A stretch of DNA of 64,000 nucleotides, from assembly GCF_012913485.1 (NCBI RefSeq), contig NZ_CP051774.1, positions 4,340,001-4,404,000 of the forward strand. Direction: 5' to 3'. The translations under genes and the position numbers were made by a program. Within the stretch, counting starts at the first letter, position 1. Each line of letters starts with the position of its first letter. This DNA is from Luteolibacter luteus. GTDB lineage: Bacteria > Verrucomicrobiota > Verrucomicrobiia > Verrucomicrobiales > Akkermansiaceae. Shown here one piece after another: positions 1 through 64,000 of this stretch. Below the pieces are notes generated by a model. That model did not search any database. It saw only the letters and a list, made by a program, of their open reading frames with translations, and had not been told where the DNA came from.

Positions 1-50
1 AGATGATCAGGCTTTCAAGGTTTTTGGCCGGCCAGAGAGGGCGAATGGGT

Positions 51-79
51 TTGACAGCAGGGAGACCGCCCCATACGCG
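51..79 (+). promoter_or_regulatory. Candidate promoter of the first gene
   Basis: A perfect TTGACA -35 hexamer lies at 51-56, followed 17 bases later by TACGCG as a weak -10. The predicted start is near 86, giving a leader of under 20 bases before the ATG at 103. Only the -35 match is strong. Confidence 0.35.
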
Positions 80-102
80 GATTTCTGGAATCCGGAGTTA
101 TC

Positions 103-1089
103 ATGAAATGGATCTTTCCTATCTTCTTCGTCGCCGGTGGGATGCTGGCTCCGCTGGCCGCGCAGGACAGCTTTGCAAGCGTCCAGAAGTCCTTTGACGC
201 GCAGCATCAGGAGATCGACGCGGCGTATCGCGCGGATCTGGTGAAGCTGAAAGAGCAGCTTGTCGTCGCGTTGGGAAAAAGCCGGGAGAATGTGAAGAAA
301 ACCGGCGACTTGGATGCGGTGAAGATCCTCGATGCCGAACTCGTGCGCTGGAAAGAAGAAGGGGACCTTCCTTTGGTGGAGCCGGAGCTTCCGGAGATCG
401 CGAAGCTTTACCAGGTTTACCGGACCGCGCAGGTGGGACGCTTGCTCAAGAAGCAGCGTGCCGTCGTGGCGTGGTTCCAAGCCTACGACATCCGGCTCTC
501 CGCACTCGAGAAGCAGTTGGTAGCGACGGACAAGATCGAGGACGCGGAAGCAGTGCGCTCGGAGCGTGATTCCCGCAGGGAAAGCATGGAACTAGCCGAG
601 GCTCGGGAGGCGGTGAAAGCGGCTGACACGGGTGAGGCCGCAGTCGTCAAACAAGCGCCCCGTAATCTGAAGAATGCTTGGCAGGATCTGAAAAAGCGGG
701 ATTGGAAATCGGCCGAGGGCGGCAAGTATTTCAAGCAATACTTTGGGAGATGGCAGAAAGTCATTACCTTGGATGGCAAGGAACTCGAAGATCGCCGGTT
801 TCTCTATGCCCATGCACCGAGCCGGTACGAGTATGAATTCCCGAAACCGGTGACCGGTTTCCGTGCGGTGGTGCTTATTCCCAAGGAGGCTCCCGGTGGC
901 GCCAGTGCCATCTTTTCAATTTTGTCCGACGAAGGTGAGGTCTTCCGGAGCAAGGAGATCAGTGCATCCAATCCGAAGGAGGAGATCGAGATCTCCTTCA
1001 AGCCGAGCAAGAAGCTCGTTCTGGTTGTGGATGAGAACGGGGACGACGAGTCGGATTGGACCTTCTGGGTCGATCCGCAGTATCAGTGA
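103..1089 (+). CDS. Secreted coiled-coil protein of unknown function
   Basis: The 328-aa product starts with a signal peptide (residues 1-20, hydrophobic core ending LAAQ), so it is probably periplasmic or on the surface. Residues 25-180 are rich in Lys, Glu, Ala and Arg with heptad-like spacing, suggesting long coiled coils. Residues 200-328 look like a beta-rich domain of the NPCBM type (a sugar-binding fold), with alternating strands and a closing Trp-Phe-Trp segment. That assignment is by general resemblance only. The ATG is preceded by CCGGAG. Its neighbour galK is convergent, so it is probably monocistronic. No enzymatic motif is visible. Confidence 0.75.
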   Translation: MKWIFPIFFVAGGMLAPLAAQDSFASVQKSFDAQHQEIDAAYRADLVKLKEQLVVALGKSRENVKKTGDLDAVKILDAELVRWKEEGDLPLVEPELPEIAKLYQVYRTAQVGRLLKKQRAVVAWFQAYDIRLSALEKQLVATDKIEDAEAVRSERDSRRESMELAEAREAVKAADTGEAAVVKQAPRNLKNAWQDLKKRDWKSAEGGKYFKQYFGRWQKVITLDGKELEDRRFLYAHAPSRYEYEFPKPVTGFRAVVLIPKEAPGGASAIFSILSDEGEVFRSKEISASNPKEEIEISFKPSKKLVLVVDENGDDESDWTFWVDPQYQ

Positions 1090-1098
1090 GGTCCAAGT

Positions 1099-1123
1099 GG
1101 CGGGACGAGCCGATCGTCCCGCC
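1099..1123. terminator. Hairpin between convergent genes
   Basis: A perfect 10-bp stem (GGCGGGACGA and its complement) with a 5-base loop sits between the stop of the secreted protein and the stop of galK. There is no T tract on either strand, so intrinsic termination is only a suggestion. A bidirectional role would fit the convergent arrangement. Confidence 0.45.
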
Positions 1124-1156
1124 GTAGGGTTAAGGGATTTTCGATCCCTCCAATGA

Positions 1157-2335
1157 TCACACCAAGTGCGCGCCGATCGAGGGTCGGGACGCGAAGATCT
1201 GCGGCGTGATGCCGGTGGCTTCCTTGTATTTCTCTGCAAGTGTCGCCGCAATCTCAGGGGCCTTGCGGGATTCGCAAAGCGTCACGGTCGAGCCACCGAA
1301 GCCGCCGCCGGTCATGCGGGCACCGATCACGCCCCCATTGCGGCCGATCGCACGCGCGATCTCGACCATGATGTCGAGTTCCTTGCAGGAGACCTCGAAG
1401 TCGTCCCGCAGGGAATCGTGGCTCGCAGCCATGAGCGGTCCCAGGGCTTCGTAGTCGTTCTTCGCGAGAGCTTCCGCCGCCGCGATCGTGCGGGCGATTT
1501 CACCGACCACGTGGCGGGAGCGGCGGTTCACAGGTTCGCCCAAGCGATCCCATGATTCTTCCACCTCGCCGATCAATACATCGCGCCAGGACTTCTTGCC
1601 CAGGATGGCGAGGCCGTCTTCGGTGTTCTTGCGGCGGGCTGCATAGCCGCCGTCGGAAAGTTCGTGGTGCACCATCGTGTTCGAGATGATGACCGTGAGG
1701 TCCGGATTTTCGAAGGGCACCAACTCGGGCTCGCCGCTCTGGCAATCGATCAGGATCAGGCGGTTCGCCTTGCCGAAAGCGGAGGCGAACTGATCCATGA
1801 TACCGCAGGGTACGCCGGCGAAGTCATGCTCCGCCTTCTGGCAGAGCAGCGCCTTTTCCTTGGTGTCGAGCACTGTGTCCACCAGGCCTTCAAGCAAGGT
1901 GGCCACGCAGCACTCCAGCGCCGCAGAAGAGGAGAGGCCTGCACCGCCGGGGACGGAGGAAATGATGTAGGCGTCGAAACCGGGAAGATGATGGCCGCGA
2001 TCCTGGAATCCTTGGAAGACGCCGCGCAGATAGTTCGCCCATTTCGGGGAAGAAACTTCCTGTTTGATGTTCAGCGGCAGGATCGCCGGTTCCCCTCCGA
2101 GCGCGGTGGCGACCCGGGCGTTTTCCGTTCCGTTCAGCGCTGCGGCGATCACGATGTAGCGATCGATCGCAAAGGGCATCACGAAGCCATCGCAGTAGTC
2201 GATATGCTCGCCAATCAGATTGACTCGGCCGGGCGCGGCTGCAGTGACGGTGGCATCGACACCGAAATGGTCTTTGAGGCCGGCGGCAGCATCGGCGGCA
2301 AGGTCGGCAAGGGAAGTGGCGAGATCGAGTGACAT
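1157..2335 (-). CDS. galK: Galactokinase
   Basis: Galactokinase phosphorylates alpha-D-galactose at C1 with ATP, the first Leloir step, in the cytoplasm. At 392 aa the length is normal for GHMP-family GalK. The galactokinase signature GRVNLIGEHIDYCDGF is at residues 36-51. The ATP-binding GHMP motif GAGLSSSAA follows near residue 135, and the C-terminal motif MTGGGFGG is near residue 350. It is the last gene of a minus-strand galactose block after a mutarotase and two symporters. A 263-base gap to the upstream symporter may hold its own promoter. No galT or galE is present here, so the rest of the pathway must be elsewhere. Confidence 0.95.
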   Translation of the reverse strand: MSLDLATSLADLAADAAAGLKDHFGVDATVTAAAPGRVNLIGEHIDYCDGFVMPFAIDRYIVIAAALNGTENARVATALGGEPAILPLNIKQEVSSPKWANYLRGVFQGFQDRGHHLPGFDAYIISSVPGGAGLSSSAALECCVATLLEGLVDTVLDTKEKALLCQKAEHDFAGVPCGIMDQFASAFGKANRLILIDCQSGEPELVPFENPDLTVIISNTMVHHELSDGGYAARRKNTEDGLAILGKKSWRDVLIGEVEESWDRLGEPVNRRSRHVVGEIARTIAAAEALAKNDYEALGPLMAASHDSLRDDFEVSCKELDIMVEIARAIGRNGGVIGARMTGGGFGGSTVTLCESRKAPEIAATLAEKYKEATGITPQIFASRPSIGAHLV

Positions 2336-2598
2336 GGGCTGGTGCGTGTTTCGGTGTCGGTCTTCGGCGGAGGCGGGAGCGAGGCGCCATCTGGTTCAGC
2401 CGATGCCTTGGAATCCGAAGAAAGCCTCATTGGGCGCGGAGCCGGAGCTGCTTTCATCGGGGGGCGGGCCGACGCCCGGAAGCGTGGTCAAATCCCGCAT
2501 TTTGGCAAAGGGGAAAGCTGTCTGCAAGGGGCCTGATTGAAGGGGGCAGCTTCTCCCTTCCTCCATCCTGCGGTCTCCGATGCCGGACCTTGCCTGAC

Positions 2599-4644
2599 TC
2601 AGGAGAAAATCGCGTAGAGGATCAAGGTCGCCACAATCACGATCGCCCCCCAGACCTTGGTGGATTTCGAGGATTCGAGGCTGATCAGCTCGGTTACAGG
2701 CAGCTTCACCGGCTGCGAGAGTGGATTCGCCAATGTCACTACCAGACCGAGGGCTACCACGAAAAGGAAGCACAATCCCATGCGGTCTACATAGGACACA
2801 TCAGGGGCGAACCACATGCCATTCTTCCCGAGTATGGGTCCGATCCAATGCTTGATCGAATGATAGAGGACGACGTTTGAGAGGATGCCCACCCAGCCGA
2901 AGTAACGGGGCGTGCGCGGGGAAAGGAAACCGAACAGGAAAACCGCCAGCACTCCGGGGCTGATGTAGCCTTGAAACTCCTGGATGAACTTGAAGATTCC
3001 ACCAAATTTTGGATCACCCAGACCGGGTGCAATCAGGCAGGAAATCAAGACGAAGAGTAGGGTGAAGAACTGGCCGGAAAGCACCGTGGACTTTTCGCTC
3101 ATGTCTTTCTTCACCTGATGGACCAAGTCCATGGTGGCAATGGTAGCCGCGGAATTCAGCATCGAGGCTAGCGAGGAAACGACGGCTCCGAAGATGGCGG
3201 CCAGCACGAACCAAGTGAGGCCCGGCCGCATCAGATTACGCATCAAGGTTGGAAAGGCCGCGTCGTAATCGTAACCGATCAGCTTGGTGCCAGCAGGGAT
3301 TTGCTTGGTGACTGCTTCCTCAAGTACCTTTTTGTTGAGTTCGAGAAGTTGATCGCTTGTGGCTTCCGTGGGAATTGCGATCTCCATCTTGGCCGCGTTG
3401 GCATTGTGGGTCAGAATCTCGCGGGCGGTGGCTGTGTCCGCCGCGACAAAGTTGCCGGTGAAAGGATAAACCTTGGCCGGAGCTCCACGCATTTCCAGAA
3501 GGGTTGATGCGTTTTTCTTCACCGCTTCCGCCCGCAGGTCCTTGTTGTAGAGATTGAAGCATAGGATCCCGGGGATCACGATCAGGAAGGGGATCAGCAG
3601 CTTGAGCGTGGCGGCGAAAATGATGCCCTTTTGGCCCTCTGCCAGAGACTTCGATCCCAGCGTCCGCTGGACGATATACTGGTTAAGCCCCCAATAGAAA
3701 CAGATCGGAACCCAGATTCCCAGCAGCAGCACCGTCCATGGCAATTCGGGGTCGTGGATGGGACGAACCATGTGCAGCTTGCCACCGGAGAGGTTTTCCC
3801 CCGCCATGGCCGCGGCTTCTCCGGATTTCCCGTCGTTCAGCAGGATGAAGCGCCCCCAACCGCTGGCAGCTTCAAGATCGGAGACGGTGGCAGTGGAATT
3901 CTGAACCTTGGTCAAGATCAGCTGGTTCGGATCAGCGTCTTTCAGCGCACCGAAGGCGAGCCAAGTCACCACTGCACCCCCGGCAATCAGGCCGGCACCC
4001 CAGATCAGGTCAGTCCAAGCGCAGGCCTTCAGCCCGCCGACGAGAACGTAGATCGCGGCGGAGATGCCGATGATCCAGCAACCGATCGTGATATCCCCGA
4101 GATCGGCGCCCATCACCATGCGGCCTTGGAAAAAGACCGAGATCACCTTTGCTCCGGAATAGATCACCGAGGCTGTGGGCACGCCGACCAAAATGATCAG
4201 CGTGGCAACCGCCATCACGATCCGGGAGAAGCGCCCGTAGCGATATTCAAGGAATTCCGGAATGGTGTAGATCCCGCAGCGCAGAAGCTTCGGCAGGAAC
4301 ACAAAGGCGACCAACACTAGTGCGGTTGCCGAAAGCCACTCCCAGGAGGAAACAGCCATCCCGAGCCAGTCTGCTGCTTGCCCGGACATTCCCACGAACT
4401 GCTCCGTCGAAATGTTCGCCGCGATGAGAGAGAAGCCCACCAGCCACCAGGTGAGGCCGCGACCCGCGAGGAAGTAGCCCGCTGCTCCTCCGCTTTCCGC
4501 CGCATCAGCGGATTCTTTCCGGCCCTGCCAGATGCCGAAGGCGATCACGCCAACCACGACGATGATAAAGAGTATCACGTCGAGCGTGCTCATTTTTCCA
4601 GCTTCGAGGCTGGCTTGGGCAAGCAGGGAGAAAGGTAGATTCAT
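2599..4644 (-). CDS. Sodium/solute symporter (SSS family), probably for galactose
   Basis: This 681-aa inner-membrane protein belongs to the SLC5/SSS family, which couples sodium entry to uptake of sugars or other small solutes. More than a dozen hydrophobic segments are visible. The family pattern is clear in the first third (WWLVGFSLIAANISTEQFVG) and near residue 320 (PICFYWGLNQYIVQRTLG). An internal loop of about 90 residues (roughly 370-460) is longer than usual. Translation may begin at 4644 or at an internal Met 17 codons later (4593), which gives a cleaner membrane start. Galactose as substrate is inferred from galK and galM nearby; the family alone does not show it. Confidence 0.88.
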   Translation of the reverse strand: MNLPFSLLAQASLEAGKMSTLDVILFIIVVVGVIAFGIWQGRKESADAAESGGAAGYFLAGRGLTWWLVGFSLIAANISTEQFVGMSGQAADWLGMAVSSWEWLSATALVLVAFVFLPKLLRCGIYTIPEFLEYRYGRFSRIVMAVATLIILVGVPTASVIYSGAKVISVFFQGRMVMGADLGDITIGCWIIGISAAIYVLVGGLKACAWTDLIWGAGLIAGGAVVTWLAFGALKDADPNQLILTKVQNSTATVSDLEAASGWGRFILLNDGKSGEAAAMAGENLSGGKLHMVRPIHDPELPWTVLLLGIWVPICFYWGLNQYIVQRTLGSKSLAEGQKGIIFAATLKLLIPFLIVIPGILCFNLYNKDLRAEAVKKNASTLLEMRGAPAKVYPFTGNFVAADTATAREILTHNANAAKMEIAIPTEATSDQLLELNKKVLEEAVTKQIPAGTKLIGYDYDAAFPTLMRNLMRPGLTWFVLAAIFGAVVSSLASMLNSAATIATMDLVHQVKKDMSEKSTVLSGQFFTLLFVLISCLIAPGLGDPKFGGIFKFIQEFQGYISPGVLAVFLFGFLSPRTPRYFGWVGILSNVVLYHSIKHWIGPILGKNGMWFAPDVSYVDRMGLCFLFVVALGLVVTLANPLSQPVKLPVTELISLESSKSTKVWGAIVIVATLILYAIFS

Positions 4645-4698
4645 GCAGGTTTGATATCGGGGACGGGTTTAATCGGGCTGCCTCGAGCGCGACAGCAT

Positions 4699-4740
4699 AC
4701 GGGGCCAATCCTGCCTTTTATGCGGCGGAATTGGCCCCGT
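4699..4740 (-). other. Intercistronic hairpin upstream of the second symporter
   Basis: A perfect 11-bp stem (ACGGGGCCAAT and its complement) with a 20-base loop lies between the 66-aa membrane gene and the downstream symporter. There is no T tract. It could protect transcript ends or tune the ratio of the flanking genes. Confidence 0.5.
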
Positions 4741-4761
4741 GGGAAGTTTATGACGGAGGGC

Positions 4762-4962
4762 TCAGCCCTGGTTCTTTCCCGCCTTTTTGGCGTAGAACAG
4801 CATGACGAGGCCGAAGACGAGCATCACGACACCCCAAGCGGTGTTGACGTTCATGTTCAGCGATTTCGCATACATGGCGTTGCCGTTGGTGAAGAGTCCG
4901 TAGCCCGTAAGCATCAGGCCGTAGATCGTGAAGACGTAACCAATTGGAAGTCGGAGATCCAT
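4762..4962 (-). CDS. Small two-helix membrane protein
   Basis: This 66-aa product has two predicted membrane helices (about residues 7-25 and 42-59) and ends in a short basic tail. It sits between two SSS symporter genes on the same strand, 22 bases after the upstream one. That spacing suggests co-transcription and perhaps an accessory role to a transporter. Small proteins of this type are often found beside SSS and MFS carriers in Verrucomicrobia and Planctomycetes, but I do not recognise a named family. Confidence 0.7.
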   Translation of the reverse strand: MDLRLPIGYVFTIYGLMLTGYGLFTNGNAMYAKSLNMNVNTAWGVVMLVFGLVMLFYAKKAGKNQG

Positions 4963-4984
4963 GGTAGTGAAGGTTTCGGGGTTC

Positions 4985-6736
4985 TTACCAGAAGATGAAG
5001 TTCAGGATGATCACGGCGATCATCACGATCGAGCCGAGGACAGCGGGGCGCAAGATCCAAGGCTCGTTCTCGTCGCGATGCTTCGGAGTGAGCGAGTAAA
5101 CCAAGCCGCGGAGTTCGTCGTCGGTCTTGGTGCGCTTGGTGATCATGGAAAGCACGGCGTTCACCACGAAGGTCGTGCTGAAAGCCACGATGGCGATCCA
5201 GAAGTTCTGCGACATTTCCTTCGGGAACTCGACCGTCAGGCCAAGCCAGCCACCTTTCACGCCCGGAGTGTTACCGGTGGCGAAGCTGAGGCCGTGGAAG
5301 ATCACCGCGGCGGAAGTGCCGACGACCAGACCCCAGAAGGAGCCGACGCCGTTCGAGCGCTTGGTGAACATGCCGAGCAGGAAGGTCGCGAACAGCGGCG
5401 CGTTCACGAAGCCGAACACGAGCTGCAGCACCGACATGATGTTATTGTACTTCGAGGCCACCAGCGCGAAGCCCATGGCGGCGATGATGCCGAAGATCGT
5501 GGCATACTTGCCCATGGCGAGCAGTTGCCGGTCGGTCTGGTTCGGCTTCATGGTCTTGTAGAGGTCGTAGGTCCAGACCGTGTTGAAGGCCGTGACGTTT
5601 GCCGCCATACCGGACATGAAGGAGGCCATCAGCGCGGTCAGCGCGAGACCCAGCAGGCCGTTCGGGAAGTAGTGGAAGATCATCGAAGGCAGCACCTGGT
5701 TGTAGTTCGGCACGCCTTCCTTCATCGGGATCGAGTAGCCGCCGGCGACCGCGTCGCTGGTGAGGCCGTAGGCGATCATGCCCGGAAGGATCACGATCGC
5801 GGGGAAGAGCATCTTCGGAATGGCACCGATGATCGGGGTGCGGCGGGCAGCGCCCATCGAGTTGGCAGCGAGTGCGCGCTGCACTTCGGCGAAGTTCGTG
5901 GTCCAGTAGCCAAAGGAGAGCACGAAGCCGAGGCCGAAGAGGATGCCATACCACGGCACGCCCATCGGGTTTGCGGTGCCACCGGTCTGTGCCCAGGAGT
6001 GCAGGGCACCTTGGCCTTGAGGAGAAGCTTGCAGCTTGCCGACCAAGCCTTCCCAACCGCCGACATCCTTCAGGGCGATGTAGGCGAGAGGCGCGATGCC
6101 GAAGACGATCATGAAGAACTGCAGCACCTCATTGTAGATCGCCGAGCTCAGGCCGCCCTTGAGCACGTAGGCCAGCACGATCACGGACGTGATCACGAGC
6201 GAGGCATAGTAATTCCAGCCCAGCAGCGCGTGCAGCAGGTCCGCCAGCGCGTGCATCGAGATACCGGAGGAGGCCACCGTCATGAAGGCGAAGGACACCG
6301 AGTTGAAGACGCGCGTCGGTTCATTGTAGCGCATCTTCAGGTATTCCGGCACCGACTTGGCCTTGGAACCGTAATACATCGGCATCATGAAGATCCCGAG
6401 GAAGACCATCGCCGGAATCGCGCCCACCCAGTAGAAGTGGGAGGTCATGATCCCGTACTCGGCGCCAGAGGCAGCCATGCCGATCAACTCCTGGGCTCCG
6501 AGGTTGGCAGAAATGAAAGCGAGGCCGCAGACCCAACCCGGGATGGAACGGCCGGAGAGGAAGAAGTCCTCCGCGCTGTTCATGTACTTTTTCAGCGCGA
6601 AGCCGATGCCGATGACAAAGGCGAGGTAGATCCCCATGATCGACCAGTCGATCAGGTTGAGATCCGGTTTAGCCATCCCCTCGGTGGAGATGGCGCCTCC
6701 GGTGGAGGCTAGAAGCGATGTAAATTCTAGGAACAT
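4985..6736 (-). CDS. Sodium/solute symporter (SSS family)
   Basis: At 583 aa with about 14 hydrophobic segments, this is a standard-length SSS symporter. The diagnostic early block is clear: LNLIDWSIMGIYLAFVIGIG, then a helix followed by FFLSGRSIPGWVCGLAFIS and an acidic GAQELIGMAASG loop. It is distinct from the other symporter in the cluster and more like the SGLT/SglT branch. The true start may be at 6736 or at the Met 20 codons later (6676), because the first 20 residues look unlike a conserved N-terminus. Downstream of galM and upstream of the 66-aa membrane gene, it probably imports galactose or a related sugar (inference). Confidence 0.9.
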   Translation of the reverse strand: MFLEFTSLLASTGGAISTEGMAKPDLNLIDWSIMGIYLAFVIGIGFALKKYMNSAEDFFLSGRSIPGWVCGLAFISANLGAQELIGMAASGAEYGIMTSHFYWVGAIPAMVFLGIFMMPMYYGSKAKSVPEYLKMRYNEPTRVFNSVSFAFMTVASSGISMHALADLLHALLGWNYYASLVITSVIVLAYVLKGGLSSAIYNEVLQFFMIVFGIAPLAYIALKDVGGWEGLVGKLQASPQGQGALHSWAQTGGTANPMGVPWYGILFGLGFVLSFGYWTTNFAEVQRALAANSMGAARRTPIIGAIPKMLFPAIVILPGMIAYGLTSDAVAGGYSIPMKEGVPNYNQVLPSMIFHYFPNGLLGLALTALMASFMSGMAANVTAFNTVWTYDLYKTMKPNQTDRQLLAMGKYATIFGIIAAMGFALVASKYNNIMSVLQLVFGFVNAPLFATFLLGMFTKRSNGVGSFWGLVVGTSAAVIFHGLSFATGNTPGVKGGWLGLTVEFPKEMSQNFWIAIVAFSTTFVVNAVLSMITKRTKTDDELRGLVYSLTPKHRDENEPWILRPAVLGSIVMIAVIILNFIFW

Positions 6737-6815
6737 CTTGGGTAGGTCTGGCAGGTGGGTTGGGGAGGCAGTGCGCCATTTGAAGCGGGAGGCCGCCCGC
6801 TAGCAAGAGACGAGT

Positions 6816-6851
6816 GCGTGCGCCCCCCTAGGCACGGAGAGGGGCGCACGC
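6816..6851 (-). other. Intercistronic hairpin after galM
   Basis: An 11-bp perfect stem (GCGTGCGCCCC and its complement) with a 14-base loop lies between the galM stop and the symporter start. It lacks a U tract, so it may act as an RNA-stability element or partial attenuator. Confidence 0.45.
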
Positions 6852-6874
6852 GAGGCTAGGAAATCCAGGCCGGG

Positions 6875-8014
6875 TTACTCGGCGAGGAACTTGTGAATCA
6901 TCACGTGCTTGTAGGTCTCACCGGGCTTCAGCACGGCGGACGGGAACTCGGGATGATTCGGCGCGTCCGGGAAGCCTTCGGTTTCGAGGGCGCAAGCGCT
7001 GCGGAAGGGATACTTCACGCCCTTCTTGCCAGCCACGGTGCCGTCGAGGAAGTTACCGCCGTAGAACTGGATGGCCGGCTTGTCGGTGGAGATTTCCATC
7101 ACGCGGCCGCTCTTCGGATCTTTCAGGCGGGCTGCCAGACGGACGCCGTTGCCGGGCTTCAGTACCCAGGCGTGGTCATAGCCGCCGCCGAGCTTCAGGG
7201 CCTCGAACTTTTCTCCCACGCGGGCACCGATCGCTGTCGGCTTGTTGAAATCCATCGGGGTATTGGCCACCGGGTCCTGCTTGCCGGTCGGAATCAGTCC
7301 CGCATTGGTCGGCAGATACTTGTCGGCATTCAGCGTCAGGATGTGGTCGTTGATCAAGGATGTCGGATCACCGCTCAGGTTCCAGTAGCTGTGGTGGACG
7401 ATGTTCAGCACGGTCGGTGCGTCAGTCGTGGCTTCCACTTCCCACTTCAGCTCGTTGGCATCGGTGAGGGTGTAGGTGACCTTGGTAGTCAGGGTGCCCG
7501 GGTAGCCTTCCTCGCCGTCTTCAGAGACGTAGGTGAAGGTCACGGCATTCTTGTCCTCCTTCGGCTCGGCCTTCCACATCTTCTTGTTGAAGCCGACCTT
7601 GCCACCGTGCAGGTGGCAGGGGATGCCGCCCGGTTCGTTGTTCGTGGCCAAGGTATACTCCTTGCCGTTCAGCTTGAACACGCCGTTGGCGATACGGTTG
7701 CCGAAACGACCGACCGTGGCACCGAAGTACGGATTTCCCTCCGAAAGGTAACCTTCGGCGTTATCGAAGCCGTGGGTCACGTCGGCGATCTTCCCGGCCT
7801 TGTCGGGGATTTCCATCGACACCAGCGTGGCGCCGAGGTCGGAAATTCGGGCACGGAGCCCATTCTTGTTGGTCAAGGTGAAGACCTGGGTCTCACCGGC
7901 AGCTATTTTTCCAAAGGATTCCACGGCAATTTTGTCGGCGAAGGCTGTTCCAAATTGGGAGCCACCTGCAAGAAGTGTGGCGGCCATCAGCGTCATCAAG
8001 GGTTTCGTCTTCAT
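6875..8014 (-). CDS. galM: Aldose 1-epimerase (mutarotase), exported
   Basis: GalM interconverts alpha and beta anomers of galactose or glucose, supplying the alpha anomer for galactokinase. Family motifs are visible: GATVGRFGNRIANG near residue 100, CHLHGG near 135 with the substrate-contacting His, NIVHHSYWNLSG near 205 with the catalytic His, and an ALETEGFPDAPNH block near the C-terminus with the catalytic Glu. The N-terminus is a signal peptide (about 25 residues, ending AFA), so this copy acts outside the cytoplasm, before transport. It is first in the minus-strand galactose block, and the 296 bases upstream presumably hold the promoter. Confidence 0.92.
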   Translation of the reverse strand: MKTKPLMTLMAATLLAGGSQFGTAFADKIAVESFGKIAAGETQVFTLTNKNGLRARISDLGATLVSMEIPDKAGKIADVTHGFDNAEGYLSEGNPYFGATVGRFGNRIANGVFKLNGKEYTLATNNEPGGIPCHLHGGKVGFNKKMWKAEPKEDKNAVTFTYVSEDGEEGYPGTLTTKVTYTLTDANELKWEVEATTDAPTVLNIVHHSYWNLSGDPTSLINDHILTLNADKYLPTNAGLIPTGKQDPVANTPMDFNKPTAIGARVGEKFEALKLGGGYDHAWVLKPGNGVRLAARLKDPKSGRVMEISTDKPAIQFYGGNFLDGTVAGKKGVKYPFRSACALETEGFPDAPNHPEFPSAVLKPGETYKHVMIHKFLAE

Positions 8015-8310
8015 GGGTCTGTCAAACGTGGTTGAAGGGTGGAATCGGTTAGGTCGGGCTGTAAATCCGAAATCCCGTCCTCATTCCCGTTCTGTCGATC
8101 CTTGGGCAGAGTGACTGTTTGGAGCAAGGATTCATTGGGTTTGCGGATGCCGCGCCGGCCTCCCGGCGCTCCGGCGACTGATGTTTCGGGGCTCTTGGAA
8201 ATCAAGGAAGGCTTACACCCTTTATTCACCGTAAGCTGATTCCTCCGCGTAAATTGCCGACCGCGCGGATTTCCTTGGCGCAGGCCGGGGATCGGGACGA
8301 AAAACCTTCC

Positions 8311-8754
8311 ATGAGCCTCGATTTTCAGACGAGCAGCGACCCCCAGGCATGGCTTGACGAGGTCCTCTGCGCCTTCAATTGCCAGACCGGGACCCTGCAC
8401 AAGGCGGATGGCGGATTCCTCGATCTCGTGGTGCAGTCCGGTGTCCCGGAATTCCTCCTTCCGAAGATCACCCGCATTCCTTTCGGAAAGGGAATCGCCG
8501 GGGTCGCAGCGGAGCGCCGTGAGCCGGTGGAACTTTGCAACCTTCAGGAAGACCTCGGCGGGGTCGCACGCCCGGATGCCCGGCAGACTCAGGTCTCCGG
8601 TTCGCTCGCCGTCCCGGTCTTCTCCCCGGATAGGAGCAAGGTTCTCGGAACTCTGGGTGTCGGCATGCATGCGCCTCATGATTTTTCCGACGATGAGAAG
8701 TCTCGCTTGGGCGCGATAGCCGCACGTGTGGGTGAGGCCTGGAGTGCAAATTGA
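8311..8754 (+). CDS. GAF-domain protein
   Basis: The 147-aa product is almost entirely one GAF domain, a small-ligand or redox sensor fold. A typical core reads IPFGKGIAGVAAERREPVEL, followed by a GSLAVPVF strand and a GTLGVG strand. It has no fused output domain, so it resembles stand-alone GAF proteins such as the free methionine sulfoxide reductase class, but the characteristic Cys set of that enzyme is not evident. I chose the ATG at 8311 because the domain begins right after it; an earlier in-frame ATG at 8254 would add 19 unlikely residues. Confidence 0.8.
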   Translation: MSLDFQTSSDPQAWLDEVLCAFNCQTGTLHKADGGFLDLVVQSGVPEFLLPKITRIPFGKGIAGVAAERREPVELCNLQEDLGGVARPDARQTQVSGSLAVPVFSPDRSKVLGTLGVGMHAPHDFSDDEKSRLGAIAARVGEAWSAN

Positions 8755-8763
8755 GCACCGACA

Positions 8764-8793
8764 TTGACCAGAGCGCCTTGTGGTCGTTAGATA
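8764..8793 (+). promoter_or_regulatory. Candidate promoter giving a leaderless R3H mRNA
   Basis: TTGACC at 8764-8769 and TAGATA at 8788-8793 are separated by 18 bases. The expected start, about 6-7 bases downstream, falls on the ATG at 8800, so the transcript may have no leader. Confidence 0.5.
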
Positions 8794-8799
8794 GGGGCC

Positions 8800-9288
8800 A
8801 TGACACCCGTCGCGGCAGCGAGGAAGATTCTCGACACGATGCTCGGCCAGCTCGGCTTCCATGTGGAAGTGGAGGTGATCGATGATCCCGAGGAGCCTTG
8901 CCTCCAGATCCATACCCCCCGCAGCGAGCTTTTGATTGGCAAGGACGGCGAACGTCTGGACGACCTCCAGTACTTGGTGAACCGGGTGCTCCGGAAACAC
9001 TTCCCGAAGGCCCCGCGCGTGCGCATCGACTGCGAGCACTACCGCGCGATCCAGGAAGACAAGCTGTCCGCCGAAGTGCGCAATGCCGCCGAGGCCGTGA
9101 AGGCTTCCGGCAAGATCTTCAAGATGCGTCCTCTCAACGCCTACTACCGCCGCTTGGTGCATAACGTTCTGGTGGATGATACCGACGTGGAGAGCGTTTC
9201 CCCCGGTGGTGACGACCGGCTGAAGCGCATCATCATCCGCCCCCGCGGGAAATCGAGCGACGAGACTTCCAAGGGGGAAAACGAATGA
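8800..9288 (+). CDS. KH-R3H RNA-binding protein (Jag/KhpB-like)
   Basis: This 162-aa protein has the two RNA-binding domains of the Jag/KhpB family. A KH-like domain spans about residues 1-75 with the loop LLIGKDGERLDDLQYLVNRV. An R3H domain spans about residues 80-150 with the conserved Arg and His in MRPLNAYYRRLVH. The N-terminal Jag domain of Firmicutes KhpB is absent, and the gene is not next to yidC or rnpA, the usual place. Its stop overlaps the DoxX start by four bases (ATGA), so the two are coupled. A global RNA-chaperone-like role is known for the family and inferred here. Confidence 0.85.
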   Translation: MTPVAAARKILDTMLGQLGFHVEVEVIDDPEEPCLQIHTPRSELLIGKDGERLDDLQYLVNRVLRKHFPKAPRVRIDCEHYRAIQEDKLSAEVRNAAEAVKASGKIFKMRPLNAYYRRLVHNVLVDDTDVESVSPGGDDRLKRIIIRPRGKSSDETSKGENE

Positions 9289-9752
9289 AGCGATTCCTTT
9301 TCGACTGCGGGACGCGGGATCCCCTCGCATCCATCGGGCTCTTGGTGCTGCGTGCGGGCTTCGGTCTGATGATGCTCTTTGGCCATGGCCTGCCAAAATT
9401 GCAAAACTACGCGACCTATGCGGAGAAGTGGTCGGTGGTGCCCGCTATCTGGCCGCTGAGCAAGATGACCATGCCGATGAGTCTGATGGCCACCATCGGT
9501 GCGGAGTTGTTTGCCTCCGGACTGCTGGTGCTTGGCATTCTGACCCGTCCGGCTGCCTTTGTCCTCGGTTTCGCCATGTGCGTCGCCGCTTTCCAAGTTC
9601 ATGCAGCCGATCCCTTCTTCTCGGCGGGCGGCGCGGCCAAGGAGATGGCGGTACTCTATCTTTTGCCCGCCTTCGTCCTGATCATCACCGGCGCGGGCCA
9701 ATATTCGTTGGATGCCACGATCTCCACGGACAAGCGCAAGCGCCGCCGGTAA
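9285..9752 (+). CDS. DoxX family membrane protein
   Basis: The 155-aa product has four predicted membrane helices and the DoxX pattern: LLVLRAGFGLMMLFGHGLPK in helix 1, then IGAELFASGLLVLGILTRPAA. DoxX proteins are small inner-membrane proteins, some linked to oxidoreductases or quinone chemistry; a general role is not settled. Here it is translationally coupled to the KH-R3H gene, which is not an obvious functional partner. The C-terminus ends in a strongly basic KRKRRR tail. Confidence 0.85.
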   Translation: MKRFLFDCGTRDPLASIGLLVLRAGFGLMMLFGHGLPKLQNYATYAEKWSVVPAIWPLSKMTMPMSLMATIGAELFASGLLVLGILTRPAAFVLGFAMCVAAFQVHAADPFFSAGGAAKEMAVLYLLPAFVLIITGAGQYSLDATISTDKRKRRR

Positions 9753-9843
9753 ATGAGCATGGAGTAAAGCGCGGGAAGCGGAAAGTGAACCTCGCCCCCG
9801 GGACTCTTTCTCCCTTCTCTCAGTTCCAAGCCCTCTGCTCCCC

Positions 9844-10191
9844 ATGGAAACGCATCGTCTTGTCCTACCGGAAGACCTGAATCACTTTGGGTTTCTGTTT
9901 GGTGGCCGCTTGTTGGCTTGGGTTGATGAGGCCTGTTGGATTGCCGCATCGCTGGACTACCCGCACTGCCAGTTCGTGACCATCGGCATGGACAAGGTGG
10001 AGTTCCGTCACTCCGTCCGGCAGGGGACGATCCTGAACATCCGCTGCGAACTGGGGCATGAAGGCCGTACTTCCGCGAGCTACAAGGTGGAGGTGTTTGA
10101 CCGGCGCAATACTGCGGCACCGCCCATTTTCACCACGGTGATCACTTATGTCAGCGTCGATGATGCCGGACGCAAGCGGCCTCTGAGATAG
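9844..10191 (+). CDS. Acyl-CoA thioesterase, hotdog fold (YciA/BACH type)
   Basis: This 115-aa protein is one hotdog domain. The signature LNHFGFLFGGRLLAWVDEA (residues 11-29) is that of acyl-CoA thioesterases of the YciA/BACH class, where the Asn and Asp/Glu positions carry out hydrolysis of acyl-CoA to free acid and CoA. It acts in the cytoplasm, usually as a hexamer. It is slightly shorter than typical YciA because the C-terminus is trimmed. The gene stands alone, with 91 bases on the left and 150 on the right. Confidence 0.85.
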   Translation: METHRLVLPEDLNHFGFLFGGRLLAWVDEACWIAASLDYPHCQFVTIGMDKVEFRHSVRQGTILNIRCELGHEGRTSASYKVEVFDRRNTAAPPIFTTVITYVSVDDAGRKRPLR

Positions 10192-10341
10192 GGTAGGGCT
10201 TCTACGCATTTCGCCCCTCTAGGGCTAAAATACCTTCCGGATTAACTGTCGCTTAATCCGCGGTTGTGCTAGATTCTCCCGTTCATCCGGAAATCTGTCC
10301 CACCCCGTAGCGTCCACCCCCGCTACTCTACTCCTACACCC

Positions 10342-10548
10342 ATGATCAACCGACCCTCTGTCGAACGTCAAAAGTTCGAGCTGTCCGGATGCGACATTGG
10401 CGAATGGATTGCCGCCCAGAATACCCCATGGCGAAAGCCGGGGATGCAGGAATACGTTCCGCCGGGCCAGTCCACTGAAGCTCTCCCTTGGTTCTTCTAT
10501 CCGCTCTATGATGGTCCCAATCTGCTGGGATGGGAACGGGTGGAGTGA
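10342..10548 (+). CDS. Small orphan protein, 68 aa
   Basis: I do not recognise this protein. It is acidic to neutral, rich in Pro and Trp (five Trp in 68 residues), with no membrane segment or signal peptide. A plausible extended -10 (TG, one base, TAGATT at 10270-10275) lies about 65 bases upstream, and a 7-bp hairpin (GGATTAA and its complement) lies just before that. Those signals and the clean frame support a real gene, but it could be spurious. Confidence 0.5.
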   Translation: MINRPSVERQKFELSGCDIGEWIAAQNTPWRKPGMQEYVPPGQSTEALPWFFYPLYDGPNLLGWERVE

Positions 10549-10651
10549 ACTTCTTCCTTTGCGGGAATGACCCCAGGCAGCGGATTCCCGTCCATCGGCA
10601 GGCCTCCACCGAAGGATCCACGTCTTCCTCGAGACGCCTGTTCTCCGGCTG

Positions 10652-11023
10652 CTAGGGCTGGTAGGTAAATCCCGCGTGTCCCTCGAAGAGCCGGTTGATC
10701 GTTTCGCGAAAGCGGTCGGCGGCTTCCTGTGGCATTTCGAAGTCCACGGTGATCTCAGCCTCGGCGATATGGTTGATACCCTCCGGGTTGAGTAGCAGCT
10801 CGAGGCCTCGCGGAGACGCCTTGGCTGTCGCGATCAAATCGTATCCTGACCGCGATTGATCCTCCACTTCCAGATGGATTCCTTGGAGGCCCGGGTTCCG
10901 GGCTTGGTCCCCGGGATCCAAGGCACGGGTAAGCAGCACATAGCGGGAGTCGTCATCTTGAAAACCAACGACGGCGATTCCTTCGTCCGTGGAGAAATGG
11001 ATTTCCTGAGCCCTAATTTTCAC
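10652..11023 (-). CDS. Imm10-like immunity-family protein
   Basis: The 123-aa product resembles the Imm10 immunity family in its layout. After a beta-strand carrying RYVLLTRA comes a GLQGIHLEVEDQSRSGYDLI block, matching the family pattern of a Glu and Gln around a small aromatic. Then follow a GLELLLNPEG strand and a final EITVDFEMPQEAADRF helix region. Imm10 proteins protect against contact-dependent or polymorphic toxins. No toxin gene is beside it, so it could be an orphan immunity gene or a general member of the fold. The family call rests on pattern memory, not on a search. Confidence 0.5.
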   Translation of the reverse strand: MKIRAQEIHFSTDEGIAVVGFQDDDSRYVLLTRALDPGDQARNPGLQGIHLEVEDQSRSGYDLIATAKASPRGLELLLNPEGINHIAEAEITVDFEMPQEAADRFRETINRLFEGHAGFTYQP

Positions 11024-11104
11024 GCGGTTTCCGATATTCTTCTTCGCTCGTGAGCGCCAGCGATAACGAGCTGCGCCTAGAAATGCGTCATGATTCCATG
11101 ATGG

Positions 11105-11200
11105 TGCCGCAGGACTTCCATGGAGGCTGAGCCTGCGTCGATACCGTGGGCTCAGACGTCGGAAGATGGAGCCTCCATCGCCAGCAGAGGCTCAGTCCTT
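11105..11200. repeat. Nested palindromic intergenic sequence
   Basis: Several nested arms pair here: AGGAC with GTCCT, TGGAGGCT (11121-11128) with AGCCTCCA (11170-11177), and GAGCC with GGCTC inside. The last arm also forms a tight palindrome of its own. It lies between the Imm10-like gene and the glycosyltransferase and looks like a REP-type or cruciform element. Confidence 0.45.
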
Positions 11201-11214
11201 CCGTAACGAGGAGG

Positions 11215-12219
11215 TCAGCCTTCGGTGAGAACGGAAGCTTCCGGGTTTTCCGGGGACGTCGCTTCCTGTAGCGCGTCGGAGAGGACCGCTTCATTGTGAA
11301 GCCTCATGAAGTCGCGGTTCATTCTCATCTGCTCCCTCATGCCCGGGTAATCTTGGGCGCCCTCGGTCAGTCCCTGCAAGATCTCCATGAGTTCAGTCAG
11401 ATCCCTGTAGATATGGCCAAGCGGGAAGGAATAGACGCCTTGTAGGCTCTCGTGCACGATCGACGGCTTCAGGTCGGCGAAGGAAATCCCCAAGGATGAC
11501 GAGAATCTCTCATGGATATAGCTCCCTTTCAGGGTGGTTCCATCCACAAGAGGCAGCATGTAGTGGCAGCTCGCCGCTGCTTCGTAGAACTCGACCTCGT
11601 TGAGATTCTCCAGAGTGGTAACTCGTGGGTCTTTGAAGCCGCATAGGGATGCTCCGCTTCCCAAGAGCACGATGTGGATCCCTTGTGGAAATTGTTTGAG
11701 GATTGCGCTGATCAACGAAAGCTCCCGGTGCCGGCGGTCGAACTTGCCTTGAACCAGAAGCCGGATGGTTGATCCGGGGGAAAGCTCCATGCCAGCTCCC
11801 AAAAGCGGATGCTCGCAGGGGAACAGGTGGGGAACTCCTTGGTTTTGGCCGGCGGGGTGAAGGCACAAGACGCGGGTTGACTCATATCGGGAAAGCGGAG
11901 CGTTGGCGCGATGAGTAATGAGGATCCGGCGGCCGGAGAACTCCTTCAGGAAGGGATGCCGCGCAAAGGGGAGGGCTGGAAGGTCGATCCCGGAAGGGTA
12001 TGCCGTAATCACCACCGCCGCGTCGAAATGATCGCGCATCCCTTCGGTGTGGAAGGAGTAGCGGATCTTGCCCTTTTCTAGCAGCGCCTTCAGTCCCCAG
12101 CGGTCTCCATCAAGGGGGAATGCCACGGGCTTGATTCCCTCCAGCCTGTCCAGGGCCAGATAGAGGAAGAGGAGGGTTTCAACGTGAGGAGTCGTGTTGA
12201 GGATAACAGCAACGTTCAT
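11215..12219 (-). CDS. Glycosyltransferase-like protein (GT-B type)
   Basis: The 334-aa protein has the two-half layout of GT-B glycosyltransferases. The C-terminal half includes the typical strand-turn RLLVQGKFDRRHRELSLI followed by IHIVLLGSG and a TLENLNEVEFYEAAASCHYM segment, where sugar-nucleotide binding usually occurs. The N-terminal half begins with MNVAVILNTTPHVETLL. There is no signal peptide or membrane span. It stands alone, with no polysaccharide cluster around it. Acceptor and donor are unknown, and assignment to a numbered family is not possible by eye. Confidence 0.6.
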   Translation of the reverse strand: MNVAVILNTTPHVETLLFLYLALDRLEGIKPVAFPLDGDRWGLKALLEKGKIRYSFHTEGMRDHFDAAVVITAYPSGIDLPALPFARHPFLKEFSGRRILITHRANAPLSRYESTRVLCLHPAGQNQGVPHLFPCEHPLLGAGMELSPGSTIRLLVQGKFDRRHRELSLISAILKQFPQGIHIVLLGSGASLCGFKDPRVTTLENLNEVEFYEAAASCHYMLPLVDGTTLKGSYIHERFSSSLGISFADLKPSIVHESLQGVYSFPLGHIYRDLTELMEILQGLTEGAQDYPGMREQMRMNRDFMRLHNEAVLSDALQEATSPENPEASVLTEG

Positions 12220-12594
12220 TTGGAGATGGCTTCTCGAGCTGAAAGAGGAACTTGAGCCGTGCCTCCCGCCCTCATTGGCTACTCCAATGGTAAACGGGGA
12301 AAGGTCGGAAGCAGCCTAACGGAAATCAGGATCAAGTCTCTAACAGGAGGAGTGGGTTTGGAAACTACAGGGTTGTAAATGGCGCAGTCACTCCGATTTT
12401 ACGTAGTTCCTGAACTCTTCCCGTCAGTTAATACGGCTGAAAAATTTTTAGCAAGAGCGCAGGATAGAGCGGGAGGGATTACCCTATCTTGGCAAGGGAT
12501 CGTTTTGAAAAAGGGAGCCGCCACCACCACATGCAAATTGCACGTGACCATGACCAAAGAGTTCCGCTTGGACCCGGGACGCCCCTTTGTGCGA
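12220..12594. other. Non-coding stretch, upstream of the glycosyltransferase
   Basis: This 375-base gap is more AT-rich than its surroundings. On the minus strand TTGCTA (12449-12454) and TTAACT (12426-12431), 17 bases apart, could form a weak promoter about 200 bases before the glycosyltransferase. I see no gene in it. Confidence 0.4.
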
Positions 12595-13200
12595 TCAGAA
12601 GATCCGCCGCCCTCGATACCATTCCCTCGTATCCGGATTCACCAGCCATTCCACCGGTTTCTCCAGCAACTCGAAGCTTTGCGCCACATCCTCCAGCAGC
12701 AGCAGCGAAGCCACCGCATCGTAGAGCGCGTCGTGCCAGCGTCGGCCGGGGATCATCTCCGCCACCTTTGCCGAAAGGCCGCGCGCGTCGCATAGTGCCG
12801 AAAGGGAATGATCTCCCAATTCCGGCCACGCGGCCCGCGCCAAAAGCAGTGTATCCACCCAAGGGCCGAAGCCATGTCCCGGAAAAGCGCGCAGGAATCT
12901 TTTCTCCGTACCCTTTCCGTGAGCTACCACCACCGCATCCGCCATCGACTTCTTGAGGTCCGGCCATAGCGACAGGAGGCCCGGTGCCCCTGCCAAGTCC
13001 TCGTCCCGGATCCCGTGCACTTTCCGGGCAGACCATGTGATCGGCACCTCGGAGGCCAGATAGGACACGAAATTTCCCCCATGCCCGCGCTCGATCGACC
13101 AGGACGCCAGCCCGATCTGCACGGGTACGTCGGTTCGTCCGCGGGCTGCTCCCGCCGACTCGAAATCAATCGCTGTGAAGCGGCATTCCCGGATCAGCAC
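12595..13200 (-). CDS. DEDDh 3'-5' exonuclease, DnaQ-like
   Basis: This is a stand-alone exonuclease domain of the DnaQ/RNase T fold. Motif Exo I is FTAIDFESAG at the N-terminus with Asp and Glu as metal ligands. Exo II is VVVAHGKGTEKRFL, and Exo III is WHDALYDAVAS with the general-base His and last Asp. Exo II is unusual because the expected Asp after His-Gly is not in its normal place. Such domains degrade DNA or RNA from 3' ends or proofread replication. I prefer the GTG at 13200 (201 aa), because longer starts add a low-complexity leader overlapping the divergent gene. Confidence 0.75.
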   Translation of the reverse strand: MLIRECRFTAIDFESAGAARGRTDVPVQIGLASWSIERGHGGNFVSYLASEVPITWSARKVHGIRDEDLAGAPGLLSLWPDLKKSMADAVVVAHGKGTEKRFLRAFPGHGFGPWVDTLLLARAAWPELGDHSLSALCDARGLSAKVAEMIPGRRWHDALYDAVASLLLLEDVAQSFELLEKPVEWLVNPDTREWYRGRRIF

Positions 13201-13235
13201 GCCGCACGGCAGCACGGGCGGGCCTCCCCTGTCAG

Positions 13236-14177
13236 GTGAAAAACTCTTCTCCCGCAAGGCTTTGGGGACTTGCCAAGGCGGGCCATGTCGCGAAAGTTCC
13301 GGCGCCCGCAATGCCGGACAGCCGTCGCACACCTTCTTGGCTCTGGCCGAATCTACTCAGTCTCGACGCCCCGCTCGTCGCGCTGGCTTGGCTGTTCATG
13401 TTTGAGAGGACGTGGAGGATGTACCTCCCGTGGCATGGCTTTGCCGCGCTGGGGCTCTCTGTCTGGGGAATCTACGTCTTGGATCGGATCATTGACTTGA
13501 AGCTGCTGGGCGAGGGCGATGAGAAATTGGGCCCCCGCCACGAGTTTCACCGCCGCTGCCTCCCTTGGCTTGGCTGGCTGGCCTTGCTTGCGGTCATCGC
13601 CGCCGGCGTATTGGCCGGTTTCTTCATGCCGGCGGAGATCTTCCAGTATGGCAAGATTGTCCTGGTGTTGCTTGTGGCTTTCTTCGTCCTCACGGTTTTC
13701 GCCCTGCAGGACAAGGAGATCCCGGTCTTCCGGAATATCACGGCGGGCTTCATTTTTGGCTATGGCACCGCGATGGCCGCCCACGTTTACGTTCCGCTTT
13801 ACGAGCCCTCGCAGGGGGCTTGGGTGCTCCTGATCACCCCGGAGATGTTGGCCTTCGCCTTCCTCTGCATCCTGAATATTTCCGCGATCCATTTTTGGGA
13901 GCACTCCCGCCGGACCACGGATGAAGAGCGCCGCGCCCAGAATGATCTCTCGTTGGTCCTGCCGCTGGCGGTGCTCGCCTTGGCCTGCTTGGTCTTCGCT
14001 CTCCGGGATCCGGATTCCACCACCCGTCCATTCTTCTACGCCGTCCTTACCGCCACGGCCCTGCTCTACATCCTGAACCGGCAGCGGGAAAAATTCTCAA
14101 TTGATGCCCTGCGAGTGATGGCGGATCTCGCAATGGTGGCGCCTTTGCCGGTTTTCTTTGCGCTTTCTGCGGGTTGA
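13236..14177 (+). CDS. Multi-pass membrane protein of unknown function
   Basis: This protein has about eight predicted membrane helices across 313 residues. A DRIIDLKLL motif after the second helix and a later RHEFHRR segment recall the Asp-rich motif of UbiA-type prenyltransferases, but the second UbiA motif is not visible, so I leave function open. Related proteins occur in Verrucomicrobia and Planctomycetes without assigned roles. The start may be GTG at 13236 or ATG at 13311; the later one fits the first membrane helix better. It ends 45 bases before adk. Confidence 0.65.
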   Translation: MKNSSPARLWGLAKAGHVAKVPAPAMPDSRRTPSWLWPNLLSLDAPLVALAWLFMFERTWRMYLPWHGFAALGLSVWGIYVLDRIIDLKLLGEGDEKLGPRHEFHRRCLPWLGWLALLAVIAAGVLAGFFMPAEIFQYGKIVLVLLVAFFVLTVFALQDKEIPVFRNITAGFIFGYGTAMAAHVYVPLYEPSQGAWVLLITPEMLAFAFLCILNISAIHFWEHSRRTTDEERRAQNDLSLVLPLAVLALACLVFALRDPDSTTRPFFYAVLTATALLYILNRQREKFSIDALRVMADLAMVAPLPVFFALSAG

Positions 14178-14222
14178 TCCGCGCTTGCGGGCTCCTCGGG
14201 CCGCTTCTAGCTTCTCCCTTCC

Positions 14223-14855
14223 ATGTCAAAGGCACTCGGCATCAAACGTCCGGCTTTCCTCATCCTCGGCGCTCCCGGGGCAGGGAAGGGCACCCAAGGG
14301 AAGGTCCTCGGATCGATCCCTCGCTTTTTCCACTGCGCTTGCGGCGACGTCTTCCGCTCGCTTGATACCCGGACCTCCATCGGCCAACGCTTCGTCCACT
14401 ACTCGAGCCGGGGCGAATTGGTGCCCGATGAACTGACCATCGAGCTGTGGAAGGCTCAGGTGGATAACTGGGCGGATTCCCACGTCTATAAGCCGGATAT
14501 CGATTTCCTCGTCCTTGATGGTATCCCGCGGAATGTCGCCCAGGCCGAAATGATCGGCAGCTTCCTGGATATTCATCAGGTCTTCCACCTTTCCTGTCCG
14601 AACCGGGAAGAACTCGCCCGCCGCATGCGCAAACGGGCCCTGAAGGACAACCGCATCGACGATGCCTCGGATCGCGTGATCCAACAGCGCATCGCCACCT
14701 ATGAGGCGGAGACGAAGCCGATTCTCGATTACTATTCGAACGGTCTTGTGACGGACATCGATGCCACCCAGCCGCCGGTCAAGGTGCTCAATGACATCAT
14801 CGGCAAGATCGTCTCCCTTCCCATTTTCAAGGAGTTCTCCCAGCAAATCGCGTGA
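14223..14855 (+). CDS. adk: Adenylate kinase
   Basis: Adenylate kinase balances ATP, ADP and AMP in the cytoplasm. The P-loop GAPGAGKGTQ is at residues 17-26, the NMP-binding CGDVFR follows, and the AMP-contact motif DGIPRN replaces the more usual DGFPRT. The LID region is short (RALKDNRIDD) and has no zinc cysteines. The Arg pair in DASDRVIQQR is kept. The total of 210 aa is normal. The final codons overlap the fmt start by four bases, so adk and fmt are coupled. The DGIPRN change is mild but might mark a related nucleoside monophosphate kinase. Confidence 0.85.
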   Translation: MSKALGIKRPAFLILGAPGAGKGTQGKVLGSIPRFFHCACGDVFRSLDTRTSIGQRFVHYSSRGELVPDELTIELWKAQVDNWADSHVYKPDIDFLVLDGIPRNVAQAEMIGSFLDIHQVFHLSCPNREELARRMRKRALKDNRIDDASDRVIQQRIATYEAETKPILDYYSNGLVTDIDATQPPVKVLNDIIGKIVSLPIFKEFSQQIA

Positions 14856-15802
14856 GTCAGCCTGATGCCCGAGTGGTCTTCTTTGGTAGCGGGGAGATCG
14901 CCATTCCATCCTTCCGTCGCCTGATCGAAAAGGGCCCGCGTCCTCTCGCACTGGTGACCCAGCCGGACAAACCGGCGGGCCGCCACCGCAGCACGCTGAC
15001 CCCGCCGCCGATCAAGCGCGTGGCCGTGGAAGCGGGCATCCCCGTGCTTCAGCCGGAGAGCGTCCGGGAGGAGGAGAGCCTTGCCGTCCTTCGGGAACTC
15101 GCGCCGGACCTCATCGTGGTGATGGCTTATGGCCAGATCCTTCCGAAGGCGCTCATCAAGATCCCGCGGGTGGCCTGCATCAATCTTCACGCCTCCCTTT
15201 TGCCGAAATACCGCGGAGCTTCCTGCATCCAATCTGCCATCGACGATGGCGACGAGGAGACCGGAGTCACCGTGATGCACATGGTGCCGAAGCTAGATGC
15301 CGGGGATATCATCCTCGCTCACCGCATGCCGATTTCCGGGACCGATACCGGCGGGATTCTCCATGATCGCATGGCAGACGTGGCTGCCGATGCCATGGCG
15401 GAGGCGCTACCGTTGCTCCTGGCGGGAAATGCGCCCCGCACTCCGCAGGACCCTGCCTTGGCCAGCTACGCACCCAAGTTGGAGCGGGACCACGGCCGGA
15501 TTGATTGGTCTTGGGATGCCTCTCGTCTCGCCCGCCGCATCCGCGCCTACGAGCCATGGCCGGGGACTTGGACGCAGTTCGATGATGGCAGCGGCCCGAA
15601 GCGTGTGAAAATCTTTCCCGCCGCAGCAGGGAAGGGTGGTTCCGGTGCTCCGGGCGCCGTGACACTTACGCCGGATGGTGGCATGAGCATTGCCTGTGGC
15701 CGCGGTCACCTCCTGCTAGGAGAAATTCAGCCGGACGGTTCCAAGCGCATGCCCGCCGCTGCTTGGGCCAAGGGGCTGCGGTCCCTTCCTGCCTTCCAGT
15801 GA
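14852..15802 (+). CDS. fmt: Methionyl-tRNA formyltransferase
   Basis: Fmt transfers a formyl group from 10-formyltetrahydrofolate to Met-tRNA(fMet) for translation initiation. At 316 aa it is full length. The N-terminal formyltransferase domain starts with VVFFGSGEIAIPSF and contains the catalytic-loop region INLHASLLPKYRGAS with Asn and His. The C-terminal OB-like domain begins near residue 205 (RIDWSWDASRLARRIRAYEP). Translation starts at GTG 14852, overlapping the adk stop. The usual partner def (peptide deformylase) is not next to it. Confidence 0.93.
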   Translation: MSQPDARVVFFGSGEIAIPSFRRLIEKGPRPLALVTQPDKPAGRHRSTLTPPPIKRVAVEAGIPVLQPESVREEESLAVLRELAPDLIVVMAYGQILPKALIKIPRVACINLHASLLPKYRGASCIQSAIDDGDEETGVTVMHMVPKLDAGDIILAHRMPISGTDTGGILHDRMADVAADAMAEALPLLLAGNAPRTPQDPALASYAPKLERDHGRIDWSWDASRLARRIRAYEPWPGTWTQFDDGSGPKRVKIFPAAAGKGGSGAPGAVTLTPDGGMSIACGRGHLLLGEIQPDGSKRMPAAAWAKGLRSLPAFQ

Positions 15803-15853
15803 GGATTCTTCATTTCCCTCGATTCTGCGGATCGGGAGAGTCATGATATCTGC

Positions 15854-16399
15854 GTGAAGACGCTGATCTCTCTTCTGTCGGCCCTCGTTCTGCCGCTCTC
15901 CGCCACCACGATTTCCGTGGTGCCGGTCTTCGAGCCTCTCAGCATGCACGGCACCGATGTGGATGATGGCATCACCGATACGGGTGAGGCTCTTCAGGCC
16001 ACCGTGGCCAGTCGGCCGATGGCGCTCACCGGGGCGTTTCCTGAGATTCTGGTCGAGTCGATCCGTTCGCCCCACAAGTTCCCCAGCAACAATCCGAACT
16101 ACAAGGTGGAGGAGGTGAACCTCCTCGTCCTCTGCAACATCCCCATCGCCGCTGAAATGACGGAGGAGAAGGTCCTGAAGATCAGGATGAATGTCTCCCA
16201 GCTCTCGATTCCGGAGGATGTTGATCTTACCGTCCGCCAAGTTCTCAAGCTCTCCCTGGTGGCCATCCGCAAGACTCTGGACGAGTTCCAGAAATCGCAG
16301 TCTGAACCGCAGAAGGTGCATGTATCGATCGAAGGGGTGGACGAGGGAACCGCCTCGCTGAAGGATCTGGACACGGAATACTCACTCGGTGGGGAGTAG
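15854..16399 (+). CDS. Secreted or periplasmic protein of unknown function
   Basis: The 181-aa product begins with a signal peptide (MKTLISLLSALVLPLSA) and then a beta-rich region. The C-terminal third is highly charged and probably helical (TVRQVLKLSLVAIRKTLDEF). I do not recognise a family. The start is GTG at 15854, with an in-frame hydrophobic leader directly after it. It lies between fmt and pyrH but shows no link to either. Confidence 0.6.
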   Translation: MKTLISLLSALVLPLSATTISVVPVFEPLSMHGTDVDDGITDTGEALQATVASRPMALTGAFPEILVESIRSPHKFPSNNPNYKVEEVNLLVLCNIPIAAEMTEEKVLKIRMNVSQLSIPEDVDLTVRQVLKLSLVAIRKTLDEFQKSQSEPQKVHVSIEGVDEGTASLKDLDTEYSLGGE

Positions 16400-16487
16400 T
16401 CGCTTTCCCTAAGCCGGGCTTTCGTCCGCCTTTTCCCTTTTCAAACCCCGTGCTGGCTTGTTTGGATCACGCAACGCCACGCATCGA

Positions 16488-17243
16488 ATGAGTTTCCCCG
16501 AAGCTTCCCCTCGCCGATTCAAGAGAGCCATCCTGAAACTCAGCGGGGAAGCGCTGAGAGAACCGGGCAGCACGGACAATATTTCGCCCGAGATCGTTGA
16601 GCGTATCGCCCGTGAAGTGCGGGATGCCCTCGCTCCGGGAGATCTCCAACTCGGCATCGTCGTCGGCGGCGGGAATTTCTGGCGCGGGGCTGCGGCCAGC
16701 GCCCGCGGCATGGATCGTGCCACGGCTGATTACATGGGCATGCTGGCCACGGTCATGAACTCGCTGGCGATCCAAGGTTCCTTGGAGCACCACGGCGTCT
16801 CCTGCGTGGTCCAGTCCGCCATTGAAATGAAGAACGTGGCCGACACCTTCATCCGCCGGAAGGCAGAGCGCCATCTCGATCAAGGCCGTGTGGTCATCTT
16901 CGCTGCCGGCACCGGAAGCCCCTTCTTCTCCACGGACACCACCGCCGCCCTTCGCGCCAGCGAGATGGGTGCGGATGTCGTCTTCAAGGCGACCATGGTG
17001 GATGGTGTCTACGATTCCGACCCGAAGAAGAATCCTTCCGCCAAGCGCTACGCGCGCGTGAATTTCCACGAGTGCATCAGCCAGCAGCTCAAGGTGATGG
17101 ATTCCACCGCGTTCAGCCTCTGCATGGACAATCACATCCCGATCGTGGTGTTCGACCTCGCGCCTGGGGGCAATGTCACGCGCGCTCTCCGCGGCGAGCC
17201 GATCGGCACCGTGGTGAGTTCCGAAGAAACCGTGGTTGCTTGA
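16488..17243 (+). CDS. pyrH: UMP kinase
   Basis: PyrH phosphorylates UMP to UDP, feeding pyrimidine nucleotide supply; it is a hexameric amino-acid-kinase-fold enzyme. Typical features are KLSGEAL near the start, GIVVGGGNFWRG near residue 70, a FFSTDTTAALRASEMGAD segment, and the C-terminal MDSTAFSLCMDNHIPIVVFD. About 251 aa from the ATG at 16488 is the normal length; an earlier in-frame start adds ten residues without homology. It precedes frr by 27 bases, a conserved pyrH-frr order in bacteria. Confidence 0.95.
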   Translation: MSFPEASPRRFKRAILKLSGEALREPGSTDNISPEIVERIAREVRDALAPGDLQLGIVVGGGNFWRGAAASARGMDRATADYMGMLATVMNSLAIQGSLEHHGVSCVVQSAIEMKNVADTFIRRKAERHLDQGRVVIFAAGTGSPFFSTDTTAALRASEMGADVVFKATMVDGVYDSDPKKNPSAKRYARVNFHECISQQLKVMDSTAFSLCMDNHIPIVVFDLAPGGNVTRALRGEPIGTVVSSEETVVA

Positions 17244-17270
17244 TTTCACTCCCATTCGAATTTTCCTGCT

Positions 17271-17837
17271 ATGGACCCGGAAACCGCCATCCTTGAAACC
17301 GAAGACGCCATGGAGAAAGCCGTGGAGTACCTTCTCCACGAGTTTGCCACCGTCCGTACGGGCAAGGCTTCTCCCGGCTTGATCGAGAACATCGACGTGC
17401 ACATCCACAGCTACGGCAGCGTCATGAAGCTGAAGCAGCTCGCCGTGATCAGTGCTCCGGAAGCCCGCCTGCTGGAAGTGAAGGTCTTCGATCCTTCCAC
17501 AACCCAGGACGTCGAGCGTGCGATTCGCGAATCCCGCCTCGGTCTGAATCCTGCCGCTGCCGGCAGCTCCCTGCGCGTCCCAATTCCCGAGCTATCCGAA
17601 GAACGCCGTGTTCAGATGGTTAAGCTCGTGAAGCAGCTTGCCGAGGAAGCCAAGGTCCGCGTGCGCGCCGTTCGGAAGGAAGGCATGGACGCCGCGAAGA
17701 AGATGAAGACTGACAACCTCCTCACCGAAGACGGCCAGAAAGACCACGAAGCCGAAGTCCAGAAGCTCACCGACAAGTACATCAAGGCGATTGATGAGCA
17801 TGTCGTGGCGAAGGAAAAGGAAGTGATGAAGGTTTGA
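17271..17837 (+). CDS. frr: Ribosome recycling factor
   Basis: Frr, with EF-G, splits post-termination ribosomes. The 188-aa product has the usual length and conserved segments: FATVRTGKASPGLIENI near residue 25, SPEAR-like SAPEARLLEVKVFDP near 62, and the helical RVQMVKLVKQLAEEAKVRVRAVR near 120. It is followed by a strong intrinsic terminator, so pyrH-frr ends here. Confidence 0.96.
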   Translation: MDPETAILETEDAMEKAVEYLLHEFATVRTGKASPGLIENIDVHIHSYGSVMKLKQLAVISAPEARLLEVKVFDPSTTQDVERAIRESRLGLNPAAAGSSLRVPIPELSEERRVQMVKLVKQLAEEAKVRVRAVRKEGMDAAKKMKTDNLLTEDGQKDHEAEVQKLTDKYIKAIDEHVVAKEKEVMKV

Positions 17838-17868
17838 TCGAAACCTCGGAAATCGAATTTCGAAACGA

Positions 17869-17903
17869 AGAAGGCGGCCTTTGGGGCCGCCTTCTGTGTT
17901 TTT
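17869..17903 (+). terminator. Intrinsic terminator after frr
   Basis: An 11-bp perfect stem (AGAAGGCGGCC and its complement) with a 5-base loop is followed by GTGTTTTT. It has the form of a classic rho-independent terminator. Confidence 0.9.
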
Positions 17904-17956
17904 GATTGTTCGTCTTCTGGTCGGTCACGTGTCGCTCAGGGCGCCTCCGCTGTCTC

Positions 17957-19837
17957 TCATAAGCTCCACTTCCCGCTGCCCTCGTCGAATCTCATCTTCT
18001 CCAGATTCACTCGGACGAATCCCACCGCATCCGCAGGCTCACCCGCGACGAGAGATCTCAAGCGATCCTCCTGCCCCTGCTCTTTCTTCGCGGCCTTCTC
18101 CGCGATGGAGCGGAACGCTGAAAAGTCCCCGGCCTGCGCTGCCCAGAAATCGAAGGGCTGTGGGTCCCGTCTCATTCGGAAGGCATACTTGCTACGCATC
18201 CAGCCCTCGTGGACGAAACGCTTCCAATCCAATCCGGGGTAGTTCCGCAGCAGCGGCTCCAATTTCTCCACGCCGCCGTCCAGCCTCGTCACCAATGCCG
18301 CCACATCCCCTGCCAACGCCGGGTCCTTGTCTTCTAACAGGACTGCCAGCGAAGCCTCGTCCATCGGCAGCCTCTCCTTCGCGAAGCGTTTCAGCAGGGG
18401 CAAGGCGTCAGCCTTCCAGCCCTTGGCCACAAAGATCTCCCCAAGCCGCGGATCGGTTGTCATGCGCTCCAACAGGGCTGGTTTGTCGGAATCGACCGCG
18501 TGCTTGAGGAGGAAAGCCTTAACGAAGTGATCCCACGCGAGGTCCGACCATGGATGGCGTGCCAACACATGAGGCATGCCTTCACGAGGGATTGTTTCCC
18601 CCTTTGCCTTCATGGGACCGCGGTTGGTCCATTGGATATCGTGATCCAAGCCGTTGAAGACCGTAGTGACATCCCCAGCGATCCCTGAGGGCACGGGAGG
18701 CAGGGGCTTGGGAGCTCTCGGCCTCTCGTTATCCGTTGGGGAGACTTTGATCAAGGGAGCCTCTTCGTCTCTTTCAAAGACCAGAAGTTCCAGTGACGGG
18801 AGCAATCGATCCCAGTCGGGGTTCTCCATGGGCGCCTCATATTCTCCGTTGATCCGGTTCCGGGTTACCGGGTAGAGCGCGAGCGGAACGGTGTTGTACA
18901 TGACTGCTCCGTTCTGGCGGAAGGAGTAATCGTCCCCTGGGAAATGGAGAAGAAGCGCAGAAAGTCCCCGTTGTTCCTCTGTGCCCGGCTGTGTGAGAAG
19001 TGCTTCGACGTCGATTGCGAGGTTCTTCCCCTTGGGTTCGACGCGGAGAACTTTGAGCCTGAGCCCGCCACCGCGGATCACGGTTCCCTCCACCGGTGCG
19101 AATCGGGAAACCAGGCGCATACGCGGAACCTCCGGTTGGGATGCATAGTCCTCCGTAGCGATGAAGTTGGCCTTTGGCGGCAAGATTTCACGAATTCCAG
19201 GCAGGAGGTCCCCATAGTTGTAGCGACCGCCGCCACCGCCGTAAGACCCGTAGGGATATCCGCGGAAGAGATGCGCGGTCTTCGGGTGAAACCATGCCCC
19301 GACCAGCAGGAGGCAGGTGACGGCGAGCGCGATTTTCTTCGCAGGTCCTGGTGCCTTGCTTCCTAGCAAGCCTCCCGCCGCCCGTAGGACGGCGGCAATC
19401 AGCATGAGGGAGAGAATGCCCCACAGGAACTTGCCGCTAAGAAGTTTCCACCACTGCCCGGGCTCGGGTGCCAAGGATATCTCAAGCGCCGCCAGCCTAA
19501 CCAGCAGTGACGGGAGCAGCGCCATGGCAAGCACGGCACAGGGAGCGAGCCATGCCTGTGCCCGTGGAAGGGGGCGCGTCCTCCAGCCGCCTTGGGTCAG
19601 GAAGACAGGCTCGGAAAACATGATGCGGAGAATGACCCAGCAGGCTGCCAGGATCTCCAGCATCATGTAGTTCGGTAGCGGCGGCAGGTAGGGATAGCCT
19701 GCTTCCCTTGGTGAAGCTAGGGACGCGATCCCCGTGCCGAAGTAGATGACGATCCCGACGCTGAAGATCCAGAAGCCGATGATCTCCCACCGGAATCGCC
19801 GGAAGGTAAGGCGGAAGGAATGGAGAAAGGTTTTCAT
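17957..19837 (-). CDS. ABC transporter permease-like protein with large soluble domain
   Basis: The 626-aa protein starts with about six membrane helices (residues 20-190) arranged like an ABC-2 permease. It continues with a long soluble region of about 430 residues. The last 200 residues (LLKRFAKERLPMDEASLAVL and onward) resemble HEAT-like helical repeats. It follows the other permease after a 7-base gap and is downstream of the ATPase, so it is likely part of one exporter. Permease with a long soluble tail is unusual for YtrBCD-type systems. Substrate is unknown. Confidence 0.65.
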   Translation of the reverse strand: MKTFLHSFRLTFRRFRWEIIGFWIFSVGIVIYFGTGIASLASPREAGYPYLPPLPNYMMLEILAACWVILRIMFSEPVFLTQGGWRTRPLPRAQAWLAPCAVLAMALLPSLLVRLAALEISLAPEPGQWWKLLSGKFLWGILSLMLIAAVLRAAGGLLGSKAPGPAKKIALAVTCLLLVGAWFHPKTAHLFRGYPYGSYGGGGGRYNYGDLLPGIREILPPKANFIATEDYASQPEVPRMRLVSRFAPVEGTVIRGGGLRLKVLRVEPKGKNLAIDVEALLTQPGTEEQRGLSALLLHFPGDDYSFRQNGAVMYNTVPLALYPVTRNRINGEYEAPMENPDWDRLLPSLELLVFERDEEAPLIKVSPTDNERPRAPKPLPPVPSGIAGDVTTVFNGLDHDIQWTNRGPMKAKGETIPREGMPHVLARHPWSDLAWDHFVKAFLLKHAVDSDKPALLERMTTDPRLGEIFVAKGWKADALPLLKRFAKERLPMDEASLAVLLEDKDPALAGDVAALVTRLDGGVEKLEPLLRNYPGLDWKRFVHEGWMRSKYAFRMRRDPQPFDFWAAQAGDFSAFRSIAEKAAKKEQGQEDRLRSLVAGEPADAVGFVRVNLEKMRFDEGSGKWSL

Positions 19838-19844
19838 GGGAGGG

Positions 19845-22397
19845 TCAGGGGCTTTCAGGGGAAATCGGTATCCAGAGCCGCGCTAGCGGGTCGTAGTGAA
19901 AGTCTGCAGGTTCTCCCGCCGCCAAAGTGCCGATCACTTGTTTCCAATCCTCCGGCTCACCGGGAATGAGGACGACCTTGCGCATCTGCTCCGCAAACCG
20001 CCGCTTGTCCTCATCGCTCAATTGCTTCCACAGGCTGAGCAGATCCGAGAACGCCTCCGGGATGCCATGGGCGGCAGGGGCATAGTAGAAGGAGATCCGG
20101 TAGTCCAAACCGCTGACGGGAAAGCGCCGGTTTGCCAATCCCCGGTAATTCTTCAGCAAGACCTCCGTGAGCCGGGGCTCGATCCCGGGGAGCTGGCGGA
20201 TCTTTTCGTAGATGTCGAACCAAGGCTCTTGCTCCAGAAGTGCCGGATAGGTCCGGGGGTCTTCCAACATCGCCACCATGATCTGGCTGAAGGGGGCTTC
20301 CTTGATGCCTCCGGCTGTCGCCATCTGCAGGATCTGCGGCTTGGCATCCTCGACCCAGCCGCGACGGATCAGCACGTCGGGGATCCAGTTTCCATCGGGC
20401 TTTACGTTTTGTTCGAGCAATGCCGAGATCACTTCTCCCTTCCGTGATTCGGGGCAGGCCAATGCGATGGCAGTGCCTTCAGGGATGGAGGAGGGCTGCG
20501 TGTTGCTTGATCGTATGAGGAGCCGGTCGAGATATCGCGGCACGAAGTCGGCCATGTTCCTGCTCTCCCAGCCGGACTGATCCGACCAAGAGTAGGAGGC
20601 GATCATCCACTTCTCGAACTCCTGGAAGCTCGCCGTGGCTGGATCAGGTCGCTCCTCAAAAGGAGGCGGATCGAAGGAGTCCCGGACTTTCGGATCTCCC
20701 CACTCAAGGGTCAGTTGCAGGGGAAGGGGCTTCGTGTGGATTTCTTCCTCAGTCTTCGCGAGGTTCACCCTCTTGAGCAGCATGAAACGTGCATTGTCGT
20801 AGCCTTCGAGATCCCGCGAGCCGTTGCTGATTTGCCCGGTGATATAAAAGTAACGCATGGCAAGGATGCCGGGAGACAAGGACATCCGGCCTTGGTGAGA
20901 AGTCCACGCGATCCGCGCCATCCCCAGGGAGGGAAAATAAATTACCGGAGTCCAATCCAGCATCGGTATCTCGTCAGGGATCTCCGGGCCGCTGCTCCTC
21001 ATCACCGTGCAGATATCCGCGATGGGCATGCGGTCTTCGACGTCGAGCCGGCGGATATGGATTTCCATGTCCTTCCTCTTGATCTGGACCGGATCTCCGA
21101 GGGGGACGTCGATGAGCTTCTCAAAGCGGAAGATTTTTCCATGGAGCGTCATTCTCAGGCTCGCATCGGCATGGCTTCCGAGCTCGATAGGAGTGAAGGT
21201 CTCGGCCAGCAACGCGCTGTCCGATAGCGAGCTCGGGCCGTCCCATTTGAGCTCCGATCTCTCCGGGGCCACAGCCGCGGTGAGCGCCTTCCAATCAGGA
21301 AGGGAATGATACATCGGTTCCCAAGGATTTGACTTAGGGGTCTCGCTAATCACCTGGTTTCCGGACAGCAGCTCGGACTTCGCTCCCGGCGTCCATGTGG
21401 CAAAGCATCCTTCCGGAAGCCCTGTCACCTCCAGTGACATGAGCATGCTCAATACGGGCGAGCCCACCGAGGTGCTGCTATTGGTGAAAGCTCCGCGCCC
21501 ATAGGAGCTTCTACCGATGCTCCCTTGGAGCCGGTCATTCTTCACCTCGGCCCGCACCTGCCCGCTCCAGTCCGGCAGGCTTGCTTGCTGCATCTGTGGC
21601 AGGGGTGGCCTGGGTCGCGCGAAATGGCATGCGAGCAGGACCAGAAGGATCACGGTCGCAACCTTTTTCGCATGGGCCAGTTGTCTCGGGATGAAGATCA
21701 CCAGCAGGGCGACGACAGCGGCCGCTACCCACAAGGGGACAAGGAGGTGAGGAGTCAGTGGTCCGGTATTGAGTAGGCTGCCGAACCACGATGGCCCTGG
21801 TGAAATCCTGAGGAGAAAGGGAAGAATCTGGAAGGATACGGCAATGGCGAACATGCCTGCTACCCAAGTCCACCAGCTCCCGCAGATGGCTCCGAAGAGC
21901 ATCACCCCCGCGAGCTTCGGCAGATTTGCCATCGCTATGGTCCATCCCGCGGCGAGGGCGTCACTCAGGGAAAAACCGTGGACCAGAGGGATCGCAATGG
22001 AGACGACCGATAGCGGGATAATCAGGAACAACAGCAGCCCGCTACCTTTGGCCGCCGCGCTCTCCAACTTCCGTACCGGCTTCGCATCGGACCACATCCG
22101 GGAATGAAAACCCAAGCTGCCCGCCACCAGCAGGACGGCTCCCGTGGCTATCCAGCCGAAAGTGAGAAAGATCCAGTTCCTCACGACCGGAATCGCGCCA
22201 TGCTTCTCTAGAATTCCGACCAGTTCGCTGTCGCTCCATCCCCGCGACCCTAGGCTCAAAGGCATCTCGAACTTCTCCGGTGAGAAACTCAAGGCAGGCC
22301 ATGCGGCAAAAAGGAGCAATAGCCAGCAGGCGAGGATCAACCAGCGGAGCCGGTGCCAATCCGTCTTCAGGAGATGCAGGACGATGCGCAGGTTCAT
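19845..22397 (-). CDS. ABC transporter permease-like protein with large soluble domain
   Basis: The 850-aa protein has the same plan as its downstream neighbour: about six membrane helices in the first 250 residues, then a beta-rich middle and a helical C-terminal part with repeated Leu-rich segments. It lies directly after the ABC ATPase with a 12-base gap. The two permeases may form a heterodimer with the ATPase. No substrate-binding protein is present. It resembles the YtrBCDEF type of GntR-controlled ABC system in gene order, although those permeases are shorter. Confidence 0.6.
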   Translation of the reverse strand: MNLRIVLHLLKTDWHRLRWLILACWLLLLFAAWPALSFSPEKFEMPLSLGSRGWSDSELVGILEKHGAIPVVRNWIFLTFGWIATGAVLLVAGSLGFHSRMWSDAKPVRKLESAAAKGSGLLLFLIIPLSVVSIAIPLVHGFSLSDALAAGWTIAMANLPKLAGVMLFGAICGSWWTWVAGMFAIAVSFQILPFLLRISPGPSWFGSLLNTGPLTPHLLVPLWVAAAVVALLVIFIPRQLAHAKKVATVILLVLLACHFARPRPPLPQMQQASLPDWSGQVRAEVKNDRLQGSIGRSSYGRGAFTNSSTSVGSPVLSMLMSLEVTGLPEGCFATWTPGAKSELLSGNQVISETPKSNPWEPMYHSLPDWKALTAAVAPERSELKWDGPSSLSDSALLAETFTPIELGSHADASLRMTLHGKIFRFEKLIDVPLGDPVQIKRKDMEIHIRRLDVEDRMPIADICTVMRSSGPEIPDEIPMLDWTPVIYFPSLGMARIAWTSHQGRMSLSPGILAMRYFYITGQISNGSRDLEGYDNARFMLLKRVNLAKTEEEIHTKPLPLQLTLEWGDPKVRDSFDPPPFEERPDPATASFQEFEKWMIASYSWSDQSGWESRNMADFVPRYLDRLLIRSSNTQPSSIPEGTAIALACPESRKGEVISALLEQNVKPDGNWIPDVLIRRGWVEDAKPQILQMATAGGIKEAPFSQIMVAMLEDPRTYPALLEQEPWFDIYEKIRQLPGIEPRLTEVLLKNYRGLANRRFPVSGLDYRISFYYAPAAHGIPEAFSDLLSLWKQLSDEDKRRFAEQMRKVVLIPGEPEDWKQVIGTLAAGEPADFHYDPLARLWIPISPESP

Positions 22398-22409
22398 GAC
22401 GAGTGGTTG

Positions 22410-23327
22410 TTAGGCTCCTGCATCCGCTTTCCCCGCACGCACCAGCGTGACGAAGAGTTCCCTCAGGCTGTAAGGCTGCACATCCGGCGGGGGGCAACCG
22501 GGGAAGACCCGCTCTGCCGCTTCTTGGAACCGCGCGGTTTCATGGGCGGTGTCCGCGAAGCGCAGCACTCGCCCGGAGGACTGCGGGGCGATCCACGTGT
22601 CCGGTAACAGGGGCAGATCACCGAAGTTTTCGGGAAGCAGTACCTCCACCCGGCGGTGCCGCGCGAGCAGGGACTCGGTACTTTCGTCCAGCAGGACCTT
22701 CCCGTGGTTCAGCATCACCACATGATCCGCCAGGCGATCCACTTCCTCGATATCGTGCGAAGATAGCACCACGGAAAAACCTTCCCCGCCCGCGAGTTCC
22801 AGCAGCCCCGTGATGAATTCATCCCGCACCAGCGGATCGAGCCCGGAGAACGGCTCATCCAGCACCAGCAGCTCGGGGCGGTAGGCCAGCGCGGAAATGA
22901 GCGCCGCCTTCATCCGCTGCCCTCGGGAGAGGTGCTTCAATTTCCGGTCACCCGGCAGCGCGAACTGCTTGCGGAGTTCCCGCTCCAGATCTCCATCCCA
23001 CTTCGGATAGAGCGGGCGGCACCACCCGAGAAATTGATCCACCGTCATCCAGTCCGGCAGCTCCATGCCTTCCGCCACGTAGCCGATGCGTGCGAGTTCC
23101 GCCGGGCCGATCTTCCGGGAATCCGCGCCCAGCACCCTCGCTTCGCCGCTGGAAGGACGCACTAGGTTCAGCGCGATCTTCAGCGCCGTGGATTTTCCTG
23201 CGCCGTTCGGCCCCAGCAGCGCGGTGATTGATCCCGCGGGTACGCGGAAGCTCGCGTCCTTCAGCGCGTTGGAGCGGCCGAAGCGCCGGCTGACCTGATG
23301 GAATTCTAACAACGAGTTCATAGGCAT
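22410..23327 (-). CDS. ABC transporter ATP-binding protein
   Basis: This is a standard ABC ATPase of about 305 aa. The Walker A motif is LLGPNGAGKSTALK near residue 37. The signature is LSRGQRMKAAL, with Arg in place of the first Gly of LSGGQ. Walker B is LLVLDEPFSGLD, followed by the switch His in SSHDIEEVDRLADH. The last 80 residues form a regulatory extension that ends near PYSLRELFVTLV. It sits between a GntR regulator and two permeases, so it energises their transport. The start is at 23327 or at the Met two codons later. Confidence 0.88.
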   Translation of the reverse strand: MPMNSLLEFHQVSRRFGRSNALKDASFRVPAGSITALLGPNGAGKSTALKIALNLVRPSSGEARVLGADSRKIGPAELARIGYVAEGMELPDWMTVDQFLGWCRPLYPKWDGDLERELRKQFALPGDRKLKHLSRGQRMKAALISALAYRPELLVLDEPFSGLDPLVRDEFITGLLELAGGEGFSVVLSSHDIEEVDRLADHVVMLNHGKVLLDESTESLLARHRRVEVLLPENFGDLPLLPDTWIAPQSSGRVLRFADTAHETARFQEAAERVFPGCPPPDVQPYSLRELFVTLVRAGKADAGA

Positions 23328-23334
23328 CGCAGAT

Positions 23335-23709
23335 TCAGTCTTCGGAAAGGGTTCGCCGCAGCGCTTCCTGGGTTTCCTCCGCGCTCAAGCCCAGCAGGCC
23401 CGCTTGGCGGATAAGGTCGCGGCAGGCGGGGAGGAGTTGGGAAATCAATTGCTCCCGTGAGGATCCGGCTGGCTTCACCACCACCATTCCCGCTCCCGGC
23501 CGGGTCGCCAGGAAACCCGCGTCGCGAAGCTCGAGCACCGCCTTGTGCGCCGTGGTCGGGGAAATCTTCAATTCCTGGGCCAGCACCCGCACGGAAGGGA
23601 ATTTCTCCCCCGGAGCCATCTCGCCGGTCAGCACGGCCCGCTGTACCGCCTTGACCAATTGGTCGGAGACCGGAACGCCGTCGAGGAGATGGAAACGGAA
23701 AGGAAGCAT
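23335..23709 (-). CDS. GntR-family regulator (YtrA subfamily)
   Basis: This short GntR protein has a winged-helix DNA-binding domain (about residues 15-75) with the recognition helix in LAQELKISPTTAHKAVLELR and the wing GFLATRPGAGMVVV. Only about 45 residues follow, too few for an effector domain, which is typical of the YtrA branch that controls adjacent ABC transporters. It is the first gene of the regulator-ATPase-permease block and stands next to a perfect palindrome. The start is at 23709 rather than an upstream ATG at 23754, because the longer form would code through the operator. Confidence 0.88.
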   Translation of the reverse strand: MLPFRFHLLDGVPVSDQLVKAVQRAVLTGEMAPGEKFPSVRVLAQELKISPTTAHKAVLELRDAGFLATRPGAGMVVVKPAGSSREQLISQLLPACRDLIRQAGLLGLSAEETQEALRRTLSED

Positions 23710-23711
23710 GT

Positions 23712-23740
23712 CAACTGTATCAGTATGACTGATACAGTTG
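23712..23740. promoter_or_regulatory. Operator palindrome upstream of the GntR gene
   Basis: A perfect inverted repeat has 12-bp arms (CAACTGTATCAG and its complement) around a 5-base spacer (TATGA). It ends two bases before the regulator's start codon. A minus-strand -10-like CATACT lies inside it. The likely role is autorepression by the GntR protein of the whole ABC operon. Confidence 0.8.
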
Positions 23741-23805
23741 GGTCCTGAAGGCAAGCGGATTTTTTGAAGTTCCTCCTGCCCTGCATCTGCCGGACTTCCT
23801 TCGGC

Positions 23806-24174
23806 TTAGTAGAAGAAAAGACTCCAGATCGTCCCGCTGCACCCGGAGATCCACAGGATCAGAGACAGCGTGCTGCCCCACGAAAAGATCCGGTAAGACG
23901 GCACAAGTCCCCACCACCAGCGGAAGTGAGCGAAGGCGGCGGCACCGAAATGACAGAGCGCCAGCCACTTCGCGGCGGTTCCGTGGATCTGGTCCCAGCC
24001 CCCGCGACGTTCCGGTATGTAGAACAACTCCCTCTCAAACCCCAGCTGCGCGTACCAAGCCAGCGCGATCGGTAGAACGATACCAAGTAGGATCATCTTC
24101 ACCCGCCCTCCACTGTCGGGTGGATAGGAAAGGTCCTCAATGCCTAGGCTGTTGTCGGGCTCGTGTCCTTGCAT
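23806..24174 (-). CDS. Small membrane protein of unknown function
   Basis: The 122-aa product has about three hydrophobic segments: residues 26-42, 68-90 and 97-119. Trp and Phe are abundant near the C-terminus. It has no recognisable family. It is on the same strand as the ABC block but upstream of the GntR operator, so it is separately controlled. It may be an ordinary uncharacterised inner-membrane protein. Confidence 0.55.
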   Translation of the reverse strand: MQGHEPDNSLGIEDLSYPPDSGGRVKMILLGIVLPIALAWYAQLGFERELFYIPERRGGWDQIHGTAAKWLALCHFGAAAFAHFRWWWGLVPSYRIFSWGSTLSLILWISGCSGTIWSLFFY

Positions 24175-24247
24175 GATCGATCGCGGCGCACCTATTGCTC
24201 TCAGGGCCCGCGGTGAATGAAAAAAGCCGTGTCGCGATTGGAGTCGC

Positions 24248-25009
24248 TCACCCGAGGGTCAGCGTCACCGGACAATGGTCCGACCCCGTGATATGGGGCA
24301 GGATTTCCGCGCTCTTTACGCCGCCGATCCCGTTCGGGCTCACGCCGAAATAGTCGATCCGCCAGCCCACGTTTCGCGCGCGGGCCCCGCCACGCATGCT
24401 CCACCAGGAGTAGGCATCCTTCTTGTCCGGGTAAAAGTGGCGGAAGGTATCGTGGAAGCCGCTCTCTAACAGCATTCCGAAGCCTGCTCGCTCCTCGTCG
24501 CTGAAGCCCGCGCTCTTCCGGTTGTCCTTCGGTCGCGCGATGTCGATTTCCTGGTGCGCCACATTGAGATCCCCACAGAAAATCACCGGCTTCCCGGTCT
24601 TCGCCAAGCCTCCGAGGTAAAGTCGGAATGCCTCATCCCACTCCATGCGGTAAGGCAGGCGCCGTAGCTCATCCTGGGCATTCGGCGTGTAAACGTTCAC
24701 CAGATGGAAGTCCGGATACTCCAGTGTTAGCACGCGCCCTTCCTTGTCGTGATGATCGATCCCCATGCCCCTGCGCACGCTCAGCGGCTCGTCGCGCGTG
24801 AAAACGACCACTCCGGAATAGCCCGGTTTGTCCGCGGAATTCCAGTAAGAGCGATAGCCGCCGAACTCCAGCGGCAGGGCCACTTGCTCTTCCCGTGCCT
24901 TGGTTTCCTGCAGGCACAGGATTTCCGGGTGCTCGGAAGTCATGAACTCCGGCAGGCCTTTGCCGAGTGCCGAGCGGATGCCATTTACGTTCCAAGAGAT
25001 GAGCTTCAT
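24248..25009 (-). CDS. xth: Exodeoxyribonuclease III / AP endonuclease
   Basis: ExoIII cuts abasic sites and trims 3' ends during base-excision repair. The 253-aa protein contains the family landmarks in order: SWNVNGIRSALGKGL (residues 3-17), the metal-binding Glu in LCLQETKA, NVYTPNAQ, FCGDLNVAHQEIDIARP with Asp and Asn, YSWWSMRGGARARNVGWRID, and the catalytic His in GSDHCPVTLTL. I chose the Met at 25009 because the 42 residues of the longer frame are not conserved. It is monocistronic, downstream of the rpsI terminator. Confidence 0.95.
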   Translation of the reverse strand: MKLISWNVNGIRSALGKGLPEFMTSEHPEILCLQETKAREEQVALPLEFGGYRSYWNSADKPGYSGVVVFTRDEPLSVRRGMGIDHHDKEGRVLTLEYPDFHLVNVYTPNAQDELRRLPYRMEWDEAFRLYLGGLAKTGKPVIFCGDLNVAHQEIDIARPKDNRKSAGFSDEERAGFGMLLESGFHDTFRHFYPDKKDAYSWWSMRGGARARNVGWRIDYFGVSPNGIGGVKSAEILPHITGSDHCPVTLTLG

Positions 25010-25139
25010 GGCCGGAAGCAAAGCGGGCAGGGCAGGGGTGGGGGAAGTTAAAAGAAAGGTAGGAATGAGTGCCCCGCCCGTTTGGTAGAGCCATTTCAAC
25101 TTTCTGAATCGCGGCCTCCCGGGAGCGGTATCCACATCG

Positions 25140-25179
25140 CGAAAAACAGAAAAGCCGCACCCCGTTCGGAGTGCGGCTT
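25140..25179 (-). terminator. Intrinsic terminator after rpsI
   Basis: On the minus strand a 9-bp stem (AAGCCGCAC and its complement) is followed by TTCTGTTTTT. It lies just past the rpsI stop and ends the rplM-rpsI operon. Confidence 0.85.
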
Positions 25180-25201
25180 CTCGTGAAGAGCGAAGTGCCG
25201 A

Positions 25202-25597
25202 TTAGCGCTTGGAGAACTGGAAGCGCTTGCGGGCACCGGGGCGACCGGGCTTCTTGCGTTCCTTCATGCGCGGGTCGCGGCGAAGCAAGCCGTGCGGCTT
25301 GATGACCTTGCGGAGCTCGGCGTCGAAGATCGTGAGTGCACGGGCCACGGCGAGGCGGATCGCACCGGCCTGGCCGTGAACGCCACCGCCGGAAGCGGAA
25401 ACGACCACGTCGAACTTGTTCAGCAGATTGGCGTGCTGGAAGGGAGCCAGAACGGTGTTCTGGAGGGGCAGCGTCGGGAGGTATTCCTCAAAGGAACGAC
25501 CATTGATGACGATCTGTCCGCTGCCTTCGGTCATGCGGACGCGGGCGACGGCATTTTTGCGGCGGCCGGTCGCGCTGAGATTCTTGGCTTCGCTCAT
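25202..25597 (-). CDS. rpsI: 30S ribosomal protein S9
   Basis: S9 sits in the 30S head, and its C-terminal tail reaches the P-site tRNA. At 131 aa it has the standard length and conserved segments TGRRKNAVARVR, GGGVHGQAGAIRLAVARAL, the long basic stretch LLRRDPRMKERKKPG and the final KRFQFSKR. It follows rplM on the same transcript after 32 bases. Confidence 0.97.
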   Translation of the reverse strand: MSEAKNLSATGRRKNAVARVRMTEGSGQIVINGRSFEEYLPTLPLQNTVLAPFQHANLLNKFDVVVSASGGGVHGQAGAIRLAVARALTIFDAELRKVIKPHGLLRRDPRMKERKKPGRPGARKRFQFSKR

Positions 25598-25629
25598 GTC
25601 AAAAAGAGTTCGGGACTACCGGTTCCGGT

Positions 25630-26061
25630 TCAGGCGATTTCGTAGGCCTGAGGCTGTTGGGCTTCGTGCGGGTGGGACTCACCGGCGTAGACCTTCAGCT
25701 TGCCGTATTGGGCGCGACCGAGACGGTTCTTGGGGATCATGCCCCAGACGGCGTTCTCGACCAGCAGCACCGGGCGGCGCTTGCGGACCATGCGTGGGGT
25801 TTCCACCTTCTTGCCGCCGACGTAGCCGGTGAAACGGGTGTAAATCTTGTCGTGCTCCTTCGTGCCGGTAAGGACGACCTTGTCCGCGTTGATCACCACG
25901 ACGAAATCGCCGGTGTCGATATGCGGGGTGAAAATGGGCTTGTGCTTGCCGCGGAGCAGGCGCGCAGCTTCGACCGCGACTTGACCCAGGACCTTGTCCT
26001 TGGCGTCGATCACGTACCAATTGCGCTCGATGTCGGTCGGCTTGGCGGAAAACGTCTTCAT
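25630..26061 (-). CDS. rplM: 50S ribosomal protein L13
   Basis: L13 is an early assembly protein of the large subunit. The 143-aa product from the ATG at 26061 has the normal length, starting [20 protein letters not shown], with [16 protein letters not shown] and the motif [20 protein letters not shown]. The longer in-frame start adds 30 residues that are not part of L13. It is first in the rplM-rpsI operon, behind a strong promoter. Confidence 0.97.
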
Positions 26062-26122
26062 GTTGGAACCGGAATTGCCCGTCGCCTTCCCGGAGTTGGC
26101 GTCCAGAGGCGGAGGGGCGCGC

Positions 26123-26151
26123 AAGCTAGTGAGCCGCCCAAACGGTGTCAA
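26123..26151 (-). promoter_or_regulatory. Promoter of rplM-rpsI
   Basis: On the minus strand TTGACA (26146-26151) and TAGCTT (26123-26128) are separated by exactly 17 bases. The predicted start near 26116 leaves a 55-base leader before rplM. Confidence 0.75.
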
Positions 26152-26287
26152 TCGGAAATCAGCGGGAACTTTTCGGGCGTGGAACGTACCGTGTGGAACT
26201 CCGGGGCTCCTGACCCGGTCCCTACCCCGGCTTTAATCCTTTTCCGAGGGGGCACACAAGGTGCTGTTATCTCCCTCCCTAGCTTGT

Positions 26288-26329
26288 GGCAGCAGCCTTT
26301 CTTTCCTTGTGGAGAAAGGGCCGGCTGCC
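26288..26329 (+). other. Long imperfect hairpin before the P-loop gene
   Basis: GGCAGC pairs with GCTGCC, and CCTTTCT with AGAAAGG further in, giving a stem of about 14-15 pairs with a bulge and an 10-base loop. It ends 30 bases before the start codon, so it may influence translation or mark a leader. Confidence 0.4.
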
Positions 26330-26358
26330 CATGATTTTCCTACACGGTCCTCTCCCCC

Positions 26359-27954
26359 ATGGCAGATTCACTGACCCAACAGCCTTTTTTCGATACTCTC
26401 GGGCAGCCCGCCGCCCCGCATGCCCCCGGGGTGAATGCCGCCGCCACAGCCCGCATGGAACGGGTGCTGAAGTCTCCCGTCGACGCCCCCGGCCGGGGCA
26501 TCCTTCTCCGCGCGCCCCGCGCCGGCTACGGGAAGACCCACTTGCTTTCCCACGTCCAGCAGCGCTTGGGCAGCTCCCACGAATTCCTTCCCCTGACCCC
26601 GCTTGATGGCTCTCGCACGGATGCTGCTGGCGCGATCGAGGCCGCGCTCCGCCGCCTCACCCGTCCGCTACCTGCCGGCGGAGGACTCACGAATCTGGAT
26701 CTGCTCGCACGCCGCCTCTTCTCCTTGGCTCTCCAGCCACTGGTCACTTCAGGTGAGGTTCCCTGTCAGGATCGCGAGGCCGCGCTGTCCGCTCTGCGCC
26801 AGCGGCCGGTGGAAACCTTCGATTTCCATCACTCCCAGGCTGTCACCGCGCATTGGACGAAGGAGAATTTCGAAGTGCTGGGTCCTCGCCTCGCGCTGGA
26901 GCTTAGCCGTCGCACCGGAGTCTCGCTGAATGAGGCATCCTTCTGGCTCGCTTCGTTCTTCCGCTTCGCTGTTGCCGTGCCGGAGCACCCGGGCCGCACC
27001 GGCATGATCATTCAGTCCGCCGTGACCGAGGCCGGGGTGGAGCGCTATGCCGCCTTGCTCGCCCTGCTTTCCCTTATCAGCCGCGTCGCCGTGACAGCGG
27101 ATGATCTGGAAGGCATGCATGCCGAGCCTACCTCGGCCCTGCGCTTTGCCAGCTTCCTTGCGTCCGTCCGTCAGGATGCGCCACGCGTCGATCTCATCGT
27201 CTCGCTGAATGACGACATTTGGGAGAGCGCCTTCGTTCCCGCACTCAGCGGCGGCTTGCTCGATCGCCTTGGCGAGGTCGAGATCCGCCTGGAGCCCTTG
27301 GATGAAGCTTCCGCCTTCGCCCTTCTCGAAGCCCGTCTCCCGCAGGACTCTGCCCACCTTGCGCACAAGCTGGCCCTCGCCCCGGGGGAGTTTTATGCCC
27401 GCCGGGTCCTGAAAAAAGCCTCCGAACTCGCGGAAGAACAGGATGGCGCTCCGGTTCGTCTGCTTGCGTCGGAATCGATCGCCGAGCCGGTCACCGTCGT
27501 CACGGTCGCCAGTGCAGCCTCCGCCGCGCCGGCCATGGAGGATTCCTTTGTCTCGTCACTCCGGGAAGAAGACGCGGGTGTGCCGCCCATCGAGGAGTCC
27601 GTCTTCGTGGAGACACCGGTAGAAGTCGTGCCGCCGCCGCTCCATCAGGGTTCGACTCCACCTCCGATCCCGCCTTCGGCCGTTTCCTTGGAACCGGAGC
27701 CCGGGATCGAAGATGAATCCGTTTCTCCTTTTTCGGAGAAGAGGGAAGAGTCTGTTGAAAGTTTCTCCCCGGCGGAGCCCGTGATGGCGGTGGAGACCCC
27801 GCATTTCCAGCCCTCCCAATCGCCTTTCCAAGTGGCAGAGCCCGAAGTTGCTGTTGCCTCCGGGGAGAATCCCGAGCCGGTGGGCGCCAGTTCCGGCGGC
27901 GACCGCATCGATGATTTACTCCGCCAATTCCGCGAGCGCTACGGTCGCGAATAA
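26359..27954 (+). CDS. P-loop ATPase-like protein with disordered C-terminal tail
   Basis: The 531-aa protein has an N-terminal P-loop domain with a Walker A-like motif RAPRAGYGKTHLL (residues 51-63). A Walker B-like hydrophobic strand, VDLIVSLNDDIWES, lies near residue 275. These recall STAND/AAA-type ATPases, but sensor motifs are not clear. From about residue 370 to 510 it is low-complexity, rich in Pro, Glu, Val and Ser, and probably disordered. The last 20 residues (GDRIDDLLRQFRERYGRE) look like a short helical docking motif. The gene is divergent from rplM. I do not recognise a named family; a regulatory or envelope-scaffold role would be a guess. Confidence 0.6.
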   Translation: MADSLTQQPFFDTLGQPAAPHAPGVNAAATARMERVLKSPVDAPGRGILLRAPRAGYGKTHLLSHVQQRLGSSHEFLPLTPLDGSRTDAAGAIEAALRRLTRPLPAGGGLTNLDLLARRLFSLALQPLVTSGEVPCQDREAALSALRQRPVETFDFHHSQAVTAHWTKENFEVLGPRLALELSRRTGVSLNEASFWLASFFRFAVAVPEHPGRTGMIIQSAVTEAGVERYAALLALLSLISRVAVTADDLEGMHAEPTSALRFASFLASVRQDAPRVDLIVSLNDDIWESAFVPALSGGLLDRLGEVEIRLEPLDEASAFALLEARLPQDSAHLAHKLALAPGEFYARRVLKKASELAEEQDGAPVRLLASESIAEPVTVVTVASAASAAPAMEDSFVSSLREEDAGVPPIEESVFVETPVEVVPPPLHQGSTPPPIPPSAVSLEPEPGIEDESVSPFSEKREESVESFSPAEPVMAVETPHFQPSQSPFQVAEPEVAVASGENPEPVGASSGGDRIDDLLRQFRERYGRE

Positions 27955-28056
27955 AATGAAAGAAGAGTGAGGAAAGTTTCTATTTTTCCCTTGCCAGTGA
28001 AGCTTGGGTAGTCCCATCTTCCGCCCGCCCCGGTTCCCGGGGTTGGTTTCCTAAAT

Positions 28057-28131
28057 TCCGGTGTAGCTCAGCGGTAGAGCGGGTGGCTGTTAACCACTAG
28101 GTCGTAGGTTCGATCCCTACCGCCGGAGCCA
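28057..28131 (+). tRNA. tRNA-Asn (GUU)
   Basis: The cloverleaf is complete. The 7-bp acceptor stem pairs 28057-28063 with 28121-28127. The anticodon loop CTGTTAA gives GUU at 28089-28091. The T-arm carries GGTTCGATCC, and CCA is encoded at 28129-28131. Confidence 0.97.
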
Positions 28132-28220
28132 ATTTTCAAAGGCGCATCCTTCATGGTGCGCCTTTTGTATTTCCGGAGTTGTGATCCGGTGCATTGCGGC
28201 TACTCCTCTGACGGAGGAAA

Positions 28221-28961
28221 ATGTCGCCTCAACCCGGTAACTCCTACTTTCCGACCACGCGTTGGACGAGAGTGCTGCACATGCTTGCCAAGGACGATGA
28301 GGTTGTCCGCAGGGAGGCACTCGCCCAGTTGTGCCAGGATTACTGGTATCCGCTTTATGCTTTCGCACGGAGGCAAGGCCGCAGCCAGGAAGATGCCGAA
28401 GATCTTGCGCAGGGTTTCTTCATCCATGCGTTGGAGCATGAGGTCTTCAGTTTGGCGGATCGCAATCTGGGGACCTTGCGGACTTTTCTCCTCAAGATCT
28501 TCCAGCGTTACGCCAGCGATGTCCGGGACCGTGAACGGGCCCAGAAGCGTGGCGGGGGGCGCGAGCACCTGCCACTTACCTTTGAGGATGGCGAGGAACT
28601 CTACTCACGAAATCTGAGCAGCGATGAAACACCGGAGCTGCTCTACGATCGCGCTTGGGCGCAGTCACTCCTGCGCATAACGCTTGCTTCTTTGGAGGAA
28701 GGCGAACGTAGCGCGGGACGCGGTGATCAGTTCGAAGCTCTCCGTTCCTTTCTCTCTCCGGACTCGGTTGCAGATCGTGACTACGAGGCTGCCGGAAAGG
28801 CCTGCGGGCTCAGCGCGGAGGCGGCACGACAAGCTGTCAGCCGTCTCCGGAAGAAGTTCCGCGTTTGCCTCCGCGAACAGATTGCGGCCACCTTGCACGA
28901 GCCGGACGACGCCCGCATCGATGAAGAACTCGGTGCGCTCAAGGTAGCCTTGCGTGGATAG
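28221..28961 (+). CDS. ECF-type RNA polymerase sigma factor
   Basis: This 246-aa sigma factor has the ECF two-domain layout. Region 2 (about residues 20-105) contains DYWYPLYAFARRQG and the DAEDLAQGFF motif. Region 4 (about 170-230) ends with a helix-turn-helix, AGKACGLSAEAARQAVSRLR. The start FPTTRW is typical of the family found beside Ser/Thr kinases in Planctomycetes and Verrucomicrobia. The kinase gene follows 47 bases downstream on the same strand, so phospho-control of this sigma factor is the likely model (inferred). No anti-sigma gene is visible. Confidence 0.88.
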   Translation: MSPQPGNSYFPTTRWTRVLHMLAKDDEVVRREALAQLCQDYWYPLYAFARRQGRSQEDAEDLAQGFFIHALEHEVFSLADRNLGTLRTFLLKIFQRYASDVRDRERAQKRGGGREHLPLTFEDGEELYSRNLSSDETPELLYDRAWAQSLLRITLASLEEGERSAGRGDQFEALRSFLSPDSVADRDYEAAGKACGLSAEAARQAVSRLRKKFRVCLREQIAATLHEPDDARIDEELGALKVALRG

Positions 28962-29008
28962 CGAAGGATGATTCTTTCCTGAACCGGAGCCACGCGGCTC
29001 TCTCTCCC

Positions 29009-32000
29009 ATGCCTCAGGATCAAAGCAGCGGTCGATGGCATCCCGAGACCCGGGAGGAAGAGCTCGCTTTGCTTGGTCTCGGCTTCGGCGTGCCGGAGGA
29101 AGATGAAAATGAGGACGAGCCGGCGGAGCATGTCCTCGAAGAGCCCGGCGAATGGGTCGGTCGCTACCGCCTGATCTCCCTGCTCGGGAGTGGTGGCTTC
29201 GGAAACGTCTGGCTGGCAGAACAGACGGAGCCGATTCGGCGGAAGGTAGCTCTGAAGCTTATCAAGCCCGGGATGGATAGCCGGGAGATCATCGCTCGAT
29301 TCGGCGCGGAACGTCAGGCACTGGCCCTGATGGATCATCCCCATATCGCCCGGGTGCTTGATGCGGGGACGACCAAAACCGGGCGGCCCTACTTCGTGCT
29401 CGAATTGATCCGCGGTGAACCGATCGTCACGCGTTGTGATGAGCTGAAGCTCGGGCTCCGGCAGAGGGTCGAACTCCTGATCGAAGTTTGCCAAGCGGTC
29501 CAACACGCCCACCAGAAAGCGATCCTGCATCGTGACCTGAAGCCATCGAACATTCTCCTCGCAGAACAAGACGGCAAGATTGTGCCGAAGGTGATCGACT
29601 TCGGCATTGCCAAGGCACTCGGCGCGGATGCCGATGACATGTTTCGCTCCAGCCTGCTTCTTACCCGGGCCGGCGTTGTTGCCGGGACACCGGATTACAT
29701 GAGCCCAGAGCAAGCGGGTAGCACGCCGGACGTGGATACCCGCAGCGATATTTATGCGTTGGGCGTCATCCTTTATCAGCTCCTGACGGGCACCACGCCG
29801 CTGGCATCACATGGGCAGCGTCTGGCCGTCGATGAGATGTTCCGCGTGATCCGGGAGCAGGAGCCGCTGCGGCCGAGCCTGTGTGTCGGCAAGGCTCCGG
29901 ACAATGTCGCGGATTTAGTCGCAGGACAGCGGAGAACCGATGCCGCGCGGCTTGTTCGATCGCTTCGTGGTGACCTCGATTGGATCACGATGAAGGCGCT
30001 CGAGAAAGATCGCCAGCGCCGCTATGAGACGGCAAACGCGCTGGCCTCGGATCTCCAAGCCTACCTTGAGCAAAAGCCCGTCACGGCTGCGGCCCCCACG
30101 TGGACCTATCGCTGCGGGAAATTTGCCCGCAGGAATGGGCCCGCTTTGGTCGCGGGCTTTCTCATCCTTCTCGCCTTGGTCTTGGGCACGGTCATCAGCA
30201 TTTCACAAGCCCGGCGGGCGGAAGCTCATCGCAAGGAAGCCGAGGAGAATCTCAAGGATGCCGACGAGGCGGTGGAGACCTTCCTGAGTGCAGCGACGGC
30301 CTACAAGGAGCTCGGCGACCCCAAGTTTGAGGGTTTAAAGATCCACTTGCTGCAAAGGGCGACCTCCTTCTATGAAAAAGCGAGTGCTCGGAAAGGGAAT
30401 GCTCCTGAGATCCGTTCCCATCGCGCATGGGCCCTGGGCAGGCTTGGCATCCTGTATAATGAGATCGGAGAACGGAAGAAGGCCATCGCTGCGATCCACG
30501 CCGCAGAGGAAATAGATCGTGGCCTGGTGGCGGATTTTCCGGATGAAGTTCATTATGCTCATTCGGCTGCGATGCGGGCCCATAACCTGTCCGTGATCCT
30601 GAGAAGCGTTGGCGAAAGTGAAGCTGCGGTCGCGATGACGGATCGGGCAGTGGGGATCATGGAAGAGCTCTACAGGAAGGATCCGAAGGGCCGGGATGTC
30701 CGTCGTAATCTGGCTTTGGCTCTTCATTCTTTGGCAAATTCCCAGCAGGAACGGGGACATCTTGAAGAAGCCTCGGCCTCGTTTCAGCGGGCTGTGAAGG
30801 TTCAGGAGGAGGCTCAGGCTGAGAGCGGTGAACTTCGCGAGATGCTGCAGCTCGCATTTTTGAAAGCCCGGACCGCGGGGTTCCTCGATGAACAGGAAGA
30901 TCGCGGCAAGGCGGACAACATGTATCGCGAGGCGCGGAAGATTTATCGGGAGCTGGTCCGGAAGAACCCCGATGAAAAAGATCTCAGGACCTCTCTCGCC
31001 CATCTGGAGGTGAAGCATGGCAAGCTCCTTTGCCGGATGGAGAATTTGGAGGAAGGGGTGCCCGCCCTGCAGAGAGGTGCGGATGCCTTCGGTGTCCTTG
31101 CCTTGGATTTTCCCCGGGAACACATCTATCTCAATCACGAGGGGGTGTCCCGTTTGGAGTTGGCAAACGCCCTCCGGAAATTAAAGAGGAATGCCGAGGC
31201 TTCGGCCGCATTCGATCAGGCAATCAAATGCTTCGACAAATTTTCGGTGGATTCTTCCAACGGCTCGCACCGTGATTCCTACATCGCGGCTCTAACGGAA
31301 AATTCCTCTCTGAAAGAAGAGGCGAATCAGATGGCTGATGCCGAGAAGCTTCTGGCCCGCGCTTTGGAACTCCGGGGCAAGGATTTCGAACGTGAGCCCG
31401 ACAAGTGGCGGAGTCACTTGAAAGGGCAGCTTGAACGGCTTTTTGAAATCCAACTGAAGCTTGGGGACTACCAGGCGGCCTATTCTTCCACTTGGCAGGT
31501 CGCGCGGCTCGCGCCCGAACAGTGGGAAAATTGGGAATGGGCCGCGTCCGCCTTTGTTCGGTCCCTCAAGGCTTTCGGTGGTGATCGTACCACGAGTTCC
31601 GTCGGCGAAGCCTATAAGAAGGAGTCCGTAAGAATGCTCAGGCAAGCGGTGGCGAACGGCTACGAGGGGATCGGAAGTTTTTGCAAGACGAGGGACATCC
31701 CGGTCTTGGGAGAGCGGGCCGACTTCCAGGCCCTGCTTCGTGAAAAACCGGGGCGATTCAGTGATCTTGGGGATGTGGAAAGTGTGCTCGAACGAATGCC
31801 CGCGGGTTTCACCTTCAACTATCCTTTCCCGCCGGACCCCGGAAAGAGAAAGTGGGTAAGGAAAGGCACGACTTGGACTGAGACTCATCCTGATGGCGGC
31901 AGCAAGGGATATTCAGTCTCCCGCAGTCTCATGGTCGATGGGGTTTCCGGGACCGAGTTGAGGGATAGGGATGGCATGACCCTTTTTGTTCCCTTTCGCG

Positions 32001-32080
32001 GAGGTGATCCCATGGACCTTCTGATGAAGCGTCCCAATGGTACCTGGTTCAAGCTCGGTGGCATTCTGGAGGTGGAGTGA
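29009..32080 (+). CDS. Membrane Ser/Thr protein kinase with TPR domain
   Basis: This 1023-aa protein is a Hanks-type kinase. The Gly-rich loop GSGGFGNV is near residues 61-67, the catalytic Lys is K83 in VALKLIK, HRDLKPSN spans 174-181, DFG is 197-199, and the activation segment reads AGTPDYMSPEQAG. A membrane helix follows near residues 376-398 (LVAGFLILLALVLGTVISI). The outer part of about 620 residues contains repeated helical TPR-like units to about residue 900, then a beta-rich tail. It probably senses an extracellular signal and acts with the upstream ECF sigma factor. The substrate is unknown. Confidence 0.9.
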   Translation: MPQDQSSGRWHPETREEELALLGLGFGVPEEDENEDEPAEHVLEEPGEWVGRYRLISLLGSGGFGNVWLAEQTEPIRRKVALKLIKPGMDSREIIARFGAERQALALMDHPHIARVLDAGTTKTGRPYFVLELIRGEPIVTRCDELKLGLRQRVELLIEVCQAVQHAHQKAILHRDLKPSNILLAEQDGKIVPKVIDFGIAKALGADADDMFRSSLLLTRAGVVAGTPDYMSPEQAGSTPDVDTRSDIYALGVILYQLLTGTTPLASHGQRLAVDEMFRVIREQEPLRPSLCVGKAPDNVADLVAGQRRTDAARLVRSLRGDLDWITMKALEKDRQRRYETANALASDLQAYLEQKPVTAAAPTWTYRCGKFARRNGPALVAGFLILLALVLGTVISISQARRAEAHRKEAEENLKDADEAVETFLSAATAYKELGDPKFEGLKIHLLQRATSFYEKASARKGNAPEIRSHRAWALGRLGILYNEIGERKKAIAAIHAAEEIDRGLVADFPDEVHYAHSAAMRAHNLSVILRSVGESEAAVAMTDRAVGIMEELYRKDPKGRDVRRNLALALHSLANSQQERGHLEEASASFQRAVKVQEEAQAESGELREMLQLAFLKARTAGFLDEQEDRGKADNMYREARKIYRELVRKNPDEKDLRTSLAHLEVKHGKLLCRMENLEEGVPALQRGADAFGVLALDFPREHIYLNHEGVSRLELANALRKLKRNAEASAAFDQAIKCFDKFSVDSSNGSHRDSYIAALTENSSLKEEANQMADAEKLLARALELRGKDFEREPDKWRSHLKGQLERLFEIQLKLGDYQAAYSSTWQVARLAPEQWENWEWAASAFVRSLKAFGGDRTTSSVGEAYKKESVRMLRQAVANGYEGIGSFCKTRDIPVLGERADFQALLREKPGRFSDLGDVESVLERMPAGFTFNYPFPPDPGKRKWVRKGTTWTETHPDGGSKGYSVSRSLMVDGVSGTELRDRDGMTLFVPFRGGDPMDLLMKRPNGTWFKLGGILEVE

Positions 32081-32500
32081 CTTTTCAAGCGGGCCCGAGC
32101 TCCGCCTCCCGGTGGAGTACCGCAAGTGAGCGATGGTGGCTGCCGTGATCCCTCGAATGGGGACCACTGCCATAGCTTCCGGAAAGCTGTCACCTTGTTA
32201 TACCTCGGGCAAAGCGCTCACGCGCCGTCGGTGGGAAAGGGGCGCCTGTTATTTCCCTGTTATAACAGGCGGAACAGGCAGCGCTCCGCATGGGGTTTTC
32301 AGGGTTCTTAACCGGGTGTTTCTGGCGGGGACCATAAAAAACAGTGCTGGCCTCCCGCGAGGCACTCAGACCGCCGCAACTCCATTGTCACACCGCGAAA
32401 GCACTTCCGTAAGCACGGATTGAAGCGCCGTCTTCACGGATCGCCGCCAGCGCTCCGATGAAAGCCGGTCTCCTCAATCCAACATCAAACCAATACTACG
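32081..32500. other. Intergenic stretch with CCTGTTA boxes
   Basis: No convincing gene lies here, although short open frames are present. Three CCTGTTA-type half-sites cluster at 32244-32270: one direct copy, then a perfect 14-bp palindrome CCTGTTATAACAGG at 32256-32269. They lie about 230 bases before the NmrA-like gene and could be an operator. Confidence 0.5.
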
Positions 32501-33340
32501 ATGAACACGGGAAATGGAAACGGAAACGGAAGTGCCTCGCACGCGATGAAGATCGTTGTGATCGGTGGCACCGGCCTCATCGGCTCGAAGGTCGTGAAGA
32601 ATCTCCGCGACAAGGGTCACGAGGTGATTGCCGCCGCGCCTTCCTCAGGCGTCAACACGCTTACCGGAGAAGGCGTGGCAGAAGCCATGAAAGGAGCGCA
32701 CGTTGTTGTCGATGTCGCGAACTCTCCATCTTTCGAGGCCCGCGCGGTTCTGGAGTTCTTCGAAACTTCCGGTCGCAATCTCCTGACAGCGGAAGCCGCT
32801 GCAGGCGTGAAGCACCACGTCGCGTTGTCGGTTGTCGGCACCGATCGCCTGCAGGCGAGCGGTTACTTCCGCGGCAAGCTCGCTCAGGAAAAGCTGATCG
32901 AGTCTTCTCCGGTCCCATATACGATCGTTCGCGCGACCCAGTTCTTCGAGTTTGCGGGTTCGATCGCCAAGTCGGCCACCGAAGAAGAAGACGCGGTGCG
33001 CCTTCCCCCGGTCATGATGCAACCGATGGCATCCGACGACGTTGCAGCGGCACTTACCGATTTGGCTCTGCATGATCCCCTTAACGGCATGATGGAAATT
33101 GCCGGGCCTGAGCGGATTCGTCAGGACGAAATGGTGAGGCAATACCTCGCCGCCAATGGCGAGGAAAGGAAAGTGGTTGCGGATCCGCAAGCCCTCTACT
33201 TCGGCGCCGCCGTGGACGATATGAGCCTGACGCCTGGCACGAATCCGCGGGTTGGCGCCGTGCACTATGAGGCCTGGCTCGCGCAATCGGTCCGCAAGGG
33301 ACAACCGCAAGCGTCGGCGACCGCGCTCGCCAAACGTTGA
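32501..33340 (+). CDS. NmrA-like NAD(P)-binding protein
   Basis: This 279-aa atypical short-chain dehydrogenase binds NAD(P) through the Rossmann motif VVIGGTGLIGSKV (about residues 18-30). Family features include YFRGKLAQEKLIESSPVPYT, where the YxxxK-like position is F-R-G-K, and IVRATQFFEFAG. Such proteins often act as redox sensors or reductases rather than classic enzymes. It may begin at 32501 or at the Met 15 codons on, nearer to the fold. The next two genes on the same strand code for a membrane protein and an exported hydrolase. Confidence 0.8.
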   Translation: MNTGNGNGNGSASHAMKIVVIGGTGLIGSKVVKNLRDKGHEVIAAAPSSGVNTLTGEGVAEAMKGAHVVVDVANSPSFEARAVLEFFETSGRNLLTAEAAAGVKHHVALSVVGTDRLQASGYFRGKLAQEKLIESSPVPYTIVRATQFFEFAGSIAKSATEEEDAVRLPPVMMQPMASDDVAAALTDLALHDPLNGMMEIAGPERIRQDEMVRQYLAANGEERKVVADPQALYFGAAVDDMSLTPGTNPRVGAVHYEAWLAQSVRKGQPQASATALAKR

Positions 33341-33354
33341 AAGGGGATACGGCT

Positions 33355-33786
33355 ATGAAGACCAAAGCAAGCAGCCGGGCCTGGGGGATCGCGTTCTTCG
33401 TGATGGCATCGATCAATGCCCTGTTCCTTTTCGGAAACGGGCTGGTGATGCTTCTCGCGCCAAAGACTTGGTATCGCACGGTTCCCGGGGTCACGCACAC
33501 GGGTCCCTTCAACCAGCACTTCGTCCAGGACATTGGACTCATCCAGATGGCGCTTGGCTTGGCCTTCGGCATTGGAATGTTCCAGCTCATGAGCCGCTTT
33601 GCATTGTGGACGGCGGCCACGGTCTGGCTCTGTGCCCATGCCATCCTGCACTTCTGGGAAGTGGCTGTTGGCATCTGTCCTCCGTCAGTGATCGTCCAGG
33701 ATTTTCCGGCCGTCACGCTGCCAGCCCTGATCGGGATCGTCCTCTCTATCTGGTCGTCCCGCAGCAGGCCTTATCTTGACGCCTGA
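33355..33786 (+). CDS. Four-helix membrane protein of unknown function
   Basis: The 143-aa product has four hydrophobic segments and few charged residues. Conserved-looking features are NGLVMLLAPKTWY and QHFVQDIGLIQMALGLAFG, but I do not recognise a family. I chose the ATG at 33355 because AAGGGG lies eight bases upstream. It starts 14 bases after the NmrA-like gene, so they are probably co-transcribed. Confidence 0.65.
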   Translation: MKTKASSRAWGIAFFVMASINALFLFGNGLVMLLAPKTWYRTVPGVTHTGPFNQHFVQDIGLIQMALGLAFGIGMFQLMSRFALWTAATVWLCAHAILHFWEVAVGICPPSVIVQDFPAVTLPALIGIVLSIWSSRSRPYLDA

Positions 33787-33868
33787 GATCCTATGTCTGG
33801 CCCGGCTCATGACTCTGCGCGGTCGTGAACCTCCATAGGTTCGCGGCCGCGACGGAAACCTTCGCACT

Positions 33869-34891
33869 ATGAAAACAGATTCATCATCCAATCGCTCGCC
33901 GAAGATGCCACCGCCGAAAACGGCAGCGGACACCACGCGCCGGCACTTCCTCTCCACCGTGGCAGGCACCGCTTTTGTCACGGGGCTTTCCACTCCGCCT
34001 GAAGCCAAGGCCTCTGCTCTGGCTCAAGTCCAACCTGCATCAAAGAACGCAAACAAGCTCATGAACACTATCACCACTAAAGACGGCACCACCATCTTCT
34101 ATAAGGACCTTGGACCTAGGAACGGTCCGGTCGTCACCTTCAGCCACGGTTGGCCCCTCTGTTCCGACGCATGGGATCCCCAGATCTTCCACATGGCCTC
34201 CCATGGCTTCCGCTGCATTGCCCACGATCGCCGTGGTCACGGCCGTTCGAGTGAATCCTGGGAAGGAAACACCATGGATCAATACGCTGACGATCTGGCG
34301 GAGCTCTTTGAGAGGCTCGACGTCAAGAAGGCAATCATGGTCGGACACTCCACCGGTGGCGGTGAAGTCGCACGTTTCATCGGCCGCCACGGCACGAAGC
34401 GCGTCTCGAAAGCGGTTCTTGCGGGAGCGGTGCCGCCGATCATGTTGAAGACGGAGGCCTACCCCGAGGGCTTGCCGATGGAACTCTTCGACGGCCTCCG
34501 CCGGGATTACCTCGCCAACCGCGCCCAGTTCTTCCTCGAGTTCGCTGGGGGACCTTTTTTCGGCTTCAATCGCCCCAGCGCGAAGCTCTCCCCTGGTCTC
34601 GTCCAATCCTGGTTCATCCAAGGCATGATGTCCGGCTACAAGAGCGCCTACGATTGCATCAAGGCCTTCTCAGAAACTGACTTCACGGAGGACCTGAAGA
34701 AAATCGATGTCCCCACGCTCATCGTTCACGGCAGCGACGACCAGATCGTCCCCATCAAAAACTCCGCCCTTCTTTCTTCGAAGCTGGTGAAGAACTCCAA
34801 GCTGCTCATCTACGATGGCGGTAGCCACGCCGTCGGTGATACGAGTATGCAGCGCTTCAATGCCGACCTCCTGGCCTTTGCCAAAAGCTAA
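33869..34891 (+). CDS. TAT-exported alpha/beta hydrolase, chloroperoxidase-like
   Basis: This 340-aa alpha/beta hydrolase resembles non-haem chloroperoxidases and esterases. The N-terminus has a twin-arginine signal ([12 protein letters not shown], residues 22-33), so it is exported folded. The nucleophile elbow is GHSTGG near residue 159. The acid is in HGSDDQIVP and the catalytic His in GGSHAVG. The oxyanion region is [13 protein letters not shown]. It probably hydrolyses esters or lactones; the halogenating activity of the family is a side reaction. Confidence 0.85.
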
Positions 34892-34955
34892 GCCTTGTTC
34901 CCTGGCAAGCTTCCGGACTGTCCGCGTTCCCTCCCTGCGGGGAGTCCGGGAGCCT

Positions 34956-35213
34956 TCACTCCTTCGCGAAACTCACCCAAGCACGATCATCGATGTCGAA
35001 AGGAATCGACTGGCCTGTCGCCCATCGCGCCGCCGCATCAGACGCCTCCGGCCAGATTCCCTTCGCCCAATCGGGTGCATCCCGCTCCCAAGTCACTTCA
35101 TTGGGGAAGTAGACGTGAAGCGAGCCCATCGTGATTTCCACCGTGAAGCGGTGCCCATCCACGAATCCATCCAACTCCTCTTTCCAACGGATATTGAAGG
35201 TGAAGTTCTTCAT
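34956..35213 (-). CDS. Small hypothetical protein, 85 aa
   Basis: The product has about five Trp, many Asp and Glu, and alternating beta-strand-like segments. It has no signal peptide or membrane helix. I do not recognise it. It lies 27 bases downstream of the metH C-terminal gene on the same strand, so it may share its transcript. Confidence 0.5.
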   Translation of the reverse strand: MKNFTFNIRWKEELDGFVDGHRFTVEITMGSLHVYFPNEVTWERDAPDWAKGIWPEASDAAARWATGQSIPFDIDDRAWVSFAKE

Positions 35214-35240
35214 GGCGGTTAGTGTTCAGGACAGAGGCAA

Positions 35241-38006
<2,766 letters not shown>

Positions 38007-38024
38007 GGGAAGGAAAGGGGAGAT

Positions 38025-39122
38025 TCAGTTTTCCAGAACGGGCACTTCGCGCGGGGCGACGCCTTTCACGCCTTCGGCGATGGCAGCAACGTGCTCGGGA
38101 GTATTGCCGCAGCATCCGCCTGCGAGATTGAGCAGGCCATCCAAGGCAAACTCCTTCATGTAGGCATTCATGTGCGGCGGCTCCAAGTCGAAGCCGGTTG
38201 GAGCCAAGGGATTTGGCAAGCCGGCGTTCGGATAGCAGGAAATGTGGGTCGCAGAGACCTTCGCCAGTTCTTCAAGATGCGGCTTCATCAGGTCCGGGCC
38301 CAGCGAGCAATTCAAGCCAACCGCCAGCGGGTTCACGTGGGCGACGGCGTTCCACATAGCCTCCACTTTTTGCGCGGAGATCATCGTTTCGCCACCACGG
38401 CCCACGGCCGCGCTGACAATGATCGGCAGCTTCAGGCCATCGGCATCGAAGACTTCCTGGATCGCGACCAAGGCTGCCTTGGCATTGAGTGCATCGAAGA
38501 TCGTTTCCACCATCAGGATATCGCAGCCGCCCTCGATGAGCGCTCGCACCTGGCGGACGTAGTCTTCCTTGACCTGATCAAAGGTCACGGTGCGGAAGCC
38601 CGCATCATTCGCATCTGGCGAGGTGCTGAGAGAAACCGTAAGCGGTCCGATGGCACCGGCCACATAGCGTCTGATGCCGGTGTCGCTGCCGATGTTGTCC
38701 GCCCACTTCCGGCAGAGGCGGGAGGACTCCACGTTCAGTTCCCAAGCAAGATCACGGAGCATCGGGTTCTCGATGATCTTCTGGAAGAACTCCGGATCCT
38801 TGATCCCACCGTGCTCCCGCGGGTCATCGATGAAGAATTCGCTCTGGGCGATCGAGGTCGCGGAGAAGGTATTCGTTTCGCAAATGTCCGAGCCCGCTTC
38901 GTAGAAGCGCTTGTGGATGTCTCCGATCACATCCGGCCGCGTGATGGAGAGGATATCGCCGTTATTCAGCAGGTCCTTTTTGGAGTCCGCGAAGCGCGGC
39001 CCCCGCGCGTCAGTTTCGTTCAGGCCGTAGGTGCGGATGGTCGTGCCCATTGCGCCGTCCAAGACGAGGATGCGGTGGCGGAGGGCTTGCTGGAGTTCGG
39101 CCGTAGGGTCGGGGCGCGGCAT
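38025..39122 (-). CDS. metH: Methionine synthase, homocysteine domain (split MetH)
   Basis: This 365-aa protein is the first domain of MetH, an (alpha-beta)8 barrel that binds zinc and homocysteine. The start ILVLDGAMGTTIRTYGL matches MetH. The zinc-ligand cysteines are in GLNCSLGPD near residue 266 and in GGCCGNTPEH near residue 335. It ends 18 bases before the gene for the folate/cobalamin part on the same strand, so they form one operon. Length equals that domain in full-length MetH, so the break falls precisely at a domain boundary, not inside it. Confidence 0.93.
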   Translation of the reverse strand: MPRPDPTAELQQALRHRILVLDGAMGTTIRTYGLNETDARGPRFADSKKDLLNNGDILSITRPDVIGDIHKRFYEAGSDICETNTFSATSIAQSEFFIDDPREHGGIKDPEFFQKIIENPMLRDLAWELNVESSRLCRKWADNIGSDTGIRRYVAGAIGPLTVSLSTSPDANDAGFRTVTFDQVKEDYVRQVRALIEGGCDILMVETIFDALNAKAALVAIQEVFDADGLKLPIIVSAAVGRGGETMISAQKVEAMWNAVAHVNPLAVGLNCSLGPDLMKPHLEELAKVSATHISCYPNAGLPNPLAPTGFDLEPPHMNAYMKEFALDGLLNLAGGCCGNTPEHVAAIAEGVKGVAPREVPVLEN

Positions 39123-39307
39123 GCCCGCAGGCTAGGACTGGTCAACGAATTCGCAAGAGACAAATCGTCATATCAGGATGTGTTGATGGGTGGTATTTGC
39201 GCCGAACTTTGATTGGGTGTGGCGTGATTGGATGTTTTATTGTGCATTTTTTGACTAATAATGCAATTATTCTTCCAAGGTGAAAGATTTTGACTACGGG
39301 TGTCTGA

Positions 39308-40915
39308 GTGAAGCTCATGTTCTCCTCTCTTAAAGTGGTTTTGGTGACTGTTTTGGCGGTCTCCGTCTGCCACGCCGAGATCCCCGCTGATTTCGGTGCG
39401 ATAACCAGCGGAACGCAGTCCCAAGCGATCGCCTCGCCCGGAACCTCCGGTACAGTGGCTCCCTTTGGCGCGGCCTCATTTCCCATCCTTTTAGGTACGG
39501 CTGCTCCGATGCAGGCTCCCGCCGCCGCAGGGCGCTATGGCGATAGCTATGACCCGGCCGCAGCCCGCGCAGTCGCCTTTTCCCACACGGGCTTCTTTGA
39601 CACGGCCGCAGGTCCTCGCAGCACCCTCTTCACGAATGCCATCCTGTGGGCGAGCAAGCAGGCTGCTCCGGTTGGGGTCACCGTTGCCATCGCGGGCAAT
39701 GCAGTGTCCTCCTCCTTTATCTCAGGGCTGGGCTACACGACCACCACGGTGGGCACGAATCTCACGGCGGCAAATCTTAGCTCCGTCCAAGTGCTGGTTC
39801 TCAGTGCCCACTCGAATTTCACCGCGAGCGCGGTGACCAATATCAAGAACTTCGCAGCGGCGGGCGGAGGCATCGTGATGACCTCTACTCCTTGGGCTCT
39901 GGGCTCGAGCAACTACGCCAACGCGAACTCCATTCTCGATTCCTTCGGGCTCTGCTACAGCTTGGACTACTCGGACGACTCCTCCTGGACGGTAGCGGCT
40001 ACGGCCTATCCGGCCTTCCAATCCGCGCTGCCCGCAGCAGATGCCCTGATCGCTGACAAGGAGGGCACGGCGGTGATGACGGCTGCGAACAGGAGCGCCG
40101 CGGCCAATGCCATTTTCCAGGTCACTCAGATTCGCATCGATATCGCGGCACTCGCCACCAAGCTTGCCCTGCTCAGCGACGCCGCCCACTACGGCATGAT
40201 CGCGCCCACGGCGGCGGCTCCCATCAATACCACCAGCAAGCCGGTGGAGAAAATGCTCGCGAGCTACCAGTCGAAGACCTTCGACCAACTCACACCCTCA
40301 GAGCTTTTTGTCCATCCGAGTGCAGCGGATTTCCCGGGGCTGCCAGCGGCTGGTGCTAGCACCGTCACGAAGACGGTGACGATCAACGGGAATACGCCCA
40401 CGGACTTCTACATGAACCAAGGGGGACGACCCACCCGTTTCGAGACCGGCCTCTACGCTGCGCCAGGTGCCACGGTCACCATCACCATTCCCGGCGATAA
40501 GACCTCCCAAGGCATCCAGGCCCACATCTCGCCGAATGGCAGCCAGGATAGCACCTTCAACATCACAAACTGGACCTTCTTTCCGAAGCTCTGGCGTCGT
40601 ATCGATCTCACCCAGGAATCCACCGGGACCGGCCACGTCTTTGGCGGCCTCATCACGCTGTTGGTCCCGCCAGGAAAAAATCTCGGCAATTTCAATGTGA
40701 CCATTAGCGGTGCGATTGAGGCACCGGCTTTCGTGCTCGGCCAAAATACGGACCCGGAATGGAATGCAACGCTAAAGAATAATCCTGCTCCCTACGGCTA
40801 TATCCAGAATAGCAAGCTCACCATCTACGTGCCGAAGACCCAGCTCGCGGCGATGAATAACCCCGAGGCCGTGACTGCTTATTGGAAGCAGGTCATGGAC
40901 ATTGCGGACGAGTAA
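39308..40915 (+). CDS. M60-type metallopeptidase, N-terminal part, ended by in-frame TAA
   Basis: A signal peptide (about 20 residues, ending CHA) leads a secreted protein. It is the N-terminal half of an M60 (enhancin-like) peptidase, a family of zinc metallopeptidases acting on mucin-like glycoproteins. The last 150 residues (RPTRFETGLYAAPG to the stop) match the region before the catalytic site. The TAA at 40913-40915 interrupts the frame, which stays open in the same phase for another 1047 codons. The start may be GTG 39308 or ATG 39317. It could be a pseudogene, a sequencing error or readthrough. Confidence 0.7.
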   Translation: MKLMFSSLKVVLVTVLAVSVCHAEIPADFGAITSGTQSQAIASPGTSGTVAPFGAASFPILLGTAAPMQAPAAAGRYGDSYDPAAARAVAFSHTGFFDTAAGPRSTLFTNAILWASKQAAPVGVTVAIAGNAVSSSFISGLGYTTTTVGTNLTAANLSSVQVLVLSAHSNFTASAVTNIKNFAAAGGGIVMTSTPWALGSSNYANANSILDSFGLCYSLDYSDDSSWTVAATAYPAFQSALPAADALIADKEGTAVMTAANRSAAANAIFQVTQIRIDIAALATKLALLSDAAHYGMIAPTAAAPINTTSKPVEKMLASYQSKTFDQLTPSELFVHPSAADFPGLPAAGASTVTKTVTINGNTPTDFYMNQGGRPTRFETGLYAAPGATVTITIPGDKTSQGIQAHISPNGSQDSTFNITNWTFFPKLWRRIDLTQESTGTGHVFGGLITLLVPPGKNLGNFNVTISGAIEAPAFVLGQNTDPEWNATLKNNPAPYGYIQNSKLTIYVPKTQLAAMNNPEAVTAYWKQVMDIADE

Positions 40916-43900
40916 TATGGTTATACGAATTACCGGAAGCGTGGGGAAGCCATCGCCACCGCGCGATATGTCGCCGCAGGTGCTGCCTACGCCAGCTATC
41001 CGATCGAGGCAGGGTGGGGGACCGGCTCCGACGAAATGTTGAACGGTGCCCGCCTTAATGGCCATTGGGGCAACTATCACGAGCTCGGGCACAATTATCA
41101 GGACATCTTCGATAGCGCTTTCGTCATTGCGCTGAGCGCAGAGGTGGATGTGAACCTCTTCCCGGGCATGATCTACACGCTGCTGCATGATCGCACGGCG
41201 TGGGATGGTGCCCACTCGACCTATGATGCCAGCAGCCGCCTGCCAAAGCGGGAGCAGTTCCTGGCGCTAGCCGACGCGGAGCGGACCTGGCAAAAGGCCC
41301 ACGATATCGCCCCGGTCGCCTACGACTTCTACTTCAATCTCTCCGAGGCCTTCGGCTGGCAGGCATACAAGACGATGCTCTCCCGGCTGATGCGTTACCT
41401 GCAGAGCCCGGGCAGCGCAACGGATGCGGCCTTGAATGCTCTCAGCAGCAGTGATCCGAACTTCAAGCGGAACCGCTTCTACATGCTGATGTGCGATGCC
41501 ACCGGTCGAAATCTGGATACCTACTTCCAGCGCTACGGCCTCGGCAAGGTGGGCGCGGGCCAAGAGATCACACAGTCCGTGAAGGACGCCATCGCCGCGA
41601 AAGGCTATCCGGTTTGGACGGACAACACCTCGATCGACTCACTCTCCACGCCAGCCAATCTTCATGTGGGCGAGGATGCTTCACCCGGAACGGAATTCTA
41701 TCAATTCATCGCCATGGATGCCGAGGAGCCTGGCACCATTTTGTGCAATCGCTCGACCGGTGTGCTTGAGGAACGTTGGACGGGTGCCTCCATGGCCGGC
41801 AATCCCTCGGTCACGAATACCTTTAGTGCCTTTACTTCCGGTCAGAATGCCGCGGAGAACTACATCCGCCGCGTTTCCGGTTGGTTGGTTCCGCCTGCAA
41901 GCGGTGTTTATACCTTCTGGATCGCTTCTGATGACGGGAGCACGCTTTTCCTGGGCAGCGATGAAAAGGAGCCCGGCAAGCAGGCGATCGCCAGCGTTTC
42001 GGGCTACACCGGCTTTCAGGTGTGGACCTCATCATCCTCACAAAAGTCCGTGCCCATTTTCCTGCAGGCGGGACGCGCCTACTACATTGAAGCGGTGCAG
42101 CAGGAAGGTGGCGGTGGCGACCATGTCTCGGTGGCATGGCAGGGTCCGGGGATCGCCCAACAGGTCATCCCGGGAACGGTCCTGATCCCGCGGAACGCGA
42201 CAACGGCTTTCCCGTCATCCGGCACTTTGCCAGCGATCACAATCACCTCCCCGGAGGAAGGTGCCTTCCTTTTCGTGCCCGGGACCTTCCCGATCACTAC
42301 TAGTCTGGATGAGAACACGCTGACGATCACCAAGGTCCAGTTCTTCGATGGCGAGACGCTCCTCGGTGAAGACAGCACGGCACCGTATTCGCTGGATTGG
42401 GTGAACCCCTTGGCTGGCACCCATGCCTTGCGCGCCCGCATCGCGCACACGGCGGGAACGGTGGATTCAAATGCACGCCTCGTCACGGTTGCGGCGGCGG
42501 GAGCTCCTATTATTTCGCTCGATAGCCCGCTCGCAGCAGAGATCTCGATTCCTGGGAATGTCGGCTTGGTCTTGGAATCGACGGTCCTTGATGACACGCC
42601 CGCCACCCTGTCGGTGACGTGGAGCAAGTTCAGCGGTCCCGGGGCGGTAAACTTCCAGAACGCTTCGTCGGAAGATACCACGGCGATTTTCTCGGCACCC
42701 GGTGACTACGTCCTGCGTCTCACGGCGAGCGATGGAAACTTGGAGTCCACGAAAGATCTAACAGTCCATTCCGGAGTCACGCCGGTACAGCTGATCAATG
42801 CGGACATCAACGCGCCGCGGGCTGGCAGCGGCAGCTTGTCGGATGGCGTGGTTACGGTTTCGGGCGCAGGCAACGACATCTACGGCTCCGGCGACCAGTT
42901 CCACTTTTACTACACGGAAGTGACTGGTGACTTCGATTTCCGGGCACGTCTGGCGAGCAAGACGATCAGCGCTACCGGCGCGCATACCGCTCTGATGGCT
43001 CGCCAGAGCCTGACGGCGAACTCGATTCATGCCGCCGTCTCCCAGGAAGGCACGGGCAGCACGTACTTGATGCAGCGGGCGAGCACGGGCGGAAGCACCA
43101 CAATCAATATCGGCAGTGCCGTCACGAACACGCCGCCGACCTGGATGCGCCTGGCTCGCAGCGGCGATAGCATTCGCGGCTACATCTCGGACGACGGCGT
43201 GACCTGGACAGAGAAGGGGCCGATCACTCCGGCGCTGCCAAGCACCGTGCTGCTCGGCTTCGCGGTTTCGAATTCTGAAGCAAGCAACAGCGCCGCGCTC
43301 AATGTTGCGACTTTCGACAGTATCAGCGGCCTGCGCAGCGGAAACGTCGGAGCAGTCGTCGCAGCGGGTCCCGATCAAAACATCACCGTCCTCCAGGCGG
43401 CCTTGACCGGAAGTTCGACCGATGACGGTCAGCCAAACCCACCGGGTGTTTTGAGCACGCGTTGGACGAAGATCAGCGGTCCCGGCACTGTTGATTTTAC
43501 GAATGCGAACTCCCTCGTGACGAATGTGAACTTCTCCATGGCGGGTAACTATGTCCTGCGTCTCACCGCGGACGATGGGCAGGTGAAGACCTTCGATGAT
43601 ATCTTCATCACGATGCCTTCCGCTTTCGGTTCATGGCGCACCGCGAAGTTCGGCGCGCTGGCGGGAGACCCATCTGTTTCGGGGCCGGATGCGGACCCGA
43701 ACGGCAATGGTCTCGCGAATCTGGCGGAGTATGCCCTCGGCACGGACCCGCTGGCTGAGGGCTCGGGAAATGTGCTCCGGAGCGAAGTAGAAAACGACCG
43801 TCTCAAGCTTAGCTTCACCCGTGATGAGGCGGCTACGGATGTGACAATCACCGTGCAAGCCAGTGATGCCCTCGAGGGGACATGGACGGATCTTGCTCGG

Positions 43901-44059
43901 AGTGTGGCCGGAGCGCCCTTCGCGCCTCTGCAAGCCGGGATCAGTGTCCAGGAGAACGGAGGCGGTCCCGTGGTGGATGTCGTCTTGGTCGATGCCTACG
44001 CCATCAGCGATCCCGCCCAGCCGCGCCGCTTTTTGCGGGTGCTAGTGACTGAAGATTGA
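40916..44059 (+). CDS. M60-type metallopeptidase, C-terminal part with PA14 and PKD-like domains
   Basis: This region reads on in the same frame as the upstream part; the first internal ATG is at 41036. The zinc site HELGH lies 14 residues after that ATG, with a third ligand candidate Glu in ALSAEVDVNLF (motif HExxH-x-E of M60). A PA14-like domain (RRVSGWLVPPASGVYTFWI and EQASDD-type loop) follows. Next come an Ig-like/Big domain, two PKD-like repeats (SGPGAVNFQNASSEDTT; GDYVLRLTASDG), and a DUF1349-like domain between them. The C-terminus has NGLANLAEYALGTDP, common in Verrucomicrobia surface proteins. Without readthrough the product would lack export. Confidence 0.75.
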   Translation, partial: YGYTNYRKRGEAIATARYVAAGAAYASYPIEAGWGTGSDEMLNGARLNGHWGNYHELGHNYQDIFDSAFVIALSAEVDVNLFPGMIYTLLHDRTAWDGAHSTYDASSRLPKREQFLALADAERTWQKAHDIAPVAYDFYFNLSEAFGWQAYKTMLSRLMRYLQSPGSATDAALNALSSSDPNFKRNRFYMLMCDATGRNLDTYFQRYGLGKVGAGQEITQSVKDAIAAKGYPVWTDNTSIDSLSTPANLHVGEDASPGTEFYQFIAMDAEEPGTILCNRSTGVLEERWTGASMAGNPSVTNTFSAFTSGQNAAENYIRRVSGWLVPPASGVYTFWIASDDGSTLFLGSDEKEPGKQAIASVSGYTGFQVWTSSSSQKSVPIFLQAGRAYYIEAVQQEGGGGDHVSVAWQGPGIAQQVIPGTVLIPRNATTAFPSSGTLPAITITSPEEGAFLFVPGTFPITTSLDENTLTITKVQFFDGETLLGEDSTAPYSLDWVNPLAGTHALRARIAHTAGTVDSNARLVTVAAAGAPIISLDSPLAAEISIPGNVGLVLESTVLDDTPATLSVTWSKFSGPGAVNFQNASSEDTTAIFSAPGDYVLRLTASDGNLESTKDLTVHSGVTPVQLINADINAPRAGSGSLSDGVVTVSGAGNDIYGSGDQFHFYYTEVTGDFDFRARLASKTISATGAHTALMARQSLTANSIHAAVSQEGTGSTYLMQRASTGGSTTINIGSAVTNTPPTWMRLARSGDSIRGYISDDGVTWTEKGPITPALPSTVLLGFAVSNSEASNSAALNVATFDSISGLRSGNVGAVVAAGPDQNITVLQAALTGSSTDDGQPNPPGVLSTRWTKISGPGTVDFTNANSLVTNVNFSMAGNYVLRLTADDGQVKTFDDIFITMPSAFGSWRTAKFGALAGDPSVSGPDADPNGNGLANLAEYALGTDPLAEGSGNVLRSEVENDRLKLSFTRDEAATDVTITVQASDALEGTWTDLARSVAGAPFAPLQAGISVQENGGGPVVDVVLVDAYAISDPAQPRRFLRVLVTED

Positions 44060-44072
44060 AACAGGGATCGAT

Positions 44073-44153
44073 GTGGATCTCCCCAAGAGGAGGAGCCCTC
44101 AACTTCGACATTGAGCGCCGGGCCTCCGCGGCCCAATGTTGGAGTGTAGATCC
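44073..44153. repeat. Imperfect palindrome downstream of the M60 gene
   Basis: GGATCT pairs with AGATCC at the outer edge. Inside, CTCAACTTCGACATTG faces CAATGTTGGAGTGTAG, with several G-T wobbles. It forms a long imperfect hairpin and resembles the REP-like element near 49.4 kb in style, although the sequences differ. Confidence 0.4.
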
Positions 44154-44159
44154 TCCGCC

Positions 44160-45272
44160 ATGAACCGTCGTGCATCCCTCAAGCTCGCCGCCGCAGCTGG
44201 CATGGCTGCCTCCTCATCTTCCATTCTTGCTCAAGAAAAGCCCCGGCCTCTCAGGATACTTATCCTCGGCGGCACCGGGTTCACCGGACCCTACCAAGTC
44301 CGTTACGCGCTGTCGCGAGGTCATAAGATCACCCTCTTCAATCGTGGCCGCCGGCCCCAGGACTGGCCCGCCGAAGTGGAGGAACTCACCGGAGACCGCG
44401 ACAAGGGCGACCTGAAATCCCTCGAAGGCCGAGAGTGGGACGTCTGTATCGATAATCCCGCAGGCCTACCCTCGTGGGTGCGCGATGCCGGTAAGGTGCT
44501 TGCGGGAAAAGTGAAGCACTACGTCTTCATTTCTACCGTCTCCGTCTATCGCGACAGCTCGAAGCCGGGGCGGGATGAATCCACGCCGCTCGAGAACTAC
44601 GAAGGTCCCGATGCGATGGCCGAGACCCGCCAAACCCTAGGTGCGAACATGGCTCTTTACGGCCCTCTGAAAGCGGAGAGTGAGCGCGAGGCGGAAAAAC
44701 AATTTCCCGGCATCACCACCATCATTCGTCCCGGCCTCATCGTGGGCCCGGGTGATGAAACCGACCGCTTTACCTATTGGCCGGTGCGTATCGCAAAAGG
44801 CGGTGAAATCCTTGCGCCTCCCGCGGATGACCCGGTCCAGGTCATTGATGCCCGCGACCTCGCGGAGTGGACCATCCGCATGGTGGAGCAGCGGACTTTA
44901 GGCGTCTTCAATGCCTGCGGTCCGGAAAAGGAGCTCGGCATGGGCAAGATGCTGGAGGAGATCCGCAGCGGGGTGAAGCCTGAGGCGAAGCTGGTCCACG
45001 TCACCACGGAGTTCCTGCAGAAGCAGAAAGTGATGCCGTGGGGAGATCTTCCCTGCTGGGTGCCGGGGCAGGGAGATAGCGCCGGCTTCTCCCGCACCAG
45101 CAATGAGCGTGCGGTAAAGGCTGGTCTCACCTTCCGTCCTGTCGCAACGACGGCGGCAGATGCGCTTGCGTGGTTTAACAACCAGCCGGCAGAACGGAAA
45201 TCCAAGTTCCGCGCGGGGCTCACCGAGGAACGCGAAGCTGAGGTGCTCAAGGCGTGGGGAGAGAGGAAATGA
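44160..45272 (+). CDS. TAT-exported NAD-dependent epimerase/reductase-like protein
   Basis: The 370-aa protein from the ATG at 44160 has a twin-arginine-like signal (MNRRASLKLAAAAGM). It continues as an extended short-chain dehydrogenase. The Rossmann motif is ILILGGTGFTGPYQVRYAL (residues 32-50), and the NGRR-like loop NRGRRPQ follows. A YGPLKAESEREAEK block holds the YxxxK-like catalytic pair. Export of a NAD-binding enzyme fits the TAT route, which moves folded cofactor proteins. Substrate is unknown. It may be related to UDP-sugar or isoflavone-reductase-type families. Confidence 0.8.
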   Translation: MNRRASLKLAAAAGMAASSSSILAQEKPRPLRILILGGTGFTGPYQVRYALSRGHKITLFNRGRRPQDWPAEVEELTGDRDKGDLKSLEGREWDVCIDNPAGLPSWVRDAGKVLAGKVKHYVFISTVSVYRDSSKPGRDESTPLENYEGPDAMAETRQTLGANMALYGPLKAESEREAEKQFPGITTIIRPGLIVGPGDETDRFTYWPVRIAKGGEILAPPADDPVQVIDARDLAEWTIRMVEQRTLGVFNACGPEKELGMGKMLEEIRSGVKPEAKLVHVTTEFLQKQKVMPWGDLPCWVPGQGDSAGFSRTSNERAVKAGLTFRPVATTAADALAWFNNQPAERKSKFRAGLTEEREAEVLKAWGERK

Positions 45273-45288
45273 TCCCGTCGGCTCTTCC

Positions 45289-47226
45289 CTATTTGGTCTT
45301 CCGATGTGGTTCCAAGGCCTTCTTTAAATCGTCTTCGAAGGACATGCTGAGTCCGTAGTAGAGCTCTTGATTGCCGCGGGAGAAAATCAGCTCGGGCGGG
45401 TCCAAGCATATAATCAGGTCGACTCGTTCTCCATTTTCCATCCATGAAACTGCGTAGTCTCCGTGGAAATAGGATCCGCCTTTCTTTCCGGCAAACGAGT
45501 TCGTGAGCGATTCATCGGTGAGGATTCTTCGGAGCTCATCCGGATTCGCCGCGGGAGAGCCCGGCTGGTAGAACCATTCGTTGGCGATCTTGCGGACATC
45601 ACCGCGCTTGGATTCTTCCCCATGGCTGGGATCATCTTCACGCGGAAGTCCGGCCATCACTGTGATCTCCGCGCCGTTCTTGAGTGCTTTCTGAAAGCTG
45701 AGAATTTCTTCGGGATCATCCGGAGTAAAAGGAGCGGGGCGCTTCGAAGCGTAAGCGCCGAACAGAGGATACAGCTGCCGGATGGCCTCGAAGTCCAGAT
45801 CGTGACGAACGGTGATCTTCCCGTTCGTGAAGATCGCCTCGCCGCAGCCGTAGCAGAAAAGGGCGTGGACGAGCTCGTCTCCCGACTTCCAGGAAACGCC
45901 GAAGTCAGGATGAAAGCCACCGCACTCCTTCTCAGAGACGAACTTTTCATAGGTCTTCGCATCCGCGATAACCTCGCGCAAGGCATCGGCCTTCTTGGCG
46001 TTGATGGCAGGGGCGTAAAAACCATGGCCGGCGATCGTCGTGACGTCGTGACGCTTCATCTCCTCGTCAAAGGCCCATGAGGACATCATCCGCGGTACCC
46101 CTTCGTGGATTTTAATAGCTGCTCCCTCTCGTAGTGATTCGCGCCATCGTGACGAAGCGGAGACAGGCGTGGCCTTGTCGACAAGCTTCTTGTAGCCCGG
46201 TACCGTTTTCTCTCGCTCCATATCAACCGCAGCCCAGATTTCTCTAAGCGTCCTGTTCAAACCTCGATTCACGACCGGGAGCAATTTCTTGAAATCCTCT
46301 TGCGCTTTAAGGCCGAGGTCATAGCGCAATTCCTTGTTGCTTTGTAGAAGGATGGCTTCTCCGCAACCCAAGCAGATTTGCAAGACCGCTGGATTTTCAT
46401 CGTTCCCCCAGCGTACCGCATAGTCCGGATGAAATCCTTCGCATTCCTTTTCCCCCTCCCACGGGTGCAAGGTATCTCCGTCCAAAAGCAGCTCTTTAAG
46501 CGTAGCGCTCTCCTTCTCATCGATTCCGGGATCCCGATAAGGCTGGTAAAAGTAGAAGCGTCCTAGCTCTCTTGCCGTTCCATCTCGGACCGCGTCGTCG
46601 AATGCGGCGGTGCCCTCCTTTGGTAGTCCCTCGTGAAGGTAGATCTTCTTGGTGGCACCCAGCAGTTGCAGGCTGGGTTTAGCCTCCTCGAGGGTCGCTG
46701 CTTTCTCCGGTATCGGAGGTGAATCCAGTGCGGTGTGGAACAGCGTTTTGGTGAGCTTTTTATAAGCGGGCTTGCTGACTCCATAGATCAGAGAGGCCGT
46801 ATCAGATACAAAAGCGATCTCCCCCCGTTGATAGGAGAACAGGGCGTAGACGGATTGACCGCCACTATCCCATGAAAGCACTTCCGGGTTTCCGAAATCG
46901 CGCAAGCCTCCTTTCGTGTCCTGCTCCGGTGGAAAGGGAACAAGGCTTTCGGGGTCCGAGATGACGTCGCGGAGGAGTTCCATATCATGGAAGCTTTCGG
47001 GATTCTTCAGCTCGACCAGGTTGAAGCCATGGACGACCTGGATCTTCTCCGGGGCTGTCGGGTCGGCGAAGGGATCCTCCGAGCCTTCGGAAGAAGCTTG
47101 GTGGAACAATCTCACCGGCCCGCCTGTCCTGAGTGCCCTGCGCAGACTTTCGGAGGCCGACACGGGATCACCCCCATGCGCAGCCATAGCCGAGGCAACC
47201 GACAGAAGTGGCAGGAGGCGAATCAT
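45289..47226 (-). CDS. Secreted protein with four repeat modules
   Basis: The 645-aa product has a signal peptide (MIRLLPLLSVASAMAA). It then consists of four modules of about 120-150 residues. Modules two and three retain a motif pair, CEGFHPDYAVRW / CGGFHPDFGVSW followed by a GCGEAI Cys pair, which may bind a metal. Module one has lost the motif, and module four keeps only FHGDYAVSW. I do not recognise a family. The start at 47226 is chosen because of the signal peptide; an upstream in-frame start adds a basic leader. Confidence 0.7.
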   Translation of the reverse strand: MIRLLPLLSVASAMAAHGGDPVSASESLRRALRTGGPVRLFHQASSEGSEDPFADPTAPEKIQVVHGFNLVELKNPESFHDMELLRDVISDPESLVPFPPEQDTKGGLRDFGNPEVLSWDSGGQSVYALFSYQRGEIAFVSDTASLIYGVSKPAYKKLTKTLFHTALDSPPIPEKAATLEEAKPSLQLLGATKKIYLHEGLPKEGTAAFDDAVRDGTARELGRFYFYQPYRDPGIDEKESATLKELLLDGDTLHPWEGEKECEGFHPDYAVRWGNDENPAVLQICLGCGEAILLQSNKELRYDLGLKAQEDFKKLLPVVNRGLNRTLREIWAAVDMEREKTVPGYKKLVDKATPVSASSRWRESLREGAAIKIHEGVPRMMSSWAFDEEMKRHDVTTIAGHGFYAPAINAKKADALREVIADAKTYEKFVSEKECGGFHPDFGVSWKSGDELVHALFCYGCGEAIFTNGKITVRHDLDFEAIRQLYPLFGAYASKRPAPFTPDDPEEILSFQKALKNGAEITVMAGLPREDDPSHGEESKRGDVRKIANEWFYQPGSPAANPDELRRILTDESLTNSFAGKKGGSYFHGDYAVSWMENGERVDLIICLDPPELIFSRGNQELYYGLSMSFEDDLKKALEPHRKTK

Positions 47227-47362
47227 CTTACCGATCCATAGGGGAAATTGGCTTTTCGCTGAAAGACGAAATCGACGGCGGAGTCGCCGTTCCAAACGCC
47301 CGCACTCCATTCCTCAGCAAGTCACCCAAGATCCTATCATATAATAAAATCGAAATTTACCG

Positions 47363-47391
47363 TTGACGCGTAAAACCCATACGCATATCTA
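47363..47391 (+). promoter_or_regulatory. Candidate promoter of a structured RNA
   Basis: TTGACG at 47363-47368 is followed 17 bases later by TATCTA. A start near 47398 would give a transcript running to the terminator at about 47665. Confidence 0.4.
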
Positions 47392-47397
47392 CGCCCA

Positions 47398-47665
47398 ACT
47401 TCATTCCGCTCCGATGCGTCTCCACCGATCCCAGATTAAACGTCACGCCGACCTCGTCTCAGAGGTCACTTGGTCGTGGCGCCGGGTTGTCGGATTGGAA
47501 CAATTGGGCCTGTGCCCTCTAGCGTATCAAGCGATGACCTTTGCCGGTAACCCGGCGCCCAACCGAAGCAGGTTCAGGCCGAACGTGGCCTGATAGCCGC
47601 GTAAATCCAAGGATTTCCCGCAGCCCTGCTTCCTACCGGAAGCGGGGCTTTTTGTTTCCCCGAAT
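47398..47665 (+). ncRNA. Candidate structured ncRNA, class unknown
   Basis: The gap between the four-module protein and tRNA-His holds several stems in series. GACCTC pairs with GAGGTC (47450-47467). GGCGCCGGGTT (47478-47488) pairs perfectly with AACCCGGCGCC (47549-47559), enclosing GGGC-CTGT-GCCC. TCAGGCC pairs with GGCCTGA (47575-47593). A final hairpin near 47630-47650 ends in TTTTTG, like an intrinsic terminator. No good protein fits. Length of about 265 bases would suit a long SRP RNA or 6S-like RNA, but I cannot match either motif. Confidence 0.5.
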
Positions 47666-47868
47666 TCCAACAGCCAACCCCTTTCCCAGCTTTCCAGAAA
47701 CCGTGACCCTGTGTCCTTTCTAAAGATCCCCTGACCCTTCCGTCCCGCTAGACGGACCCATTCATTCCGATCCGGAAGCCTGAACCCGATCCCGCCAAGT
47801 TAGCGGTTGATCGAAATGGCATATCTTGGAGCGTGGGAGAACTGTTGTCATATGGCGGGCATCGAAAT

Positions 47869-47943
47869 GGTGACCTTGGTGTAGAGGTAGCACCCCGCGT
47901 TGTGGACGCGGCAGGGCGGGTTCGATTCCCGTAGGTCACCCCA
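47869..47943 (+). tRNA. tRNA-His (GUG)
   Basis: The anticodon GUG is at 47102-type position 47902-47904 in the loop TTGTGGA. The extra G at -1 (47869) pairs with C73 (47940), as in all tRNA-His. The acceptor stem runs 47870-47876 with 47933-47939. CCA is encoded at 47941-47943. Confidence 0.97.
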
Positions 47944-47965
47944 CCAACCCTTTTCCTGACTCCCG

Positions 47966-48556
47966 ATGACCACGCACGCACTCCAACGCACGACCGTCCT
48001 GGTGCTGAACCGCCACTGGCTCGCCATCGATACCATCACCCCGGCAGAAGCTTTTGGCCACTTGGCTACCGGCAGCGCCCGGGCCCTGAAGATCGAGGGC
48101 GATGCAATGCAGGCCTTTGACTGGGAAGACTGGCGCAGCCTGCCTGTGGAAGACGGAGCAACGGTCGTCGGCACCACGCGGGGTCCGGTCCGGATCCCTA
48201 CGGTCATCGTGCTTTCGCGTTATGATCGCGTGCCGATCCACGTTCCGCGCCTCGGCTTCCGGGCGTTGTGGGAAAGGGATGGCGGACGCTGCCAATACAG
48301 CGGACGCAAGCTGACCCCTTCGGAAGCAAACATCGACCACATCATTCCCCGTTCGCGCGGCGGGCGGGACGATTGGGAAAACTGTGTGCTCGCCGATCGC
48401 ACCATCAATGCCCGCAAGGGCGCACGCACTCCGGCGGAAGCCGGGCTGCGCTTGCTAAGCCAGCCGCGGAAACCGCGCTCCGTCCCCTCGACGCTACGCA
48501 TCCGCAACCTCTGGAACATCAACGATTGGAACCACTTCCTTCATTTCCGCGAGTGA
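47966..48556 (+). CDS. HNH endonuclease-family protein
   Basis: The 196-aa protein ends in an HNH domain. The core reads RDGGRCQYSGRKLTPSEANI, then DHIIPRSRGGRDDWENCVL, which includes the HxxP, Asn and downstream His-type ligand positions. The N-terminal part (VLVLNRHWLAIDTITPAEAF) is shared by a family of HNH proteins in Verrucomicrobia and many other bacteria, often near tRNA genes; their role is unclear. It starts 22 bases after tRNA-His, so it may be read through from the same promoter. Confidence 0.85.
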   Translation: MTTHALQRTTVLVLNRHWLAIDTITPAEAFGHLATGSARALKIEGDAMQAFDWEDWRSLPVEDGATVVGTTRGPVRIPTVIVLSRYDRVPIHVPRLGFRALWERDGGRCQYSGRKLTPSEANIDHIIPRSRGGRDDWENCVLADRTINARKGARTPAEAGLRLLSQPRKPRSVPSTLRIRNLWNINDWNHFLHFRE

Positions 48557-48631
48557 CCCGATCGGGTGGCGTCTTTCACGAGACCCGCCCGGTCGGAAAT
48601 CCCGCGGAGCAACCCCAACCCGAATCAAGCC

Positions 48632-48715
48632 ATGCACGAAGCAAACATCATCTTCGCCCTGTTGGTCTTCGCGTTCGCGGTCCGGTTCGTCTGGCTCGAA
48701 TTCAGCGGGAACTAA
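48632..48715 (+). CDS. 27-aa membrane peptide
   Basis: The frame MHEANIIFALLVFAFAVRF, ending VWLEFSGN, is almost one membrane helix with a short polar start. It sits between the HNH gene and the first GNAT gene, 35 bases before the latter. Its start lacks a clear Shine-Dalgarno. Small hydrophobic proteins of this size are often real, but conservation is needed. Confidence 0.4.
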   Translation: MHEANIIFALLVFAFAVRFVWLEFSGN

Positions 48716-48750
48716 ACAGCATCCCTTTTCATTCCATTTCCATTTTTACC

Positions 48751-49317
48751 ATGATTCTTGAAACCAAGCGTAGCGCCGTCCTCGAGACTGCGCGCCTTCT
48801 ACTCCGACAACCGGAACCGGACGACGTCGAGGCGATCGTTCGCTATGCAGGTGATCCGCGCGTGGCCCTGAAGACCACTGCCATTCCGTATCCCTATCGG
48901 GTTCGCGACGCATTGGAGTGGCTGGATGCCATCGAGATTGATCGGGTCGGTGGCGCGGTGGAAACCTTTGCCATCGAGCGCAAGACCGTCCCGGGGCTCA
49001 TCGGTGTCATCAGCCTTGCCTTGCGGCAGGACCGCTGCAGCGCGGAGGTCGGCTACTGGCTGGGCGTCCCGTACTGGCGCTGCGGTTATGCCACCGAGTC
49101 GCTTCGCGAAGTGCTCCGTCACGCCTTCGTCGATCGCGGGCTCCTCTACGTCACCGGCTGGCACATGATCGAAAACCCGGCTTCGGGAAAGGTCATGCAG
49201 AAGGGCCGCATGATCTTCGAGAACATCGTCGCCGGCGGAATCAAGCGCGGCGACGAGTTCCACGACCGCGTGAACTACGGCCTCTTTGCCGACGAGTGGC
49301 AGAACGCCATCGCTTAA
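48751..49317 (+). CDS. GNAT acetyltransferase, copy 1 (RimJ/RimL type)
   Basis: This 188-aa GNAT protein transfers an acetyl group from acetyl-CoA to an amine, often the N-terminus of a protein or an aminoglycoside. It begins ETARLLLRQPEPDDVEAI as in RimL-like enzymes. The acetyl-CoA loop is YWRCGYATESLREVL, where RCGYA replaces the typical QxxGxG/A. The late motif ENPASGKVMQKGRMIF matches NPASGKVM-type GNATs. It is the first of five consecutive GNAT genes and is closest to copy 2. The target is unknown. Confidence 0.88.
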   Translation: MILETKRSAVLETARLLLRQPEPDDVEAIVRYAGDPRVALKTTAIPYPYRVRDALEWLDAIEIDRVGGAVETFAIERKTVPGLIGVISLALRQDRCSAEVGYWLGVPYWRCGYATESLREVLRHAFVDRGLLYVTGWHMIENPASGKVMQKGRMIFENIVAGGIKRGDEFHDRVNYGLFADEWQNAIA

Positions 49318-49332
49318 TCCCTCACCAAGCCA

Positions 49333-49438
49333 TGCAACGGAGTGCCACAGTCCACTGCGGCAGGACGCAAAAGAGATCGTGTGGCGGCACGAACAGGAAA
49401 TGGAAAGGAGCCGCAGTGGGCTGCGGTGCTCCGTTGCA
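49333..49438. repeat. REPIN-like inverted pair between GNAT copies 1 and 2
   Basis: A 29-base arm (49333-49361) faces its near complement (49410-49438); the four mismatches include G-T wobbles. The loop is 48 bases. Each arm can fold on itself as well (CCGCAG with CTGCGG), as in paired REP elements. A related CCGCAG-CTGCGG hairpin lies at about 50170-50200, between copies 2 and 3. Confidence 0.6.
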
Positions 49439-49459
49439 GCTCCCATCTTTTCAGACGAT

Positions 49460-50026
49460 ATGATCCCAGAAACAAACCGGGCCGGCAGCTTGAAGACGCG
49501 GCGTCTTCTCCTCAGGCAGCCGGATCACGATTACATCCCGTCCATCGTCCGTCATGCGGGCGATCCCAGGGTGGCATTGAAGACCACCACGATTCCTCAT
49601 CCCTACCATATCGGGCATGCGCTCGAGTGGCTTGACCAGATCGAGGCGGATTTTTCCAGCGGTGCGGTCGAGACCTTCGCCATCGAGCGTAGGGAAGTGC
49701 CCGGCCTCATTGGCATGATCGGGCTCATCCCTCGTCCGGATCGCGGGAGCGCCGAGGTTTTCTATTGGATCGGTTTTCCCTTCTGGCGCTGTGGTTATGC
49801 CACCGAAGCCCTGCGTGAAACCTTGCGTTATGCCTTCGCCGATCGCGGCATCCGTTACGTAACCGCCGGTCACATGATCGGAAACCCGGCCTCGGGTAAG
49901 GTCATGCAGAAGGCTCGCATGATTTTCGAGGGCGTTGTCAGCCATGGCATGAAGCGCGGAGGCATCTTCTTCGATCGCGTGAACTACGGGATTTCTGCCG
50001 ATGAGTGGAAGAACGCCACCGGCTGA
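49460..50026 (+). CDS. GNAT acetyltransferase, copy 2
   Basis: This copy has exactly the same length (188 aa) as copy 1 and is its closest relative: both carry GDPRVALKTT and the RCGYATE loop (FWRCGYATEALRETLRYAF). It also has NPASGKVMQKARMIF. I set the start at the ATG at 49460, directly where the copy 1 homology begins; earlier in-frame Met residues would code through the REPIN. High similarity suggests a recent duplication with copy 1. Confidence 0.88.
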   Translation: MIPETNRAGSLKTRRLLLRQPDHDYIPSIVRHAGDPRVALKTTTIPHPYHIGHALEWLDQIEADFSSGAVETFAIERREVPGLIGMIGLIPRPDRGSAEVFYWIGFPFWRCGYATEALRETLRYAFADRGIRYVTAGHMIGNPASGKVMQKARMIFEGVVSHGMKRGGIFFDRVNYGISADEWKNATG

Positions 50027-50218
50027 TGCCAACGACCTTTCTCCAATCTGTTTCAACCATCACCTCATTCCAAATATGACTCTCTCTCTTCGCTACCTCT
50101 TCCCGCGCGCTTCATGGCGTGCCCGCTTTGTCCATCCCTTGCTTCCCTTCAGTTCCTTGATTCTCCAACCCGCAGTCTGCGGCAGCGGCACTGCCGCCCG
50201 CAGGCATAAATCCCACGC

Positions 50219-50785
50219 ATGAAACTTGAAACCGCCCGCTTGCTCCTGAAACCGCCAACCGAAGAAGACATAGATGCCATTACGGCAGTCGCTTCGGATT
50301 GGCGCGTGGCCGAGATGACCCTGATGCCCCACCCCTATTGTGCGGACGATGCCCGCGCTTGGATTCAGGGCACGGGATTGAGATGGCAGGAGCATGGCAT
50401 GGGCGGTTTCGCTGTTTTCACGCGTCACGGGCTGGCCTTCATTGGTGCCATTGGTATTCGACCGACGCTCATTCCCGGGCATGCGAGCACGGGTTACTGG
50501 TTTTGTCCGAGTATCTGGGGCAGGGGATTCGCTACCGAGGCCCTAAGGGAGATTTTTCGCTTCGGCTTCGAGGTGAAGAATCTCGATCGCATCGAGGCCG
50601 AACATCTCGCGATCAATCCGGCTTCCGGTCGCGTGATGGAGAAGGCAGGCATGCGGGAGCATGTGAAGGTGGATCTCATTGATCGCGATGGTGAGCGCCT
50701 CGTGCCTGGCATCCGGCGCTACATCCACGCGGAGGAGTGGAGATCCTCTTTCTTGAAATCAAATGCCGACCTTGTCCCCACATGA
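50219..50785 (+). CDS. GNAT acetyltransferase, copy 3
   Basis: A 188-aa GNAT with IWGRGFATEALREIF as its acetyl-CoA loop (the consensus RGxA) and NPASGRVMEKAGM at the end. The middle region differs from copies 1 and 2, with GMGGFAVFTRHGLAFIGAIG. Its stop overlaps the copy 4 start by four bases. Substrate specificity is probably distinct from the other copies (inference from divergence). Confidence 0.88.
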   Translation: MKLETARLLLKPPTEEDIDAITAVASDWRVAEMTLMPHPYCADDARAWIQGTGLRWQEHGMGGFAVFTRHGLAFIGAIGIRPTLIPGHASTGYWFCPSIWGRGFATEALREIFRFGFEVKNLDRIEAEHLAINPASGRVMEKAGMREHVKVDLIDRDGERLVPGIRRYIHAEEWRSSFLKSNADLVPT

Positions 50786-51342
50786 AGCCGATCCTTCCCA
50801 TTGTTCTCAAGACCCCGCGCCTTCTTCTCCGTCCGCCGGTAGAGGAAGATGCGGCGACTTTGGAGTGCTATTTGAGTGATCGGCGCATCGCCGAAACCAC
50901 GGCGGCCATCCCTCATCCCTATCCGCGGGGTGGCGCCTTGGATTGGGTTGCGATGTCGGACGATCGGTGGGCAGAGGGCACGGCTGCGACCTTCGTTGTG
51001 ACGCTTCGGGAGAATGGAAAGATCCTTGGGGTGATCAGTCTGCTCGGGAAGAGCCCTCGCGATTTTCAGGCGGGCTACTGGATTGCCGTTCCCTTTTGGG
51101 GAAACGGCTATGCCACCGAGGCCCTGCACCGGCTCGTCCGCTATGCGTTCAATCACCTCGGGCTGCCCTGTCTGGGGGCTCGCCACTTTGCGCACAATCC
51201 AGCTTCCGGCCGGGTGATGCTGAAGGCAGGTCTCCATTTCGATACCGTCATTCCCGGTGGCAGCAGCAGGGACGGGGTTTTCTACGATAGTGTCCAATAC
51301 CGCATCACCGCCGAAGATTGGCGAATGTGCGTCGCCATTTGA
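50782..51342 (+). CDS. GNAT acetyltransferase, copy 4
   Basis: The 186-aa protein starts at the ATG at 50782 inside the copy 3 stop. It has LSDRRIAETTAAIPHPYPRG near residue 30, a segment shared with copy 5. The acetyl-CoA loop reads FWGNGYATEALHRLVRYAF, and the final motif is HNPASGRVMLKAGLHF. Copies 4 and 5 form the second closely related pair in the array. Confidence 0.88.
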   Translation: MKPILPIVLKTPRLLLRPPVEEDAATLECYLSDRRIAETTAAIPHPYPRGGALDWVAMSDDRWAEGTAATFVVTLRENGKILGVISLLGKSPRDFQAGYWIAVPFWGNGYATEALHRLVRYAFNHLGLPCLGARHFAHNPASGRVMLKAGLHFDTVIPGGSSRDGVFYDSVQYRITAEDWRMCVAI

Positions 51343-51351
51343 TTCTCTTCC

Positions 51352-51915
51352 ATGAAAAGCATCGTTCCCATTGTCCTCCACTCCGAACGTCTGATCCTCC
51401 GTCCTCCCGTGCCGGAGGATGCAGAGGCGATCGAGTCCTTCATCAGCGATCGCCGCGTCGCGGAGATGACCGCGCTCATTCCTCATCCGTATCCAAAGGG
51501 CAGTTGTATCCATTGGGTCCATCTCTCCGAACAGCAGTGGATCGAGGGAAAGAAGGCATCCTTCGTCATTTGCCTGCGTGACAGCGGGGAACTCGTCGGT
51601 GCCATCTCGATCTTCAATGATTCGGATCGCCACAACGAGGTGGGCTACTGGATCGGGGTGCCGCACTGGGGACAGGGCTACGCGACCGAAGCATTTCGCC
51701 GCGTGATCCGTTACGCTTTCGAGGATCTCGATTTCCCGGTCATCGTCACCTACCACTTCATTCACAATCCTGCATCCGGTCGTGTCATGCAGAAGGCCGG
51801 CCTGCTCTACCTCGGCACGACGCCACTCGGTGCATCCCGCGGGGACCAGTGCTTCGACGAAGTCCGCTACGGCATTGCCGCCGGACAATGGCGGACGAAC
51901 CTTGCAACGATATGA
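51352..51915 (+). CDS. GNAT acetyltransferase, copy 5
   Basis: This 187-aa copy reads ISDRRVAEMTALIPHPYPKG near residue 31 and HWGQGYATEAFRRVIRYAF at the acetyl-CoA loop, close to copy 4. It ends with HNPASGRVMQKAGLLY. Its last codons overlap the start of rtcB by four bases (ATGA), so translation of the two is coupled. Confidence 0.88.
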   Translation: MKSIVPIVLHSERLILRPPVPEDAEAIESFISDRRVAEMTALIPHPYPKGSCIHWVHLSEQQWIEGKKASFVICLRDSGELVGAISIFNDSDRHNEVGYWIGVPHWGQGYATEAFRRVIRYAFEDLDFPVIVTYHFIHNPASGRVMQKAGLLYLGTTPLGASRGDQCFDEVRYGIAAGQWRTNLATI

Positions 51916-53459
51916 ATCTTCTCTCCTCCCAGGACCTGATCGGTGCCGGCTATGAGCCCGGCCTGATTTTCAAAGACCTCCTCGCAAAAGTCGCCGAGTA
52001 TGAGGCTCGCGGCATCACGGATGCGAAGTATGCCCTCAAGCTGCTGAAGCGGGACGTCGCGCCACCACCGGTGAAGTTCGTGATGCGCGAGAAGCCTTCA
52101 CCGCTCGCCGAGGCGATCTTGGCTTCCAACAAGGAAGAGAAGGAAAACGTGGAAGCAGTCCGCCGGCAGATGAGCCAGCTGCTGAAAACGCCGGTTATCG
52201 CCCGTGGTGCCATCATGCCGGATGCCTGTCCGTCCGGACCCGGCGCCGCGGTGATCCCGGTCGGCGGTGCCATCGCGGTGGAAAATGCGATCATCCCGTC
52301 TGCCCATTCCGCGGACATCTGCTGTTCCATGTATGCCACCTTTTACGAGGAGCGTAGCAGCGTGGCAAAGGAGCTCGATGCCCTGATGACTTCCACCCGT
52401 TTCGGTCCCGAGCATCGGCATTTGGATGATCTCGTCTACGATCCGGTCATCGATGAAAATGTCTGGCAGAACCGCTTTCTCAATGGCCTGCGGGATCGTG
52501 CCCGGACGCAGATCGCGGATCAGGGCGATGGCAATCATTTCGCCTTTGTCGGGGAGGTTGACGTGGATGAAGCCATGCTCGTCACGCTCCGACTCGCCGG
52601 GCACGGAGATCTGGCCTCCAGTTTCACGCCTCCCGTTCAGGGCGGGACGAAGCGCTATCGCGTCTTGGTGACTCATCACGGCTCCCGCAGCCTCGGCGCT
52701 CATGTCTACAAGCGCGGCCAGATCGCCGCGGAGAAGCACGTCGCCCGCACTGCGCAGCACATTCCCCAGGCGGCTGCCTGGCTCGATGCAAAATCGGATA
52801 CAGGCCGCGACTACTGGCATGCTTTGGAATACGCGGCCCGCTGGACCAAGGCGAATCACCGTTCGATTCATCAGCGTTTCCTTGAGCGCATCGGCGGAAA
52901 GGCAGTCGCGGAAGTCGGGAACGAACACAATTTCGTCTGGCAGCGCGGCGATACCTTCTACCATGGCAAAGGAGCGACCCCTGCATGGAAGGACGATCAA
53001 GGCAGGCCGCAGCTTGGCCTGATCCCGCTGAATATGGCGGAGCCGGTGCTGCTGGTGCTCGGGGCTGATCGCGAGGAGTTCCTTTCCTTCGCTCCGCATG
53101 GGGCCGGGCGGAATCTTTCCCGCACCGCCCTGAAGAAGAAGTTCCGTGACGAAGCTGCCCGCCGCACCGCCATCGAACGGGGCACAGATGGGCTCGATGT
53201 CCGCTGGTTCTGCGGCAAGCCGGATCTGAGCGAAACTCCCGTGGCCTATAAAAATGCCGCGCAGGTAAGAGACCAGATCCGCCATTTCGGCCTCGCTGAG
53301 ATCGTTGCCGAGATTCGCCCGCTCGGCTGCATCATGGCGGGGGATTCCGGGCGTTCTTGGCGGGATCGGGAGGAGGAGCTGACTCCCAAGCAGAAACGCC
53401 AGATCGAGCATCGTGCTGATCGTCGCCGCGTGAAGCAGGATTTGCGGGAGGACTGGTGA
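51912..53459 (+). CDS. rtcB: RNA-splicing ligase RtcB
   Basis: RtcB joins 2',3'-cyclic phosphate or 3'-phosphate RNA ends to 5'-OH ends with GTP and manganese. The 515-aa protein has the landmark metal and guanylate residues: SADICCSM near residue 135, GDGNHF near 205, HHGSRSLG near 255, EHNFVWQRG near 340, HGKGATP near 352, and PHGAGR near 397. It has no archease or RtcR partner here. It is instead coupled to the last GNAT, which is unusual. The start at 51912 is set by the overlap and by the MNLLSSQDL beginning. Confidence 0.93.
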   Translation: MNLLSSQDLIGAGYEPGLIFKDLLAKVAEYEARGITDAKYALKLLKRDVAPPPVKFVMREKPSPLAEAILASNKEEKENVEAVRRQMSQLLKTPVIARGAIMPDACPSGPGAAVIPVGGAIAVENAIIPSAHSADICCSMYATFYEERSSVAKELDALMTSTRFGPEHRHLDDLVYDPVIDENVWQNRFLNGLRDRARTQIADQGDGNHFAFVGEVDVDEAMLVTLRLAGHGDLASSFTPPVQGGTKRYRVLVTHHGSRSLGAHVYKRGQIAAEKHVARTAQHIPQAAAWLDAKSDTGRDYWHALEYAARWTKANHRSIHQRFLERIGGKAVAEVGNEHNFVWQRGDTFYHGKGATPAWKDDQGRPQLGLIPLNMAEPVLLVLGADREEFLSFAPHGAGRNLSRTALKKKFRDEAARRTAIERGTDGLDVRWFCGKPDLSETPVAYKNAAQVRDQIRHFGLAEIVAEIRPLGCIMAGDSGRSWRDREEELTPKQKRQIEHRADRRRVKQDLREDW

Positions 53460-53499
53460 GTCCGCCGTTCTCTCCGCAAAATCCTTGCCTATCCCGCCG

Positions 53500-53695
53500 G
53501 GGCTTGGTGGCATCCCGCCGATGACCTGAGGCGGGCGCATGGAATCCGGTGAGAATCCGGAGCAGTCGCGCTGCGGTATCCGACGAACGAATTCCCACAC
53601 GGCCAATCCGGCGCAAGCACGGGTGAAGGCGGGAAGGAGGCGGAGGAGCGGTGAAAGCCGCCCCTTCATAGTCGGGAGCCCGAATACTTCGTCCC
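53500..53695 (+). promoter_or_regulatory. Cobalamin riboswitch
   Basis: The conserved core is plain. GGAATCCGGTGAGAATCCGG (53541-53560) is followed by AGCAGTCGCGCTGCGGTATCC, the B12-box half. The far-end box GTCGGGAGCCCGAATAC lies at 53671-53687. The strand between holds the P3/P5-type stem CGCCGATGACCTGAGGCGG. It lies upstream of a PEP-CTERM gene and a TonB receptor, so it should repress their expression when B12 is plentiful. A candidate downstream switch hairpin with GGTGAC and GTCACC arms is near 53786-53800. Confidence 0.93.
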
Positions 53696-53853
53696 TCCTC
53701 ACTCGTCCACGTTGCCGCACCTCCGAAGGCGGCAGCGCGATGGCCTTTCCGCTGAAGAAAGGTGACGGGAGCGGAGATCGCCAGCGGGTGACACCGTCAC
53801 CAGCAGCGGCATCCTCTTCTCTTCTCGGGGAACAACCAATCGAAGAGAATCAG

Positions 53854-54435
53854 ATGAAATTGAGCACATTCATGGCGCTTGCCCTCGCATGCGCCTTCAC
53901 TGCCGTGGCCCACGCGGCGAATATCGTCATCGGCACGGGTACCGATACCTCCTATTTCGTGCTGGAGTCGCCGAACGTCGGCACCCGCACCTACGAGATC
54001 CACTACACTTACAATTCCTCGGATCCCATGGATTCGTGGGACCTGCTGCAGATCGTGGACTCGCACGAGAGCGATCTTTCGATCGAGGCCTTCAATTTCG
54101 GGAGCGAGGAATCCCCGAACTGGTTTGTAAATGCCATCACGTGGAATGGCTCCACGGAGACCGGCGTGTCCGAACCACCTTACTCTCCTTCTTGGACCCA
54201 GTGGGTTTCCGGTGGCCAGGCGGGTTTCCCGTCTGCCAGCCCGATTGGTAGCGGTACTTGGTCATCCGGTAGCGGCCTTTCGATTCCCTATCGCGTGATC
54301 GAACCGGGTTCATGGGATGCCCTGAAATACTCGGACTTCACCACCCAGCCGACGGTGACTCCGGTTCCGGAGCCATCGATGGGCGTTCTCGCCCTGGCTG
54401 GTGGCCTTTTGGTGATCCGCCGCCGCAAGCGCTGA
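53854..54435 (+). CDS. PEP-CTERM sorted protein under B12 control
   Basis: The 193-aa protein has an N-terminal signal peptide (AVAHA cut site near residue 21). It ends with the PEP-CTERM tripartite tail: VPEPS, a hydrophobic helix, and the basic RRRKR cluster. That means it is likely processed by an exosortase and retained at the outer surface. The mature domain is rich in Tyr, Ser, Gly and Trp. Position between the riboswitch and a BtuB-like gene argues for a job in cobalamin capture, though that is inferred. Confidence 0.85.
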   Translation: MKLSTFMALALACAFTAVAHAANIVIGTGTDTSYFVLESPNVGTRTYEIHYTYNSSDPMDSWDLLQIVDSHESDLSIEAFNFGSEESPNWFVNAITWNGSTETGVSEPPYSPSWTQWVSGGQAGFPSASPIGSGTWSSGSGLSIPYRVIEPGSWDALKYSDFTTQPTVTPVPEPSMGVLALAGGLLVIRRRKR

Positions 54436-54469
54436 TTTAATCCGCCCTCTGGCGGCTTCTCAGGACGAA

Positions 54470-56440
54470 GTGAATCCTCGTCTTTTCATCGCGATCTTCC
54501 TGCTCTCTCCCGCCCTTGGCGCGGAGGAGTCGGAGTCGCTTTCAGAGATCATCGTGGAGGCGAATGCGGAAACGGTTATACCGGCGCATTTCGCGGGGAG
54601 CTCCACGGTGATCGATGAGGAGGAAATTGCCGGGGCGGGTGTGCGCTCCGTCGCGGATCTGCTCGCGACGAAAGGAGGTATCCGCCTTTCCAGCACTTCG
54701 GGGAATAGCTCGGGCTCCGCCGTGCACCTGCGTGGCTTTGGCGAGAATGCTTCATCGCGCGTGCTGGTGCTGGTCGATGGCCGCCCGATCAATCGCCCGG
54801 ACATGGGCGGGGTATCTTGGCTGGAGGTGCCGATTTCCCGTTTGGCCCGCGTGGAGATTCTACGCGGGAGCCAGACGGCGCGTTTTGGAAACAATGCGGT
54901 GGGGGGAGTGATCAATTTGATCACGAAGGAGGGTGGAAAGACTGCCTCCGTAATCGAAGCCGCAGGCGGCAGCGATGGTTACATGATGGCCCGCGCCAGC
55001 CATCAGGGGACCTACGATGGTCATGGTATTTCTTTTGATCTGGAGCGGAACTTCACGGACGGCTGGCGCGACAATGCTGCCAGCGAACTTGAGTCCGCCG
55101 CCTTTCGCTGGAACAAGGAGCTCGCAAAGGGGGCGGAAGCAATCTTCGGCGTTTCCTGGGCTGATGAGTTCAATGGTTTCCCCGGACCTTTGACGAAGGA
55201 CCGCTACCTTCTGAATCCCCGCGAGTCGATCTATGCGCTCGCGGGTCAAGCGGATCAATACTTCAGCGATCAGCGCCGCTGGTCCACGGATTCCTCCCTC
55301 GTGCTAGGGAAGGGGAGCGACCTTTCTTTCGAGTTGCCGGTTTCCTTCACCCGTAGGGATCAAGAGTGGAATTTCGGTCCCGGGATGCATTCGGATAATC
55401 TGCTGGAGACCATCCTCGTCTCGCCTCGTGTGATGGCCGGCGGGAAAGCCTGGTCCGCGGAGGCCGGGGCGCAGTATCGTTACGACTCGCTCGAGCTCGA
55501 TCAATTTTCCGAGATCGCCCGGATCAACCAAACAACCGCCGCTCAGCTATCGCGCGATGTGCTTGGTCTCTACGCGAACGGGGAATGGGAGCCATGGAGG
55601 AGCTGGTATCTTCATGCTTCGGCCCGCTGGGAAGTCTCGGAAGTCGATGCTTCGGCCCGGAGCTTTGCCTTTCCGGAGGATCCTGATCTGAACTTCTCCC
55701 GTGGGAATGACGAGACGAATCAAGCCTATCAGATTGGCTTGCGTTGGGAGCCGCGATCCGATCTCAGCTCATGGCTTCGCTATGATCGGCTCTATCGGTT
55801 GCCCTCGATGGATGAGATCGCGTCTTATCAAGGTTATCCTCTGAGCGTGCCTTTCAATGACCAGCTCCAAGCCGAGACGGGCCACAATGTGGAGCTAGGT
55901 GCCGAGTGGAAGCCGGGACCATGGATGTTCCGCATGAATGGCTTCGCGCAGTGGCTCGAAGGCGAGATCATTTTCGACTACCTGCAGAACCTCAATCTGA
56001 ACCTCGCCGACACCCGCCGCGTCGGCTTGGAAACTGCCGCAGGCTATCAATCGGGAATCTGGGATGCACAGTTCCATTACACGACGCTCACCGCGGAGTT
56101 CCAGAACGGGCCTTACGAGGGCAAGCAGGTCTACCTTGTTCCGAAGCACGAACTGACGGCGACGCTTGCCTGCCGCCCGATCGAATGTGTCACGGTTCAG
56201 GCCGAGTATCAGTATGTCAGCGACGCCTTTGAAGGGAATGACTTCCAAAACGTGCAGGAGAAACTGCCATCCTACGGTGTCGCCAACCTCCTGTTGCGCT
56301 ACGAGCCGAAACCCGGCCTTTCGATTTACGCGCGCGTGAACAATCTCTTCGACGAACGCTATGCCACGGTGAAATACAGCGGGGTCTGGTACCCCGCCGC
56401 TGGCAGGCAATTCCAAATCGGCATTCGCCGCGAACTCTGA
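54470..56440 (+). CDS. btuB: TonB-dependent outer-membrane receptor, BtuB-like
   Basis: BtuB-type receptors move B12 across the outer membrane using TonB energy. The 656-aa protein has a signal peptide ending ALGAEE, a likely TonB box near SEIIVEANA, a plug domain with DLLATKGGIRL, HLRGFGENASSRVLVLVDGR, and VEILRGSQTARFGNNAVGGV. It finishes with a 22-strand barrel and the usual aromatic end. Regulation by the cobalamin riboswitch supports the B12 role. Start is GTG at 54470, with AGGACG five bases upstream. Confidence 0.88.
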   Translation: MNPRLFIAIFLLSPALGAEESESLSEIIVEANAETVIPAHFAGSSTVIDEEEIAGAGVRSVADLLATKGGIRLSSTSGNSSGSAVHLRGFGENASSRVLVLVDGRPINRPDMGGVSWLEVPISRLARVEILRGSQTARFGNNAVGGVINLITKEGGKTASVIEAAGGSDGYMMARASHQGTYDGHGISFDLERNFTDGWRDNAASELESAAFRWNKELAKGAEAIFGVSWADEFNGFPGPLTKDRYLLNPRESIYALAGQADQYFSDQRRWSTDSSLVLGKGSDLSFELPVSFTRRDQEWNFGPGMHSDNLLETILVSPRVMAGGKAWSAEAGAQYRYDSLELDQFSEIARINQTTAAQLSRDVLGLYANGEWEPWRSWYLHASARWEVSEVDASARSFAFPEDPDLNFSRGNDETNQAYQIGLRWEPRSDLSSWLRYDRLYRLPSMDEIASYQGYPLSVPFNDQLQAETGHNVELGAEWKPGPWMFRMNGFAQWLEGEIIFDYLQNLNLNLADTRRVGLETAAGYQSGIWDAQFHYTTLTAEFQNGPYEGKQVYLVPKHELTATLACRPIECVTVQAEYQYVSDAFEGNDFQNVQEKLPSYGVANLLLRYEPKPGLSIYARVNNLFDERYATVKYSGVWYPAAGRQFQIGIRREL

Positions 56441-57336
56441 TGATCGACCGGATTTTCATTCTGATCCTGCTCGCCACCTCTGCCGTGGCCGGTCCCTATC
56501 CAGGGGCCGCTGGAGCCTCCGGGAGCGATGCGATCTCGAAGGACGATCCACGTTTCGTCCAGTGGGTCAGCGGCCATCTCGACTACGTTCTCGGCGCAAA
56601 TGTCACGAACAGCTGGCGGACTCCAGCGAAAGCTTACGGCCCGGCGACCGAGGACGTCTTCGACATTGTCTGTCTGGGAGACGGGGGAAAGATCACCCTC
56701 TACTTTCCGCATCCCATTATGGACGGGGAGGGGGCAGACTTTGCCGTCTTCGAGAACTCTTTCAGCAATACCTTCCTCGAACTCGCCTTTGTCGAGGTGT
56801 CGAGTGATGGGGTGAATTTCATCCGTTTCCCTTCGGCTTCGCTCACGTCTTCTGCCACGAACTCGATTGATCCCACCAACTTGCGTGGTCTGGCGGGCAA
56901 GCATCGCGGTGGCTTCGGGACGCCATTCGATCTCGCTGACCTCAGCGCGCCGCCGACGCTGGACAAGAACAACGTCCGCTTTGTGCGTCTCATCGACATC
57001 CTTGGCAATGGCACCTCGAAGGACAGCGACAACCGTCCGATCTTCGATCCCTATCCCACCACCGGATCCGCGGGCTTCGACCTCGATGCGATTGGTGTGA
57101 TCCACCGGAACAACGGAGATTTTCCGATAGTCCTCTCCGGGCTCGATGGAGGCGGCTTTGAGATCGAATGGGGCAGCAATCCGGGAAACCGGTATCGGAT
57201 CGAGAAGTCGCCCGATTGTGTGGAATGGCTTCCCGTTCAGGAACTGCCGGCAGATCCGACTGGTGGTTCGACCTCGTTCTCTGTCGCCAAGCCCGCTGAG
57301 GCAAAGTTCTTCTGGAGAGTGGTGCGTTTGGACTGA
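56440..57336 (+). CDS. Secreted surface protein of the B12 unit
   Basis: The 298-aa product begins with a signal peptide (residues 1-18, ending VAG). The core motif ADFAVFENSFSNTFLELAF, with EVSSDGVNFIRFP and DPTNLRGLAGKHRGGFGTPF, is of a family of extracellular proteins I have seen next to B12 TonB receptors in Bacteroidetes and Verrucomicrobia. A possible role is B12 capture, similar in position to BtuG. Its ATG overlaps the receptor stop by one base, so the genes are coupled. The C-terminal 60 residues resemble a fibronectin-like or similar sandwich. Confidence 0.78.
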   Translation: MIDRIFILILLATSAVAGPYPGAAGASGSDAISKDDPRFVQWVSGHLDYVLGANVTNSWRTPAKAYGPATEDVFDIVCLGDGGKITLYFPHPIMDGEGADFAVFENSFSNTFLELAFVEVSSDGVNFIRFPSASLTSSATNSIDPTNLRGLAGKHRGGFGTPFDLADLSAPPTLDKNNVRFVRLIDILGNGTSKDSDNRPIFDPYPTTGSAGFDLDAIGVIHRNNGDFPIVLSGLDGGGFEIEWGSNPGNRYRIEKSPDCVEWLPVQELPADPTGGSTSFSVAKPAEAKFFWRVVRLD

Positions 57337-57357
57337 GGCGGAACTCCCATCCGGAGG

Positions 57358-57494
57358 AAACGAAAAGCCCGCTGTTTCGTCCGGGGGAAACGAGAGCAGC
57401 GGGCAATCCTCGGGGGATTTTTTCGGGGGGATTTTTTGTCAGTTCGGCCGTGGGGGGATGGCCTCGCTCACGGGAAAAGTAATGACCGATTTTG
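57358..57494 (-). ncRNA. Candidate C-rich small RNA, copy 1
   Basis: Reading the minus strand, a -10-like CAAAAT (57489-57494) sits in a segment conserved with copy 2. Four C-tracts of five or six bases follow. The 3' hairpin has an 8-bp stem (57367-57374 with 57397-57404), an inner TCGT/ACGA stem and a CCCCC loop. It ends in TTTTCGTTT, an intrinsic terminator. It lies after the ClC gene stop and could alternatively be its terminator region. Confidence 0.5.
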
Positions 57495-57550
57495 CCCCGC
57501 TTTGGAATCACGCAATCGCGTGCCGTCGGAATACCCGTAGGCTCACCCGT

Positions 57551-59281
57551 TCAGCTTTCGCGCTTCTCGGCATCGAGGCGGTGCTGCCGGGCTTGGAGAA
57601 CTTCCCGGCGGCTCACCAAGCCGCAGAGCCGGTGAGATCCGTCACGGGAAACCACGGGCAGGCGTCCCACATCGTGCAGGATCATCCGGTCCGCTGCTTC
57701 CGCGAGCGTCTCCTCCGGATGCGCGACTACGGGTCGTTCGACTCCTGCCTCTAGCACCGTCGAATCCGGAGCCACTTGCACGGCAGCCAACACGTCCGCG
57801 CGGCTGATAATTCCTAACAGGATGCCCCCCTCATCCACGATCGGAAAGAGCCGCGCCGTGTTCCACTTCGTCTCGCTGCCCACCATGCGGTCTGCCAAGG
57901 CGGATACGCTCTCGGTGGGGGGCACTGTCAGAGGCTTGCGCAACATCGCCTGTCCCACCGTAAAAGAATGCAGCAGATCGGGCTCATAGTCGGACGGAAC
58001 CTTCACCCCTTTCCGCGAGAGCTTCTCCGTCATCATCGACTCATGCATCGCGAGCCGTGAAACAAGCACCGCAATCCCGCAGCCTAACAACAGCGGCCCG
58101 AAAGCCGACGTCGAATGTGTCGCCTCGAATCCGAAGGCCACCGAGGCCAGCAGCGCTCGCGAAATCCCAGCGAAGACGGCCGACATCCCCACCAGTGCCC
58201 CGATGCCCACAGGCATGCTTTCGAAACCAGGGACCCCGTGAAGCAGGTGGACAACCAGAGCTCCGACCACGCCCCCGATCGTCATCAGCGGGGCAAGCGT
58301 CCCGCCCGCCGTTCCGCTGCCCAAGCAGAGCGACCATGAGAGAAACTTGAAGACCGCCAAGCTGGCCAGAGCCGCGGTCGTCACGTCCCCTTCCAGCAGC
58401 GCTCTTAGATTATGGTAGCCTGCACCCATTGTCCGCGGATCGATCCAACCGATGACACCGACGGCCAAGCCACCAAGGGCCGGCCACCACATCCAGTGGA
58501 TGGGCAGCTTCTCGTAGAGATCCTCGATGGCATGGAGTGCATGGGTGATCAGCACCGCCGCGCCTCCGCAAGCGAGGCCGATGAACACCGAGCCCGCGGA
58601 AAGGGCCGGCCCCGGTGCATCAACCGATACCAAGGGCAGCATGGGGAAAGGCTCATGAAAACACCCTCGCAGGGCCATTGCGCTGCCGGCGGCCATCGCC
58701 ACCGGGATCAGGCTGCGGCTGCGGAATTCGAAAAGGAGCAACTCGATCGCGAGCAGCACACCCGCGAGCGGCGTGCCGAAAACCGCCGTCATGCCTGCCG
58801 CCGCACCAGCCGCCAGCAAGACCTTTCGCTCCGCCGTGCTGCATGGGATCGCTTGGCCGAAGAGTGACCCCACCGCTCCACCCGTGGCGATGATCGGGCC
58901 TTCCGCGCCGAAGGGGCCGCCGGTGCCGATCGAGATAGCGGTTGAGAGCGGCTTGAGAATCGCCACCTTCAGCGAGATGCGGCTGCGCTTGAGGATCACT
59001 CCCTGCATTGCTTCGGGAATGCCGTGACCACGCACATCCTCGCTACCGTAGCGAGCGACCGCCCCGATGATCAAGCCACCCGCGCAGGGAATCAGAATGC
59101 CCCATGCGCCCAAGGTGGAGAAATCTGCCGCTCCCTCGTGAATGGAGATCGTTCCGTGGAAACAGAAATTCGTGATCAACCAGATCAGGTTCAGCAGGCC
59201 GATGCCCGCGACTGCCACGCAGGCACCGACAGGAATGGCTAGCAGCGGCAACCGGACTTTTTCCAAGGTATCCTTCATCAT
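57551..59281 (-). CDS. ClC chloride channel/transporter with CBS domains
   Basis: The 576-aa protein has the ClC pore motifs: GHGIPEA (GSGIP-type), GPFGAEGPII (GREGP-type), and GTAGGTLAPL near the C-terminus of the membrane part. About ten to twelve helices follow the order of ClC proteins. Two CBS domains lie at about 430-560, with GIISRADVL and GLVSRREVL ends; they usually bind adenine nucleotides. The Glu in the GREGP loop, used for proton coupling, is kept. It is translationally coupled to the MarR gene upstream (ATGA overlap), so a MarR-controlled chloride or fluoride response is plausible. Confidence 0.9.
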   Translation of the reverse strand: MMKDTLEKVRLPLLAIPVGACVAVAGIGLLNLIWLITNFCFHGTISIHEGAADFSTLGAWGILIPCAGGLIIGAVARYGSEDVRGHGIPEAMQGVILKRSRISLKVAILKPLSTAISIGTGGPFGAEGPIIATGGAVGSLFGQAIPCSTAERKVLLAAGAAAGMTAVFGTPLAGVLLAIELLLFEFRSRSLIPVAMAAGSAMALRGCFHEPFPMLPLVSVDAPGPALSAGSVFIGLACGGAAVLITHALHAIEDLYEKLPIHWMWWPALGGLAVGVIGWIDPRTMGAGYHNLRALLEGDVTTAALASLAVFKFLSWSLCLGSGTAGGTLAPLMTIGGVVGALVVHLLHGVPGFESMPVGIGALVGMSAVFAGISRALLASVAFGFEATHSTSAFGPLLLGCGIAVLVSRLAMHESMMTEKLSRKGVKVPSDYEPDLLHSFTVGQAMLRKPLTVPPTESVSALADRMVGSETKWNTARLFPIVDEGGILLGIISRADVLAAVQVAPDSTVLEAGVERPVVAHPEETLAEAADRMILHDVGRLPVVSRDGSHRLCGLVSRREVLQARQHRLDAEKRES

Positions 59282-59703
59282 GCTTCGCCAGTTTCCAGGC
59301 TTTGGAACAGTGCCACGATCTCCGGGCTAAGCTGTCGTAGTTCCGCGCGATGCACCTGCGCCAGCAACTCCAGCTTTGCTTCGCCTTCATCCGTCAGCGT
59401 GAGGCAGAGTGCCCGTCCATCGTCCGGCGACTGCCAGCGCAGGATCAGGCCGCCTGCCTCTAGCCTCTGTGCAAGTTCGACAGCGGTATTGTGCTTGATG
59501 CGAAGCCGGTCCGCGAGACGTCGGACGGTCGCATTCGCCCCGGGGCTGGAGCGGATCACCAGCAGGGCTTGATACTGTTGCGGAGTCAGGCCCTCCCGGA
59601 TCGCGGCGCTCTCGCTGAATTCCAAAAAGCAGCGCAGCGCGTAGCGGAAATCCGCGAGGCGCTCGTAATCCGCGTCCGAAAGTTTCCGGGTTCGTGCAGG
59701 CAT
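59278..59703 (-). CDS. MarR-family regulator
   Basis: This 141-aa winged-helix protein has the MarR pattern: helix 1-2 (YERLADFRYALRCFLEFSES), LTPQQYQALLVIRSSPG, the recognition helix VRRLADRLRIKHNTAVELAQRLEAGGLI, and the wing SPDDGRALCLTLTDEG. I set the start at the ATG at 59703, two bases from a perfect palindrome. A longer frame upstream would code across it. It overlaps the ClC gene, so the pair is likely autoregulated. Confidence 0.88.
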   Translation of the reverse strand: MPARTRKLSDADYERLADFRYALRCFLEFSESAAIREGLTPQQYQALLVIRSSPGANATVRRLADRLRIKHNTAVELAQRLEAGGLILRWQSPDDGRALCLTLTDEGEAKLELLAQVHRAELRQLSPEIVALFQSLETGEA

Positions 59704-59705
59704 CC

Positions 59706-59746
59706 GGGGCTTGCAATGTATCGGGTCACGATACATTGCAAGCCCC
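59706..59746. promoter_or_regulatory. Operator palindrome between MarR-ClC and HPP genes
   Basis: An 18-bp perfect arm (59706-59723) is repeated in inverse at 59729-59746 with a 5-base spacer (GGTCA). It is two bases upstream of the MarR start. A -10-like TACATT and a -35-like TTGCAA sit inside it on each strand, so it could silence both directions. Confidence 0.82.
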
Positions 59747-59789
59747 GCGTTGCCCGGACCAAGCAGGGCTGCGCGCTTTCTTGCCTCCC

Positions 59790-60491
59790 GTGAACTCAAG
59801 CGACCCCGATCTCCCGCTGACCATCCAGCGCTTCAAATTCCCTATCGCATGGCTCGGCATCGAGCTCAGCGCAGTCAGCAAGCGCGAGAAGCTTGTCTCT
59901 CTGCTAGGTGGCTTCATCTCGATCCTGTTCCTCATTCTCATCAGTGAGAAATCCCTGCACTTGCCTCATGCCACCGGCCTCATCGCTTCCATGGGCGCAA
60001 GTGCGGTTCTGCTTTTTGCGGTGCCGCACGGGCAGCTTTCCCAGCCTTGGCCGGTCCTGGGTGGCCACTGCCTCGCTGCCTTCATTGGTGTCACCTGTGC
60101 GAAATGGATCGGCTCCTCTGCCTTGGCTGGCGCCTGTGCTGTCGGCCTCACCATCGCGGTGATGCACCAGTTGAAGTGCATTCACCCTCCTGGCGGGGCC
60201 ACTGCGCTCACCGCTGTGCTCGGTGGACCTGCCATCCACGACCTCGGCTACAATTTCGTCTTTTGCCCGGTCTTCGCGAATTGCCTCGTCATGCTCGGCG
60301 CCGCCGTTTTCTTCAATTCCTTCTTCGGCTGGCGGCGTTACCCCGCTGCGTGGAATCGCCCGGTAGCTCCGCCCTCCGCCACCTCGCCGAGTCATGATGA
60401 AGTGATCGCTGCGCTTCGTGAGCTCGATTCCTTCGTCGATATTTCCGAGGACGATCTCATCACCCTCGTCGGGATCTTGCGGAAAAAGTAG
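59790..60491 (+). CDS. HPP-family membrane protein
   Basis: The 233-aa product has four or five membrane helices and the family motif CIHPPGGATAL. Other family blocks are ATGLIASMGASAVLLFAVPHG and SQPWPVLGGH. HPP proteins are linked to nitrite or anion transport in plants and bacteria, though roles vary. Its start is GTG at 59790. It is divergent from the MarR-ClC pair and shares the palindrome, so the three may form one anion-handling unit (inference). Confidence 0.85.
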   Translation: MNSSDPDLPLTIQRFKFPIAWLGIELSAVSKREKLVSLLGGFISILFLILISEKSLHLPHATGLIASMGASAVLLFAVPHGQLSQPWPVLGGHCLAAFIGVTCAKWIGSSALAGACAVGLTIAVMHQLKCIHPPGGATALTAVLGGPAIHDLGYNFVFCPVFANCLVMLGAAVFFNSFFGWRRYPAAWNRPVAPPSATSPSHDEVIAALRELDSFVDISEDDLITLVGILRKK

Positions 60492-60502
60492 CCTGCTCGC
60501 CG

Positions 60503-60654
60503 GACAAAGAAAAACCCGCCGGAATCGTTGGGGGGGGGAACGAGCGCGGCGGGTTTTCCCTTGGGGGTTGTCGGGGGGATGTCTGTGGGGGGATTTGCTG
60601 GATCGACCGTTGGGGGGATGGTCTCGCCTGCGGAACTAGTGATGTCCGATTTTA
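60503..60654 (-). ncRNA. Candidate C-rich small RNA, copy 2
   Basis: On the minus strand TAAAAT (60649-60654) begins the element, with a TSS near 60642. Five C-tracts (five to nine bases) follow. The last hairpin has an 11-bp stem (60511-60521 with 60547-60557), an inner 5-bp TCGTT/AACGA stem and a nine-C loop. It ends in TTTTTCTTTG. It matches copy 1 in layout and in part of its sequence; stem positions differ in a compensating way. Confidence 0.55.
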
Positions 60655-60715
60655 CCCCCTTTTGGAATCACGTGATCGCGTGCGGCGGAGATTACGCAGG
60701 GGGCACGTAAGCCCT

Positions 60716-61855
60716 TCACTTCGCGGCATTTTGAAAGGCTTCCCGCACTACCGAGGCATCGGAGTTCGCGAAATTCGCCCGCTGCACCAGCATCACGTAG
60801 GCTTTCCCCTTCACCGGATCGATCCATGCCTGGGTTCCGTAGGCACCGCCATGGCCGAAGGTCCCGGGCGAGACTGCAGCCGTCACGCCCTGCGGCTCCT
60901 TGATTACGCACCAGCCCAGGCCCCAGCCATTGCCGGGCGTGAAGCCGGTCTGTAGGTTTCCGCTCTGGATCGTTGTCATCTGCTTCACGGATTCCTCCTT
61001 CAGGTAGCGCTGCCCGCCCAGTTCGCCCCCGCGCAGGATCATCCGGGCGAATTTGCCGTAGTCCTCGGCCGTGGAGAAAAGTCCGCCGTTGGCCAAGGGG
61101 TAGCGATCCTTGCTCGTCACCGGCTTGTCTCCCAAGAACATCAACCCGGCTTTCTCCAGTTCGCCAGCATCCGTGCGGCGGTAGCTGGTCGCGATCCGTG
61201 CTGCCTGTGCTTCGGTTGGGTAAAAGGTGGTGTCTTTCATTCCGAGCGGCGTGAAGAGGCGCTCCTGCAGGAAGCCGGGGAAATCCTTGCCGGATACCAC
61301 TTCCACCACGCGGGCCGCCGTATTGATCCCCGTCTGGCAATACTCCCACTTGCTGCCCGGTGCGAATTTCACCGGCTTTGCCACGATCTTTGGCATCAGA
61401 TCCCTCAGTGTGACCACGCCTGCCAGTTCCGGCCCGCGCACTTCATCCAGGCCCGTGCTGTGTGTCAGGCATTGCTTGATCGTGATCGTCACCGGCTTGC
61501 CTTCTGCGTCCTTCAGATCCTTGAATTCCGGGAGATATTTCGAAACGGGATCTTCCACCGACAGCTTGCCGGCTTCCTGCATCATCATCACCGCAGTGCC
61601 GGTCACGGGCTTGGTCATCGAGGCGATCCAAAAGATCGAGTCCTTCGCCATCGGGGTTTTCTTCTCCAGATCCGAGTAGCCGTTCGTTGCCAGGTGCAGG
61701 GGCTTTTCCTTGTCTTCGATCAGGGTCACTGAGCCCGCGATTTCCTTGTCGGCGATCACCTTGTCCATGGCCGCGCTCACGGCGGGGAGGATGGGCGCAT
61801 CTTGGGCGAAAGTGGCAAGGGTCGTGAGGCCGATGGCGAGGACTACGGGTTTCAT
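60716..61855 (-). CDS. Serine hydrolase, beta-lactamase/esterase class C fold
   Basis: The 379-aa protein has a signal peptide (MKPVVLAIGLTTLATFAQ) and the class C beta-lactamase-like fold. The nucleophile motif is SMTK near residue 76 (SxxK). The tyrosine motif is EYCQTGI near residue 167, where YCQ replaces the more usual YxN. The third motif GHGGAYG matches KTG/HxG. It is more likely an esterase or D-aminopeptidase-like hydrolase than an antibiotic resistance enzyme. I set the start at 61855 because the signal peptide begins there. Confidence 0.85.
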   Translation of the reverse strand: MKPVVLAIGLTTLATFAQDAPILPAVSAAMDKVIADKEIAGSVTLIEDKEKPLHLATNGYSDLEKKTPMAKDSIFWIASMTKPVTGTAVMMMQEAGKLSVEDPVSKYLPEFKDLKDAEGKPVTITIKQCLTHSTGLDEVRGPELAGVVTLRDLMPKIVAKPVKFAPGSKWEYCQTGINTAARVVEVVSGKDFPGFLQERLFTPLGMKDTTFYPTEAQAARIATSYRRTDAGELEKAGLMFLGDKPVTSKDRYPLANGGLFSTAEDYGKFARMILRGGELGGQRYLKEESVKQMTTIQSGNLQTGFTPGNGWGLGWCVIKEPQGVTAAVSPGTFGHGGAYGTQAWIDPVKGKAYVMLVQRANFANSDASVVREAFQNAAK

Positions 61856-61991
61856 TGTCGGAAGCTTAGATGTCGGGTTTGATCGGACGCAAGGACACGT
61901 CGTGCCTTGCGCTTGGGGGATGAGATGTGCCCGCGCTAATTTTCTTCCCGCCGGAAAAGATCTGTCCGACAAATCCGTAAATAGACCCGAA

Positions 61992-62570
61992 ATGAAAATC
62001 CGTCTCCTTCTCGCCTCCCTGCTTCTCTCCGGAATCTCCCTCGCCGCGCCGGAAAAACTCTTCGACGGCAAGACCCTCACCGGTTGGAAGCTCAAGGGCT
62101 CCGACTACTGGACCGCTGCCGATGGCATTCTCAAAGGGGAAAGCGACGACAAGAAGCAGAGCTCGATCCTGTGGACCGAGAAGAGCTACAAGGATTTCAC
62201 TATGGAGTTCGAATTCCGCTTCTCCGGTGACATCGACTCCGGTGTCTTTCTCCGGAATGAGAACGAGCAAATCCAGATCGGCACCTCCCGTTCGCTGAAG
62301 CGGGACATGACCGGCTCCCCCTATATCGGCAACAAGGGCAAGTATCCCCAAGAAGCCGAGGGCGTGAAGGATCTCCTCAAGACCGGCGAATGGAACAAAA
62401 TGAAGATCGTGGCAAAGGGGAATACCTACACGGTCACCCTCAACGGCAAGCAGGTCATTGAATACGTCTCGGATACCGCGAAATCCGAGCCAGGTCCCCT
62501 CGGCCTTCAGATCCATCCGGGTGTGAAAATGAAGATCGAGTTCAAGGATCTTGCCGTCGAGGAGGCCTGA
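61992..62570 (+). CDS. Secreted DUF1080 / 3-keto-disaccharide hydrolase domain protein
   Basis: The 192-aa product has a signal peptide of about 18 residues (LLLSGISLA). A single concanavalin-like domain follows, starting LFDGKTLTGWK and containing FRFSGDIDSGVFLRNE and LGLQIHPGVKMKIEFKDL. This is the DUF1080 family, with 3-keto-glycoside hydrolase activity in some members. It is very common in Planctomycetes and Verrucomicrobia. The start is ATG at 61992. It is divergent from the serine hydrolase. Confidence 0.92.
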   Translation: MKIRLLLASLLLSGISLAAPEKLFDGKTLTGWKLKGSDYWTAADGILKGESDDKKQSSILWTEKSYKDFTMEFEFRFSGDIDSGVFLRNENEQIQIGTSRSLKRDMTGSPYIGNKGKYPQEAEGVKDLLKTGEWNKMKIVAKGNTYTVTLNGKQVIEYVSDTAKSEPGPLGLQIHPGVKMKIEFKDLAVEEA

Positions 62571-62662
62571 CTCCGGAAGCTCCGGGGGCTTGATCGGCCA
62601 TCCTTCCACCACGAGTGTCCCGGCACAGCGCCTGCTGCGACGGATTTGTCCCAATTTCCTGA

Positions 62663-63814
<1,152 letters not shown>

Positions 63815-63849
63815 GCCTGTTCTTCGCGCCACAAGCGTGATTTCAGAAG

Positions 63850-63885
63850 CACCCGGTCCCGCAAAGGGACCGGGTGTTCCTTTTT
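63850..63885 (+). terminator. Intrinsic terminator after gap
   Basis: An 11-bp stem (CACCCGGTCCC and its complement) with a GCAAA loop is followed by TTCCTTTTT. Confidence 0.9.
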
Positions 63886-64000
63886 CCCCGAAGAGCGCTC
63901 CAAAAACCCGCGAGGCCTTGACCGAAAAGCTTCTCGCAAATTTCCGATCCCGCGAGTTAGTGTGCTAGGAATCATATGCGGGCCATGGGATTACGAGGAA

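Follow-up and report, generated by a model that had tools for sequence, protein, structure and literature searches.

A family of small RNA genes with repeated C-tract loops in one group of Verrucomicrobia

Sponge RNAs such as CsrB and RsmZ carry many copies of one short motif (GGA) in hairpin loops and are encoded by redundant genes. The 6C RNA has two stem-loops, typically with six C in each (PMC4046766). The loops of B11 pair with the six-G leader of eccB4, as compensatory mutations indicate, in a host group described as having no identified Hfq or ProQ chaperone (PMC10470900). In Listeria, the five LhrC genes (LhrC1-5) each encode three redundant motifs that contain UCCC and lie in both loops and the linker, and the genes are under common LisRK control (PMC4132741). 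The Xanthomonas RNA sX13 is strongly structured, presents three C-rich loops and acts independently of Hfq on G-rich motifs; in its host, such a motif occurs at the ribosome site of 5% of genes, and the genes repressed by sX13 are enriched in 4G motifs (PMC3771888). For the lineage studied here, no described regulatory small RNA family was found among the titles and beginnings of abstracts listed from the open-access literature.

Two small RNA gene copies, A and B, are members of a newly seen gene family in one Verrucomicrobia group. They lie on the minus strand at 57494-57363 and 60654-60510 of the window, by which we mean the whole 64 kb stretch of DNA that was analysed. Direct reading of the sequence confirmed the layout given in the preliminary description, namely a conserved segment, a -10-like box (with GTGATTCC upstream of it in both copies), C-tracts of 6, 6, 5 and 5 nt in copy A and of 6, 6, 6, 5 and 9 nt in copy B, and a C-loop terminator followed by a T-run (Table 1). 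The outer stems of the terminal hairpins read GCCCGCTG/CAGCGGGC and ACCCGCCG/CGGCGGGT. The two copies align with a mean column identity of 79% and fold with z-scores of -2.98 and -3.38 (200 dinucleotide shuffles each). Each lies beyond the 3' end of one minus-strand gene, and Pfam matches bear out the identities first given to these upstream same-strand neighbours, a ClC channel (Voltage_CLC and CBS) and a serine hydrolase (Beta-lactamase). Of two simple scans, one for sigma-70 promoters over 57000-61000 found none of consensus type, and one for terminators with loops of 3-8 listed that of neither copy.

Table 1. Predicted features of copies A and B, in window positions
Feature	Position	Strand	Remarks
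Small RNA gene copy A (predicted)	57362..57483	-	about 120 nt; start inferred from promoter box
-10-like box copy A, CAAAAT	57489..57494	-	then CGGTCAT; sequence
Dyad ACGCGATTGCGT, candidate regulator site, copy A	57510..57521	-	near -35 position
5' hairpin copy A	57438..57472	-	C6 tract 57452-57457 in loop; folding
Linker copy A	57412..57430	-	C6 57425-57430, C5 57412-57416
Terminator hairpin copy A	57363..57404	-	loop C5 57383-57387, then TTTT
Small RNA gene copy B (predicted)	60509..60643	-	about 135 nt; start inferred
-10-like box copy B, TAAAAT	60649..60654	-	then CGGACAT; sequence
Dyad ACGCGATCACGT, copy B	60670..60681	-	near -35 position
5' hairpin copy B	60597..60632	-	C6 tract 60612-60617 in loop; sequence and folding
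Linker copy B	60563..60592	-	C6 60587-60592, C6 60573-60578, C5 60563-60567
Terminator hairpin copy B	60510..60557	-	loop C9 60530-60538, then T-run
Promoter dyad ACGYNATNRCGT			candidate regulator site

No Rfam family matches these RNAs. At the gathering cut-off, the whole window yielded two tRNAs and a cobalamin riboswitch only. A permissive Rfam search of seven family loci returned 13 matches, none near the cut-off and ar7 and FsrA among them; LhrC was absent from the matches to these loci up to E = 5. The 6C model (RF01066, gathering cut-off 47 bits) scored above its cut-off in none of 18 genomes of the genus, and of its seven matches at E up to 1 only one fell on a family member (G004:C38, 25.7 bits), the best elsewhere reaching 40.6 bits.

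The preliminary description had taken the two copies for paralogous structured small RNA genes and had proposed a covariance search. The model was built from 20 sequences, copies A and B included, and its search returned many genomic copies with covarying, compensatory stems, which together strongly support that reading. At E < 1e-10 the model identified two sites only in the window, copy A at 57362-57472 (83.2 bits) and copy B at 60509-60632 (96.5 bits); since both are among the model sequences, these scores arise by construction and the copies elsewhere constitute the independent evidence. Of the three other window matches at E up to 1 (8e-4, 0.18 and 0.34), two are overlaps in antisense and the third is a weak site at 19780-19908. 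The window's genome holds at least nine members, namely five close copies, one divergent copy and a tandem trio of a second class. Across the genus, the model gave 55 matches (54 sense and one antisense, G006:C244) in 13 of the 18 genomes, and in a class-wide sample 7 of 384 genomes were matched, the matched genomes all belonging to two genera of a single family. Within the reach of this model and sample, the RNAs are restricted to this genus and one other genus of that Verrucomicrobiota family. Divergent types occur at L074, L075, L086, L224, L225 and L243, and class II at L249 and L060. When the genome collection was scanned for a 16-base pattern, at least 120 stretches were listed, mostly from unrelated phyla, the pattern being too loose; when the model was run on the listed stretches, members at E < 1e-10 were found only in L098, L127, L135, L156, L164, L176, L196 and L202. 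The first five of these appear to be genus genomes already counted, and the last three repeat their bit scores. No member was found at E < 1e-10 in 11 viral stretches searched with the model.

The predicted RNAs of the family are about 100-200 nt long. The counts for 55 RNAs given below refer to 60 matches from which three antisense rows (L242, L037 and L044), one truncated match (L053) and one of another class (L060) were removed; many of these RNAs are related or tandem copies, so the counts are not independent. Two to eight C-tracts occur per RNA, with eight in two G011 copies (L238), and each RNA ends in a predicted intrinsic terminator whose loop usually holds the last tract. The 55 RNAs contain 268 tracts, of which 158 are exactly C6, 224 are flanked by U on the 5' side and 261 by a purine on the 3' side, giving a typical loop motif of U-(C)6-purine that stays constant while the stems covary. 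Hairpin loops hold 159 of the 268 tracts, as opposed to 70.6 +/- 4.1 in controls that keep the tracts in place and permute the remaining bases. All 55 RNAs have two or more predicted hairpin loops containing at least C4, and 44 have two or more containing at least C5. The middle hairpin stem has been swapped wholesale (GGUC/GACC, CCGUC/GACGG, CCGCUC/GAGCGG, UCUUC/GAAGA) with its C-loop unchanged.

In a MAFFT alignment that was not fitted to structure, two-sided changes occurred in 7 of 23 pairs, compared with 1.1 +/- 0.9 after shuffling (0 of 500 shuffles reached 7), and further pair types showed no excess (12 vs 10.9 +/- 0.8, with 116 of 500 shuffles reaching 12). In the model-fitted alignment of 60 rows, 90.7% of cells were paired and the covariation score was 0.333, where shuffling gave 0.110 +/- 0.007 and sliding 0.023-0.056; these counts retain the three antisense rows, and the 23 scored pairs include one outer pair that the model misplaces (columns 124-173 instead of 124-169; 21.7% paired). 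With that pair excluded, wobble pairs showed a modest preference for the RNA strand (61 G-U cells vs 37 A-C cells).

A -10-like box is present in 39 of the 55 members, and in 37 of these it precedes the model start by 21-22 nt. An element RCGT(A/G/T)(A/C)T ends 11-12 nt upstream of the box in 29 of the 39, and 19 of the 39 promoters contain a dyad. The box is not specific to the family, as 28 genome sites lie within two mismatches of it (reversed control, 5), 8 at members and 20 elsewhere. By its dyad the family may be transcribed together under one regulator that would bind this site.

Several runs of about C6 per RNA probably grip G-rich stretches of other RNAs. We propose, by analogy with B11 (6C), sX13 and LhrC, that redundant base-pairing of C-loops with G-runs is the best-supported mechanism. 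The short hairpins and linkers would form a scaffold displaying two to eight C-tracts, each C-loop would be a redundant seed that pairs with mRNA G-runs without Hfq, and pairing would block translation or change stability, with dose set by loop number and gene number. Neither the Hfq nor the CsrA model matched any of the 18 genus genomes (16 at 90% completeness or more), while they were positive in 5 and 3 of 14 controls, respectively. That these are free-standing genes under a shared regulator whose C-loops serve as redundant, Hfq-free seeds on mRNA G-runs is a reading to which we assign an even chance.

The preliminary description had placed the G-rich partners at ribosome sites, a role that is supported in part: it fits the B11/6C, sX13 and LhrC precedents, but a sample of this genome yielded no targets. 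Genes for the G-run, duplex and neighbour analyses came from a simple ORF caller, and their start codons are approximate. At -40 to -1 of 660 sampled genes there were 20 G5 runs (26.8 +/- 5.0 shuffled) and one G6 run (7.5 +/- 3.0 shuffled), and Shine-Dalgarno use was weak in the genome sample. Duplexes of C-tract pieces with 679 gene starts at -20 kcal/mol were fewer in sense (280) than in antisense (405; reversed control, 235), an uninformative comparison that gives no sense excess. Anti-Shine-Dalgarno targeting as a genome-wide rule is unsupported, and G-runs before start codons are not enriched. G002, with a single weak match to the family, falls short of G5 runs in the same way (9 vs 18.4 +/- 3.9 shuffled), so the shortfall is little argument for avoidance. 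In whole-genome counts, the mean ratio of GGGGGGA..ATG to TCCCCCC..ATG was 1.11 in nine RNA-rich and 1.35 in seven RNA-poor genomes (P 0.012), a post hoc comparison of 16 chosen genomes that is not corrected for phylogeny; it fits, weakly, avoidance of off-target pairing.

The missing enrichment at start codons also suits a different function, in which each RNA would serve as an array of binding sites and titrate either a C-tract-binding protein, in a CsrB/RsmZ-like manner but through a new motif, or else a G-rich RNA, with gene and loop number setting the capacity. Each RNA repeats one short motif 2-8 times, and the motif was apparently gained or lost as whole mini-hairpins, and the modal tract length of exactly six with conserved U and purine flanks would serve a protein-binding motif as well. 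The LhrC paper itself likens repeated loop motifs to protein-binding RNAs (PMC4132741). Against titration, C6 is not enriched in mRNA leaders (5 vs 25.9 +/- 4.4 shuffled), so there is no sign of a C-tract regulon to relieve; no candidate partner protein is at hand, CsrA itself being among the models without a match in the 18 genomes; and B11, sX13 and LhrC are all reported to act by base-pairing (PMC10470900, PMC3771888, PMC4132741). We consider titration doubtful. Its fuller form strikes us as unlikely: a Verrucomicrobiota lineage in which no Hfq or CsrA is found would have evolved a post-transcriptional switch of its own, with as many as nine or more RNA genes in a genome and, between them, tens of near-identical UC6-purine loops that titrate a C-tract-binding protein or a G-rich RNA. 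If true, this would amount to a Csr-like sponge system in which both motif and partner are new.

The position of both window copies directly past a same-strand stop could mean that they are cis-acting 3' elements, terminators or 3' UTR-derived RNAs of the upstream gene and not separate genes. Most members have the promoter box at its fixed spacing, however, and the promoter is repeated at each tandem copy. Moreover, L003 and L005 of the same genome are flanked on both sides by ORFs on the opposite strand, and L002, also of this genome, begins 133 nt downstream of an ORF that has no relation to the window's ORFs. A cis-acting role is very improbable. An element that acts at the DNA level, be it a mobile repeat or a C-tract/G-tract element, would likewise be multicopy and dispersed and would have G-runs on the opposite strand, but the order of promoter, hairpins and terminator is directional, the preference of the wobble pairs is for the RNA strand, inverted repeats of at least 10 nt are absent around both copies apart from copy B's own terminator, and blastn of copy B against plasmid and phage records gave no match; we give this explanation scant credence. 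Short coding genes are scarcely conceivable: reading frames are often open end to end (45, 33 and 9 of 55 in the three frames) because C-tracts hold no stops, whereas the tracts are spaced evenly across the three frames (75, 70 and 68), total lengths are free modulo 3 (19, 14 and 22) and 23 of the 55 contain no ATG between a point 12 nt ahead of the model start and their end.

The family offers a setting for asking how C-loop RNAs pick targets where ribosome sites are not G-rich. It departs from sX13, which has CCCC loops on three stem-loops, in its C6-type loops; the sampled genes show no start-codon G-run enrichment, although with sX13, too, the enrichment lies in the repressed genes. The CsrB/RsmZ sponges likewise repeat one short motif in hairpin loops and have redundant genes, but the motif here is UC6-purine and not GGA, and their partner CsrA is without a match. 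Like LhrC, the family is multicopy and has C-rich motifs that recur redundantly in loops and linker, and its common promoter box, together with the upstream element or dyad, may point to joint control of the LhrC type; it differs in having C6 instead of UCCC, up to eight tracts and no Hfq found. Its recurrent C-loops, at least two per RNA and in many RNAs more, are like those of 6C, from which it differs in tract number, in its many paralogues, in its stems and in its phylum, 6C belonging to Actinomycetales and this family to Verrucomicrobiota. A large, fast-evolving family with the C6 loop as its main constant suggests that another phylum arrived at the 6C/LhrC/sX13 solution anew and multiplied it.

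The two minus-strand elements of the window are members of a multicopy family of predicted small RNA genes. Sequence and alignment confirmed the common layout proposed in the preliminary description (table), and both copies fold more stably than their dinucleotide shuffles (z of -2.98 for copy A and -3.38 for copy B). As had been described, the minus-strand gene upstream encodes a ClC channel in one case and a serine hydrolase in the other; the channel carries CBS domains and the hydrolase belongs to the beta-lactamase family. The opposite flanks have convergent plus-strand genes, of which one codes for an HPP membrane protein and the other matched nothing in Pfam. Elsewhere in the window, a cobalamin riboswitch (Rfam RF00174, 57.2 bits) at 53541-53687 precedes the ORF of a small, apparently secreted protein and then ORF 54470-56440, which on visual inspection resembles a TonB-dependent receptor.

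Layout of the two predicted small RNA genes in the window
Feature	Copy A	Copy B	Strand
Predicted gene	57362..57483	60509..60643	minus
Element with common layout	57494-57363	60654-60510	minus
-10-like box, then CGG(A/T)CAT	CAAAAT	TAAAAT	minus
5' hairpin with C6 loop	present	present	minus
Linker holding further C-tracts	present	present	minus
Terminator hairpin, C-tract in loop	present	present	minus

Copy B, used as a query against the window's genome (6.41 Mb, one contig), recovered more copies at 0.78, 2.90 and 5.24 Mb, together with the terminator part alone at 1.31 Mb and the promoter alone at 1.438 Mb; this last site belongs to a tandem trio forming a second class, which shares the promoter box but folds differently. 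By blastn, 12 of 38 genomes matched, all from the window's genus (12/18, the window's own included), and 0/20 did so outside it; blastn of copy B against plasmid and phage records gave no match. The check by covariance model that had been proposed was run with R1, made from 20 copies, and yielded 55 matches at E up to 0.01 (one of them antisense) in 13 of the 18 genus genomes. Across sampled genomes of the order (7/239 at E up to 1e-3) and class (7/384 at E up to 1e-4), scanned with stricter filters and limits at which weak genus members (such as genomes G002 and G014) were lost, matches always fell in the genus and, outside it, in a single genome from a second genus of the taxonomic family (G218). 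The RNA family also occurs in a public assembly under the title Akkermansia muciniphila (loci L098 and L156; CAMCYK010000060.1 and CAMCYK010000237.1); these two contigs probably correspond to contigs C60 and C237 of genome G006, which falls in the Haloferula-like genus, and the title looks wrong. Locus L238 (G011:C3:64800-66800) holds six tandem copies within about 1.5 kb, and copies 5 and 6 in transcription order are nearly identical to copies 2 and 3, which suggests that a segment was recently duplicated or underwent gene conversion.

The family fold is under selection. Compensating stem variation, first noted between the two window copies, was borne out in a MAFFT alignment not fitted to structure, where 7 of 23 pairs changed on both sides against 1.1 +/- 0.9 when shuffled; further pair types showed no excess there (12 vs 10.9 +/- 0.8). 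A model-fitted alignment of 60 rows, which leans towards structure and contains three antisense rows and one misplaced pair, gave two-sided changes in 23/23 pairs (shuffled, 10.9 +/- 2.0) and a covariation score of 0.333 (shuffled, 0.110 +/- 0.007). Wobble pairs occupy 61 cells on the RNA strand vs 37 on the other. The stem of the middle hairpin is wholly swapped among members (GGUC/GACC, CCGUC/GACGG, CCGCUC/GAGCGG, UCUUC/GAAGA) while its C-loop is kept, and the most divergent members (L224, L225, L243, L075) have 5' hairpin and terminator stems unlike those of the window.

What the family conserves is a displayed C-tract motif. The 55 RNAs carry 268 tracts of C4 or longer, two to eight per RNA and most often five (25/55), and 158 tracts are exactly C6. 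In the predicted folds 159 tracts lie in hairpin loops and 226 are unpaired; permuting the remaining bases alone gave 70.6 +/- 4.1 and 182 +/- 4.3, respectively. A U precedes 224 of the 268 and a purine follows 261. Two copies in the six-gene tandem array of genome G011 form a string of mini-hairpins with eight tracts each, seven of them C4 and one C6. Tract spacing is spread evenly over the three frames, unlike that of a coding repeat.

The family promoters are related to one another. The box NAAA(A/T)NCGG was found in 39/55 members, 21-22 nt before the model start in 37 of these; in 29 of the 39 it is preceded by an RCGT(A/G/T)(A/C)T element whose end lies 11-12 nt upstream. A dyad occurs in 19 of the 39; as ACGYNATNRCGTRAT it has 11 genome sites (reversed pattern, 0), six at family RNAs; of the others, one falls inside a coding ORF (L341) and another precedes the gene of an autotransporter. 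The simplest reading of these sequences would be one regulator common to the family RNAs. Because the dyad ACGTGATCACGTAAT is also present ahead of a gene whose product has an autotransporter domain (L340, about 1500-2870), the presumed regulator may control a surface protein too. In several copies from genomes G006 and G008 (L041, L050, L056, L057, L247, L248) the RCGTAAT-like upstream element is kept and a conserved GGCAGATTGATCC replaces the AAAATCGGACAT box, perhaps as a different -10 region or for a different sigma factor.

Pairing of the C-rich loops with G-runs would be the most likely mechanism, and we give it about an even chance because of C-loop precedents and because Pfam models found neither Hfq nor CsrA in any of the 18 genomes of the genus, 16 of which are 90% complete or better. 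Either C-loop of the mycobacterial 6C RNA, B11, represses a leader with six G's, the pairing being proven by compensatory mutations (PMC10470900); sX13 acts independently of Hfq and requires its own C-rich and its targets' G-rich motifs (PMC3771888); and LhrC is encoded in several copies, each RNA having three redundant UCCC-containing motifs (PMC4132741). The earlier proposal that the loops bind G-rich ribosome sites matches these precedents, but enrichment of G-runs was absent: before 660 gene starts from an 864 kb sample of the window's genome, G5 runs numbered 20 (shuffled, 26.8 +/- 5.0) and G6 runs 1 (7.5 +/- 3.0). C6 runs, at 5 (25.9 +/- 4.4), showed no enrichment either. Duplexes predicted at -20 kcal/mol over 679 starts numbered 280 in sense vs 405 in antisense, with 235 for the reversed control. 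The ratio of GGGGGGA..ATG to TCCCCCC..ATG averaged 1.11 in the nine genomes with three or more R1 genus-search matches vs 1.35 in seven others (P 0.012; nine vs five within the genus, P 0.019), in a post hoc test whose P values ignore phylogeny; this lower ratio fits pairing weakly, and the G5 shortfall is equally strong in G002, with its single weak family match, which counts against it as a sign of pairing. Alternatively, the RNAs could titrate a C-tract-binding protein or a G-rich RNA, a role that their repeat-array form, modal tract length and fixed tract flanks would suit equally, and which we consider considerably less likely than pairing. The Shine-Dalgarno signal in these leaders is weak (GGAGG in 39/660 vs 25.6 +/- 4.5 shuffled; window, L251-L270, L291-L310), and positions -5 to -1 before their start codons are 41% C.

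Identity with 6C RNA was rejected with the Rfam model, since 0/18 genus genomes exceeded the 47-bit cut-off and the single match on a family member reached 25.7 bits. For seven family loci, no Rfam family came close to its cut-off up to E = 5. Searches of open-access literature for small RNAs of the group turned up no description of the family. Two more candidate C-tract RNAs of the window's genome, L342 (G000:C1:5851500-5852050) and L343 (G000:C1:2274100-2274700), each have a TCCCCCC stretch followed by a GGACGGCCCCAGCGG...GGGGCCGTCC hairpin and score 40.6 and 31.9 bits, respectively, with the 6C model. Its mode of action is most likely that of 6C/B11, sX13 and LhrC, although the RNAs of the family are distinct from 6C RNA by the Rfam model.
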